Source of the DNA: a virus
IMG/VR virus record: IMGVR_UViG_3300028835_002099
Location: 1-45,538 of that record
Strand: one strand, 5' to 3'
Length of the DNA: 45,538 bases
In this document: in pieces, positions 1-45,538 of the stretch
How the letters are laid out: each line of letters opens with the position of its first letter
Position numbering within the stretch: position 1 is the first letter of the stretch
The notes under the pieces: generated by a model
What the model saw: only the letters and a program-made list of their open reading frames with translations
Told to the model about the DNA's origin: nothing
The model's database searches: none
Translations under genes and position numbers: made by a program

Positions 1-1
1 G

Positions 2-46
2 GATAGTATGCGTGACATAATGCCACCTGTAAAGGAAAATAATTAG
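2..46 (+). CDS. possible C-terminal end of upstream gene (partial)
   Basis: One plus-strand frame is open from the window edge to a TAG at 44-46 and would encode a 14-residue tail ending PPVKENN. The other two plus frames close within 18 bases. In phages with this head-gene order the gene before the portal is usually the large terminase subunit, but 14 residues cannot identify it. The call rests on position only and could be chance. Confidence 0.25.
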   Translation, partial: DSMRDIMPPVKENN

Positions 47-425
47 AAAATTTTAATTATTTATTCTCTGTTAATAAAAAATTAAAAACTCATTTTTCTG
101 CTCAAATACTCCAGTAGGTGGATGAGCATGACACTCATAGTAGTAGTGATTTTTGCAATTTTTTGTCTGTGCTTTTGATGCCGTTGTAGAAAAATTTAAT
201 TTGGTTTTTCTTGTTAGTTTGTGTCGTATTCATTTTCGTTTTCCCGATTTGTTAAGTAATGTTGAGTACACCATACATGTCATAATGTCGCTTGCACAGC
301 AAAAAAGTGAGGCCACGACTGTTATTTTTTGCTATTAAATTGATTTGTTGTGCATGGTGACAAAATATCGTCTAATATTCAGGAGCATAAACCGACAAAA
401 AATAATCAGAAAGGAAAATGTCTAC
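47..425. other. AT-rich stretch without a supported gene
   Basis: No convincing gene lies between the possible upstream gene end and the portal start. A 61-codon open frame (153-338) starts at TTG, has no ribosome binding site and does not look like a protein. The stretch probably holds the leader of the portal gene; AGAAAGGA at about 408-416 sits ten bases before the preferred portal ATG. I could not define a promoter or terminator with confidence. Confidence 0.5.
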
Positions 426-2435
426 ATGCATAATTCTCACAACTACAACATAATTAAAAATAAGTATATGAATACGTCTATAACTGGTATGTCTGGTGAA
501 CTAGGGGCCGGAGACCGTGGCGCACATAATTATGTTCCATATAATACCGGCAATCCCTATGATTCACAGGACTACGTGCATAGGTGGAGACAATACACCC
601 ATATGTATGAAACTAGTTGGGAAGCTAGGAAAATAATTAGAATCCCAATTGAAGATGCACTCAGAAAAAAATGGGAGGTAGAAGGTATACCAGTAGACGT
701 AAAAGATAGAATTGAACAAAGATTGCAAGAATTACAATTCGTTCGAGTTCTGAGTCGGAGCATGATGTTAGAGAGGTTATTGGGTGGTTGTTTGACCTTC
801 ATGGGAATAGAGGACACGCTTGATGATCCAAGTAGAGCATACAACCCAAAACAAGGGGAAAAATTAAGATATTTAAATGCTATCCCAGTTTCGCGTATAT
901 CCCGCACTGAGTGGAACACCAACCCACTCTCTGCAGATTACATGCGCCCTAAGAAATATTTGATCAATGGAATTATGGTAGACGTATCTCGATGTTTAGT
1001 ATGGGACGGAGACCCCCTATTTGATCCCTCAGACTTCTATTTGTCGAACTACAGAGCGAATCTGGCGGGTTTTGGTCCATCAAAGTTAGCCACCATCTGG
1101 GATGATATAGTAAAGGCCACAGGGACACGGCAAGCAGCGTACCAATTAATTAAGACTAATAACGCTATAATTATGGCAATAAAGGACCTGCAAGATTTGG
1201 CCGGGACTGATCCAGGAAGAAAGCAATTAAAAGTACTGAAAGATGTAGCTAACCAACTGTCCGTATACAAGGCAGCTATCGTAGATGGTGAGAAGGTAGA
1301 CATACAACAAAGCTCTGCCTCATTCGGCAGTGTGCCTGAATTAATAATTACTTTTATTCAAATTCTTTCCGCTGCTAGTGATATCCCCGCCACGCGGTTT
1401 TTAGGTCAAGCCCCTGGTGGATTAAATGCTACAGGAGATAGTGATTTAGAAAATTATTACAACATGATCGACACGATTCGCACACAAAGAATTGAACCAC
1501 AATTACGCCGAGTCTATGATGTAATTGGTTATGAAATGTTTCCTAATTGGAAAGATATTCGGAAAGACCTTGAGTTTAAATTCCCCCCATTGTGGAATGA
1601 ATCAGCAAACGAGAAAGCAATTCGCAGTACATCAGAGATTGATAACGTAATTAAATTATTGGATATTGGATTGCTTGGCGATAAGAAAGCCTTGGATGAG
1701 TTGAACAGTCGTGGCGTTCTGTCTGTCGATCTTGATGATGATGATTTGCAATTATTAGTTGACGCTGAGAAAACAATGGGTACAGGTGATTCTCCAACTC
1801 CCCCAATTAAAGAGACTTTAGATAAATTACGTAATTCTGTTCCTGCCCTCAAACCGGATGAATTAGAACCGAGTGAGTTAGAACCCACTAAGTTAGACAA
1901 AAGACACTTAGCCCAAAATAAAAAGCCATATTCTCATTATGGGATTGATTTTATAATTGAAAACCCTAAAGGGTCTATTAGGGTAGGATTTTCAATTGAT
2001 GGGGGTGCATGGAAGTCGGTTTTACCCGCTGATTACGGATACATTAAACACACGCGAGGAATGGATGGGGATGAATTGGATATGTACATAGGTCCACATT
2101 TAGAAAGTGAGCAAGTTTTTGTCGTGGACCAAAATGAAATTATGACAGGGGAATTTGATGAACACAAAATAATTTTTGGAACAAATAGTTTGAATGAAGC
2201 CATCGACTTATACATAGATGGATTTTCTGATGGTAGGGGGCGTGAGCGTATCCGGGCCATCACCTCTGCTTCTATGGAAGAGTTTAAAGAGTGGATATCA
2301 GGCAATACTATGCAGCCGTTTGCGGATTATTATCATTATAAATATGTTGCGAAAAAAGGGGAACGCAGTGACGATCTTCCAGATAGTCTTGATGAGGATG
2401 ATTTGCAATTTAATATAGAGGATTTTAAAGAATGA
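426..2435 (+). CDS. phage portal protein (DUF1073 type) with C-terminal inorganic-pyrophosphatase-like domain
   Basis: Portal protein forming the dodecameric DNA gateway at one capsid vertex. The first ~440 of 669 residues match the DUF1073 portal family (for example the stretch YETSWEARKIIRIPIEDALRK and the DIPATRFLGQAPGGLNATGD segment). Residues ~500-635 form a second domain with DYGYI, G-MDGDELDMYIGP, VFVVDQ and FDEHKIIFG motifs. This resembles the pyrophosphatase-like (InPase) domain described in phage polyvalent proteins; an Asp/Glu/Asp metal-binding pattern is visible. The ATG at 426 is preferred over upstream TTG codons because AGAAAGGA precedes it at good spacing; ATG 468 is a possible alternative. 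First gene of the virion operon. Portal call is firm; the enzymatic nature of the second domain is inferred. Confidence 0.88.
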   Translation: MHNSHNYNIIKNKYMNTSITGMSGELGAGDRGAHNYVPYNTGNPYDSQDYVHRWRQYTHMYETSWEARKIIRIPIEDALRKKWEVEGIPVDVKDRIEQRLQELQFVRVLSRSMMLERLLGGCLTFMGIEDTLDDPSRAYNPKQGEKLRYLNAIPVSRISRTEWNTNPLSADYMRPKKYLINGIMVDVSRCLVWDGDPLFDPSDFYLSNYRANLAGFGPSKLATIWDDIVKATGTRQAAYQLIKTNNAIIMAIKDLQDLAGTDPGRKQLKVLKDVANQLSVYKAAIVDGEKVDIQQSSASFGSVPELIITFIQILSAASDIPATRFLGQAPGGLNATGDSDLENYYNMIDTIRTQRIEPQLRRVYDVIGYEMFPNWKDIRKDLEFKFPPLWNESANEKAIRSTSEIDNVIKLLDIGLLGDKKALDELNSRGVLSVDLDDDDLQLLVDAEKTMGTGDSPTPPIKETLDKLRNSVPALKPDELEPSELEPTKLDKRHLAQNKKPYSHYGIDFIIENPKGSIRVGFSIDGGAWKSVLPADYGYIKHTRGMDGDELDMYIGPHLESEQVFVVDQNEIMTGEFDEHKIIFGTNSLNEAIDLYIDGFSDGRGRERIRAITSASMEEFKEWISGNTMQPFADYYHYKYVAKKGERSDDLPDSLDEDDLQFNIEDFKE

Positions 2436-2513
2436 GCATATTGTGACAGGTAGGAATGTGGTGCCTTCTATAAAATCTTACATTTATAATTTTAAAGTTG
2501 GGTGTGAGTGATC

Positions 2514-3596
2514 ATGAATTTCAGGATTCCGTCATCCATATTTATAAATATTATCAGAGCGCAGGAAGAGATCAGAATTATTCCATGTGAGCCAATCACG
2601 CTTAATAAATTTTATGAGAACAACTCCCACAAAAACTCTAAATTAAATAAAATTTACAAAAAACGTAAGGGGAAATTATTGGCTTTAATTATTGATGAGA
2701 AACAAATTAAAAAGCTAGATGCCAGCAAAAAGAAGCAAAGACGTGGACGGGCTGTAAAAGCATCTAAAAAAGAAGAAAGATTATTACAAAAGAAAATGGG
2801 TGCGCTGTGGGAGTACGTGTTGCGCCCCACGGCTAACCGAATCACACAGATGGTTCGGGATGGGGTTGATGCTGTGGTCATTGCTGATGTGATTGAAGGG
2901 GCTTTACGTGCCGCTGAATTGCAATATGGCATTGCTACTGATGATTTAATCACCCAGTGGCAGATGGGTGTTGGGGACGAATCTAGGAAAGCACTGCAAA
3001 AAGGGTTGTCCGGTTCCCTTGCTGTGGATATTTCCGCTTTAGTTGATGTGCCAGAAATTGCTGATACTCTTTCTTTAGGGTCAATTGAAGCCTCCCAATT
3101 AATTAAAAGTATACCAAGTGAGTATTTGGGACAAATTGCGAAAGCAGTCACAGATAATTACGTTGGTGTTGCACAACCGGGGGACCGATCACTTCTTCAA
3201 CAAATAAAAGAGATTGGCAAAGTTTCTAAAAATCGTGCAAGGCTAATTGCACGGGACCAAACCAGCAAGTTAACCGCTGCTGTCAACCAAACAAGACAAA
3301 CTTCCATTGGCATCTCAATGTACATTTGGCACAACTCGCAAGATAACCGTGTTGTGGGCAAGCCAGGGGGTTTATATCCAAAAGGGAATAAGGCCCATGG
3401 AAATCATTGGGTTATGGAAGGTGTTTATTGTAAATGGAATGACCATTCCGTTTATTCTGTTGATAAGGGAAAATCATGGAAAAAGCGGACGGGGGAAATG
3501 CCCAAAATTATTCCAGGCGCGGAAATCCAATGCAGATGTCATGCAGAGCCGATCATTGACATTGAGAAAATTTTAGAGTTTGCAAAATCATCATAG
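2514..3596 (+). CDS. minor head protein, Mu gpF / SPP1 gp7-like
   Basis: Minor capsid (head morphogenesis) protein, normally bound to the portal and present in few copies per virion. The N-terminal 85 residues are very basic (KKRKGK, KKKQRRGRAVK). The C-terminal third carries the family signature: RARLIARDQTSKL, then a W-HNSQDNRV segment, HGNHWVMEGVYCKWND, and a final CRCHAEP motif with two cysteines and a histidine close to the C terminus. It follows the portal as in other phages of this type. ATG 2514 is chosen over GTG 2508; neither has a strong Shine-Dalgarno, so translation may depend on coupling to the portal gene 78 bp upstream. Confidence 0.85.
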   Translation: MNFRIPSSIFINIIRAQEEIRIIPCEPITLNKFYENNSHKNSKLNKIYKKRKGKLLALIIDEKQIKKLDASKKKQRRGRAVKASKKEERLLQKKMGALWEYVLRPTANRITQMVRDGVDAVVIADVIEGALRAAELQYGIATDDLITQWQMGVGDESRKALQKGLSGSLAVDISALVDVPEIADTLSLGSIEASQLIKSIPSEYLGQIAKAVTDNYVGVAQPGDRSLLQQIKEIGKVSKNRARLIARDQTSKLTAAVNQTRQTSIGISMYIWHNSQDNRVVGKPGGLYPKGNKAHGNHWVMEGVYCKWNDHSVYSVDKGKSWKKRTGEMPKIIPGAEIQCRCHAEPIIDIEKILEFAKSS

Positions 3597-3655
3597 TTGC
3601 AATAATGTTTTGTTTGTTGTATTAGTAACTTAAAGGGGGTTACTAAGGAAGAATT

Positions 3656-4861
3656 ATGCAATATACCAATAAATATACTTTCAAAAACACAGAAAATCCT
3701 CAATGGCGAATGACTGATGATGGTTTTTTGCGTTGTACTGCGAGAGTCTTGAAAGAAAAAATTCTTGTTTATTCTAAAGATGAATTAGACGAATACCCGG
3801 ATGATTTCAATCAAGATGAGATTAACGTTTTTGTTCCTGTGGAAGCCTTGGCCGATTCAGAATCCCTGAAAAGTCTTGAAGGTGTTCCAGTAATTTCATG
3901 GAACCATGTTTGGACTGACCCCTCAGTGGTAAAAAATGTTTCCATTGGTAGTGTATCTGGTAAACCTAAGATTGAAGATAATTATTTAATTTGTGATCTT
4001 TTTATTACAGATGAAAAAGCAATTAATCAAATTAAAGACGGAAAAATTGGTGAAATTAGTGCAGCATACTATGCTGGTGTAGTTTTTGAGCCAGGAGAAT
4101 TTGATGGAGCTACATATGACGCGAAAAAAGAAAAATTACGTTATAATCACATAGCAATTATTCCAGTAGGTGAAGGCCGAGCGGGACTAGATGTAAAAAT
4201 AATTAATAAATCGAAAAATGAGGAGTTCATTAAAATGCCAGATGAGCAAAAGTTGGTTCGGGTTCAAGCTCGAAAATCTAAAAAATATTTAAATATGGAT
4301 GAGAGTTCGGCTGAAATTTATGAGGAAGAGTCTGGTCAGTATGCTGAGGAAGAGAAAACATACAATAAAGATGCAGAAGATTGGGGTATGGAAAGAACCT
4401 CTAATGCTGAGGTAGAGCAAAAATTACAAGCTCGTATTCAAGAGCTTGAGGGTGAGGTTGCTGCATATAAACAGCATATGGAAGCTATGGGCGATCAGAA
4501 TGCCATTGAACAGGCTGCACGGGATATGGTCATGGAGCAAGATGACGCTGGGCAGATTCTTGAGAATTCAGAAGTTCTGAATATTGATGGCTCAAAAATG
4601 GATGATGAGGCATCTAAGGAATATAAAAATTCCATCAAAAATTTGCATGGGGAAAAATTACAAAACAGTGTGTTATCCGCTGTTGGAATTGATACAAAGG
4701 GTATGAATAAAGATGCTTTAAAAGGTGCTTGGAGTGTTCGCAAACAAATTGCTAATAATCCAAAAAAGAAAGTGGCTGGTACGGAAATGATGAATAAAAT
4801 GGGTGATGAATCATCCAACGCCAAAACTCGTACACCTCGTGAACGTCTCGGTATCGTATAA
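3656..4861 (+). CDS. DUF2213 prohead protease/scaffold-like protein
   Basis: A 401-residue protein that fits the DUF2213 family, thought to act as the prohead maturation protease with an attached scaffold. Residues 1-185 form the conserved domain, with GVPVISWNHVWTDP, IGSVSGKP, IGEISAAYYAG and YNHIAIIPVGEGRAG motifs; the His in WNH and the Ser in EIS are candidate catalytic residues. Residues ~255-300 are charged and predicted coiled coil (EQKLQARIQELEGEVAAYKQ), as expected for a scaffold. AAGGA lies seven bases before the ATG. Position between the minor head and capsid genes supports the role; protease activity is inferred. Confidence 0.8.
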   Translation: MQYTNKYTFKNTENPQWRMTDDGFLRCTARVLKEKILVYSKDELDEYPDDFNQDEINVFVPVEALADSESLKSLEGVPVISWNHVWTDPSVVKNVSIGSVSGKPKIEDNYLICDLFITDEKAINQIKDGKIGEISAAYYAGVVFEPGEFDGATYDAKKEKLRYNHIAIIPVGEGRAGLDVKIINKSKNEEFIKMPDEQKLVRVQARKSKKYLNMDESSAEIYEEESGQYAEEEKTYNKDAEDWGMERTSNAEVEQKLQARIQELEGEVAAYKQHMEAMGDQNAIEQAARDMVMEQDDAGQILENSEVLNIDGSKMDDEASKEYKNSIKNLHGEKLQNSVLSAVGIDTKGMNKDALKGAWSVRKQIANNPKKKVAGTEMMNKMGDESSNAKTRTPRERLGIV

Positions 4862-4906
4862 TTATAAAATTACGTAATTTTATTTGTGAATAGGAGTATA
4901 TAGAAA

Positions 4907-5512
4907 ATGTCATTTAGTACTGGTTATCGTGGAACAGTAGGTGGGGCTGTTCAAACTTCCTATACAGATCAGCCGGGTGCGGGTGTCGCTGGAATGTTGG
5001 CTTTTGCAAGTGACATTAATTTAGTGGATGCGGTTCATATTGGGGAACCGGATGGTATTGCTGCTGGGCGTGGTGTGGTTTATGAGAATGTGGATAGTAC
5101 TTTAAATCATTCCATGCAACGGCCTGACGTGGCAGCTAAATTACCCGAGCTTGGTACGACTATTGACCAATTTAAGGGAATTCTCGTTTTTGATGAGCGC
5201 ATGAATTCAAATAGTAATGGTATTCCCGGCTGGGCAGATGGGCGTGTGGGACGTGTTTTGCGTAATAATCGTAGTGGGGGTCGAATTTATGTTAGTTGTC
5301 CCCTTACGGTAAATGTAGGTGATTCTGTATGGATGCAGCTTGTGGCTGATGCTGATTATCAGCCGGGGGAATTTCGTCCAACAGCGGGGGCAACGCCTGC
5401 GAATGTGCTAGCAATTCCTAATGCACAATGGGTTATTACAACGATTGTTCCCGCAATTGTTCCCGAAGTGGAGAATCCGCCAGCAATTGCCATGATTGAG
5501 CTATTGGGCTAA
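4907..5512 (+). CDS. capsid cement/decoration protein
   Basis: A 201-residue protein resembling the phage structural cement proteins that bind the outside of the capsid lattice and stabilise it. Recognisable features are the N-terminal MSFSTGYRGTVGGAVQTSY, the GMLAFASDI stretch, a central GILVFDERMNS segment and a beta-rich C-terminal half (VGDSVWMQLVADADYQPGEF) that resembles a beta-tulip or barrel fold. It sits immediately before the major capsid gene, the usual place for this protein. GGAG precedes the start. No enzymatic motif is seen. Confidence 0.75.
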   Translation: MSFSTGYRGTVGGAVQTSYTDQPGAGVAGMLAFASDINLVDAVHIGEPDGIAAGRGVVYENVDSTLNHSMQRPDVAAKLPELGTTIDQFKGILVFDERMNSNSNGIPGWADGRVGRVLRNNRSGGRIYVSCPLTVNVGDSVWMQLVADADYQPGEFRPTAGATPANVLAIPNAQWVITTIVPAIVPEVENPPAIAMIELLG

Positions 5513-5551
5513 ATGTGATTCACAATATAAGCAATAGAAGGAAATTAAGTT

Positions 5552-6511
5552 ATGCCTTATGATTTTAACACAGGAGGCTCTAACCAAATCACCGCGACTG
5601 AGCTTGTTGTTTCTATGTACGATGAGGTGGAAACCGGTTTTTATGATGCATTGTACCCCGAGATTTTGTGGCGGACAGTTCTACCACAAGAGTCGATTAA
5701 AACTAATTTAAACCCTGGCGCACAAAATTACGTGTACCGTTCCCGCGACACGAAGGGAATTGGACAATTTGTAAATGGTGATCCTGCCAACATACCTCGG
5801 GTTGGCCAAGTTGTGGGGCAGGTAACTGTACCAATCCTGGATGCTGCCGTGGGAGCAACTTTAACTGACAGTGAGGCCCGCCGTTCTCAATTCGCTTTGC
5901 AAACCGCTTTGGCGCAAGATTACGGCGAAATTATGAAAAAGGCTGCTGAGTACCATATTGAGCGTACTTTTTTCTACGGCAACGCTGCTGTTAAATTTGA
6001 GTCATTCTTGGATTATCCAACTGTTACAAAAACTAGTGTGAGTAGTGGAATATGGGATCCTGCCGAGCCGGGACAGATGGTTGCCGATATAAATGCGATG
6101 TTAACGGAGATTTGGACCGGCAGCAAAACTATTCACTTGCCAGATACCATATTTTTGCCACCAGCACAATTCTCTATGCTTACAACAGCTTACGTAATTG
6201 GTGCTGCCACTGCTGGTGTAGCCATTTCCGCTCTGGAATATGTGCGTAAAAATAATATTTACACAGCAAATACTGGCAAAGACCTTAATATCAAAAGTCT
6301 TCGTTATTTAGAGGGGGCGGGTGTTGAGGGTGCAAACCGTGCTATTGCTATGGAATGGCAACCCCGTAATTACGTAATGCCATTTCCAATGCCTTATCAA
6401 TTGACACAGCCAGTACCAATTCCCCTTGGTGTAGATATGTTTGCTGAGTATATTTTTGGTTCGTTCAATATACGATATCCAAAAGCTATGATTTACTCTG
6501 ATGGATTGTAG
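5552..6511 (+). CDS. major capsid protein (DUF2184 type)
   Basis: Major head subunit of HK97 fold, 319 residues, DUF2184 family. The N-terminal arm is short (MPYDFNTGGSNQITATELVV), followed by the E-loop region (NYVYRSRDTKGIGQFVNGDP), the long spine-helix stretch (SEARRSQFALQTALAQDYGEIMKKAAEYH) and a P-domain/A-loop ending near the C terminus. A GAAGGAAATT ribosome binding site precedes the ATG, fitting a highly expressed gene. It has no obvious delta domain, so the separate DUF2213 protein two genes upstream probably scaffolds assembly. Confidence 0.87.
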   Translation: MPYDFNTGGSNQITATELVVSMYDEVETGFYDALYPEILWRTVLPQESIKTNLNPGAQNYVYRSRDTKGIGQFVNGDPANIPRVGQVVGQVTVPILDAAVGATLTDSEARRSQFALQTALAQDYGEIMKKAAEYHIERTFFYGNAAVKFESFLDYPTVTKTSVSSGIWDPAEPGQMVADINAMLTEIWTGSKTIHLPDTIFLPPAQFSMLTTAYVIGAATAGVAISALEYVRKNNIYTANTGKDLNIKSLRYLEGAGVEGANRAIAMEWQPRNYVMPFPMPYQLTQPVPIPLGVDMFAEYIFGSFNIRYPKAMIYSDGL

Positions 6512-6549
6512 GTTTGTGTTTTTAATTAGGGAATGAAAGGGTTGAACAA

Positions 6550-7182
6550 ATGACGGAAAGATCAAGAGGCAATAGAACACAGGAAAATACCGGAAATGGG
6601 GATGTAGATAATGCACGAAAACGTAGACGAAAACGTCAGAGTGCTAATTTAAAACTGGGGGAACCGAACAAAATTGCCCAAAATCCTATTGAAATCCAGG
6701 GGGAACTTGACATCAAAACCACTGGACAACAGGAGTCTGAAATTGAGAAAAAGTCTAATGGGGATGTAGATAATACTGGTAACCCACGGGGAAAAGGTAT
6801 TTCGTTAAATGCACCAAATTTGGCAGCCAATAATCCCATGGGAGAAACATTAGTTGCTAACCAACACACAGCGGATATTGTTTTGCCCCGAAGTTATCCA
6901 CGACAAAAGGGGGAAATTCATGGCAAACCTCTTGAATCTATGAAATTTCTGTCTGGTACAGTTACTTCCGTTGATTTTGAAACTTGGGAATTAATGAAGC
7001 AAAAAAATACAATGGTTCCTCGTTACCTTGAGTTGGGGTTTCTTGTAGAAACAAAATCAACAAGGGACACAGGTGCTTTAATCGAACGCACAGCCAATCC
7101 ACAGCCTCCCGAGCATTTGTTGTCAGATAAGGAAGGCAAAACCCGCATAGAGCGGGAAACCGTGTCTCAAGCACAGTTGTAG
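6550..7182 (+). CDS. hypothetical phage head/neck protein with charged N-terminal repeats
   Basis: I do not recognise this 210-residue protein. The first ~100 residues are polar and low in complexity, with the segment NGDVDN occurring twice (about residues 17-22 and 75-80), each followed by basic or glycine-rich residues, which suggests an internal duplication. Residues ~120-180 look globular (KFLSGTVTSVDFETWELMKQKN and YLELGFLVET). It lies between the major capsid gene and a DUF4054 adaptor, so a role in the head or head-tail junction is likely. AAAGGG precedes the start. Confidence 0.6.
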   Translation: MTERSRGNRTQENTGNGDVDNARKRRRKRQSANLKLGEPNKIAQNPIEIQGELDIKTTGQQESEIEKKSNGDVDNTGNPRGKGISLNAPNLAANNPMGETLVANQHTADIVLPRSYPRQKGEIHGKPLESMKFLSGTVTSVDFETWELMKQKNTMVPRYLELGFLVETKSTRDTGALIERTANPQPPEHLLSDKEGKTRIERETVSQAQL

Positions 7183-7191
7183 AGGTAGTAA

Positions 7192-7596
7192 ATGCCAAAC
7201 GTAGCCCCAACATATACCGAATTCATAGCTGTGTACCCCATATTCGTTCCCCCGGCTGTGGATGAGGTTAATGTGCAATATCAATTAAATTTTGCAGAAA
7301 GATTGTTGTCTAAATTGGCATGGGGTGATTGGTATTCCGATGGAATCATGTTGCTTGTTGCTCATAATATTTATTTGTGGATAAAGTCACAATCTTCTAT
7401 TGAAGGTGGAAAACAAGCTGCCTCTGGGAATGTTGCATCAACTTCTGGAGCAGGTTTGAGTATTTCTTTTGAAAGCGCAAGCGAAAGTGTTACTCCAGGG
7501 TCAAAATCAGGTGCCTACTACAACAAAACAATTTATGGACAACAATTTTTGTATTTGCAGTCAATTGTAATTAATTCTGCTTGTTTGACAGCATAG
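7192..7596 (+). CDS. head-tail adaptor (DUF4054 type)
   Basis: A 134-residue protein matching the DUF4054 head-completion/adaptor family, which docks under the portal. Visible signatures are the N-terminal FIAVYPIF segment, the helix containing LLSKLAWGDWYSDGIMLLVAH and the Ala/Gly/Ser-rich central loop (GNVASTSGAGLSISFESAS), followed by the YYNKTIYGQQFL segment typical of these adaptors. It begins nine bases after the preceding stop codon, so the two are probably translationally coupled. Structural role inferred from family and position. Confidence 0.75.
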   Translation: MPNVAPTYTEFIAVYPIFVPPAVDEVNVQYQLNFAERLLSKLAWGDWYSDGIMLLVAHNIYLWIKSQSSIEGGKQAASGNVASTSGAGLSISFESASESVTPGSKSGAYYNKTIYGQQFLYLQSIVINSACLTA

Positions 7597-7626
7597 AACA
7601 ATTGGAAAGTTGGGGGGTTTTAAATT

Positions 7627-8076
7627 ATGATTGTGCGTGTCAAACAGAAGAATTCTAATGCACTCAGTACAGTTTATGAAAAAATGAAGGGGGTTACTGG
7701 GAAAGAGGTAGCCGTGGGCTTTCCAGCTGGTAAAGCAAATGCATACCCTGATGGCACCCCCGTGGCAGGGGTTGCTGCTGCACATGTATATGGAATTGGT
7801 GTTCCAAAACGTGACTTCATGAGATTAGCGCAAGATGAAATAAATGAGAAAACAGCACCAATCATTGCAAAGGCTTTACAATTAGAAAAAAAGGAACCGA
7901 TGTACGAAGCAGCGGGGCAAGCTGCCCAGGCTGCAATTCAAAATGCTATTGTTGCATTGGATGACCCGCCAAATGCACCGGCAACAATAGCAAGAAAAAA
8001 ATCTGCAAACCCATTGATTGATACGGGCCATATGAAAGGTGCAGTTACATATGTGGTCAGAGACCGATCACGATGA
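7627..8076 (+). CDS. neck/tail-completion protein (HK97 gp10 / Mu gpG-like)
   Basis: A 149-residue protein that looks like the tail-completion or neck proteins found after the adaptor gene. Typical features are EVAVGFPAGKA near the N terminus, AAAHVYGIGVPKRDFMR (the family usually has an IP-R-F segment here) and a C-terminal LIDTGHMKGAVTYVV motif. The stop codon overlaps the next start (ATGA at 8073-8076), tying it to the following gene. Confidence is higher for the general class than for the exact family. Confidence 0.65.
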   Translation: MIVRVKQKNSNALSTVYEKMKGVTGKEVAVGFPAGKANAYPDGTPVAGVAAAHVYGIGVPKRDFMRLAQDEINEKTAPIIAKALQLEKKEPMYEAAGQAAQAAIQNAIVALDDPPNAPATIARKKSANPLIDTGHMKGAVTYVVRDRSR

Positions 8077-8471
8077 GCGTTTTACCATTAAGTGGGCCTT
8101 TGCAATTGGCATTATCATTTTTCACGTTGGAAAATGTGCCTGTTCAAGATATTGATTATTTGAAAGTTTCGGGTATTGACGAAGAGCAAGATGCGGGTAT
8201 ACGAGGGATTACTGCTGCAATTGACCCATCGAACATGAAGCAATTGGAGATTTTATTTGGGATTGGAAATGTCAGCATTGGTGATATTTTGATTTATACC
8301 GTAGAAGAATTATTTATTTCTGGCATTTATCCCATAGGTGGCACAAGAAAACAGAGTTTTCTGATGTATAGTGGATTTTCTTACAGAATAATGGCGCATC
8401 AAGATTGGATAGCTCAAGCTGGGGTTAATGTGTACCAAGGTCAGCGTCATGTTCGGCAGCAAATTTATTAA
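8073..8471 (+). CDS. hypothetical head-tail connector protein
   Basis: A 132-residue protein I cannot assign to a named family. It is mostly short beta-prone segments without charged low-complexity stretches, consistent with a small structural protein. It starts inside the stop codon of the neck protein and is followed by the tail terminator, a position usually held by a head-tail joining protein in myoviruses with a DUF3383 sheath. No catalytic motif, signal peptide or membrane segment is visible. Confidence 0.55.
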   Translation: MSVLPLSGPLQLALSFFTLENVPVQDIDYLKVSGIDEEQDAGIRGITAAIDPSNMKQLEILFGIGNVSIGDILIYTVEELFISGIYPIGGTRKQSFLMYSGFSYRIMAHQDWIAQAGVNVYQGQRHVRQQIY

Positions 8472-8493
8472 ATTATAGGATGTTATTTAATTT

Positions 8494-9081
8494 ATGTCTG
8501 CAACGTCACTTAATGAACTTTATGAGACAATAGGCATGGTAGTGCAGTCTGTGACTGGCCGTGAATGGTGGCGTAGCACGGGGATGCAATCTCAACCAGA
8601 AGGCATATATGCAACTATTTACCTAAATATGGACCAACCGCTGCAACACCAAATAGTAGAGAATGTGGAACTTGACCCCGTGGGGGAAAATTTGGAAGTT
8701 TTTGAGCAAAAGCCATGGGGGACAACGACAGTAGATTGTATAGTTACTTTTTATAGGAGTTCTCCAGATAATTCAGCGGATGAATCGGCAGTAAGATTTA
8801 GAAATGGTTTGTATATTGAAAAACGGTTTGAAGATTTATGGAAAATAGCAGGTCTTGTGGGAAATGTGAGGAGATTGGATATTTCCGGTGCATTTCGGGC
8901 AGATATTGAGCCAAGAACAGAGGTAAGATTTTCTTTTATATCAAATATATCTGAACCTGGACCAGTAGACTCTAATCAAATATATGATATTCAGTCCCAA
9001 AAAATTGATCTTACTCATGTGAGATTGGATAATTCCGAAACATTAATTGAACTAAATGTAGATAAAAACATTATTCCATAG
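8494..9081 (+). CDS. tail terminator / neck protein (LIC_12616-like)
   Basis: A 195-residue protein resembling the phage neck-terminator family (LIC_12616, gp12-like) that caps the tail tube. Features include an N-terminal helix LNELYETIGMVVQSVTG, the segment PEGIYATIYLN, then a pattern VDCIVTFYRSSPDNSADESAVRFRNGLY and RTEVRFSFISNISEP, which together match the alternating beta/alpha fold of terminator proteins. It lies directly before the tail sheath gene, the standard place. The role is inferred from family resemblance and position. Confidence 0.7.
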   Translation: MSATSLNELYETIGMVVQSVTGREWWRSTGMQSQPEGIYATIYLNMDQPLQHQIVENVELDPVGENLEVFEQKPWGTTTVDCIVTFYRSSPDNSADESAVRFRNGLYIEKRFEDLWKIAGLVGNVRRLDISGAFRADIEPRTEVRFSFISNISEPGPVDSNQIYDIQSQKIDLTHVRLDNSETLIELNVDKNIIP

Positions 9082-9090
9082 GAGGAAATC

Positions 9091-10590
9091 ATGGCATTAC
9101 CAAGAAGCCTTGACGTACAAATTTCTTTATCACGGGCATCCACAGAGACAAGAACTGATTTATCAATTTTAGCACTTTGTTCCACAGGTTTAGGGTTTTC
9201 TGTTGATAATGATCGTGTTCGTTTTTACAGCACTATTGAAGCAGTAGAAAACGATTTTGCCCCAGGGTCGGAAGCTCATTTTGCTGCAACTTCTTTTTTC
9301 GCGCAAACTCCCCGTCCTGCTACCATGGCAATTGGGGAAGTGTTCCTTGAACCGATTGCTGCTGAGAATGTTTCCGCTGCAATTACAGAGGATGATATTG
9401 CTGCCATTCTTCTTATCGCCAATGGTGGGTTTACTATTAATTATGTCGTTGGTGGTTCACCCAGTACAGAAGTCGTTAATCCAATGAATTTTGCTCAGGC
9501 AGCAACACAAGACCTTGAGGGCATAATTGGAGTCATTAATGGCCAATTGTCCGCGTTGTTTACATGTGCTGCACGAGACCTTGTGGGGGGTGGTCAGGCA
9601 ATTGTTATTAGCACTGTGGCCGTAGGTGATGGCAATGGAATGCTGTATCCGACCGATTCCTTAGGGACCTTTGTAGGTGATATATTAAAGCTGACAATGG
9701 TAACAGGTGGGAAAGTAGCGAATGGATTCACTCCATTAGGAATTGCTGCCGAATTGACAAATGTTGCCAATGCAGCTAATGCCGCTGGCAAATATATTTA
9801 TGGGTGGACTTTAGGGGCATCATTGCGGGATGAGACTGTCCAAGCGGAAGCTGCTGCATGGGCTTTGCCTAGGACGGCGGTAATAGCTCTTACCACTAAT
9901 AGTATTTTGGCATACGATACAGAAACCACGACTGATATTGGGTCAGTTATATTTGCAACTGATAACAGAAAAGCAGTTGTTTTATATCATGATAATGCAC
10001 AACAATATCCAGATGTGAGTATTCTGGCGTATATGCTTCATGTCAATTACCGATTACAGGACAGCACTGTAACGGCTAAATTCAAACAGTTGCCCGGAAT
10101 TGATACCGTCCAATTATCCGAGACGCAATGGTCAGTACTCCAAAGTAAGGGGTACAATACGTATACTGCCATTGGCAATAATACTAAAACTTATCGGGAC
10201 GGAATTACGTCTGGTACTGTTGGCTGGTGGATGGATACGGTAATTAATCTTGATAATTTCTTGGAAGATTTGAGCGTGAATGTTTACAATGTTTTTCTAC
10301 GCAATAAAAAAATTCCATATACTCGAAATGGCCAAATGCTTCTTGTTGACGCTTGCCAGGACACGGGGGACCAGTACACGTACAATGGAACTTTCGCAGA
10401 CCGCTTAGAAGCAACAAGTGACAATAAATCAGGGAATAGATTGATTCCGGCGGTGCAAGTCATCCCGACTCCAGTGGAACAAGCGTCCGCTGCTGACAGA
10501 ATTGCCCGAGAGGGTCCACCCATACAAATGATTGTTCAGGAGTCTGGTGCAATCCATTCCACGAGCATCAACGTGGAATTAGTACAATAA
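9091..10590 (+). CDS. contractile tail sheath protein (DUF3383)
   Basis: Tail sheath subunit, 499 residues, DUF3383 family. It shows the family N terminus (LDVQISLSRASTETRTDLSILALCSTG), an inserted protease-resistant domain with HFAATSFFAQTPRPATMAIGE, and the conserved C-terminal core with TVTAKFKQLPGIDTVQLSETQ, a GVGWW-like TVGWWMDTVINLDNF segment and a DQYTYNGTF region. AGGAGG sits seven bases upstream of the ATG, the strongest ribosome binding site in the virion operon. Presence of a sheath makes this phage a myovirus. Confidence 0.88.
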   Translation: MALPRSLDVQISLSRASTETRTDLSILALCSTGLGFSVDNDRVRFYSTIEAVENDFAPGSEAHFAATSFFAQTPRPATMAIGEVFLEPIAAENVSAAITEDDIAAILLIANGGFTINYVVGGSPSTEVVNPMNFAQAATQDLEGIIGVINGQLSALFTCAARDLVGGGQAIVISTVAVGDGNGMLYPTDSLGTFVGDILKLTMVTGGKVANGFTPLGIAAELTNVANAANAAGKYIYGWTLGASLRDETVQAEAAAWALPRTAVIALTTNSILAYDTETTTDIGSVIFATDNRKAVVLYHDNAQQYPDVSILAYMLHVNYRLQDSTVTAKFKQLPGIDTVQLSETQWSVLQSKGYNTYTAIGNNTKTYRDGITSGTVGWWMDTVINLDNFLEDLSVNVYNVFLRNKKIPYTRNGQMLLVDACQDTGDQYTYNGTFADRLEATSDNKSGNRLIPAVQVIPTPVEQASAADRIAREGPPIQMIVQESGAIHSTSINVELVQ

Positions 10591-10612
10591 ATTAATTGGA
10601 AAGGAGCAGACC

Positions 10613-11044
10613 ATGGCCAGAATAAATTTATATGCTCAGAATCGCCATACTTTAGTGGTTGATGGGGTACAAATTTCTGGATTTGCTGAGGGAGATTTCA
10701 CAACTATTAAAGAGGATGGTAATGCAGCCGTCCGCAATGCTGGGGCTGATGGTCCATCCATGAGCCTTTCTACCAAACAAGGGGGAAATTTCACGTTAAG
10801 CCTCACACCTATGTCCCCAGCTTTAGGCAAATTGTATAGTATGCGGGAACAACAGAACGCGAACCCAAGATTGTTCAATATTGCTATTTTATCTGGTGTA
10901 GATGAGCTGATCAGTTGTAAAGGATGTGCTTTTGCTGATCATCCTCAATTTACAACTGGTGGACCGACAATGCAGCCCCGTCAGTTTTCGTTTGAATGTC
11001 TCCAAATCGAAATGGACCATAGTGAAACCACTCTAATTGGGTAG
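10613..11044 (+). CDS. tail tube protein (DUF3277)
   Basis: A 143-residue tail-tube subunit of the DUF3277 type, the inner tube surrounded by the sheath. The visible pattern is HTLVVDGVQISGFAEGDF, then NAAVRNAGADGPSMSLSTKQG with the GKxTLSL-like NFTLSLTPMSP segment, and a C-terminal FSFECLQIEMDHSET strand. It is preceded by AAAGGAG and lies directly after the sheath, as sheath-tube pairs do. Its last codons overlap nothing essential; the next gene starts 13 bases after its stop. Confidence 0.82.
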   Translation: MARINLYAQNRHTLVVDGVQISGFAEGDFTTIKEDGNAAVRNAGADGPSMSLSTKQGGNFTLSLTPMSPALGKLYSMREQQNANPRLFNIAILSGVDELISCKGCAFADHPQFTTGGPTMQPRQFSFECLQIEMDHSETTLIG

Positions 11045-11057
11045 GAAGCGGAAAATT

Positions 11058-11501
11058 ATGCACAAAAGACAAAAATCAATTGAAGATCGTGTTTATTCAA
11101 TACTTCTCCCACCTGTCCGTGAGGCAATGCCGTTATGTTCCCGTGTTGCTGTGCTTATAGGGCCTGTCTTGGCTACTTTAGGGGCAGATGTGAGCAAAGG
11201 GGGCATGGACAAGTTTGCAGCCATCACAGCTAATGTGGACGCGAAAAAATTGGATGAGTTGATCATGGATGCGGTTTTGGCTTCTAAATTGTCATGTGGT
11301 AATAATCCAATTTCAATGGAAATTGATTTTGAACGACATTTTACAAATTATCGTGCAGAAGTTTATGAAGTTACTTTATGGGTTTTGTGGGAGACTGTAA
11401 AAGATTTTTTTCCACAGGCATCTGGGATAACTCAGATATTCCAAGAAAAAATGGGCAAGGAATTCCAATCCCAGAAACCCGTAGAGACGACTATTGGTTA
11501 G
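11058..11501 (+). CDS. tail assembly chaperone, short form
   Basis: A 147-residue protein in the position of the tail assembly chaperone (gpG analogue), between tube and tape measure. The body has a LPPVREAMPLCSRVAVLIGP segment and a predicted helical C-terminal half (NYRAEVYEVTLWVLWETVKD), as in Mu-like and XkdN-like chaperones. ATG 11058 is chosen over an in-frame TTG at 11037 because GGAAG precedes it. Near its 3' end it overlaps a second frame in -1 register, which is the arrangement of a programmed frameshift. Confidence 0.7.
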   Translation: MHKRQKSIEDRVYSILLPPVREAMPLCSRVAVLIGPVLATLGADVSKGGMDKFAAITANVDAKKLDELIMDAVLASKLSCGNNPISMEIDFERHFTNYRAEVYEVTLWVLWETVKDFFPQASGITQIFQEKMGKEFQSQKPVETTIG

Positions 11502-11635
11502 GTAGACCCGTATGGCGTGGTATGTGTAGCTGGGTTGATTTAATTAATGGGAATATCACTCTTGTGGAATTAGTGGATATGCACAGAAGCATGGATCTTC
11601 AAGATTATTTAGAAGAGCAAAGCAGAGAAATTTAA
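11058..11635 (+). CDS. tail assembly chaperone, predicted -1 frameshifted long form
   Basis: The -1 frame relative to the short chaperone is open through 11635 and encodes a sensible extension: DDYWLGRPVWRGMCSWVDL then TLVELVDMHRSMDLQDYLEEQ. This resembles the C-terminal domain of frameshifted chaperones in other phages, with a W...GMC...L..G...L.ELVDMH pattern. The fused product would be 192 residues. The extension frame has no ribosome binding site of its own. It ends 13 bases before the tape measure gene, with which such chaperones interact. The exact slip position is not proven. Confidence 0.6.
11405..11411 (+). promoter_or_regulatory. candidate -1 ribosomal slippery site (T TTT TTT)
   Basis: In the frame of the short chaperone the codons are GAT TTT TTT CCA, giving the heptamer T TTT TTT with both Phe codons able to re-pair one base back. 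A second possible site is the A6 run at 11446-11451 (GAA AAA ATG), which fits less well in the A site. Either would join the short chaperone to the downstream frame. Confidence 0.45.
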
Positions 11636-11648
11636 AAGAGGTGCTTGG

Positions 11649-13802
11649 ATGCCACAGGTTATTGATGAATTGGTCACAATTCTTGGATTTGATATGGACA
11701 GTCGCGCTGGTACTGTTCTTGACAAATTCAATAAGGGTGTGGCCTCTGTTGCACAACACGCAAAAAAGGCATCCGTAGCCGTTGTTGCAGCATCAACGGC
11801 AGTATCTTATTTTGTTGTTCAATTAAATAAGGCATCTGATGAAGTTGAAAAATTAGGGCGGGTCACGGGAATTTCTACGGATACCATCCAAGAAATGACG
11901 TTTGCAATGGAACAAGTTGGAGGGAATGCGGCCACAATGCAATCCGATCTTGTTTCATTGATGTCATCTATGAATTCACCCATTCCCGGTGAATTCAATC
12001 AAGGGCTTTTTCTGCTAGGAATTTCCACCAAAAAAGCAAGTGGTGAGCTTAAAAATGTTGATGAGGTTTTGTTGGACATTGCTGATAAAATGCAAGGCAT
12101 GTCTAAACAGAAGCAGATGCAATGGGGAAATAAAATTGGAATCTCTAAAGACACCATTATGTTGCTTCAAGAGGGCCGTGGTGAGATTGAAAGGTTGCGA
12201 AAACAAGCCCAACAAATTCCCGTCATTATTGATCCTGAAAATTTAAAAAATGCCCGTGAGTTCAATAGGCAAATTTCATTAATTGGACGTGTAATTGGTT
12301 TTTTAGGGCAGACAATTGCTTCGGCAGCGGGACCAGCGGTTAAGGATATTGTTTCTGGATTGATGGAATGGATTAAAGTTAATAGAAAACTTATTCAATC
12401 TGGGTTAAAAGCATTTATTAATGGGATAGTTGAGGGCTTTGCAAAATTTGCGGATGGGATTCGTTTGGTACGTTCTTTTTTTGGGGAACTTATCAAAGGA
12501 GCGGGAAAGGTCATTCCAGGGTTTGATAAATTCGTTACAGTTTTAGGCGATGTTAGTGAAGCGATAACAGCCACGGAAGCGGTGAGTGTTGTGGTTTTTT
12601 CTGCACTAACGGCCTTAGCTATTCCACTTGTGTTTTTAACGGCGCAATTTTTAGTTTTCGCTTCTATTATTGCTGCCGTTGGGCTAATTATTGATGATTT
12701 TGTTGGTTTTTTAAAAGGTAGTGAATCAGTAACAGGGGAACTTATTAAAAAAGTCACTGAATTATGGGGAGTATTTGGCGATAAATTTCCTGCAATGGCA
12801 GATTTTTTAGGGGAATTGGCCACGGCATTTGTCTCATTTGCTTCTTTTTTGAAGGATGTTTTTTTTGTTGTTCTGGATAAATTTATTGATTTGCTTGGAC
12901 TTGTTGGAAAAGGTTGGGGCTTAATCTTAGATCTTGCAGAAAAAGGATTGGGAGCTATTGGTTTTGGTGATGATGACGAAATAATTGAGGGTAAAGTTCA
13001 AGAAATTACTAAAACGGTAAAGACAGAAATTATTCCAGGGGTAAAACAGATTGTTGCACCAATGCAAGAGCCTGTTGAATCAATGTTGGGTAGTGTGCGG
13101 GATAGTATTTTTGGAAAAATTCATGATTTTTTTGGAGACTCCCAAGGTTCTGAACAAAACATCCAAGCGAAAATTAAAGAGCCTTTAAAAAAGATACAAG
13201 AACCAATTGTAAAAATACAGGAAAAGATCAAAGAGCCTGTCATTCAGGCACAGGAAAAAATCAAAGCACCTATTGCCCAAATACAGGAAAAAATCAAGGT
13301 TCCCATGGCACAGGTGGTTAAGGCTCAGGAAAAAATACAGAAACCAATTATAAAAATACAAGAAAATTTGAAAGGCCCAATTACCAAGGTACAAGAGAGA
13401 TTGCAGGAACCGATCACAAAAATCCAAGAAAAGTCTAGGGAGCCAGTTGCCCAGATTCAAGAAAAATTACAAAAACCTATGGCAATACTTCAAGAAAATA
13501 TACAGGTTCCAAACATTCAAGTTATTATGAATATGGTTTCAAAGATCACTGATAAAGTGATGTCAGAAGTAAAAGAATTGAACATGAATGGCAGTATCAG
13601 CAAAACCATAGAGGCGGTATCTGCACCGATTTCCCCAATTTCAACAAATAATAATTCTACTTCTGAGCAAAATATTGTGAATAATGTAGATATTACTGTT
13701 ACGGGGAATAATGCTCCGGCGGTAGCTTCTGAGGTTTCATCCAAATTAAAAACAACACTACAACGTATATATCCTGGTGGGCTGGCTCCCGCAATTCAAT
13801 GA
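11649..13802 (+). CDS. tape measure protein
   Basis: Tail length-determining protein, 717 residues, short for a tape measure. The N terminus (ELVTILGFDMDSRAGTVLDKFNKG) and the RVTGISTDTIQEMTFAMEQ region match the common phage tape-measure start. A long hydrophobic stretch at about residues 305-355 (VVVFSALTALAIPLVFLTA, then FASIIAAVGLIIDDFVGFL) may enter the host membrane during injection. Residues ~505-622 hold about ten 11-residue repeats (IQEKIKEPI-type). The C-terminal part is Asn/Thr-rich followed by a conserved-looking SSKLKTTLQRIYPGG end. It follows the chaperone pair and precedes baseplate genes, the canonical place. Confidence 0.85.
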   Translation: MPQVIDELVTILGFDMDSRAGTVLDKFNKGVASVAQHAKKASVAVVAASTAVSYFVVQLNKASDEVEKLGRVTGISTDTIQEMTFAMEQVGGNAATMQSDLVSLMSSMNSPIPGEFNQGLFLLGISTKKASGELKNVDEVLLDIADKMQGMSKQKQMQWGNKIGISKDTIMLLQEGRGEIERLRKQAQQIPVIIDPENLKNAREFNRQISLIGRVIGFLGQTIASAAGPAVKDIVSGLMEWIKVNRKLIQSGLKAFINGIVEGFAKFADGIRLVRSFFGELIKGAGKVIPGFDKFVTVLGDVSEAITATEAVSVVVFSALTALAIPLVFLTAQFLVFASIIAAVGLIIDDFVGFLKGSESVTGELIKKVTELWGVFGDKFPAMADFLGELATAFVSFASFLKDVFFVVLDKFIDLLGLVGKGWGLILDLAEKGLGAIGFGDDDEIIEGKVQEITKTVKTEIIPGVKQIVAPMQEPVESMLGSVRDSIFGKIHDFFGDSQGSEQNIQAKIKEPLKKIQEPIVKIQEKIKEPVIQAQEKIKAPIAQIQEKIKVPMAQVVKAQEKIQKPIIKIQENLKGPITKVQERLQEPITKIQEKSREPVAQIQEKLQKPMAILQENIQVPNIQVIMNMVSKITDKVMSEVKELNMNGSISKTIEAVSAPISPISTNNNSTSEQNIVNNVDITVTGNNAPAVASEVSSKLKTTLQRIYPGGLAPAIQ
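13168..13515 (+). repeat. tape measure 11-residue repeats (33-bp units)
   Basis: About ten consecutive units of consensus [I/V/A]QEK[I/L][K/Q]xP[I/V]xx occur inside the tape measure, for example IQEKIKVPMAQ and VQERLQEPITK. Each has a conserved QE near the start and Pro at position 8. Most units are 33 bp, with one or two slightly longer. They diverge at DNA level, so the array is old rather than a recent expansion. Confidence 0.85.
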
Positions 13803-13810
13803 GGTAGGAC

Positions 13811-14464
13811 ATGGCAATAACCAGTAATTTAATTACTGTTGCAGATGCTTCTCTGGGAGGTAGTATTGTTGGGATTATTTTGCGAGAAAAGGAACTTTTG
13901 CAAAATAGGTATGTAGACCCTGCTACAAATATATTTGGGTGGAATGTGCAAAACCCAAGCCCATTTATAGCGGGTATCCCCGTTACAACACGTACTCAAG
14001 AAGCAACTACATACAAAGCGGATATAACACAGCACACCGTGGAATCTGGAGCGATTCTGTCTGACCATATTATTTTGCATCCTATTTTATTAGAATTAAG
14101 TTTTGATGTTTCTAATTGGGATAATTTTTACGCAAAACAGGCACAAGAATTATTGGAAAAATTGTTTTTTGAACGATTCCCCGTAGATTTACAAACGGAG
14201 CATAAACAATTGTCTAGTATGGTTATGACTGATTTGCAAATTAATAATGTTGTTCCTCAATGGGGAAAATTGGAATGTAAGGCCAGTTTTCAACAATTAA
14301 GTTTTGTCACATTAGAGTCTGTAGCGTTTCCTGCAAAAAAAGTAGAGTCTAAAGAGCAAACTGGGGGTCCCCCTACGCCAAAATCAGCAGAAACGGCAAC
14401 TAATAATGGAAGACAAACAGCTAATCAAACAACTTTCTTTAAACTTTTCAAGGCAGCGTTGTAA
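13811..14464 (+). CDS. Dit-like baseplate/distal tail protein
   Basis: A 217-residue protein resembling the Dit-like N-terminal domain of phage baseplate proteins. The diagnostic part is the run of beta strands around TTYKADITQHTVESGAILSDH and LHPILLELSFDVSNW, which forms the ring-making core in this family. Residues ~175-217 are polar (TGGPPTPKSAETATNNGRQT) and may be a linker. GAGGTAGGAC precedes the ATG nine bases after the tape measure stop. It probably forms the ring between tube and hub. Confidence 0.72.
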   Translation: MAITSNLITVADASLGGSIVGIILREKELLQNRYVDPATNIFGWNVQNPSPFIAGIPVTTRTQEATTYKADITQHTVESGAILSDHIILHPILLELSFDVSNWDNFYAKQAQELLEKLFFERFPVDLQTEHKQLSSMVMTDLQINNVVPQWGKLECKASFQQLSFVTLESVAFPAKKVESKEQTGGPPTPKSAETATNNGRQTANQTTFFKLFKAAL

Positions 14465-14802
14465 TGGCTGATCCATACCTCATAGAGATGACAAGTGATG
14501 GAGAAGGAATCACAGAGGTCAGTCTTGGGGATACTCTCATAAAAATTGTAACACGATTTAATTATTCTATTGAAGCATGGACCATGGACCTCATGGATGC
14601 CCGTGGGGATGTTATCCTTGCTGGGTTGATGTTGGTCCCCAATATTGACATGCTTTCTCCATATACTGAGCAGAGGGAATTATTAGGCAGTCTTGTTTTG
14701 TTTGAAAAAACCCCTGGAGATTATTTGAGTGATAGTAATTTAGGAATTAATACAAAATTGGTGTGGTATCCCCCAGGCACCGAAGTAGTGTTGTCAATAT
14801 GA
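14464..14802 (+). CDS. baseplate plug protein (cyanophage Pam3 gp18-like)
   Basis: A 112-residue protein that fits the small baseplate plug family known from the cyanophage Pam3 baseplate. The pattern is IVTRFNYSIEAWTMDLMDARG followed by VILAGLMLVPNIDML, that is, strands around a W-x-L/M-D-L core with a G-x-x-L-V-P turn. Such proteins sit inside the hub and close the tube. It starts at the stop codon of the Dit-like gene and its own stop overlaps the start of the hub gene (ATGA at 14799-14802). Confidence 0.72.
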   Translation: MADPYLIEMTSDGEGITEVSLGDTLIKIVTRFNYSIEAWTMDLMDARGDVILAGLMLVPNIDMLSPYTEQRELLGSLVLFEKTPGDYLSDSNLGINTKLVWYPPGTEVVLSI

Positions 14803-15713
14803 AAAATGTGCAACCATTTAGTAGACAGGTTGAAATTAAAGTAGGTCCATTGACTGAATGGGAAGGAGGAGGGGACGAAAGTGCTGCGGTTCGTTTTTAT
14901 GGTGATGGGACAAACAACAATCTTCGTATTAAATTTTCGATTGCAAAGCACATTGTTTCAACTTCAACCACCACAACTATATCAGTCTATAATCTCGGTC
15001 CTGGTATTAGAGGAGCTTTGCAAAAACCAGAAACACAGGTGATTGTAAATGCTGGGTGGGCTAATGTTGGTCTATTGTCTGTGTTTAAAGGTACGGTGTG
15101 GAACATTGTATCACGCCGGGACGGAGCAGATATAGTAACGGATTTGTTGTGTACGGCGGCTATGGGGTCCATAGCGAGAACGGCCTTATCTAAATCCTTT
15201 GGACCAACGTATGAATTGTCGCAAATGTTGTTTGATATTGCCAATTTATTTCCTGGTGTGGACGTTGATCCAAAATTGATTGATGTGAAAAATGTATTTT
15301 TAGGCAATCAAGGCTATAGCTATGCGGGACCGGCTAGTGATTTGCTTGATAAATTATCCCGTGTTCATGGTTTTAGTTGGTGGATAAATGATGGTCGATT
15401 TTATGCTATTGATGACAATAAAAAAATTAATATAGGGAATGTCGTTATTAGTGCAAATAATGGGTTTTTAATAAGAGCAGAGCCTATATTGACAACGCCT
15501 TTTCAAGTGCAAGCAGGCACGTCGATTGAAAGTTTGTTCAACCCATATATTGCCCCAGGAGGTAGTGTTGTTCTTGACACAAAAATAAATCCATTATTGA
15601 ATGGAACATATAAAGTTCATGAATTGACACACTTGGGGGATACCCACTCTGATGAATGGACCACTTCAATTATAAATCATAAAGAGCTTAAGGAAGTAGA
15701 CGATGGACAATAG
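14799..15713 (+). CDS. baseplate hub protein
   Basis: A 304-residue baseplate hub, analogous to Mu gp44/T4 gp27, forming the trimeric adaptor between tube and spike. Features are an N-terminal beta-rich domain (RIKFSIAKHIVSTSTTTTISVYNLG), a central GTVWNIVSRRDGADIVTDLLC segment, and a LDKLSRVHGFSWWINDGRFYAID segment that is characteristic of hub domain II. The C-terminal HELTHLGDTHSDEWTTSI matches the usual hub ending. ATG 14799, overlapping the preceding stop, is preferred to the in-frame upstream GTG. Confidence 0.78.
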   Translation: MKNVQPFSRQVEIKVGPLTEWEGGGDESAAVRFYGDGTNNNLRIKFSIAKHIVSTSTTTTISVYNLGPGIRGALQKPETQVIVNAGWANVGLLSVFKGTVWNIVSRRDGADIVTDLLCTAAMGSIARTALSKSFGPTYELSQMLFDIANLFPGVDVDPKLIDVKNVFLGNQGYSYAGPASDLLDKLSRVHGFSWWINDGRFYAIDDNKKINIGNVVISANNGFLIRAEPILTTPFQVQAGTSIESLFNPYIAPGGSVVLDTKINPLLNGTYKVHELTHLGDTHSDEWTTSIINHKELKEVDDGQ

Positions 15714-16398
15714 GCTGGGTAATGATGTTTCGGAACTTAAAGAGGTAATTGATAGGGCCTTAGCAAGATTGAATACGTGCATTCCAGGTGTGATTGATGG
15801 CTTTGATGGGGAAACACAAACCGCCACGGTAATTCCGGCTGTTTCTATGAAAACTTTCATAGATAACAAAGAGGGGGTGTTAGAATTTCCACCAATTATC
15901 AACGCCCCGTTAGTGTTTCCTTTTGCATCCACGGCAGGGTTTGCTCTAACTCTTCCCATTCAACGGGGAGATCCTTGCATAATTTTATTTAGCCAACGAT
16001 CAATAGACAATTGGCATGATAATGGTGGAATACAGCCCAGTGAAGAGGGTGTTTCTGCTAGGCACCATGATTTGACTGATGCTTTGGTTTTTATGGCAGC
16101 ATCGCCTACCCCTGGTGTGCTGGCAGAATGGGAAGGCCAAGGAATTCAAATTAGAAACAGAGGTAAAACGAGCAAAGTAACTGTGTATGATGACAAGGTG
16201 GTTATTGATAATACCACTGAGATAATTATTGATGCACCTAAAACAACGATCACGGGTACTTTGCTTGTTGAGGATGATGCGGAATTCAAGGGTTATGTGT
16301 CTAATAATGGCACCAATATTAGTGAGTCACATATTCATTCTCAGCCGAATGACTCTAATGGAGACCATGAATTTGACACAGGGACACCGCACTCATGA
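15703..16398 (+). CDS. baseplate membrane-puncturing spike (Gp138-like)
   Basis: A 231-residue central spike. Residues ~25-115 show the Gp138 N-terminal OB-type domain (CIPGVIDGFDGETQTATVIP, then LPIQRGDPCIILFSQRSIDNW). Residues ~150-205 are a short beta-helix with repeated two-residue periodic hydrophobics (KTTITGTLLVEDDAEFKGYV). The apex carries HIH at about 208-210 and further His residues near the C terminus, like the metal-binding tips of gpV-type spikes. It overlaps the hub gene by 11 bases and the wedge gene by 4. This spike type pierces a Gram-negative outer membrane. Confidence 0.8.
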   Translation: MDNRLGNDVSELKEVIDRALARLNTCIPGVIDGFDGETQTATVIPAVSMKTFIDNKEGVLEFPPIINAPLVFPFASTAGFALTLPIQRGDPCIILFSQRSIDNWHDNGGIQPSEEGVSARHHDLTDALVFMAASPTPGVLAEWEGQGIQIRNRGKTSKVTVYDDKVVIDNTTEIIIDAPKTTITGTLLVEDDAEFKGYVSNNGTNISESHIHSQPNDSNGDHEFDTGTPHS

Positions 16399-16784
16399 CA
16401 TTTACATGGTCTTTAAATGAAAAATACAATGATATTATCATTGGTCGCGACGGAAAAATAGCAAAAATTAAAAGTGCGCCAGAAGTGCGCCAAAGAGTGA
16501 TTATAACTTTGCGACATTACTGGCAAGAATATTTTTTAAATGTACTTGCTGGGATGCCTTGGTATGAATTAATTCTAGGTTCTAAAGACACAAAACAAGC
16601 TGAATTATTGATACGTGATGCGGTTTTAAAAGTCCCTGGTGTAATTAGTATTATAAATATTAATTCAGTAAAATCTATAAATCGGCATGTGTCATTTAAT
16701 ATTCGTATCGAAGTTGAAGGCATTGATGGTCCATCCATTGAAGAAATTGCCTTTGCAATTAAAATAGGAGGAATAAATGGCTGA
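16395..16784 (+). CDS. baseplate wedge protein (gp25 / Mu gp46-like)
   Basis: A 129-residue baseplate wedge subunit of the gp25/DUF2634/Mu gp46 group. It has the family pattern: a start that describes a strand with GRDGKIAKIKSAPEVRQRV, a following helix with LRHYWQEYFLNVLAGMPWYE, then ELLIRDAVLKVPGVISI, the segment that precedes the final strands. It begins inside the spike stop codon (ATGA) and overlaps the baseplate J gene by 8 bases, so it is part of a translationally coupled baseplate block. Confidence 0.8.
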   Translation: MTFTWSLNEKYNDIIIGRDGKIAKIKSAPEVRQRVIITLRHYWQEYFLNVLAGMPWYELILGSKDTKQAELLIRDAVLKVPGVISIININSVKSINRHVSFNIRIEVEGIDGPSIEEIAFAIKIGGING

Positions 16785-18000
16785 GTTTGGCGTAACTCCC
16801 GAGGGATTTGTTTTAAAACGATTGGCAGATATTAGAAGTGATTTAGTTGCTGCATTAAATGAAGTAACTGACGCTAGCACAGGTGAAAAACTCATTGTTG
16901 ATTTGGCGAATGAAGATGATCCACTGGTTCAAATTGTGGATAGTTTTTCGGATGGACTTTCGGTTGCATGGGAAGAATTACAATATTCGTACAATCAATT
17001 TGATCCATTAAAATCAAGTGGGGCAGGTTTATCCGGGGTTGTGCAATTAAATGGAATTAGAAGAAAGGCAGGGACGTTTTCCGAAGTTATAGTCAATTTA
17101 ACAGGTCAGCCCAATCAACTTATTCCAGCGGGGCAGCAAATTACAGACAATGACAATACATTTGTCTGGGAATTGCCCCAAATATTATTGGATGTTGAAG
17201 GTGAGGGGATTGGAACGGCAATATGCACCACAAAAGGTCCAAACACGGCATCACCAGGAACACTTGTGAAAATCCTCACTCCTATTTCTGGTTGGATTAG
17301 TGTTACAAATGATTTGGAGGCCACCCCAGGAACTTCGGAAGAGACTGATATAGAGTTGCGAAAAAGACAACAAATCAGTACGGGGATAACAGGGGCTTCC
17401 GTTGTTGATGCTTTGTTCAGTTCTTTACTAGCATTATCAGATGTTACTTTTGTTCGTGTGTATGAAAATAAGGGCTTAACAACCGATGGTAGGGGCATTC
17501 CAGGGAAAACGGTGGCCGTTGTTATTATAGGTGGTGATGATCAGGAAATTAGTGACACAATTTTTTTGAAGCAATGTATTGGCATGGCTACGTATGGCAC
17601 CACTCCCACGGAACAAGTGGATTTGCAGGGAATGCAGTACGCAATATTTTTTAGTAGACCTTTGGATATTCAAGTTTTTATTAATGTGCAAGTAACAGTT
17701 GTCGATTCAGCGTTATGGACAACTGATGGGCCTACCAGAATAAAAGAGGCTATTTTGGCGTATGTTTCGGGGCAAACTTTGCCAATAGGAGTGGCCCCCC
17801 CATTAGACACAGATGGGTATGCCCCGGGTGATGACTTATACAGTTCTGAGTTGTATGTTCCTGTAAATAGTGTTAGGGGGACACAGATTAATTATATTTA
17901 TGTTGGTGTGACATCCCCGGGGAATACTCCCCATGTAGTGATTGATTGGAACGAAATTTCTTCATTTGATTTTAATGACATTACTGTGGATGTTCTATGA
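16777..18000 (+). CDS. baseplate J-like wedge protein
   Basis: A 407-residue baseplate J family protein (gp6 analogue), which builds the wedge ring that triggers sheath contraction. Visible family features are PEGFVLKRLADIRSDLVAALNE at the N terminus, GNxxxP-like stretches in the central beta domain, the segment GTSEETDIELRKRQQISTG that is a hallmark of the family, and PGKTVAVVIIGGDDQEISD followed by the typical IGMATYGTTP motif. A GGAGG site precedes the ATG. It overlaps both neighbours. Confidence 0.88.
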   Translation: MAEFGVTPEGFVLKRLADIRSDLVAALNEVTDASTGEKLIVDLANEDDPLVQIVDSFSDGLSVAWEELQYSYNQFDPLKSSGAGLSGVVQLNGIRRKAGTFSEVIVNLTGQPNQLIPAGQQITDNDNTFVWELPQILLDVEGEGIGTAICTTKGPNTASPGTLVKILTPISGWISVTNDLEATPGTSEETDIELRKRQQISTGITGASVVDALFSSLLALSDVTFVRVYENKGLTTDGRGIPGKTVAVVIIGGDDQEISDTIFLKQCIGMATYGTTPTEQVDLQGMQYAIFFSRPLDIQVFINVQVTVVDSALWTTDGPTRIKEAILAYVSGQTLPIGVAPPLDTDGYAPGDDLYSSELYVPVNSVRGTQINYIYVGVTSPGNTPHVVIDWNEISSFDFNDITVDVL

Positions 18001-18728
18001 CATTTGATCCGATAGAATTTGAAAAAATAGACATTCTGGAAAGAATGTATTCCCGCTTATTGTTGCAATTTCAGGATGCCCCTGTTTTAAAGGATATTTT
18101 GCAAGCATTCGGGTGGGAACTTGATGCGCTTTTGAGTGCAGTTGAGGAAGTAGTGGTCGAGCGCGGTCCAGCCGATGCTATTAAAGTTCAACTTGAAAGC
18201 CTTGGGCGAATAGTAGGACAATCTAGGGTTTCAATTGATCAAAGTGTACTTGCTTGGCTGAGTACGGACGTTCCAGGAGAAACTATTGATCGGTCTCCCG
18301 CTTGGGTTACTAATGTTCCCGTTTTAACATTTCTTTTTGCTAATGATGACATTTATCGCCAACTCATTGAAGCGCGAATTTATAGAAATTTTACCCAATA
18401 CGGAAGTATCCCCGAGAATCAAAGAGTGGCTTTGTTGGCATTTGATTTAAATGTGAGTTTTCGACGTATTGGTCCTATGATAGTGGATATCCAAGTCCCT
18501 AGAGATACGTCCCGCACGACAATTGCCATTATTTTAGGAGTTTTATACTCTCAAGAAGGCATTGTTGATATTATGCCCTATCCACCTACATTGGGCATGG
18601 ATAGTTTTTGGATTATTCCTGGACTTCCCGGGTGTCCTGAATGCCCTGAATGTCCGTTTGCCCCTGACACTGCCTGTGGTCCAGATATTGGAATATTGGC
18701 GGTTAGGCAGGACATAATAATTGTGTAG
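17997..18728 (+). CDS. DUF2612 baseplate/tail protein
   Basis: A 243-residue protein matching DUF2612, which follows baseplate J in many myoviruses and probably links the wedge to tail fibres. Residues 10-190 hold the domain, with LERMYSRLLLQFQDAPVLKD, VQLESLGRIVGQSR and IYRQLIEARIYRNFTQYGS. The C-terminal tail (residues ~215-230) has five cysteines in a PGCPECPECPFAPDTACG stretch, which is unusual for this family and could bind metal or form interchain disulfides. It starts in the preceding stop codon (ATGA). Confidence 0.77.
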   Translation: MTFDPIEFEKIDILERMYSRLLLQFQDAPVLKDILQAFGWELDALLSAVEEVVVERGPADAIKVQLESLGRIVGQSRVSIDQSVLAWLSTDVPGETIDRSPAWVTNVPVLTFLFANDDIYRQLIEARIYRNFTQYGSIPENQRVALLAFDLNVSFRRIGPMIVDIQVPRDTSRTTIAIILGVLYSQEGIVDIMPYPPTLGMDSFWIIPGLPGCPECPECPFAPDTACGPDIGILAVRQDIIIV

Positions 18729-18742
18729 ATAGGAGAGTTAAC

Positions 18743-19117
18743 GTGGCGAATAGAATTGTTGAAATTGGTGGTATTTGGGCTGAGAGTGCGCCTGATATTC
18801 CTTTAGAGGACCCTATACCGGGGGTTACATATGCCAATACGGTGATAACGGAAGAAACGATTAATGAGGGGTGGCCTTATACAAATATCATAACTTCAAA
18901 TGATTTTAATGAAGTTATGAGGAGAATCACACTTTTATTAAGCCAATTGGAAAGCCAGGGGGTTTTATCTTACTCTATTTTAACTAATTATGTAGTCGGT
19001 GCTTTGGTTATGGGCAGTGATGGTGTTTTATATAGAGCAATAGAGCCAAATGGCCCAAGCTCTACGGAGGTGGACCCGGTTGGGAATCTAGGGACGTGGG
19101 AAGATATTCATAATTAA
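18743..19117 (+). CDS. short paralogue of the tail-fibre N-terminal module
   Basis: A 124-residue protein that repeats almost exactly the N-terminal module of the next gene: NRIVEIGGIWAESAPD against NRIVEMGGIWAEGAPD, SNDFNEVMRRITLL against SNDFNEIIRRMTLL, and QGVLSYSILTNYVVGALV against QGVLSYSLLTDYVVGAMV. It stops where the shaft of the longer fibre begins, so it has the attachment part without a shaft or tip. It may be a fibre adaptor on the baseplate or the stub of an older fibre gene. It starts at GTG with TAGGAGAG seven bases upstream. Confidence 0.7.
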   Translation: MANRIVEIGGIWAESAPDIPLEDPIPGVTYANTVITEETINEGWPYTNIITSNDFNEVMRRITLLLSQLESQGVLSYSILTNYVVGALVMGSDGVLYRAIEPNGPSSTEVDPVGNLGTWEDIHN

Positions 19118-19134
19118 TAATATGGGAGATAAAT

Positions 19135-20307
19135 ATGGTGAATAGAATTGTTGAAATGGGTGGCATTTGGGCTGAGGGTGCGCCCGATGTTCCCCCCGCT
19201 CCCGGAGGTATTCCCGTTCCTGGTGTGACGTATGCTAATACGACTTTAACTGAGATTCGTATCAATAGAGCATGGCCATATACGGACGTTGCTGCTTCTA
19301 ATGATTTTAATGAAATTATTAGAAGAATGACTCTTTTGCATACTCAAATGGAAAAACAGGGGGTTCTATCCTATTCCCTCCTTACTGATTATGTAGTAGG
19401 GGCTATGGTTCTTGGATTTGATGAGATTGTATATAGAGCCATTAGCATAAGTGGCCCGGAATCTGGGGGCGCGGTTGATCCAGTTGGTGCCTCATTGTCG
19501 ATATGGAAGAAGGTAGGCACGGTCATACAAGTTTCAACAACGGGTCTAGCAACTGGGACTATTGATTATTCAGGAATTATAGACGTGCCGATTGCTGATC
19601 AGACCGAGGCCGAGGCCGGAGCCATAGACAATAAGGCAATGACTCCATTGAAGACAAAGTTTGCAATTGATGCTTTTGTCACTTCTGCTACTGAAACAAA
19701 CGAGGGAATAGCTGAATTATCGGATTCTGGTGAAGCTCTTGCAGGCACAGATCACACTACTATCATGACTCCTCTTAGGGTTAAAAATGCAATTGATGCT
19801 ATTCCCCCACCACCTACGCCAACTCAATTATGGACAGAGAGTGGAAGTGATGTTTATCGACCAACCGGAAATGTAGGAGTTGGATTAGCTCCTTCCGAAG
19901 CAAAATTAGATGTAGATGGACAAGTAAAAATTAGGGGAGGTGCCCCCGCTGCTGATAAAATACTAACTTGTGTTGATGCCTCTGGTTTAGCTACTTGGGC
20001 CGATCCGGGAGGTGGTGGTGAAGGCCCATTACAGACTACCGTTGTTTCAGGCACAACTCCCAGTGCTAATGGCACATCTTTACAAATGACACATACTGTA
20101 CCTTTTGCTAATATTAGAGGGATTGAAGTAATTATTGATTCATCACAGGGATACATTGTCCATCCCAATACAGTTTTGCAGAATACGAATTTTACTGTTA
20201 GAGCCGCTGGTGATAAGGTTATTGTATTTTTTGAAATAAACAGTGATAATCTATGGAATAAACAGTGTTACGCTATTATATCCTACGTAGAAGTAGCGGC
20301 AACATAA
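19135..20307 (+). CDS. tail fibre protein
   Basis: A 390-residue tail fibre. Residues 1-125 are the attachment module shared with the preceding gene. Residues ~130-235 contain two fibre repeats of the kind AEAGAIDNKAMTPLKTKFAI and GEALAGTDHTTIMTPLRVKN (phage fibre repeat with a MTPLxxKxAIDA ending). Residues ~245-300 have a NVGVGLAP-AKLDVDGQ-KI segment common in phage fibres and bacterial surface proteins. Residues ~300-390 are a beta-rich tip module related to those in two later genes. This is the likely main receptor-binding fibre. Confidence 0.78.
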   Translation: MVNRIVEMGGIWAEGAPDVPPAPGGIPVPGVTYANTTLTEIRINRAWPYTDVAASNDFNEIIRRMTLLHTQMEKQGVLSYSLLTDYVVGAMVLGFDEIVYRAISISGPESGGAVDPVGASLSIWKKVGTVIQVSTTGLATGTIDYSGIIDVPIADQTEAEAGAIDNKAMTPLKTKFAIDAFVTSATETNEGIAELSDSGEALAGTDHTTIMTPLRVKNAIDAIPPPPTPTQLWTESGSDVYRPTGNVGVGLAPSEAKLDVDGQVKIRGGAPAADKILTCVDASGLATWADPGGGGEGPLQTTVVSGTTPSANGTSLQMTHTVPFANIRGIEVIIDSSQGYIVHPNTVLQNTNFTVRAAGDKVIVFFEINSDNLWNKQCYAIISYVEVAAT

Positions 20308-20360
20308 AATTCTGTTAGGAATTATACCACTTATTCAATTTATTTTTAAAGGCAAACAAT

Positions 20361-20729
20361 ATGTCTATTAAAAGCATCTTCAATATAATTCGTCAAAAAT
20401 TATGGGGCAAAATTCCATCCACAACTTCATTGTGTGCGAGCGAGAAAACTAAGGACTCACCTGCATTATTGACTAAAATAATCACATTAAAAACCTCAGG
20501 CACAGGCGAATTCTCGGCTGAATATCATGGGTTGGATTATCATAAAATCAGAGGTTATACAGTGGTATTAAATATAAACGATTATCATTGGATGCCTCCT
20601 AATTCAAGCCAAGCAGATATGAAGTATGATGCTTGGGTCAGCAACAGCAGTATTGTAATTAAGGTGGACCTTAATTTCCCTCTGACACATGGCAGAACGG
20701 TTCACTTTGTTATAAATTATGTATCATAA
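20361..20729 (+). CDS. tail-fibre tip-like protein
   Basis: A 122-residue protein whose last ~85 residues align with the tips of the two neighbouring fibres: HKIRGYTVVLNINDYHWMPP against ANIRGIEVIIDSSQGYIVHP, then a VSNSSIVIKVDL strand and a final HFVINYVS. It lacks the attachment and shaft regions. It may be an alternative tip, recombined into the long fibre to change host range, or a separately expressed adhesin. A weak site (AAAGGCAAAC) precedes the ATG. Confidence 0.6.
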   Translation: MSIKSIFNIIRQKLWGKIPSTTSLCASEKTKDSPALLTKIITLKTSGTGEFSAEYHGLDYHKIRGYTVVLNINDYHWMPPNSSQADMKYDAWVSNSSIVIKVDLNFPLTHGRTVHFVINYVS

Positions 20730-20754
20730 TTACAATTAACAGGAAGTCAAATCC

Positions 20755-20994
20755 ATGACCAGAATTTTAATTCCTTCCATAATTGAACCCCAAGGGGCAT
20801 CTACTCGTTTGGAAATTGTTGATGATATTATTTACACGGGAACCGCCGTCCCTGGTTCGTTTACTGCTGACCCGGTTTGGTTAATTACAAAGTTAGATGC
20901 AACCGATGGGGGCGAATATCCTGAGCTTCACCCAGACGGGAAAGCAAGTTTTACGAATATTTGGGATGATCGTGTTTCTTTGATTTATTCATAG
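20755..20994 (+). CDS. small tail-associated protein
   Basis: A 79-residue protein of a type often seen near phage tail-fibre genes: a beta-rich core with IIYTGTAVPGSFTADPVWLITKL followed by a C-terminal FTNIWDDRVSLIYS, close to the usual F..VWDDR..L.Y ending. The function of this group is unknown; it is probably a virion component or fibre cofactor. CAGGAAG precedes the start. It sits between a tip-like gene and the second fibre. Confidence 0.6.
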   Translation: MTRILIPSIIEPQGASTRLEIVDDIIYTGTAVPGSFTADPVWLITKLDATDGGEYPELHPDGKASFTNIWDDRVSLIYS

Positions 20995-21005
20995 GAAAAA
21001 ATATT

Positions 21006-21770
21006 ATGGCTATTAAAGCAAAGTATGACGTTTTTTTAAAAAAGTTGAGGGAAAGTGATGTGGGAGTTGTTGCGGGGGCAATCTGGGAGGAATTAGGTGG
21101 GAATGCTTATAGATTGGCTGGTAATGTTGGAATAGGTATTGCCGTTCCATTGAGAAAACTGCATGTGGTAGGTACGATTTTAGCTGATACATTTAAGTCC
21201 CATTTAACATCTTCCGGCCAAATGAGTTTTTTGATGGAAAAAGACACTTCCTTTACCGTGTATCCAATGGTATTTAAAAAAACGGGGGGCGATTTTATAG
21301 GGGGCATACGAGTAGGTTCCACAGATGGAAATTGGTTTATTCTAACTGGAATAGAGGCAAATTTAGTAGATTTAAATAAAACAATTACTTTACTTAGTGA
21401 TGGGAAAGTGGGAATTGATGTAATACCTACTGCTGATTTTCATGTGGGGGGGTTTACAAAATTAGGGGCTACTAACACCCCTGCAATTAAAATGAAGATT
21501 GTCACAGGCACTGTAGAAGATCCTATGGTTTATATGCAACTAGTTGCACATAATATCGCAGATCATACAAAAATTATATCTATGAATATGCTGATATACA
21601 CAGCGGAAACCCAGTTTACGGATAAGTACCCCCCCGGGAATACAATAACAGGTGCCACGTCTTATACATGTCACATTTCGAATACATATTTAAAAGTATA
21701 TTTTGATTTAACTGATTCAAGTGGTTTAGTTGGCCTTAAAATTGAAGCGGTACTTATTTATACAGAGTAA
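21006..21770 (+). CDS. second, shorter tail fibre/spike
   Basis: A 254-residue fibre without the attachment module of the first fibre. Residues ~30-60 hold AYRLAGNVGIGIAVPLRKLHV, the same class of shaft segment as in the 390-residue fibre (NVGIG-KLHV). The middle is beta-rich (FIGGIRVGSTDGNWFILTG). Residues ~165-254 form a tip module related to the other two fibre genes (HNIADHTKIISMNMLIY, KYPPGNT, LKVYFDL, final AVLIYTE). It may use the small protein encoded upstream for attachment. Confidence 0.68.
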   Translation: MAIKAKYDVFLKKLRESDVGVVAGAIWEELGGNAYRLAGNVGIGIAVPLRKLHVVGTILADTFKSHLTSSGQMSFLMEKDTSFTVYPMVFKKTGGDFIGGIRVGSTDGNWFILTGIEANLVDLNKTITLLSDGKVGIDVIPTADFHVGGFTKLGATNTPAIKMKIVTGTVEDPMVYMQLVAHNIADHTKIISMNMLIYTAETQFTDKYPPGNTITGATSYTCHISNTYLKVYFDLTDSSGLVGLKIEAVLIYTE

Positions 21771-21842
21771 ATAAAAAGAGAAATATTATACTGTTCTTAA
21801 TTTTCACAAGAGTCTCAACATGTTATCCAATTTTAAATTTAA

Positions 21843-22061
21843 GGAATAATAGGTAATTTACCAAGTTACATGGGGCAGACTGTACTCATTCCCCATGACA
21901 TTCCAGTAAATAAAATATTGGCTGTAAACATGCTCGCAGAATTATCTTTCAATACTTGGGTGCCACCCGGACATGCTGCCTTGAATACTGGGCAATACAA
22001 TTATTAAATAAGTGAGGGAAATAGTGCATTAACAATCCATGAAAATAATAATTATGTATAA
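21843..22061 (+). pseudogene. decayed tail-fibre tip module with internal stop
   Basis: In one frame this stretch reads LPSYMGQTVLIPHDIPVNKI, then LAVNMLAELSFNTWVPPGHA and LNTGQYNY, a TAA at 22005-22007, and continues in the same frame ISEGNSALTIHENNNYV to a second TAA at 22059-22061. This aligns with the tip of the fibre just upstream (HNIADHTKIISMNML, KYPPGNT, then the ISNTYLKVYFDL strand), so the first stop interrupts a former tip. There is no shaft or ribosome binding site, and the frame closes upstream at 21840. It is best read as the remnant of a swapped-out tip. Confidence 0.6.
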
Positions 22062-22071
22062 GGATTAAAAA

Positions 22072-22344
22072 ATGAGTATAAGCACAATACAAACAAAAAC
22101 GCACATGGTATGGGCATATGGAATCATTTGGTACTGTCATTTGCTCATACTTTTATATATGAATTATCTTTGGATTGATTATGGTAATGCATTTAATTTG
22201 AATTTTTTTCATGAACTGCTGGTATATGTATTTAACTTTGTTAATTTGATTGTTTTAACAAGTCAGCAATCATTTAGAACTATTAAAGCCTTCAATGACA
22301 AAGTTTTTGGATTGTTTAATTCAATCAAGATTCTTATAGAATAA
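22072..22344 (+). CDS. small membrane protein, possible holin
   Basis: A 90-residue protein with two hydrophobic segments, about residues 13-33 (VWAYGIIWYCHLLILLYMNY) and 47-65 (LLVYVFNFVNLIVLTSQ), separated by a short polar loop. The C-terminal 25 residues are more polar. Size and topology would fit a class II holin and the gene closes the virion operon, but no endolysin lies next to it, so this is only a suggestion. It could be another membrane protein. AAGGATT precedes the start. A terminator follows. Confidence 0.5.
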   Translation: MSISTIQTKTHMVWAYGIIWYCHLLILLYMNYLWIDYGNAFNLNFFHELLVYVFNFVNLIVLTSQQSFRTIKAFNDKVFGLFNSIKILIE

Positions 22345-22458
22345 GGGGGGCAGTTCCATTAGGCAGTGGTTTTCTGCGTTGAAATAAAAAACTTGATTTA
22401 GAGTCGTGATTTTGATAGTATAAAGGCACTAAATGAACCAAGGCTTTTAGTTAATGGA

Positions 22459-22494
22459 CCCCTTACATAGCTGTAACTGTGTAAGGGGTTTTTT
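22459..22494 (+). terminator. intrinsic terminator after the virion operon
   Basis: A 9-bp stem CCCCTTACA / TGTAAGGGG (22459-22467 and 22480-22488) with a 12-base loop is followed by TTTTTT. It lies 115 bp downstream of the last plus-strand phage gene and would end the rightward structural transcript. Confidence 0.85.
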
Positions 22495-22581
22495 GTGCTG
22501 TGAATGGCAGGAAAATAGGTATATGTTGCAAAAAATACTGGAATATAAAGAAGTTGGGTATATTGTGATAAGCAGATTACT

Positions 22582-22790
22582 ATGGTGACCCGACAATATC
22601 AGGGTCCTGAAGCGATGAATTTCGCCGCTGTGATCAGACCATATCAGGGGCCTAAGGAGATAAACTACGCCATTGCGACTCGACAATATCAGGGGCCTGA
22701 AGCGATGCACTTCTCCGTCATGATTAGATCATATCAGGGGCCTGAAGAAAGGCGGCAATCAAACCGATCATCTGATTATCAAGGGCATGA
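22582..22790. repeat. 45-bp tandem repeat array, five copies
   Basis: The core ATATCAGGGGCCTGAAG recurs with starts at 22596, 22641, 22686, 22731 and (degenerate) 22776, always exactly 45 bp apart. Copies 1 and 3 are closest to each other, as are copies 2 and 4, so a 90-bp pair seems to have duplicated. It lies between the virion operon terminator and the envelope genes. Confidence 0.9.
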
Positions 22791-22803
22791 GAAAAGACAG
22801 TAG
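22582..22803 (+). CDS. possible small protein made of 15-residue repeats
   Basis: An open frame of 73 codons made almost wholly of five 15-residue units centred on the motif YQGP (RQYQGPEAM, RPYQGPKEI, RQYQGPEAM, RSYQGPEER, SDYQGHEKR). The unit length of 45 bp keeps the frame. There is no Shine-Dalgarno and it begins after a terminator, so expression is doubtful. The opposite strand is also open across much of it. I cannot assign a function; it may be a non-coding repeat. Confidence 0.3.
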   Translation: MVTRQYQGPEAMNFAAVIRPYQGPKEINYAIATRQYQGPEAMHFSVMIRSYQGPEERRQSNRSSDYQGHEKRQ

Positions 22804-22974
22804 TGGCAGTAATGCGTTGAATTATTTGATTGTAATGATTGTTAAATTTAGTAACTCAATATCTCGTTTCTATGGAATTCTTTTTACTAGCATTTTATAG
22901 AAGGAAATTAAGCAGACGAGGATAAGGCACAGACCCACATAGATAAGAATAAACATGGACATATTTTGTCCCCA

Positions 22975-23499
22975 TTATTGTGTATTATTGTTGTTTGTTT
23001 TGCATGTTTTTTCAGAAACAGTCATATCATTATGCATATGGAAACATGTATATTTTTCAAGTATTTTCCATAAAAATTTGCTATCATAATCAATTATAAA
23101 TGTCTCTTTTGTTGATGTGTCTTTTGGATTATTGTAACCTACAAATTCAATATTAAGACCATATAAAATTTTCTCTTTTTTTGATGCAGTCTTAATAGTT
23201 TTCTCGCTTTCATAATACCACATAACGCGAAATATCATGTATGGATAATCGGGTTGGTATAGGTGATACGGAAGTTTCTTTTTTAAGTTTTCTGTTTTGC
23301 CACACCGATAATCATCTATGTTAAATGGACTATGATATTGACTGTCCATAATGCATGATACCTGTTTTGATTGAATTTTCTTTTTAATAAAACCTGCAAA
23401 TCCTTTTGCTGTAATTGAGGTTTTTTGTGCTATGCATACTTGTGGTGCAAGAAATGCCATTGCTATAGCTATGCTTAAGGTTGTTGTTTTTATAGACAT
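22975..23499 (-). CDS. small secreted protein, unknown function
   Basis: A 174-residue protein with a clear signal peptide (KTTTLSIAIAMAFLAPQVCIA, cleavage near residue 25). The mature part has four cysteines (in VSCIMD, YRCGKT, YTCFH and KTCKT), which could form two periplasmic disulfides. It is rich in Lys and Tyr and ends in an Asn-rich tail. I do not recognise a family. It is the only minus-strand gene in the envelope group and lies behind its own promoter and a terminator-like leader hairpin. Codon use is AT-rich like its neighbours. Confidence 0.65.
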   Translation of the reverse strand: MSIKTTTLSIAIAMAFLAPQVCIAQKTSITAKGFAGFIKKKIQSKQVSCIMDSQYHSPFNIDDYRCGKTENLKKKLPYHLYQPDYPYMIFRVMWYYESEKTIKTASKKEKILYGLNIEFVGYNNPKDTSTKETFIIDYDSKFLWKILEKYTCFHMHNDMTVSEKTCKTNNNNTQ

Positions 23500-23519
23500 T
23501 TTTTGTTTACGAGAAAAGG

Positions 23520-23558
23520 CAAAAAAAACCCTTCACAAGTATTTTCAACTTGTGAAGG
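23520..23558 (-). terminator. terminator-like hairpin in the leader of the secreted-protein gene
   Basis: Read on the minus strand, an 11-bp perfect stem CCCTTCACAAG / CTTGTGAAGGG with a 9-base loop is followed by eight T residues, then the start codon of the secreted protein 21 bases later. There is no room for a promoter between T-run and gene, so transcripts for the gene must read through. A second CCCTTC copy just upstream could pair with the 3' arm as an anti-terminator. Alternatively it ends a short RNA. Confidence 0.75.
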
Positions 23559-23650
23559 GAAAACGAAAAGAAGGGAAAATCTTCGTATGGTGTGTGTGTG
23601 TATGGTACGAATCATGCCATATTTGATTTGTTGGAGTCAAATAATAATTT

Positions 23651-23678
23651 CATATAGTGGGTGTTTTTTCTAAGTCAA
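23651..23678 (-). promoter_or_regulatory. sigma70-type promoter candidate for leftward leader/sRNA
   Basis: Minus strand TTGACT (-35, 23673-23678) and TATATG (-10, 23651-23656) are separated by 16 bases. Transcription would start near 23644 and meet the terminator-like hairpin after about 90-125 nt, before reaching the secreted-protein gene. No leader peptide of useful length is visible. Confidence 0.5.
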
Positions 23679-23761
23679 AATCAAAAAACACTCTGACTGT
23701 AGAATGAATTCATCTTAATTTTGAAGAAAATTTCTTATGATTACAAGGTTTTTATGCAGTA

Positions 23762-23770
23762 GGGGGGGGG
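23762..23770 (+). repeat. homopolymeric G9 tract upstream of autotransporter
   Basis: Nine consecutive G residues stand out in an AT-rich region about 120 bp before the autotransporter start codon. Such tracts slip during replication and often switch surface-protein genes on and off. Here the tract lies outside the coding region, near or just upstream of where the promoter should be. Confidence 0.8.
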
Positions 23771-23892
23771 TAGAAAATAAATTGGTTTGTGATTTTTGGT
23801 TGAATAACTAAATTTTATAGTGTAATAACAACAACAGTGTGTCATTATAGTGACTTATTGTTAGTTATATTTAATTAAAAAAAGGAAAAAAA

Positions 23893-26800
23893 ATGAATCG
23901 AGCTTTATCTTATGCAGCAAAAATGGTGTTGATTTCTGGACTTATCGTCCCCACTGCGTTAATTGGTTTTGCTGGAGGTGCAAAGGCTACAACATTTGAT
24001 TGGGATGGGGGGACTTTTAATGATGTGGCAGTAGGTGATATTCTAACTCCTGCAGTTTTGGTTACTGTAGATGATGTTGTTGGGGTAGGTGATACTTTAA
24101 CTTTTATTAAAACAGCTACCGCAGATGACGTTATTGAGGTAGGTGATATTCTAACTTCTGCAGTTCTGGTTACTATAGATGATATTGTTGTGGTAGGTGA
24201 TATCCTGGAAGATGCAGTTCTGGCTACTACAGATGATGTTGTTGGGGTAGGTGATACTTTAACTTTTATTAAAACAGCTACCGCAGATGACGTTGTTGGA
24301 TTAGGTGATACTCTGAATCCTGCAGTTCTGGCTACTTTAGATGACGTTGTTAATAAAGGTGATACTTTAATTTTTGAAAAAATAGCTACTGCAGATGACG
24401 TTGTTGAGGTAGGTGATATCCTGGAAGATGCAGTTCTGGCTGGTGTAGATGATGTTGTTAATAAAGGTGATGCCCTAAGAACTGGAGAAATAGCCATTGT
24501 AGGTGACGTTGTTGCGTTAGGTCAAATGTTAATTCCTGAAGTTCTGGCTACTGCAAATGACATTATTGAGGTAGGTCAGGTGCTAACTCCTGCAGTTATA
24601 GCTGGTGCAGATGACGTTGTTGCGGAAAATGATCCCTTAAAAACTGGAGAAATAGCTACCATAAATGATGTTGTTGTGGAAGATCAGGTGATAACTCCTG
24701 AAGTTCTGGCTACTATAGATGATGTTGTTGAGGTAGGTGATATCCTGGAAGATGCAGTTATAGCTGGTGCAGATGACGTTGTTGCGGAAGGTGATCCCTT
24801 AAAAACTGGAGAAATAGCTACCATAAATGATGTTGTTGTTTTAGGTCAGTACATGGAGACTGATAGTACAGGAACAGTTATTCTGGCTGGTGTAAATGAC
24901 GTTGTTAATTTAGGTGATCCCCTAACTGACGGAATAGCTGGTGCAGATGACGTTGTTGTGGAAGGTCAGGTGCTAACTCCTGCAGTTATAGCTGGTGAAA
25001 ATGACACTGTTGCGGAAGGTAATATCTTGGAAGATGCAGTTCTGGCTGGTGTAAATGACGTTGTTAATTTAGGTGATCCCCTAACTGACGGAATAGCTGG
25101 TGCAGATGACGTTGTTGTGGAAGGTCAGGTGCTAACTCCTGCAGTTTTGGCTACTGCAGATGACATTGTTGTGGAAGGTGATATACTAATTCCTGCAGTT
25201 TTTGCTGGTGTAGATGACGTTGTTAATTTAGGTGATCCCCTAACTGACGGAATAGCTACTGCAGATGACATTGTTGTGGTAGGTCAGGTGTTAACTCCTG
25301 CAGTTTTGGCTACTGCAGATGATATTATTGAGGTAGGTGATTCTCTAGCTCCTGCAGTTCTGGCTATTTTAGAGGACGTTGTTGTGGAAGGTCAGGTGCT
25401 AACTCCTGCAGTTCTGGCTACTGCAGATGACGTTGTTGTGGAAGGTGATATCCTAACTTACACAGAAACAGCTACCATAAATGACGTTGTTGTGGTTGAT
25501 CAGGTGCTAACTCCTGCAGTTTTGGCTACTGCAAATGATATTATTGAGGTAGGTGATATTTTAACTCCTGCAGTTATAGCTGGTGCAGATGACGTTGTTG
25601 ATTTAGGTCAAATCATGGAAGATGCAATTCTGGCTACTGCAGATGACGTTGTTGATTTAGGTCAAATCATGGAAGATGCAGTTCTGGCTACTGCAGATGA
25701 TGTTGTTGAGGTAGGTGATACCTTAACTACTGGAGAAATAGCTACTGTAGATGACGTTGTTGATTTAGGTGATATCTTGGAAGATGCAGTTCTGGCTACT
25801 GCAGATGACGTTGTTGCGGAAGGTGATATCTTGGAAGATGCAGTTCTGGCTGGTGTAGATGACGTTGTTAAGGTAGGTGATATTTTGGAAGATGCAGTTC
25901 TGGCTACTGTAGATAACGTTGTTGCGGTAGGTGATATCCTGGAAGATGCAGTTCTGGCTACTGCAGATGACGTTGTTAAGGTAGGTGATACCCTAACTTC
26001 TACAAAAATAGCTACCGTAGATGATGTTGTTGTGGAAGGTGATGTCATAACTTCTGCAGTTTTGGCTACCGCAGATGACGTTGTTAATATCAGAGTTAGC
26101 GTTAATGAAAATGAAAATATCCTGGCTTCCTATGAAGATTCTAACGTTGATCTCATCATGGTACAAAATAGCGATAATATTATATTAATAACGATAATTG
26201 ATGATGATGATGGTGGTAAAACACTCAAAACAACTTCTAATGATAAAAACTACGACAGTGTAAAGATTGATAAAGAACATAAAGAATTTGCTAAAAATAC
26301 TGTTGATGCAATTTTTGAAGAGGGCGATATTACAGCCATGATTGCGTTGGGTACGCAATCGTTTGACACATCACTCATTGAAATGACTCCAGATGCAAGC
26401 TCTGGAGCAGCATCTGCAATCGTTGGTTCAAATGCAATTAGTGTAACTATTGGTAGTCGTCAGAATACTGTTGTTGCTAATTATGGTGGTTATGGCTTGG
26501 GTGCATTTTCCATGGCTTCCTCAGATGACAAAGAATCTGGAATGAATTCTGGTGGAGTTCAACAGTCTGGCGGTGTTTGGGTCAAAGCCTTTGGATCAGA
26601 CGCTGAAATGGATATGCGTGATGATATTGCAGGGTATGATGCAGAGGTGCGCGGGGTAACTTTCGGTTTTGATCTTATGGCACAAAAGAATTTTCTAGTC
26701 GGCATTGCTGCAAGTTATGCGGAAGTTGATGTCACTGGAAAAAGTGTCGCAGAGTCACAAACGGATACCGATCAAGTCCAGGCAACTTTGTACAGTACAC

Positions 26801-27387
26801 TGTTTATGGATGATTATTTTGTGAATAACTCCGTTACGATCGCCTCCTCATCTAGCGATACCTCACGTAATACCCTAGGAGGCGGTGTAGCATCTGGTAG
26901 CTACGATACAAGCACTTTTTCCGCTGATATTGGTATTGGTATGCCAATGATCCAAGACGGTTATGCCGTTACCCCCTCGCTCGGTATGTCATATTCACTT
27001 ATCCAACCTGATAGCTATGATGAGATTGGCCCTCTCGCATTGCATGTAGATGTTGAAGATACAGAGTTGTTTAGTATAAATGCTGGCGTAGCCATCAATA
27101 CAAAATTCAAATCAGGTAGTGGTAGTCTCTCACCAGAAATTCGCCTTGGTGCAGATATTGACGTGTTGCAAGAACAGGCAGTTTCTGTAGGGACGTTTTT
27201 GAGTACAGACGGTAGTGTTGGTACATCCCTCGGAGCTAAACCGTCTGCTTTAGGTGGCTCTTTTGGTTTTGGTCTTGATTATGCCAATGATGAAGAAACT
27301 TACGTTATTGGCCTTGATTATGACACTAATGTACGGTCAGATTTTCAGTCCCATGCTCTAAGTCTGAAACTCAAATTGGCTCTTTGA
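23893..27387 (+). CDS. repeat-rich autotransporter outer-membrane protein
   Basis: A 1164-residue protein with a signal peptide (residues 1-~32, ending GAKA), a passenger of 38 complete 18-residue repeats (residues 41-~725, consensus TADDVVEVGDILEDAVLA), a ~150-residue linker and a C-terminal autotransporter beta-barrel (about residues 880-1164; SGGVWVKAFGSDAEMD, then GVTFGFDLMAQKNFLVGIAA, final strand LSLKLKLAL). The barrel should sit in the outer membrane and expose the acidic repeat passenger, probably a beta-solenoid. AAAGGAA precedes the start. Lying between phage structural and replication modules, with its own terminator, it looks like a moron gene. Function is unknown; adhesin or phage exclusion are possible. 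Confidence 0.85.
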   Translation: MNRALSYAAKMVLISGLIVPTALIGFAGGAKATTFDWDGGTFNDVAVGDILTPAVLVTVDDVVGVGDTLTFIKTATADDVIEVGDILTSAVLVTIDDIVVVGDILEDAVLATTDDVVGVGDTLTFIKTATADDVVGLGDTLNPAVLATLDDVVNKGDTLIFEKIATADDVVEVGDILEDAVLAGVDDVVNKGDALRTGEIAIVGDVVALGQMLIPEVLATANDIIEVGQVLTPAVIAGADDVVAENDPLKTGEIATINDVVVEDQVITPEVLATIDDVVEVGDILEDAVIAGADDVVAEGDPLKTGEIATINDVVVLGQYMETDSTGTVILAGVNDVVNLGDPLTDGIAGADDVVVEGQVLTPAVIAGENDTVAEGNILEDAVLAGVNDVVNLGDPLTDGIAGADDVVVEGQVLTPAVLATADDIVVEGDILIPAVFAGVDDVVNLGDPLTDGIATADDIVVVGQVLTPAVLATADDIIEVGDSLAPAVLAILEDVVVEGQVLTPAVLATADDVVVEGDILTYTETATINDVVVVDQVLTPAVLATANDIIEVGDILTPAVIAGADDVVDLGQIMEDAILATADDVVDLGQIMEDAVLATADDVVEVGDTLTTGEIATVDDVVDLGDILEDAVLATADDVVAEGDILEDAVLAGVDDVVKVGDILEDAVLATVDNVVAVGDILEDAVLATADDVVKVGDTLTSTKIATVDDVVVEGDVITSAVLATADDVVNIRVSVNENENILASYEDSNVDLIMVQNSDNIILITIIDDDDGGKTLKTTSNDKNYDSVKIDKEHKEFAKNTVDAIFEEGDITAMIALGTQSFDTSLIEMTPDASSGAASAIVGSNAISVTIGSRQNTVVANYGGYGLGAFSMASSDDKESGMNSGGVQQSGGVWVKAFGSDAEMDMRDDIAGYDAEVRGVTFGFDLMAQKNFLVGIAASYAEVDVTGKSVAESQTDTDQVQATLYSTLFMDDYFVNNSVTIASSSSDTSRNTLGGGVASGSYDTSTFSADIGIGMPMIQDGYAVTPSLGMSYSLIQPDSYDEIGPLALHVDVEDTELFSINAGVAINTKFKSGSGSLSPEIRLGADIDVLQEQAVSVGTFLSTDGSVGTSLGAKPSALGGSFGFGLDYANDEETYVIGLDYDTNVRSDFQSHALSLKLKLAL
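24013..26088 (+). repeat. 54-bp repeats encoding the autotransporter passenger
   Basis: Thirty-eight full units and one partial, mostly 54 bp (18 residues), with conserved DDVV, GD and the AVLA/EIA end. Two types alternate (GDILEDAVLA and GQVLTPAVLA/GDPLTDGIA). Three 17-residue units carry LTDGIA and one unit has a five-residue insertion (DSTGT). Many neighbouring units are nearly identical at DNA level, which points to recent copy-number change by recombination. Confidence 0.92.
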
Positions 27388-27471
27388 TAAGATTTTATCA
27401 GTCACAATGGTAATGTGAAAACTTGATGCAACTTTTAGGTAACGACAAGCCACCTGCTCCATTAGTTAAGG

Positions 27472-27508
27472 CCCTGGGGAGTAAAATTATTCCCCAGGGT
27501 TGTTTTTT
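27472..27508 (+). terminator. intrinsic terminator after the autotransporter gene
   Basis: A 9-bp stem CCCTGGGGA / TCCCCAGGG (27472-27480, 27491-27499) with a 10-base loop is followed by TTGTTTTTT. It separates the autotransporter from the porin gene, so the two are probably transcribed separately. Confidence 0.88.
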
Positions 27509-27577
27509 AATTAATGAAACACAGGCATATATATTGCATGTAGATTTTTTTACTCTTTTAAAAAAAGGAACAAAAAA

Positions 27578-28921
27578 ATGAAAAAGTCTTTGATTTTAGG
27601 TGCAACAGCAATGGCTGCTCTAGCCATTGCCCCCCAGGCTGAAGCCGCTAAAGTAAAGATTGGTGGACATTACACGATGCGGGTTCAAGATACGGATATA
27701 ACGTTGACAGATACACAGGGTGTTGATGAAGAGCAAGGTTGGTTCCATCGAATGCAGTTGAATCTGGATGCCACAGTCAGCGACAAAACACATGCTCACC
27801 TGCAATTTCGTCCTGTAGATGGTGTTATGGAAGGTGAGAATACAAACGTTAATGGTGGGTGGAACATAAAACGTGTCTGGATGGAAACTGAGATGTATGG
27901 TGTCGGTATCAAAGCTGGTAATATGCCGATGAATATGCATGACAAGATTCTATACAAAGATGTTGGCGGTTCCATGGCTGCTGTTGTTGTCTCCAAATCT
28001 TTTGGTGACATGACCCTTTTGGGTATGAATGTTCGCGTTGAGGAAGGTTACACTTCTGGTGCAAAGGCTTTAAAGGCTTTGGAGGATAAATTTGGCAATA
28101 ATGCTGAAAACGATGGTGCCAATGCTGATAACGATGAGATCAATTTGTACGGTATCAGTCTTTTGGGTAAGGCCGCCAAGGCAAACTATCAGGTGACTTG
28201 GTTTCACAAAGAGATTGATGAAGGTGTTGCCACAAATACCGCTGGTGCAGTTCTCGGTACTGACGTTGACAATGATTGGGCCGCATTTACTCTCGGAACA
28301 AACCTGTCTGGTGTGAAACTGACTGGTACAGTAATCTGGGAAAGTGGTTACAATTTCGACGGTGATACTTTTGCACCAACAGGTACAACTACATTGAATC
28401 AGTTGAATAGTTCTGGTGTTTTGGCCGCTTTGCGTGTTGCTGGTAAAACTGGTTTTGGTGGCTGGAAAGGTTACGGCTTCTACTCCAGTGAAGATTTTAC
28501 TCATCCTTTGAATGAAGACAGCAACTCCAATAGCAAAAACAGCAATGCAACTGGAATGTCTTTGGCATGGGACCAGGGTAACGTCAACGGACGTGACTTG
28601 TTGAAAACTTGGGCTACAAATAGCAATGCTGATCAACTTGAGAATGTTTGGGGTGTTGGTGTTGGTCTTTCTGTGAAAGCTGGTTCTTGGACTATCAGTC
28701 CTGCTATTGATTACGCCTCTATCGTTGAAGATGATGTTAGCGGTGGTGTACAATCTATTTCTGACAGTGCTTGGGGCGGTTCCATCGTAGCTTCCACAAA
28801 GTTGGATGAAGGTACTACTTTCAGCTTGATCGCTATTGGCGTTGATCCTAGTGATGACAGCATAACAGAAAACGTTGAGAACATGCACTCAGTACAAGCT
28901 GAGTTTAAAGTCAAGTTCTAG
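27578..28921 (+). CDS. outer-membrane porin-like beta-barrel protein
   Basis: A 447-residue protein with a typical signal peptide (MKKSLILGATAMAALAIAPQ, cleavage after AEA at about residue 23), a mature N terminus KVKIGGHYTMRV that starts a transmembrane strand, alternating amphipathic strands throughout, and the C-terminal phenylalanine (QAEFKVKF) recognised by the BAM complex. Negative, Asn-rich loops (NSNSKNSNATG) suit a surface barrel of about 16 strands. AAAAGGAAC precedes the start. Host chromosomes and a few temperate phages carry such genes; here it sits between phage modules with terminators on both sides. Substrate cannot be read from the sequence. Confidence 0.85.
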   Translation: MKKSLILGATAMAALAIAPQAEAAKVKIGGHYTMRVQDTDITLTDTQGVDEEQGWFHRMQLNLDATVSDKTHAHLQFRPVDGVMEGENTNVNGGWNIKRVWMETEMYGVGIKAGNMPMNMHDKILYKDVGGSMAAVVVSKSFGDMTLLGMNVRVEEGYTSGAKALKALEDKFGNNAENDGANADNDEINLYGISLLGKAAKANYQVTWFHKEIDEGVATNTAGAVLGTDVDNDWAAFTLGTNLSGVKLTGTVIWESGYNFDGDTFAPTGTTTLNQLNSSGVLAALRVAGKTGFGGWKGYGFYSSEDFTHPLNEDSNSNSKNSNATGMSLAWDQGNVNGRDLLKTWATNSNADQLENVWGVGVGLSVKAGSWTISPAIDYASIVEDDVSGGVQSISDSAWGGSIVASTKLDEGTTFSLIAIGVDPSDDSITENVENMHSVQAEFKVKF

Positions 28922-28997
28922 TGGAGCAGCAAAAAATCTATTGACAGCAACAAACCAAGTATGACATTCTTGGCTTGTGTGTCTCATTCTTTCTTCT

Positions 28998-29033
28998 CTC
29001 GTACAGGGATTGTACCAGCCCTGTACGAGTTTT
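28998..29033 (+). terminator. intrinsic terminator after the porin gene
   Basis: An 11-bp perfect stem CTCGTACAGGG / CCCTGTACGAG (28998-29008, 29019-29029) with a 10-base loop is followed by TTTTC. It lies 77 bp after the porin stop codon. Confidence 0.8.
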
Positions 29034-29080
29034 CTCATTGATGTATACACACTGTCGCAAGATTTTCCTTACAGAGTTTT

Positions 29081-29117
29081 AACCCACTTACATCGTCATA
29101 TGTAAGTGGGTTTTTTT
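29081..29117 (+). terminator. second intrinsic terminator between convergent modules
   Basis: An 11-13 bp stem AACCCACTTACAT / ATGTAAGTGGGTT with a six-base loop (about 29094-29099) is followed by seven T residues (29111-29117). It lies where the rightward porin unit meets the leftward replication operon. The minus-strand side has no T-run, so it mainly stops rightward transcription. Confidence 0.85.
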
Positions 29118-29128
29118 ACGTGCTACTG

Positions 29129-29283
29129 TTACTTTATCCTTTCAACCATCAAATTTGACTTTTCAGGTCTCTTCAATACGGTTAACTGTGTTTCATGGCA
29201 CATTTTAGATTCATTAATTTGGGCAATGATTTTGTCATTTCTCTGAGGATTTTTAATTGTTTAGTGGAGTCATGTTGTCCCAA
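29129..29283 (-). pseudogene. possible small gene with a frame break after the SbcC C-half
   Basis: AAAAGGA at the end of the preceding gene is spaced seven bases before a TTG (29283). The frame reads MGQHDSTKQLK, and after an A5 run the -1 frame continues NPQRNDKIIAQINESK, then MCHETQLTVLKRPEKSNLMV, to a TAA at 29129-29131. Together they would give about 50 residues. The break may be decay, a sequencing error or slippage, or the whole may be chance. Confidence 0.25.
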
Positions 29284-29287
29284 TATT

Positions 29288-29923
29288 TTATCCTTTTAAA
29301 ATTGTTGCATTGTTGGAACTGGTGACATAGCTTTCTCCATTTTTAATTTGCACTGTGACGATTTGATCGGCTCCTTCAATTTGGTCGGGGATATGAGAAA
29401 CCATTATTATTTGCAATCCGAGCTTTTCACTAATCTCTTTGATCATCAAAGCCCCTTTTATGGGAAGTTCACCGCCTTTAAGCCACTTCAAAGGTTCATC
29501 CAATACCAAAGTCGGTCTTGTCTTAGAAAGAGCTAGAGACCACAGGGATACACGGAGCGCAAAGGCAGCCACGTCCACCGCACCTCCCCCACTAGCAGTA
29601 AGCGGGTCTATGGATTGTCCGTCCCTTATAAATTTTAGATCGGTTTCAGTCCGGCCACGCCTTTGTGTGAATTCAATGGAGAGTTCATATGGGTCATCAA
29701 ATACGGCTGCCATGGCTAATGTGACCAGTTCGGCCACATGGTACTCCAGTTGCTTTTGAGTTAATTGTGCAACGTTTTGTATTATTAATTGGGCTTGTTC
29801 ACATGCTTCTGCTTTCTTTTTGAGAATTCGCACGAGTTTTCTTTGTTCCATGACCTCTGATCTTAATTGGGAAGCCTTGCCTTTTCTCTGCTCCAAGGTG
29901 TTTTGAATTTCGGAAATTTCCAT
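29288..29923 (-). CDS. Rad50/SbcC-like ATPase, C-terminal half
   Basis: A 211-residue protein carrying only the C-terminal ATPase lobe of a Rad50/SbcC protein: a short N-terminal coiled coil (residues 1-60), signature motif SGGG (111-114), Walker B TLVLDEP (138-144) and switch His in VSHIPDQIEGAD (176-177). It lacks a Walker A, which is supplied by the N-terminal half encoded 1.1 kb upstream in the same operon. With the Mre11/SbcD nuclease it would process DNA ends. Start codon overlaps the preceding stop (TAATG). Last recognisable gene of the leftward operon. Confidence 0.82.
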   Translation of the reverse strand: MEISEIQNTLEQRKGKASQLRSEVMEQRKLVRILKKKAEACEQAQLIIQNVAQLTQKQLEYHVAELVTLAMAAVFDDPYELSIEFTQRRGRTETDLKFIRDGQSIDPLTASGGGAVDVAAFALRVSLWSLALSKTRPTLVLDEPLKWLKGGELPIKGALMIKEISEKLGLQIIMVSHIPDQIEGADQIVTVQIKNGESYVTSSNNATILKG

Positions 29924-30156
29924 TAAATGAAGTTCTCACGTAATTCAACCATCATTATTCTCAAATTTTCCTCATCTTCCTCGCATTTTTTCTCCAATTC
30001 ATCGGCATGGATGCAGGCTTCCTCGTAACTGGTCAGTCCATGCTCTTCTTTTAAATTACGTTCAAGGTTGTCCATGGCTCCTACAGCTTGATTTTTTTTA
30101 TTTTTTGCATCTTCGATAGCATTTTTCATTGTCATTAATTCTTGACCGATTCCCAT
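29923..30156 (-). CDS. small coiled-coil protein between SbcD and SbcC C-half
   Basis: A 77-residue, almost fully helical acidic protein (LERNLKEEHGLTSYEEACIH, then ADELEKKCEEDEENLRI). Heptad-like spacing suggests a coiled coil. It is translationally coupled to the C-terminal Rad50 half (TAATG). It may provide a missing stretch of the Rad50 coiled coil, making the protein tripartite. AAGGAAAAAG precedes its ATG. No enzymatic motif. Confidence 0.6.
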   Translation of the reverse strand: MGIGQELMTMKNAIEDAKNKKNQAVGAMDNLERNLKEEHGLTSYEEACIHADELEKKCEEDEENLRIMMVELRENFI

Positions 30157-30180
30157 ATCTTTTTCCTTTTCATGAAATTA

Positions 30181-31071
30181 TTATCCAAGAGCTTTCCATA
30201 CAATTTCTTGAACAAGTGGTTTTGTTTCGTGCGTGGCAAAGTATTCTTCCATGTTTTTGATGAAAGATGAGGAAATGTCCAAGTCATCTGTCAACTTTTC
30301 CACAAAGGCGTTTATTCTTTCATCCTTGTTCTTTTTTTTGTCTACATGTTCGCGTGTAATTACGTTTTTTTTGATTGGTACGTAGACAGGCTCTACCTTG
30401 TTTTTGTTAGAATCCCACAAGTATACCCTTGGCTTAAAATCTATTTGATCCACGCTTGACCGCATTAAACTGCCTGGATTAACAAGAAGTTGTCCACTTG
30501 TGTGCGATTCAATAACAAATGCTTTGTGATTGTGGCCGGTGATTATGAGATCATACCCTTTCATTTTTCTCATTAAGAGCTTTGCGTGAGGGTCACGGCA
30601 ATTCGGCCAGGGAGATTCACCCATATACGTCATTACATGGCATAGAGCAATTTGGCGTGTCTTCTTGTTGTGTTGTACTGGGTATAATTCATCTCCCCAT
30701 GCAAAAGGATAAACTTTGGTTTTGTATAGAAAAAAAGGTTTATTTTTCACTGTGGTTATTCCAGCGGCTACTAGAACACCTAGTGCTGATTTGTTCAATA
30801 GAGAGACGTTGTGGTTAGGTAGATCGTGGTTGCCAGGAACCGTGTGAAAATTATTTGGTAGATTTCGTATAGCCCATTGGGTCAGGTAGTGGGATGGTTT
30901 GCTTTTGGAAAAAAGGTCCCCGGCATCAAGAATTGGGCAATTGTATTTTTCTTGCAAATCATATAGCCATTCAATTTTTTTTGCTTGTTCGCTGAAAAAG
31001 TCATCAATTCTGCATTCGGGTGTGTCTTCTCGCAGATGAATGTCTCCAGTTATTATTGCAGTAGGGTTCAT
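30181..31071 (-). CDS. Mre11/SbcD-like nuclease
   Basis: A 296-residue calcineurin-type phosphoesterase. All metal-binding motifs of the Mre11/SbcD family are present: GDIH near residue 9, DAGDLF at about 51, GNHDLP at about 84, a histidine in ALCHVMTYM, and GHNH near residue 180 followed by LVNPGSLMRSS. It should cut double-stranded ends and hairpins together with the Rad50-like ATPase. ATG 31071 is chosen because MNPTAIITGDIHL matches family starts and it lies two bases after the upstream stop; GTGGAAAA precedes it. It sits between the two halves of Rad50. Confidence 0.88.
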   Translation of the reverse strand: MNPTAIITGDIHLREDTPECRIDDFFSEQAKKIEWLYDLQEKYNCPILDAGDLFSKSKPSHYLTQWAIRNLPNNFHTVPGNHDLPNHNVSLLNKSALGVLVAAGITTVKNKPFFLYKTKVYPFAWGDELYPVQHNKKTRQIALCHVMTYMGESPWPNCRDPHAKLLMRKMKGYDLIITGHNHKAFVIESHTSGQLLVNPGSLMRSSVDQIDFKPRVYLWDSNKNKVEPVYVPIKKNVITREHVDKKKNKDERINAFVEKLTDDLDISSSFIKNMEEYFATHETKPLVQEIVWKALG

Positions 31072-31073
31072 AA

Positions 31074-32252
31074 TTATTTTCCACACAAGGGGCAAATATC
31101 AGGAAACATGGCGGTATATTTTCCTTCCATGTTTTTTGTGATTGTGTCGTATTCAGATTGAATTTGTATCTCTACTTTAATGTTACTTAGCAATGTATTA
31201 ATTATCTTTGATGTATCGGAATTTGATTTGATTTTGTCAAATATTTTTAAGCATTTTGTGACTTGTTGATGGTTGCTTATAATTTTAATGTTTTTTGCGG
31301 TTTTCTCTTTAATTATTGTATAGTTTTCCAGCAAAGACTCTAACTGCTTACTTTTATCGCGGTTTATTTTGATTTTATTTAACAGTTCATCGGCTGTTTT
31401 GACGAGAGACTTATTAATTAGAATCTTGTTGTACTTGGATATAGCTGTGTAATTAGTTTTATGCGTGCGTATAATTGTTTTAAGTGTAGTCATTTTTCTG
31501 TAACCAGTTTTTAATTCATCATACAGTTTTTGACAATGAGCAAGTTGCGGTTCAATCATTAATTCGTAATTATACTGACTGATTATATTTTTTTGGAAGT
31601 CGATGTTTTTGATTGTTTTTTGTATTTGCCCTACTTCCTCACGAGCATTTTTGATATTTTGGGTCAAAACTACGGCCGAGTTGACATCCCTTTCCATAGC
31701 CTCAAGATAGTCGTACTGCCTAAGCTCATCAACTTTCTCTTTCCATCGAGTCGATTCGGTTCGATAAGTTTGATCTACTCTCATTTTTTCTTTACGGATG
31801 TTAGATATGGCGTGGTCAATTCCACCTAAATCAACAATTTGGTTCAAAATCTGAGCTACTTCACCAGGGGATGAGCCTAAGAGGAATGGAGCATCCAATT
31901 GTTTTTCAATATTAATTGGCTCCATGTTTATGACATTTTTAACTTCTTCTGGAACATAAACACCAAACGCCTTGAATATTTGTTTGTCGATCATGTAGTA
32001 ATTGTCACTTGGAGAACGTCCCCGTTTCACGACAACACCTGAATTCAAAATGATGCTGACGGAGGTTTCTTTGCTCCAAGAACTGATAAATTCCTCTCCA
32101 GACGGATTGTTATTCACAACCCAGTCTATAGCCCTTAAAATGGAAGTTTTTCCACTATCCGATAAACCGACAATGGCATTTATTCCGTCACAAAAATTGA
32201 CTGTAGTATCTTTGTGAGACTGAAAATTGTTTAGCGTTATCGACTTAATCAT
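31074..32252 (-). CDS. Rad50/SbcC-like ATPase, N-terminal half ending at the zinc hook
   Basis: A 392-residue protein with a Rad50/RecF-type N-terminal ATPase lobe: IKSITLNNFQSHKDTTVNF, then Walker A GLSDSGKT (29-36). From about residue 150 it is coiled coil, and it ends abruptly in CPLCGK, a CxxC half-hook at residues 387-390. In ordinary Rad50 this motif sits at the tip of the coil and the chain then returns to a C-terminal ATPase lobe; here the chain stops at the hook. Walker B and signature motif are in the separate gene 29288-29923. ATG start; no strong Shine-Dalgarno noted. Confidence 0.85.
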   Translation of the reverse strand: MIKSITLNNFQSHKDTTVNFCDGINAIVGLSDSGKTSILRAIDWVVNNNPSGEEFISSWSKETSVSIILNSGVVVKRGRSPSDNYYMIDKQIFKAFGVYVPEEVKNVINMEPINIEKQLDAPFLLGSSPGEVAQILNQIVDLGGIDHAISNIRKEKMRVDQTYRTESTRWKEKVDELRQYDYLEAMERDVNSAVVLTQNIKNAREEVGQIQKTIKNIDFQKNIISQYNYELMIEPQLAHCQKLYDELKTGYRKMTTLKTIIRTHKTNYTAISKYNKILINKSLVKTADELLNKIKINRDKSKQLESLLENYTIIKEKTAKNIKIISNHQQVTKCLKIFDKIKSNSDTSKIINTLLSNIKVEIQIQSEYDTITKNMEGKYTAMFPDICPLCGK

Positions 32253-32257
32253 ATTTT

Positions 32258-32482
32258 TTACTGTTCTTTTTTATAATGTTTTGGATATTGTTTATTTTTT
32301 TTTCTGACACTTCTTAATTCATTCAACATCTTTCTTTTAACTTCAACATTATGTTGTATATGTTCCGACATAAGGGACAAGGATATTTTAACTGTTCCCA
32401 TGAATTTTCTTTCATTTTTTTGCATCCATTTTGCCCTCTTACTTGCCTTTAAAAAACATGAGTGTCGTGGAACATTAATCAC
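32258..32482 (-). CDS. small basic hypothetical protein
   Basis: A 74-residue, strongly basic protein (KASKRAKWMQKNERK at the start, RSVRKKNKQYPKHYKKEQ at the end), likely to bind nucleic acid, but no known fold is evident. Its GTG start overlaps the preceding stop codon (GTGA), so it is probably coupled to the gene upstream. It lies between recombination genes. Existence is supported by tight packing in the operon. Confidence 0.5.
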   Translation of the reverse strand: MINVPRHSCFLKASKRAKWMQKNERKFMGTVKISLSLMSEHIQHNVEVKRKMLNELRSVRKKNKQYPKHYKKEQ

Positions 32483-32691
32483 TCTTTGATGTTTTGTGTT
32501 TTAGAAAGAAATTGTTTTCTAAGTGTGTTGTTAACTTTTGTTTGTATTTTAAGTATTTCTGATTGGGGCAATCTCTCAGTGGATTGTTTCTTTCCTGTTT
32601 TTGATTTGTGTAATATTGTTTCATATTCTGTGTACAAGTCAGGGAAACACTTTTTTACTTTTTTTCTTATGTCATTGAGAGTTCTGGTCAT
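32479..32691 (-). CDS. small hypothetical protein
   Basis: A 70-residue basic, helical protein starting MTRTLNDIRKKVKKCFP. ATG 32691 is chosen because AAAGGGA precedes it by eight bases; a longer form would overlap the RuvC-like gene. It ends inside the start of the next small gene. No family recognised. It sits between a resolvase and the Rad50 half, suggesting a role in recombination or none beyond operon passenger. Confidence 0.5.
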   Translation of the reverse strand: MTRTLNDIRKKVKKCFPDLYTEYETILHKSKTGKKQSTERLPQSEILKIQTKVNNTLRKQFLSKTQNIKE

Positions 32692-32704
32692 TTTTTGATT
32701 CCCT

Positions 32705-33217
32705 TTATAGCCTAGACCTTCTTGCCCACTCAGCAATTAAAATTCCATCGGCATCGTTTTCATATAAAGTTGTGAATTGAGGAAAAAGGCGTTTTCCAAT
32801 AGATAAACTTGCTTTTTTCAAATCAGCACTCCCCTTGATTCCATGAGGGAGCATTTTAAATTGCCATTCCTTACTGTCGATAAACTGATATGGAATGTTT
32901 AACCATTCAAGGACTACCAAAGTAGCCTCAAGCGATCGTAAAGCAGACTGTGTGGCCTTAAAACGTGTTGGATTTACCATGGGTCGTTCAATTATTGCAA
33001 AGGGCTTACGGACTTCGTACAGAAAGTCATGTAAAACATCTGTATCAACTCTGCATATTTTTTGTGCTTTTTTCGTATAATTAAAGACGTTTATTGTTGG
33101 TGTTTGTATCATCTTGGCGTTTATTCCAAGAAATGGAATGACACCTATAGAGCCTGACACACCGTTGTCGATACCAATATAGGTTTTTCCTTGAGTATTT
33201 TTCTTGGAATGCCTCAC
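32705..33217 (-). CDS. RuvC-like Holliday junction resolvase
   Basis: A 170-residue RNase H-fold nuclease of the RuvC family. Acidic residues of the active site are visible in the expected order: Asp in YIGIDNGVSGS (about 16), Glu in FAIIERPMV (about 76) and two Asp in ENDADGILIAEW near the C terminus. It would resolve branched replication or recombination intermediates, also before packaging. It starts at GTG overlapping the RecA stop (GTGA) and is coupled to it. Confidence 0.82.
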   Translation of the reverse strand: MRHSKKNTQGKTYIGIDNGVSGSIGVIPFLGINAKMIQTPTINVFNYTKKAQKICRVDTDVLHDFLYEVRKPFAIIERPMVNPTRFKATQSALRSLEATLVVLEWLNIPYQFIDSKEWQFKMLPHGIKGSADLKKASLSIGKRLFPQFTTLYENDADGILIAEWARRSRL

Positions 33218-34332
33218 CGTATTTCCCTGTATTTGGGCTTTCTATTGAGGCGCAAACTTTCTTCTATTTTGTGCCAGACTTTTCCAACAATATCGAAAAG
33301 TTTTTGCTCTAGGCTTTGATCTTCAATCCTCTTAATTAAAATGGAGCGAAGGCAGGGGTCTACTCCTAAGTCATGTGGGTCAACTCTTTTCCCTTTTCCA
33401 CCACTCCAATGATTCTCTTTTATTAAAAAATCAACACAAGAACCGATGTTGTCAATTCCATAATCGTAGTAAATTGGGAATTCAATTTCTCTGACTTTCC
33501 CCGTTAATTTATTTTTAGAAATTTTCACTTTGCATTTAATGCCTATTTCTCTTTTTTTGCTTTTGATTGAACCACCATTGGCAAGCCAAATTTCGTGAGT
33601 AGCAAAAAATTTAAGAGCTTTTCCACCTGCTCTGGTTTTTTTGGTAAAAGACATAGGGTCAATGTTATCTCTAGTTTGGCTTATTATAGCCAAGAAGGAT
33701 TTGGTGTTTTCTAGTCGCCCAATAATTTGACGCAGGATTTCACTTGATTTCTTGGCTTTGGCCATTCCATATGAGCCTTTGACTAAATTGCCGTTTGCTC
33801 TGGATTCCAGCATTTCCATGCTCTTTTTTTCATCGGCTTCAGCGTTTAGTGCATCGAACGAATCCAGGCAATATACGCATGGGCTTTTTTTTAAGGCTTT
33901 GACTAAATTTAGTTGAAAATCTTCGATCATATCGCTTGGTATTTCATCACCCTCATCATTTATTGCAGGAGCTTGAATTCTCTCTGCGAATGAAGCACCA
34001 AATAAGTAGTCCATATTAAATGAATTTGCATTTTCTACATCATCATAAATTAAAGAATATTTATTAAACTGTTTTGCAATTTGCATTTCAACCAATGTGG
34101 TTAGTGCTACAAAACTCTTTCCTGCACTACTATCACCAATAATATTGACCATAGAACCTTTGAGCCATCCACCTGATGTATAATCAGATAATGCAAGATT
34201 TAACAAAGTGGAACCTGTGGGCAGTACATCCTCTTGTGTGTGTTTTTGTGTGTAATTTTTTCCTTCATAAGCTGACTTTTTAATTTGTTCTGTAAGAGAT
34301 GTTTTTGAAGGAGAACGCACATGCCTAGACAT
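33214..34332 (-). CDS. RecA/UvsX-like recombinase
   Basis: A 372-residue RecA-family recombinase. Walker A GDSSAGKS is at 66-73, preceded by the LPTGSTLLNLALSD start of the core. YDDVENANSFNMDYLFG carries the catalytic Glu region, CVYCLDSFDAL is Walker B, and a RAGGKALKFFATHEIWL segment follows the L2 loop position as in RecA (where GG-ALKF-AS-R is typical). The C-terminal 80 residues are lysine- and arginine-rich. ATG 34332 is chosen, with AAAAGGA upstream, overlapping the HTH gene by eight bases. It would pair ends processed by Mre11/Rad50. Confidence 0.86.
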   Translation of the reverse strand: MSRHVRSPSKTSLTEQIKKSAYEGKNYTQKHTQEDVLPTGSTLLNLALSDYTSGGWLKGSMVNIIGDSSAGKSFVALTTLVEMQIAKQFNKYSLIYDDVENANSFNMDYLFGASFAERIQAPAINDEGDEIPSDMIEDFQLNLVKALKKSPCVYCLDSFDALNAEADEKKSMEMLESRANGNLVKGSYGMAKAKKSSEILRQIIGRLENTKSFLAIISQTRDNIDPMSFTKKTRAGGKALKFFATHEIWLANGGSIKSKKREIGIKCKVKISKNKLTGKVREIEFPIYYDYGIDNIGSCVDFLIKENHWSGGKGKRVDPHDLGVDPCLRSILIKRIEDQSLEQKLFDIVGKVWHKIEESLRLNRKPKYREIR

Positions 34333-34540
34333 TATCAAAGAAATCCTTTTCTATTTTTTTCATAAATTCATGAAAAAAATTTTTTTGTATAAATCTGTTT
34401 GCTCGAAAACCTCCTGGTTGAATGCCTAGCTTATGTTTTTTCACCCAACTAATTAATGTGACTTTGGATATATTTATACCTTTTTCGCGTAAAATTTTTA
34501 AGGCTTCTTTTGTTGTATAATATTCAGGATTTTTATTCAC
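34325..34540 (-). CDS. HTH DNA-binding protein (MerR/excisionase-like)
   Basis: A 71-residue protein with a winged-helix pattern of the MerR/excisionase type: YYTTKEALKILREKGINISK, then VTLISWVKKHKLGIQPGGFR and a basic wing NRFIQKNFF. Such small proteins act as regulators, excisionases or replication accessory proteins. It starts at GTG with TGGAGAA upstream and overlaps RecA. Its place between SSB and RecA genes argues for a replication or regulatory role, though excisionase cannot be excluded. Confidence 0.6.
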   Translation of the reverse strand: MNKNPEYYTTKEALKILREKGINISKVTLISWVKKHKLGIQPGGFRANRFIQKNFFHEFMKKIEKDFFDNV

Positions 34541-34619
34541 ATTTTCTCCATTGAGCTTGAGAAGTTTTTACCTTCCCAAGCGGGTTGTTTTTAATGAATT
34601 GATGAACTAATAATTTTTA

Positions 34620-35768
34620 TTATTCAGATTTTTTTGCTTCCTGAAATTCTTGCTCATCTTTACATGCATCCCAGACAGCACAATTTAGGCAATGATTAGT
34701 GCTGTCGTTATCCTGGCCCCATATATATCTCTGTGGACATGAATTCTCTGGGTTCTCTGGGTTCTCTGGTTCATTGAGAGAATCATCATTATTATCGTTA
34801 TTGTCATAATCATCGGTATTATTATTAGTGTCTTCCTCTTCCTCTTCTTCTTCTGGTTTTTTCCGGCTACGCCGTCTGGTTTGCTTGGGTTCTTCTTCTT
34901 CTACCTCTTCTTCTGGTTTTTTCCGGCTACGCCGTCTGGTTCGCTTGGGTTCTTCTTCTTCTACCTCTTCTTCTTCTACCTCTTCTTCTGGTTTTTTCCG
35001 GCTACGCCGTCTGGTTTGCTTGGGTTCCTCTTCCTCTTCTTCTAGGTTTTCTCCAGTTTCAAAAAATAATGCTTTAATTTCTTTATATGAAAGTATGTTA
35101 AGTATTGTGTCGAGATTGGCCACTTCTTCCAGAATTGAGTCTTCATATGGGTCCCGTTTTTCAAAATCAATACGTGATGCTTTTGGGAATTCAAAATTAC
35201 CAATAGATTCATTTTTGAAACGGGTTTTGATAGTCAAGCCGTTTTCAAGATCTGGGTAAACTCCGTGTTCCTCATCTTCCAATAATTCATTATCGAGTAC
35301 TTCCCCGAAACAGAAGTAACTTATGTCCAGAATTTGCACACCATCATCGGGTTTTTCAACGTCAATCACATTGAATATCTGACGCTCAGACGTTTTCGTT
35401 GCTTTGATTTCAGATTCGTTTTTATCATAATCTTTCAACAAAATATTGCGATGTTCGCAAATGGGGCAAGATTCTTTTATAGTTCTCGCAGGACATACAA
35501 TAGTTTTATTTTCAAGACCAACTTGGCCATGTCGGAAGTATGTACGCTCGTACCATAGTTCACCTTTTTTTGCTGAGGGGTTCGTGGATTCCGTCACTTC
35601 ATATGGTATTATATCGAAATATCTCGTGCCTTTTTTTACTTCAATTATAGACATATCATTGGGAAGAGAAAGGGCGGAAGTACCTTTTCTATCGGCAGCT
35701 TTTTCCTTGTTTCTTGCTATGATTTTTAGTTTGAGGGTTTCTCTTAAATTACTTTTTTTTCTTGACAT
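34620..35768 (-). CDS. gp32-like single-stranded DNA-binding protein with charged repeats
   Basis: A 382-residue protein that resembles T4 gp32-type SSBs of phages. Residues 30-210 form the core, with YFDIIPYEVTES, YERTYFRHGQVG, a zinc-site candidate VCPARTIKESCPICEHR (three Cys plus His), and SYFCFGEVLDNE. Residues ~255-320 hold three repeats of QTRRRSRKKPEEE and EEEVEEEE blocks. The C-terminal part is acidic, as in SSBs, then adds an unusual cysteine group CPQRYIWG and HCLNCAVWDAC. Perfect GAGGAG upstream of the ATG implies high expression. It should coat single strands for the helicase and polymerase. Confidence 0.75.
   Translation of the reverse strand: MSRKKSNLRETLKLKIIARNKEKAADRKGTSALSLPNDMSIIEVKKGTRYFDIIPYEVTESTNPSAKKGELWYERTYFRHGQVGLENKTIVCPARTIKESCPICEHRNILLKDYDKNESEIKATKTSERQIFNVIDVEKPDDGVQILDISYFCFGEVLDNELLEDEEHGVYPDLENGLTIKTRFKNESIGNFEFPKASRIDFEKRDPYEDSILEEVANLDTILNILSYKEIKALFFETGENLEEEEEEPKQTRRRSRKKPEEEVEEEEVEEEEPKRTRRRSRKKPEEEVEEEEPKQTRRRSRKKPEEEEEEEDTNNNTDDYDNNDNNDDSLNEPENPENPENSCPQRYIWGQDNDSTNHCLNCAVWDACKDEQEFQEAKKSE
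34849..35030 (-). repeat. 60/75-bp repeats in the SSB-like gene
   Basis: Three almost identical copies of a segment containing TTTTTTCCGGCTACGCCGTC (plus-strand sequence) start 60 and then 75 bp apart, the longer spacing due to an extra copy of a 15-bp TTCTTCTACCTC element. They encode alternating basic (TRRRSRKKP) and acidic (EEEVEEEE) blocks. High identity suggests recent expansion. Confidence 0.9.
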
Positions 35769-35792
35769 GTTTTTCTCCTCAGTAGTAATTCA

Positions 35793-36299
35793 TTAAAAAT
35801 TTGTTTTTTCTTTTATAATTCTTCTTCGTCTTGTTCGTGTTTGCTGTTGTAAATTTTCTTTTTTCTCTTCTTTGAACTCCTCTGGAAGATTATGGGGAAT
35901 GGTTGGACTAGAAAAGTAGTTTTGTCCATGTAACCGGGTTAAATTTTCTAATGCTGCTTTTCGTTGATGAAATGCAAACACGGCATTGGCATACATTTCT
36001 TGTTCAAATTGAGCGTTATGCAATTCTGTTTTTGCTTTTTTATAATGCTCATTATTTCGGTAGAATGCTTCAATGTTGAGAGCTATTGGCTTAACACCTG
36101 TTCCAAGAATGGATGAGCCTTTTGTACTTGCTTCAATAATTAATTCGGATCGTATTACTTTTACTCGCTCTTCACATTTACGAACATACCTGTTTGCTTC
36201 GGCAGACTTGGTAGCATATTTATTAAATCGTAGGGGTTGTTCTAACCATTCTACATCGAGTTGATGCTTGTTGATTCGTAAATCATCGGCGTAATTCAT
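35793..36299 (-). CDS. conserved helical phage protein next to SSB
   Basis: A 168-residue mostly helical protein: INKHQLDVEWLEQPLRFNKY, then coiled-coil-like ANRYVRKCEERVKVIRSELI, the segment TGVKPIALNIEAFYRNNEHY, and FAFHQRKAALENLTRLHGQN with YFSSP at the end. Similar small helical proteins occur beside SSB and RecA in other phages and may be recombination or replication mediators, but I cannot name the function. The last 20 residues are basic (TRTRRRRIIKEK). It lies 24 bp upstream of the SSB gene and is probably co-transcribed. Confidence 0.6.
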   Translation of the reverse strand: MNYADDLRINKHQLDVEWLEQPLRFNKYATKSAEANRYVRKCEERVKVIRSELIIEASTKGSSILGTGVKPIALNIEAFYRNNEHYKKAKTELHNAQFEQEMYANAVFAFHQRKAALENLTRLHGQNYFSSPTIPHNLPEEFKEEKKENLQQQTRTRRRRIIKEKTNF

Positions 36300-36339
36300 T
36301 AATTTTTCTTAATCATTAATAGTTCTTTAAGTTGAATTA

Positions 36340-37287
36340 TTAAAAAGGAATTGGGTCTTCTTTTTCTTTTCCTATAGACATAGCCTCATATGCCATGAGA
36401 ATTAGTCCGGCTTTTCCATTTACGTATAAGGGTTCTTTGAAACTATCCATCACTATGAACGCTTGTTCAGAGTCTTTCCCATTTAGGAGAATGGATGAGC
36501 AATAACCCATTACAGCTAGACGGATACTTTCAGGTTGTTCTCCGTCTATACTTTTGAGTATTTGAGCTACGTTTCCCCATGATTCGCCTTTGAATAAAGC
36601 TCTGCATAAGTCAATTATTTCATGATCTTTTTCGGAATTTTTTTGTATGCTATCTAGCATATCCTTCAAGGGCAAACTTAACACAGTTTCTAAAGTTTGT
36701 AAAGCAAGACGGCAAGAACCATGTGAATTTTCTGCAATTTTTTGGCAGATAATTTTGCCGATTTTTTTGTCTTCTTCAAAAGCTACTTCGTACAGGAATG
36801 TAACCATATCCTGGTTACTTATGGGTTCGACAACAAAATGAATGCAACGATTCCTTAACGTGGCCTTTAGTTTTTTTGGTTCAGTTGTACATAGAATGAA
36901 GAACACATGTACTGGTGTATCTTCCAATCCTTTTAATAGAGCTTCTTGAGCATCTTTGGTGAGTTGATGACACTCATCTAAAATCCATACTCTACATTTG
37001 CTTTTGATAGGTGCATACCGCATCTGCTCACGAATATCCCGGATGTTGTCGATTCCCCGAAAATCAGCTGCATCTAGCTCAGTCAAATCATCCTCACGGC
37101 AATCTAGTTCAGAAGCAATTATCCTAGCTAAAGTGGTCTTCCCGCATCCGCTTGGGCCAGTGAAGAGCCAAGAACTAGGAATGTTTGATCTGTTTCTGTT
37201 GAGGATGCTTTCTATTGACTTAATTATTTTTATGTTCCCAACAACTTCGTCGAATAATTCTGGGCGATATAAAGTAGCTAGCGACAT
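36340..37287 (-). CDS. clamp loader ATPase (RFC small subunit / DnaX / gp44-like)
   Basis: A 315-residue AAA+ clamp loader subunit that opens the sliding clamp and loads it on primer ends. Motifs: RPELFDEVVGN (typical N terminus), Walker A GPSGCGKT (44-51), Walker B with DECH (104-107), sensor 1 ILCTTEP (131-137), and the NRC arginine-finger motif (146-148) that other loaders carry as SRC. The C-terminal third is helical as in clamp-loader collar domains. GGAGAAG precedes the start. The clamp is encoded 2.8 kb upstream in the same operon. No second loader subunit was found in the window. Confidence 0.85.
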   Translation of the reverse strand: MSLATLYRPELFDEVVGNIKIIKSIESILNRNRSNIPSSWLFTGPSGCGKTTLARIIASELDCREDDLTELDAADFRGIDNIRDIREQMRYAPIKSKCRVWILDECHQLTKDAQEALLKGLEDTPVHVFFILCTTEPKKLKATLRNRCIHFVVEPISNQDMVTFLYEVAFEEDKKIGKIICQKIAENSHGSCRLALQTLETVLSLPLKDMLDSIQKNSEKDHEIIDLCRALFKGESWGNVAQILKSIDGEQPESIRLAVMGYCSSILLNGKDSEQAFIVMDSFKEPLYVNGKAGLILMAYEAMSIGKEKEDPIPF

Positions 37288-37310
37288 TTACTTCTCCAAA
37301 TATATTTAAT

Positions 37311-37505
37311 TTATTTTTTTTGTTTATTCTTGGTATAAGATACAAATTTTCCACACCAATCATTTTTTGCAGCTTCAGGAAACACTGTCTTATGGATGAA
37401 AGTATTGTCTATATTACAATCTATAATAATTACTGGTGGGTTATGACGACATTCACCATTTTTGTGAAAATTCTTACAGTTTTTACATGTATTCTTGTCA
37501 TACAT
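37311..37505 (-). CDS. small cysteine-rich (zinc-binding) protein
   Basis: A 64-residue protein with five cysteines: CKNCKNF, ECRHNPP, IDCNID and WCGKF. The CxxC...CxxxP pattern matches small phage zinc-ribbon proteins often found between replication genes. Its ATG overlaps the polymerase stop (TAATG), so the two are translationally coupled. Function unknown; nucleic acid or protein binding is likely. Confidence 0.6.
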   Translation of the reverse strand: MYDKNTCKNCKNFHKNGECRHNPPVIIIDCNIDNTFIHKTVFPEAAKNDWCGKFVSYTKNKQKK

Positions 37506-38887
37506 TATACAATCTCCAGTTCTTGTTTATCTGCCCAAGAACCATCTATAGGTGTGATTTCGAGTTCTACATCAATTGGAACATTTATCCATCTCCAGTT
37601 CTTTCTGATTTTTTCTGTCATAATTATTTTGCATTGCTTTAACAAAAAATCCTGCTCTTTCGGGACCAAATCAAGGATAATTTCATCGTGTATCTGTCCA
37701 ATAATTAGAGTATCTAAATTATTTTTTTCAATCACCTTTTGAGTTTCAATCAAACTATAAAGGGTACAATGAAAAGCGGTGCCTTGAACTGGATAATTAA
37801 TTGCATCATTTTTGCCCATGACCCCCTGGCAGCGGAATCCAGTCAAAGTGTCGAAAAATCCCTTTTCCTGATATGCAGCCCACCAATCCTCTTTCCACTT
37901 AGTGTATATGGGAAATCGTTCATCCCAAAATGATTCAAAAATAAGTTCTATGTGTGTCTCAAACTGCTCATAATTATCAATCCCACATGATTGCAGCCAT
38001 TGAATTAATGACAAACCATTAGGGAGTATATGGGTTTCCTTTTGTGCGCTTTTCCATAAATTTGGCGCACAGGATTTGAACCAATCCCCGTAAAAACTGG
38101 GGAAAACAAATTGATTTTTACTGCTATGCCGTATTGCTTTGGCTATTTTTGGGTCTGTTTCTTGTATATATCCCCATTCTTCTGGAGTGAACAAATAAAT
38201 TTCCTGTGCCATGTCCCTATGTAAATCGGTGGATGGGTCTGAGTTGTATTTCATCATGGTCGGGTCTTTGTGGTAGGCCGTACCAATCTTTACCTCAATA
38301 CCTGAAAAATCGAGTGCAGCTATTTTTCTGCCTGGACGGGCAATAATTGCTCTTCGACAAAGTTCCTTTATTTCGGGGTCTCTGTTTGGAATATTTTGGA
38401 TATTAGGTTCGGATGATGAACTCCTGAATGTTCGCACTAAATGCAGATGAAAAAACGGGTGCATGTAGTTATCAACAGATTCATCAATGAAATTTTGCAA
38501 GTATGTGTTTTTGGCTTTGACTAGTTGTTTGCTTCTTATCAGAAGATCAAGGCCAGGGATATCAAGTTCGGCCAAGGCTTCTGCTTTTACAGAATCGTTG
38601 CCCTTTTTGGTTTTGAATGAAGTAGCTAGACCCATTACATCATATAAAATATGTGATAGTTGCTTGTCACTGTTTATATTCAGTTTAAAACCAAATGCTT
38701 TTCGTCCAACTTCTCCCAGTTCAGAATCTAGTATTTGCTTTTGCATCCGTGCTACACGCCTATCTAAATGGCGAATTGCCTTGTGGCAATAATCTATGTC
38801 TACATGGACACCGTTTCGTTCCATTTGAGCCAGAACAAGGCCGGAATCGTGCATCAACTGATACGCTTCTTCAGTGATTGGTCTCAT
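37505..38887 (-). CDS. DNA polymerase I-like (family A), polymerase domain only
   Basis: A 460-residue family A DNA polymerase lacking its own exonuclease domain. Motif A is KIAALDFSGIEVK at about 186-198, with the catalytic Asp; motif B is RHSSKNQFVFPSFYGDW at about 250-266 (the usual R...K...YG), and motif C is GQIHDEI at about 394-400. The preceding LVRTFRSSSSEPNIQNIPNR matches the RLSS-PNLQNIP region. The 3'-5' exonuclease is encoded by the upstream gene, which it overlaps by four bases (ATGA), so both chains are probably made together and form one enzyme. This is the likely replicative polymerase. Confidence 0.88.
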   Translation of the reverse strand: MRPITEEAYQLMHDSGLVLAQMERNGVHVDIDYCHKAIRHLDRRVARMQKQILDSELGEVGRKAFGFKLNINSDKQLSHILYDVMGLATSFKTKKGNDSVKAEALAELDIPGLDLLIRSKQLVKAKNTYLQNFIDESVDNYMHPFFHLHLVRTFRSSSSEPNIQNIPNRDPEIKELCRRAIIARPGRKIAALDFSGIEVKIGTAYHKDPTMMKYNSDPSTDLHRDMAQEIYLFTPEEWGYIQETDPKIAKAIRHSSKNQFVFPSFYGDWFKSCAPNLWKSAQKETHILPNGLSLIQWLQSCGIDNYEQFETHIELIFESFWDERFPIYTKWKEDWWAAYQEKGFFDTLTGFRCQGVMGKNDAINYPVQGTAFHCTLYSLIETQKVIEKNNLDTLIIGQIHDEIILDLVPKEQDFLLKQCKIIMTEKIRKNWRWINVPIDVELEITPIDGSWADKQELEIV

Positions 38888-40134
38888 TGGTAAATACCCT
38901 GTTTTAACAAAGGCATTTGAATTTCTGACAAGCCAAACTGATAAAGTGCATCCAATCCATTGTACATAAGCAAATCTTGTGAAGGGGCCTCACGTACCCT
39001 GTTTATTGAATTTGAGTTGCCTGTACTTTCCAAATATTCCTTCATATGGGTTGCATAATCTACCACACCAAAATGAACGTACACCTGAAATTTCAATCCA
39101 GTAATTCCCATACGATTATCCAAAATATGGGCTGCAATCATAGAATCCCATTCCCATCCTTGCATTTGTGTTCTATATCTAATTTTTGCCCAATTATCTT
39201 CAAATTTCATATTGTGCGCTCTTTTGGGTATTTTTGAATTAGAAAATATCTGTCTGAGCATTTTTGTAGCTGGACCCCTTTGGGGCATGGGAAAAGATAT
39301 TGCTCGTTTTGTACTTGTGGATATAGCACATGAAATTATTTCATGTCCTGGTGCATGGGGTTTTAATCCAGTTGTTTCAAAGTCAAAAGCAAATGGTTCC
39401 TCTTTGATTTTTTTGAGTTCAGAAAGCAGATGGTCTGGGTTCAAAATAATTTCAACTGCTTTTTCTTCGTTCTTCATTGTAGGAAAAGGTGCTTCGGAGC
39501 GGGACAAAGCCCTTTTTAAATCTTGGTCGAAAATAATACCAACAACAGGGGCGTATATTTCTGAACGTTCACTCCTTTTGCCACTGGCCATACTTTTTAT
39601 GACGTATGAAGGGTGAAAGAGAGGGGCAACCCAGGCTTGAGTTTTCCTATCTGGAATAACCCACCCTCTCCATTTGTTGATGCCTCCTGACTTTTCTGCC
39701 CATCGGTCACCTATGAAAGATTCCACGGCAGCATTGCCCAAGAGAAAAATTGTTTCAGGTTTAAAACTGTCAATTTCTTTCCAAATATTTGGACGGCACA
39801 TTGCTATTTCGTTGCTTGTTGGAGTTCGGCCATTTGGTGTTCGGCAACTAACGGCTGCAATTTTTTTGCAATCTTGCTCGATGCTGATTCCATGAGACCG
39901 TAATTTATGCCTAAGCCAGTCAGAAGCAGAACCACGCATTAATTTTCCGGTTAAATCTTCTTCTTGACAGGGGATTTCAGAAATAATTAATATTCCTTTT
40001 TCACCTTTTCCAGTAGATTTTATGGCAGGTGTTATGCACTCTTCACGGAGGCCACATGCACCACACCCAATCAAGCGTTGAATTTTATGGCCATGTCCTA
40101 CTTCTTCTTTGTTGAAAAATCCGGTAGTAATCAT
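38884..40134 (-). CDS. uracil-DNA glycosylase (family 4-like) fused to 3'-5' exonuclease
   Basis: A 416-residue two-domain protein. Residues ~20-210 resemble family 4 UDG: cysteines 24, 27, 97 and 113 (CGAC, SCRTP, AMCRP) fit the four 4Fe-4S ligands, Glu53 stands in the ISEIP motif (GExPG in relatives), and HPS starts at 174. Residues ~240-416 are a DnaQ/PolA-type proofreading exonuclease: FDFETTGL, HNMKFED, YNGLDALYQ (ExoI, II and III). The next gene is the polymerase domain. ATG 40134 overlaps the clamp gene stop (TAATG); an upstream TTG is less likely. The fusion would let the polymerase complex remove or detect uracil. Confidence 0.82.
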   Translation of the reverse strand: MITTGFFNKEEVGHGHKIQRLIGCGACGLREECITPAIKSTGKGEKGILIISEIPCQEEDLTGKLMRGSASDWLRHKLRSHGISIEQDCKKIAAVSCRTPNGRTPTSNEIAMCRPNIWKEIDSFKPETIFLLGNAAVESFIGDRWAEKSGGINKWRGWVIPDRKTQAWVAPLFHPSYVIKSMASGKRSERSEIYAPVVGIIFDQDLKRALSRSEAPFPTMKNEEKAVEIILNPDHLLSELKKIKEEPFAFDFETTGLKPHAPGHEIISCAISTSTKRAISFPMPQRGPATKMLRQIFSNSKIPKRAHNMKFEDNWAKIRYRTQMQGWEWDSMIAAHILDNRMGITGLKFQVYVHFGVVDYATHMKEYLESTGNSNSINRVREAPSQDLLMYNGLDALYQFGLSEIQMPLLKQGIYQ

Positions 40135-41141
40135 TATGTGAAACAAACAAATACATGCACGAATTCTCCGTCATCACCTTCAAATCTTAATTGATTTTTG
40201 CTGATTTCCATTACGTTGCATAGTTCAATTATTTGGGCTAAATATTCAGGGTGGACCTTAATGTTTTTAGATTCTCCTTTATAATTAATTGAACAGTTCT
40301 CTTCAAAATAACCGAAATTACCTTTAGATTTGACAATGAATTTTCCGTTTCCAATTGTAAGAGATATACGGGGGTTGTTGAAATTACCGTTGTCGATAAG
40401 GGCGTTTGCTCTTTTTATTACATTGTTCAGCTTTTTTGGTAAATCAACTTGTTCCCCTTCAACATCAATGATTCTTTGAATATTAGGGAAAGTCATACTT
40501 ATGTAAGTACGACAACTAAAGACCACTTCATTTTCTGTTTTGAAATGTAGCCAACCTGGAGAGGTTGAATATTCCACCACGTCAAATGTGACTAGCGATT
40601 TTGCAGCAACATGTGGAATCAAAATTGGTTTGGAGAAGCATTTGTCATCATCAAGGTATCGAATAGTCATTCTAAAACTGTCGGAGCTTTCAACACGGCC
40701 TTGATGGACGTGTATGCATGTTAGGGCTGGTTTTGTCTGGTCTTTAGAGCAACTGAATAAGCAAAACTTAATAGCCGTTGTGAAGTCGTATGGAAGCGCA
40801 TTGAAGTGTCCAGTTTCTTGTTTGACAGGCAATGTAATTTCTAGAATAATTTTAATCTTTGCTCTATAATTCCCTCCTTTCACCAACAAAAAATTATCTT
40901 TCTGTGTGACTTTTATTTCTTCTTCTTCAATTTTCTCCAAAAAGTTCAACAGCTGTTTGGCAGGAACTGCTCCATTTATTTCAATTTTAAATGGATGAGA
41001 TATGGCTATTTCATCGTTGTAGGAGTAAATAATATTTTTTTGAAAAACAAAACAATCTGATTGCAACACAATTGCTTTTGGGGCAATTCCATGTCGTAGC
41101 ATATGAAGTACATCTAACAGAGCTTTTGTGTTGATGAACAT
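40134..41141 (-). CDS. DNA polymerase sliding clamp (DnaN-like)
   Basis: A 335-residue protein with the length and pattern of a beta clamp: INTKALLDVLHMLRHGIAPK at the start, GAVPAKQLLNFLEKI, then in the second domain KPALTCIHVHQGRVESSDSF (the R-E/D-S-D/N-x-x-R pattern common in clamps), and SMTFPNIQRIIDV before the third domain. It would tether the polymerase. Three-domain organisation is inferred from length. ATG 41141 is chosen because GAAAGGT precedes it and the upstream extension is hydrophobic and unlike a clamp. It is coupled to the UDG-exonuclease gene by TAATG. Confidence 0.78.
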   Translation of the reverse strand: MFINTKALLDVLHMLRHGIAPKAIVLQSDCFVFQKNIIYSYNDEIAISHPFKIEINGAVPAKQLLNFLEKIEEEEIKVTQKDNFLLVKGGNYRAKIKIILEITLPVKQETGHFNALPYDFTTAIKFCLFSCSKDQTKPALTCIHVHQGRVESSDSFRMTIRYLDDDKCFSKPILIPHVAAKSLVTFDVVEYSTSPGWLHFKTENEVVFSCRTYISMTFPNIQRIIDVEGEQVDLPKKLNNVIKRANALIDNGNFNNPRISLTIGNGKFIVKSKGNFGYFEENCSINYKGESKNIKVHPEYLAQIIELCNVMEISKNQLRFEGDDGEFVHVFVCFT

Positions 41142-41163
41142 AATCAGACCTTTCAAGAAAAAA

Positions 41164-41655
41164 TTATTTACGGACGTATTGTACAGTAGGACGAAAATGC
41201 ACTCCACCAACATGGACTGATTCAGCTGTTACAGTAATTTGGAAAGGGTCGAGTAGATTAATTAGATCGTTACTGATAATGGTTATGCAAGTGTCATGGG
41301 TTGCCATGTATTTACAGAAGGTTTTCAGATATTCACTAAGAGATTTTTCTGACACACAATAATGTCGGGGTAGGTAGTTAATGTGGAGTAGTGCATAATT
41401 TATATCTGCATCACCAGGGTAAATGTTGGAGAATTCAGGGTATTTAATTTGAACTTCTCCGGAAACCACATTTCGGTTTATCACTTTATTCACGAATGGG
41501 GAATCATATTTTTTGAGTAATAAGTAACTCGGTGTTACGTATATTGGGGTTACTTCTTTTTCTGGTGGTAATTTAATTTTTGAATTATTTTCTGGTGGGT
41601 CTTCTAGTTCAACAGGTTCGCAATTATTTTCTGAAGGTTGGGTTTTGTCTGGCAT
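41164..41655 (-). CDS. QueF-like T-fold protein lacking the catalytic cysteine
   Basis: A 163-residue protein that aligns with type I QueF (preQ0 reductase, the last step before preQ1): PEFSNIYP for PEFTSLCP, ALLHINYLP for ATIYISYIP, EKSLSEYL for ESKSLKLYL, and ISNDLINLLDP for IMNDLIELMDP. The nucleophilic Cys of QueF is replaced by Tyr79, and the Glu of the HE pair is Asp121 (THDTC). The lysines of the NADPH motif are partly lost. So it probably cannot act as a nitrile reductase. It follows directly a QueC-like gene. The fold call is good; the function is open (amidating, binding or structural). Confidence 0.68.
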   Translation of the reverse strand: MPDKTQPSENNCEPVELEDPPENNSKIKLPPEKEVTPIYVTPSYLLLKKYDSPFVNKVINRNVVSGEVQIKYPEFSNIYPGDADINYALLHINYLPRHYCVSEKSLSEYLKTFCKYMATHDTCITIISNDLINLLDPFQITVTAESVHVGGVHFRPTVQYVRK

Positions 41656-41673
41656 TTTTAATTACTCCATTTT

Positions 41674-42252
41674 TTAATCGTAAGTAATTGGGTCACTTTC
41701 AATTCTTTCCTCGAACAAATTAATACGTTCCATGCATTGCAAACAATTTCCACAAGCATAATTCAGTGAAGAAGAACAAGAACGTATTTTTTCAAAAGGA
41801 ATTTTAAGATTAATACCATTTTCTAATATGTCTTTTTTCTTTTTTCTAATGTATGGAGCATATAATTTCATTTCTTCTTCAAATGCAAATTTCATTGAGA
41901 GGTTCATGGAAGAAATTAGAGCCTTTGCACAATTCTGTGTTCCAATCGCAATAGTATCAAATTCACCTGATTCAGCAATTCCTGCAAGAATTGAAACAAA
42001 GAGCAAATTTTTTAAATTATCGTTTCGGATTTTTACCGGCATTTGAAACTCAGCCATTGGAGAGGCAATGTCAATCAGAGTAATAGGAACATCATAATGT
42101 TTGGCTATATTAATGGCCGCTGTGTTTTCTTTATCATTTGATGTTGATTTATATGAAAATGCAATTGTAGCTACATTAAAATTAATATTGAGCAGGTGAG
42201 CCAACAATGTAGTGCTAGCAATACCTCCTGATAATGCAAGTAGAACATTCAT
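41674..42252 (-). CDS. QueC-like PP-loop ATPase with altered active site
   Basis: A 192-residue protein related to QueC, which makes 7-cyano-7-deazaguanine (preQ0). N-terminal LLALSGGIASTTLL is the PP-loop, with Ala12 in place of the invariant Asp of SGGxDS. The zinc site is kept: Cys159, 167, 170 and 173 (SCSSSLNYACGNCLQC). The substrate motif YPDCR of QueC is absent; the equivalent region reads GTQNCAKALISS. AGAGGAAC precedes the ATG. It is shorter than typical QueC (about 220-230). With the adjacent QueF-like gene it suggests 7-deazaguanine-related chemistry, but a standard QueC reaction is doubtful. Confidence 0.7.
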   Translation of the reverse strand: MNVLLALSGGIASTTLLAHLLNINFNVATIAFSYKSTSNDKENTAAINIAKHYDVPITLIDIASPMAEFQMPVKIRNDNLKNLLFVSILAGIAESGEFDTIAIGTQNCAKALISSMNLSMKFAFEEEMKLYAPYIRKKKKDILENGINLKIPFEKIRSCSSSLNYACGNCLQCMERINLFEERIESDPITYD

Positions 42253-42263
42253 AAAAGTTCCTC

Positions 42264-43142
42264 TTATTCTGGGAAAGACATAATCTTTGTGTCAGGGTCA
42301 GTTATTGCAAGTTTTTCATATTTTGTTCGCGCTTTGTTTTTGGAATTGCTAATAATGGCTAAGGTGCCTGACAAAGCAAACATACTGTATTCTTTTTCAA
42401 TAATAAGGGCAATTTGTGTGTTGGTGTGTTTGTTTTCTTGAATCAACTGTTTAATTCGATTAATACGTTCTTTGTTGGGCCTTTGTGTTTTCTTGGATTT
42501 TTTAGACTTCTTTTGTACTTTTTTTTGAGTTTCTTTTTCCTCTATTGGGGGTTGATTCTTTATGATGACGGGTTTCATTTTTTTTTGATTTTGCTGAATA
42601 GTTTCAGCAAGAGATTCTAAACGCTCATCGGTTAAGAGGTGATTGACAAGACCATTTTCTTCCAGGTAAGTCCAAGATTGATCGTCAAACATCGTTATTT
42701 CTTCTTCAAACAATTCCCTGGCCCGTTCGCGAATATCTAAAAACATCAATTTTTTATCTGGTTGAATTGGGATAAGATCATCGTCTGGTGATTCATATAA
42801 GATTTTATTGATGGTCTCTGCAACATGAGTAATAATGCACTCGGGAATTTTGATGAGTTCTTCCTCAATTACTTGTGTGTCACTCACTTCAGTGATTTTT
42901 ATTTTGTTTGGTTCTTTTTTTGGGGGATAGATGTGGACAAGAAATCCTCCTTCTTTCAATAGTTCCCATGTCTTCTCACTAAGTACTTCCGCATCCTCTT
43001 CAAAAATGTCTTTTGCACCTGTTGTCAATTCTTTTTTTAAGTTTTTTGCTTTAATGTTTATTGCAGGTGCGAAATCAATTGCTTTATTGATTTCATTTAT
43101 CATGGAAAGAAGGACACGTTTGTTGAATTTATTGTGAGACAT
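42264..43142 (-). CDS. hypothetical protein with internal duplication and basic C-terminal region
   Basis: A 292-residue protein I cannot assign. Two halves resemble each other: around residues 20-75 (AKDIFEEDAEVLSEKTWELL, KEGGFLVHIYPP) and 135-180 (ARELFEEEITMFDDQSWTYL, EENGLVNHLL), suggesting a duplicated ~50-residue domain. Residues ~205-235 are very basic (KKVQKKSKKSKKTQRPNKER), and 230-265 could form a helix-turn-helix (INRIKQLIQENKHTNTQIAL). ATG 43142 is chosen since TAGGAG lies six bases upstream. It heads the sub-operon containing the QueC/QueF-like and polymerase genes, behind a promoter with palindromes. DNA binding is likely. Confidence 0.6.
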   Translation of the reverse strand: MSHNKFNKRVLLSMINEINKAIDFAPAINIKAKNLKKELTTGAKDIFEEDAEVLSEKTWELLKEGGFLVHIYPPKKEPNKIKITEVSDTQVIEEELIKIPECIITHVAETINKILYESPDDDLIPIQPDKKLMFLDIRERARELFEEEITMFDDQSWTYLEENGLVNHLLTDERLESLAETIQQNQKKMKPVIIKNQPPIEEKETQKKVQKKSKKSKKTQRPNKERINRIKQLIQENKHTNTQIALIIEKEYSMFALSGTLAIISNSKNKARTKYEKLAITDPDTKIMSFPE

Positions 43143-43180
43143 GAAAACTCCTAGTTTCAATTAAGGGATAAGATTAATTT

Positions 43181-43232
43181 AAAATATAACCTTTTGTTCT
43201 CTTTGTAAAGAACAAAACAAATTTGTTTTGTT
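43181..43232 (-). promoter_or_regulatory. internal promoter with palindromic operator
   Basis: Minus strand TTTACA (-35, 43204-43209) and TATTTT (-10, 43181-43186) are 17 bases apart. A perfect 22-bp palindrome made of AACAAAACAAA and its complement occupies 43211-43232, just upstream of the -35. An overlapping inverted repeat, TTTTGTTCT (43192-43200) and AGAACAAAA (43209-43217), spans the -35. Both are candidate repressor or activator sites, and the two hairpins exclude each other in RNA. The stretch 43161-43283 carries no gene. Confidence 0.5.
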
Positions 43233-43283
43233 GATTAGTTTAACAAAAAACCATGATCCGTCTGCTTCTTTATTAAAACTCAT

Positions 43284-44558
43284 TTAACTATCTTCCCATA
43301 CTCGAAACTTGCGACTGGTTTCATCTTCAATTATTTTCAACTCAAATGGGCGATAAGCCTCTCCTCCTGGATTGTTTCTTGCCTTTGTGAAATTAACATG
43401 AAAAAATGCTCCTTCATGAATGTTCCAATTATCTGGCTTGGTGAGGTGTATTGTGTTGTTGAGTGGGTCTTCTAATGAAGAGGCCCCTCGTTGGTGGCCT
43501 TTTGATTTACCTTGATGATGAATTATAATTACGGAAACGCCTAATGCACGTAATTTAATTAGCCAAGCTGTGAAGACACTTGTACTCTGATTGTCATTTT
43601 CATCCCTTCCACTACATAAGGAGGATAAATTATCAAGTATCAGAACACGGCAAGACCTGTTTTTTTTAAAATATTCGTAAAATTTATCTTGCCATTCAAA
43701 ATTATATAAATTGACAGTTTTATTGTGTTTCTCTGTATAATCTGGAGCAGAGAAAATTTTCAAAGCGTGTTGTCGGGATTCTTTCCCTAGTGGCCCAATC
43801 AATTGTCTGAATCGGTCTTGAAGATCAAATCTACCCATTTCTCCATCTACATAAAATACACCACATGGGTGTCTCACATGCCAAGGGCCGATAGATATTT
43901 TCTCATATGTGTCCCGAGTGATAGATACGGCAATTATCATTGCAAGCCAAGATTTGCCTAAGCCTCTTTCAGCAAAAATCATATTAAGGCTTTTTTCTCT
44001 TAACCATGGGTAGATGATAGCTTTGGGTTTTTTTATTTTTTCTGTTAGTAACTGAGTTGATGTTTCTGTTGATGAAGTGAATTTTACCTCTATTGTTTTG
44101 ATTTTCTCATTTTTGTACTCTTCAAGCAGTTGGAGAATTTCTGTGTCTCCATCTTCTTCTTTTGCACAAAAGGCAATTTGTTCACTTAGTTCTTTTACAT
44201 TTTTTTTGATGAGTAATTTTTTCGTTGTGTCGAAAAGATACTCAGCATTTATATGAGGGGTTTTTTTAAATTCATTACTGATTCTGGATAAACAGTCACC
44301 GATCAAATCCATAACGTCTGTATCATCGGCTGTGTTTAACTTTTCCTTGAAAATATCTTTGATATGAATTCCAGGGGCAAGAGAATATTTTTCGTAGTAT
44401 TCTATACACCACTGAGCTATAGTCTGGCCGAATGCACTCTGGAATAGAATAGGGTTGTATATTGGGTTAACCATTCCCAAGAACTCCGTGCTGACGATCA
44501 TTCCGATGAGGATTTGATCATCAGCACTTACATCTACTTTTTTACGTTTGATCTTCAT
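43284..44558 (-). CDS. replicative helicase, DnaB/RepA-like
   Basis: A 424-residue RecA-fold helicase. Residues 10-150 look like a DnaB N-terminal domain (DDQILIGMIVS, FGQTIAQWCIEYYEKYS). The ATPase core follows: PWLREKSLNMIFAERGLGKS with Walker A at 196-203, FYVDGEMGRFDLQDRFRQL, Walker B with VLILDNLSSLCSG near 290, and VSVIIIHHQGKSKGHQRGASS, a motif typical of RepA/KaiC-like helicases. It would unwind DNA at the fork and be loaded by the upstream-encoded DnaC-like ATPase, whose gene it overlaps (ATGA). Confidence 0.83.
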   Translation of the reverse strand: MKIKRKKVDVSADDQILIGMIVSTEFLGMVNPIYNPILFQSAFGQTIAQWCIEYYEKYSLAPGIHIKDIFKEKLNTADDTDVMDLIGDCLSRISNEFKKTPHINAEYLFDTTKKLLIKKNVKELSEQIAFCAKEEDGDTEILQLLEEYKNEKIKTIEVKFTSSTETSTQLLTEKIKKPKAIIYPWLREKSLNMIFAERGLGKSWLAMIIAVSITRDTYEKISIGPWHVRHPCGVFYVDGEMGRFDLQDRFRQLIGPLGKESRQHALKIFSAPDYTEKHNKTVNLYNFEWQDKFYEYFKKNRSCRVLILDNLSSLCSGRDENDNQSTSVFTAWLIKLRALGVSVIIIHHQGKSKGHQRGASSLEDPLNNTIHLTKPDNWNIHEGAFFHVNFTKARNNPGGEAYRPFELKIIEDETSRKFRVWEDS

Positions 44559-45154
44559 TTGTGTTCTTCTACTCTTTTGTCTTCTCCTTTTACTTTCAAA
44601 ATTTTCCCCATTCCCAATAATCGGCTAGCTATTCTTTTGCTGTAGTTGTTTGCCAATAGCTCAAAAGATAAATTACTTGCAATGGTGGTTTTTAGCATGT
44701 GTGAGTATCTGTAATCTATAATTCGGGCAAAAACAGAAAATTCCCAATCAGTGCCGGTATGCACACCAAAATCATCTATGTACAGATTCCGAGTAAGACA
44801 AAACAATCGAATGTAATCTTCTTTTGTTTTTTCTTTTTCATTACTCATACCTAATTGGATATTGGCTATTAATTCCACGGCAGGTATATAAATAGCTGTC
44901 AATGTTCCATGTTCATCCCCTTTATATTCAACGAATACAGTTGGGGACTCTCGTGAATCCATCACAGTTTTTTGAGCAATAGCACATAAAAGATGTGTTT
45001 TTCCACAACCAATGGCACCTGTAATAAATGAAGCATTTAATGCTTTTTTCAAAATATCTGGGGAAAAATCACCAACTTGTGCATTTTGGTACAATGGTGG
45101 AATCTCTAAAGAATTTATTCTTCCATTATATCTCACTCTATGTTTCCGATTCAT
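44555..45154 (-). CDS. helicase loader, DnaC-like AAA+ ATPase
   Basis: A 199-residue DnaC/IstB-type ATPase. Walker A is GAIGCGKT (46-53), Walker B is LYIDDFG near 141-147, TTIASNLSFELLA contains sensor 1, and KRIASRLLGMGK carries the arginine (SRL) motif of DnaC. The N terminus is basic (NRKHRVRYNGR). It would place the helicase on single-stranded DNA at the origin. It is coupled to the helicase downstream and to the organiser-like gene upstream by ATGA overlaps. Confidence 0.84.
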   Translation of the reverse strand: MNRKHRVRYNGRINSLEIPPLYQNAQVGDFSPDILKKALNASFITGAIGCGKTHLLCAIAQKTVMDSRESPTVFVEYKGDEHGTLTAIYIPAVELIANIQLGMSNEKEKTKEDYIRLFCLTRNLYIDDFGVHTGTDWEFSVFARIIDYRYSHMLKTTIASNLSFELLANNYSKRIASRLLGMGKILKVKGEDKRVEEHK

Positions 45155-45538
45155 AGTGTTGCTGTCTCCATTTTGTGTTTACATTTATCCAATTCTTCTT
45201 GAGTCATATTAGTTTCATGTTGTGATTGTGTGTTTTTCCTCTTTTTTTGTGTAAGATTTTGTCTGCTTATAGCATTTTCCAATTGCACAAATTTCTCCCG
45301 TAGGGATTTCCCGCTATGAATGACTGGCGTGTACTGGTCATTAATGTTGTCTTTGTACCATTCTAAGACTTTTTGGATTCGCAAGGGGGCAATTTTAGAA
45401 GTTATACAAAGCAATCGAATTTGTTTTGTCCATGCTTCTTTATTGGCGGGAGTAATTGTAACGTTTTTATTTTCCATTACAATTGAAGCTAATTTTTCAG
45501 CCAATGGGAAATAGCGTCTTTTCAACTCATCGGCTGTT
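45151..45538 (-). CDS. replication organiser/initiation-like protein (partial, cut by window edge)
   Basis: The frame is open to the window edge; the visible C-terminal ~128 residues begin at the edge with ADELKRRYFPLAEKLA. A region IRLLCITSKIAPLRIQKVLEWYKDN and a SLREKFVQLENAI segment resemble the C-terminal part of phage replisome organiser or DnaD-like proteins, which contact helicase and loader. The N-terminal DNA-binding part, if present, lies outside. It overlaps the loader gene by four bases. Assignment is by pattern and neighbourhood. Confidence 0.55.
   Translation of the reverse strand, partial: TADELKRRYFPLAEKLASIVMENKNVTITPANKEAWTKQIRLLCITSKIAPLRIQKVLEWYKDNINDQYTPVIHSGKSLREKFVQLENAISRQNLTQKKRKNTQSQHETNMTQEELDKCKHKMETATL

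Follow-up and report, generated by a model that had tools for sequence, protein, structure and literature searches.

A homologue of QueF that has exchanged all four residues by which this enzyme family is defined lies next to an altered QueC homologue in the replication operon of a virus (IMG/VR record IMGVR_UViG_3300028835_002099, of which positions 1 to 45,538 form the window analyzed here). The two proteins are probably co-opted pseudoenzymes that stem from a 7-deazaguanine DNA-modification cassette and are kept for a non-catalytic or differently acting role. The QueF-derived gene (41655..41164, minus strand) opens with an ATG start codon and has a GGAG ribosome site ~9 nt upstream. Its product of 163 amino acids matches the Pfam profile of QueF (PF14489; E = 1.2e-14), scores 63 bits against TIGR03139 (QueF-II; curated cut-off of 86.9) and aligns over residues 53-160 with Bacillus subtilis QueF (4f8b/4fgc; phmmer E = 4e-14). 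These matches bear out the original prediction of a QueF homologue in a replication operon, adjoining an altered QueC-like gene. In the AlphaFold2 (AF2) model the core reaches a pLDDT above 90, and Foldseek pairs the model with QueF 4fgc (E = 1.7e-12; TMt 0.73-0.76), which corresponds to the T-fold of QueF that the prediction presupposed; note that canonical QueFs formed the input alignment and that the model leans to that fold. PF01227 (GTP_cyclohydroI) matches neither this protein nor anything else in the window contig or in the near-identical contig described below.

Table 1. Positions in the window of the QueF- and QueC-derived genes, the replaced catalytic codons and the neighboring genes.
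Feature	Position	Strand	Basis
Family A DNA polymerase (PolA)	37505..38887	-	Pfam DNA_pol_A, E = 5e-46
Uracil-DNA-glycosylase-like and 3'-5' exonuclease protein (UDG/exo)	38884..40146	-	Pfam UDG, DNA_pol_A_exo1
DNA polymerase sliding clamp DnaN, one boundary of the slot	40134..41141	-	PHROG 947, E = 5e-33
QueF-derived protein, 163 aa, T-fold core ~45-162	41164..41655	-	Pfam QueF; AF2/Foldseek
Asp121 codon GAC, at substrate anchor Glu97	41293..41295	-	Glu in 80/80 relatives; CATGAC read directly
Ser102 codon, at Glu78 of the QueF motif	41350..41352	-	Glu in 80/80 relatives
Asn86 codon AAT, at general acid Asp62	41398..41400	-	Asp in 80/80 relatives
Tyr79 codon TAC, at thioimide Cys55	41419..41421	-	Alignments; Cys in 80/80 relatives
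QueC-derived protein, 192 aa	41674..42252	-	Pfam QueC, E = 2.3e-22; motif table; AF2/Foldseek
298-aa acidic/Lys-rich protein flanking the slot	42264..43160	-	Similar C-terminus in L015, L018 and L100

Specialists define QueF through Cys55, Asp62 and Glu97 in combination with a motif that contains Glu78 (PMC5372742). In the window protein, Tyr, Asn, Asp and Ser, respectively, have taken the places of these residues. Tyr79 at the position of the thioimide Cys and HD instead of HE (HE97 corresponds to His120-Asp121) had already been noticed from the DNA alone, and the alignments agree on both; the extent of the loss was nevertheless underestimated, as the replacements of Asp62, Glu78, Lys83 and the Arg of PRGG had been missed. 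The QueF motif ESKSLK has become SEKSLS, in which Ser102 and Ser107 stand for Glu78 and Lys83 while Lys80 and Ser81 are kept, and it departs from the E(S/L)K(S/A)hK pattern associated with NADPH binding. Val149 replaces the invariant Arg of PRGG. For comparison, an E97Q mutant of B. subtilis QueF has just 2% of its activity left (PMC5372742), and the QueF-Like archaeosine synthase needs both the thioimide Cys and the Asp (PMC5485725). Because the nucleophile, the general acid, the Glu anchor and the cofactor motif are all gone, thioimide chemistry is very unlikely (PMC5372742, PMC5485725), and judged by these residues its absence is almost certain. The protein is thus very unlikely to act as a preQ0 reductase or as an archaeosine synthase, in line with the earlier doubt about a known QueF or QueF-Like mechanism.

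Each of Cys55, Asp62, Glu78 and Glu97 is 100% conserved in the 80 phage QueFs that were gathered. Across the columns with at least 90% conservation (n = 44), every canonical member retains at least 86%, and the window protein retains 19. The homologue search confined Tyr to the lineage of the window, i.e., the window itself and a near-twin contig. In a degenerate DNA motif scan with TTN, TCN or TAN for the Cys codon, the Cys version of which recovers 65 of the 80 canonical loci, this near-twin was the sole match in IMG/VR, and the four matches among ~85,000 prokaryote genomes (GTDB) were chance matches with no QueF among them. A slightly stricter scan of IMG/VR alone for codons starting with A, C or G yielded none. 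Searches of IMG/VR with individual proteins of the window matched the near-twin alone. GenBank contributed 13 phage records with a match at E ≤ 0.01, and the Cys was present in all eight that were inspected. The consulted literature describes QueF and QueF-Like as retaining the thioimide Cys and includes the change of chemistry in QueF-Like but no case of lost thioimide residues; note that a published QueF survey drops sequences without the thioimide Cys (PMC5372742).

The near-twin (IMG/VR contig 3300009488_000025; L002/G001) encodes the identical protein, letter for letter. For this region, the main alignment spans 10.7 kb at 99.8% identity, whereas identity is ~95-97% around an autotransporter gene. 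Because a second, slightly different contig carries the same protein, the replaced Cys is not the error of one assembly, and the local error that might have undone the original prediction is excluded. That the Cys codon was misread or misassembled was accordingly rejected as practically impossible, the more so as several independent motif positions have changed and not a single codon. The QueF- and QueC-derived genes show zero differences between both contigs, which represent only one lineage and hence allow no dN/dS estimate. The contigs do differ at 34830-35060 of the window, where a gp32-like ssDNA-binding protein contains a length-variable acidic repeat (EEEVEEEEPKRTRRRSRKKP). The twin also shares, at 94.8-96.6% identity, the region with a repetitive autotransporter-like protein of 1164 amino acids (23893-27387; Pfam beta-domain, E = 4e-39) and, at 27578-28921, a protein of 447 amino acids that begins like a signal peptide and matches no Pfam profile. 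The window contig is incomplete: its left end holds a portal gene, and no terminase was recognized. A search by exact pattern for an extension of this end gave no match, and genes for FolE, DpdA, QueD or QueE could lie beyond the contig. The portal protein (345-2435) carries, as a fusion, a domain of the inorganic pyrophosphatase type (PF18823; E = 5e-36). At the right end of the near-twin (L117 ~2130-2251, G001) lies a perfect 13-bp tandem repeat, GGATGAAATTTAT, which is probably where assembly stopped.

The remark that the neighboring QueC-like gene (42252..41674) is altered as well could be confirmed, as it has lost substrate-binding residues. The PP-loop SGGxDS reads SGGIAS without the Asp, the His of YxQxHxxE is lost, and the Tyr and Asp of YPDC (YxDC), which recognize CDG, are absent (for the motif roles, see PMC13329287 and PMC13279940). 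Moreover, depending on how the sequences are aligned, at most the RN of VPxRN remains, and a Ser replaces the conserved Tyr that follows the first zinc Cys. The loss affects 11 of 25 conserved columns. The four zinc Cys (C159, C167, C170 and C173), invariant in alignment A3, are retained, and the best Foldseek structures for the AF2 model are Cap9 (9nto) and QueC (3bl5).

Relatives were gathered via the polymerase and via the UDG/exo protein, the latter of which gave 80 relatives. In L015, L018 and L100, the gene order is 298-aa-type protein, QueC, FolE, QueF, DpdA, DnaN, UDG/exo and PolA, with canonical QueC and QueF; L014 has the same order, traced from QueC to DnaN only, and equally canonical QueC and QueF. 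The window pair occupies the place of this cassette, between the 298-aa-type protein, the orthologue of which adjoins QueC in the relatives, and DnaN, which is 31-37% identical to its orthologues in the nearest relatives. FolE and DpdA are absent from the order at this slot, which holds only the two altered proteins. A DpdA gene accompanies QueC or QueF in 22 out of 22 other loci of the UDG/exo clade (counted by eye; some loci share a contig). With HMMs from the relatives, no DpdA, FolE, QueD or QueE was detected in the incomplete 45.5-kb window contig or in the 1.8 kb by which the twin extends it, and tblastn likewise found no DpdA in either. The gene content of this incomplete contig therefore gives no support to a direct DNA-modification activity, which the original prediction had considered. 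The Pfam TGT profile (PF01702) was discarded as a DpdA test and is unsuited for claiming DpdA absence, being so insensitive that it has no match in eight phage records with a DpdA by tblastn.

Among clade phages without the cassette, L122 has a C5 cytosine methyltransferase in or near the slot, L118 and L111 have an N6/N4 methyltransferase-like gene (in L111 assigned from reading the sequence), and L104 has neither. The slot is therefore a DNA-modification site. More generally, modules for DNA modification are exchanged between the 298-aa-type gene and DnaN across a large phage clade (L099-L195), the interval holding 7-deazaguanine cassettes, a C5 methyltransferase, N6/N4 methyltransferase-like genes or none. 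Two further observations concern these cassettes. FolE, a preQ0-pathway gene, appears to be interrupted in L015 (1135-2547) and L018 (4556-5956) by an intein-like insert of ~270 amino acids that starts after ...YSHC and ends with ...ANGMAVHN ahead of CEHH. One cassette (L109, 1465-6601) comprises a longer QueC with an N-terminal region resembling glutamine amidotransferase, two DpdA genes and no QueF.

When trees were built for the same set of phages, the terminal branch of the window QueF measured 2.39 changes per site compared to 0.20-0.31 in L014, L015 and L018, and that of QueC 2.37 compared to 0.26-0.46. The pair has evolved 5-10 times faster than in its nearest relatives, while the replication genes have not: DnaN, UDG/exo, PolA and the clamp loader of the window phage show ordinary end branches. 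That fast evolution is limited to exactly these two genes, that the losses hit the most conserved residues and that FolE and DpdA are missing at the slot are all what one would expect of a decaying relic, in which the leftover pair drifts without function after the loss of both partners. Strict neutrality, on the other hand, predicts several stops. If neutral drift had altered conserved residues to the extent seen (57%), ~6 stops would be expected in QueF (probability of none, 0.0013), and both frames stayed open in none of 1500 simulations, in which the 57% of QueF was applied to QueC as well; a fairer 43% for QueC gives a probability of 0.0047. Yet both frames are intact and carry ribosome sites. 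Stops could also be disfavored through polarity on DnaN in this tightly packed operon rather than through a need for the proteins, and a relic may have remained uninterrupted in this way.

With stops forbidden in the simulations, the hydrophobic core of QueC is far better kept than under neutrality (0.91 versus 0.74 ± 0.06; 0 out of 400 simulations as high), and its zinc Cys all persist. For QueF, a core at least as well kept combined with polar invariants at least as strongly lost occurred in 2 of 400 simulations; core conservation by itself is modest (43 of 400) and would fit a relic, as would the HMM scores, which fall in the upper tail of the neutral simulations (15/160 and 16/160) in a comparison that is not decisive. 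Given intact frames and conserved cores in both genes, the two products most likely persist as non-catalytic or differently acting proteins. The data favor proteins kept for their fold after the old chemistry was lost; slow decay, rather unlikely on balance, is the main rival.

A new enzyme activity is an improbable alternative. The pair would then perform a different reaction on a 7-deazaguanine or another base (e.g., decarboxylation, hydrolysis or conjugation); the host would supply the precursor, and the transglycosylase gene would lie in the part of the genome that the contig lacks. The modification genes found at this slot in sister phages (the 7-deazaguanine cassette, the C5 methyltransferase of L122 or the methyltransferase-like gene of L118) are consistent with such a role, as is the predicted retention of both folds. 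The pocket region of the QueF-derived protein still has Asp121, His120, Lys104, Ser105 and Cys123, and Cap9 and, according to a proposal, QatC use a repurposed QueC scaffold to deazaguanylate proteins (PMC13329287, PMC13279940). Against it count the missing DpdA, FolE, QueD and QueE in the 45.5 kb and the 1.8-kb extension, although DpdA adjoins the slot in relatives, and a QueC-like protein devoid of the CDG-recognizing Tyr and Asp and of the SGGxDS Asp, the last of which QatC keeps. A working QueF that employs Cys123, Cys100 or Cys114 as its nucleophile, as the original prediction suggested to examine, is far less probable. Cys123 aligns with Cys99 of B. subtilis QueF, which is near enough to Cys55 for a disulfide, but this conserved resolving Cys is not catalytic in that enzyme, and its Ala and Ser mutants are still active (PMC5372742). 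The closest relatives that have Cys55 show Cys100 as an ordinary residue (WCVESK), and Asp62, Glu78, Glu97, Lys83 and the PRGG Arg have been lost together.

Under co-option, the reading that we prefer, an ancestral phage would have carried a QueC-FolE-QueF-DpdA cassette flanked by the clamp gene and the gene of the 298-aa-type protein. FolE and DpdA may then have been dropped from the slot in this lineage, after which the leftover QueC and QueF lost catalytic and substrate-recognition residues but retained their folds, gene loss presumably preceding residue loss. The present QueF-derived protein would have no means to form or protonate a thioimide or to accommodate preQ0 and NADPH as QueF does; we infer the lack of QueF activity as well as the co-option itself. 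As a guess, it might be a T-fold oligomer that possibly still binds a purine-like molecule or another protein, for example its QueC-derived neighbor, and the pair might act in the replication or DNA-modification module of the phage. It is unlikely that both proteins, derived from two enzymes of the 7-deazaguanine pathway, form a new phage system in this slot with neither of the known chemistries, which modifies DNA or protein or counters host nucleases or 7-deazaguanine-based defense.

An intact, folded QueF-derived protein alongside a gutted QueC offers a natural test case for how a DNA-modification pathway is dismantled and its components are put to new use, and QueC scaffolds are already known as repurposed in anti-phage defense. 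For annotators, a PF14489 match, even one above the Pfam cut-off, does not equal dPreQ1 in the phage DNA. Cellulophaga phage phiST was considered as a phage that might supply a T-fold CDG decarboxylase (DpdL), but no link was made, as scans of four unassigned proteins near its QueD, QueE and FolE genes gave no match to QueF.

Compared to type I QueF, the NADPH-dependent 7-cyano-7-deazaguanine reductase (B. subtilis 4f8b/4fgc; TIGR03139, PF14489), the window protein shares the T-fold and 30% identity over ~110 alignable residues. It retains Lys80, Ser81, His96, Cys99 and the GG turn but is replaced at Cys55, Asp62, Glu78, Lys83, Glu97 and the PRGG Arg, and FolE and DpdA are missing at its slot. 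With the phage QueC-FolE-QueF-DpdA cassettes of L015 and L018, the window has the gene order and flanks in common, and its QueF is 31-38% identical to those of L014, L015 and L018. The latter are nonetheless canonical at every catalytic residue and accompanied by FolE and DpdA, neither of which applies to the window. Related cassette QueFs also occur in Pseudanabaena phage Pan1, Dinoroseobacter phage R26L and Streptococcus phage Dp-1, the DNA of which carries dPreQ1 (PMC6884629). The QueF-Like archaeosine synthase of P. calidifontis (5jyx) resembles the window protein in its T-fold (Foldseek E ~6e-7), yet it needs a Cys (Cys21) and an Asp, and the window protein is without both. No CD-NTase was recognized among the genes scanned, nor any 7-deazaguanine pathway partner gene in the window. 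Finally, relative to QueC, Cap9 and QatC (PF06508), the QueC-derived protein has lost the SGGxDS Asp and the YPDC Tyr and Asp, but it shares with them a Rossmann-like fold and the four zinc Cys, Cap9 being its best solved structure.
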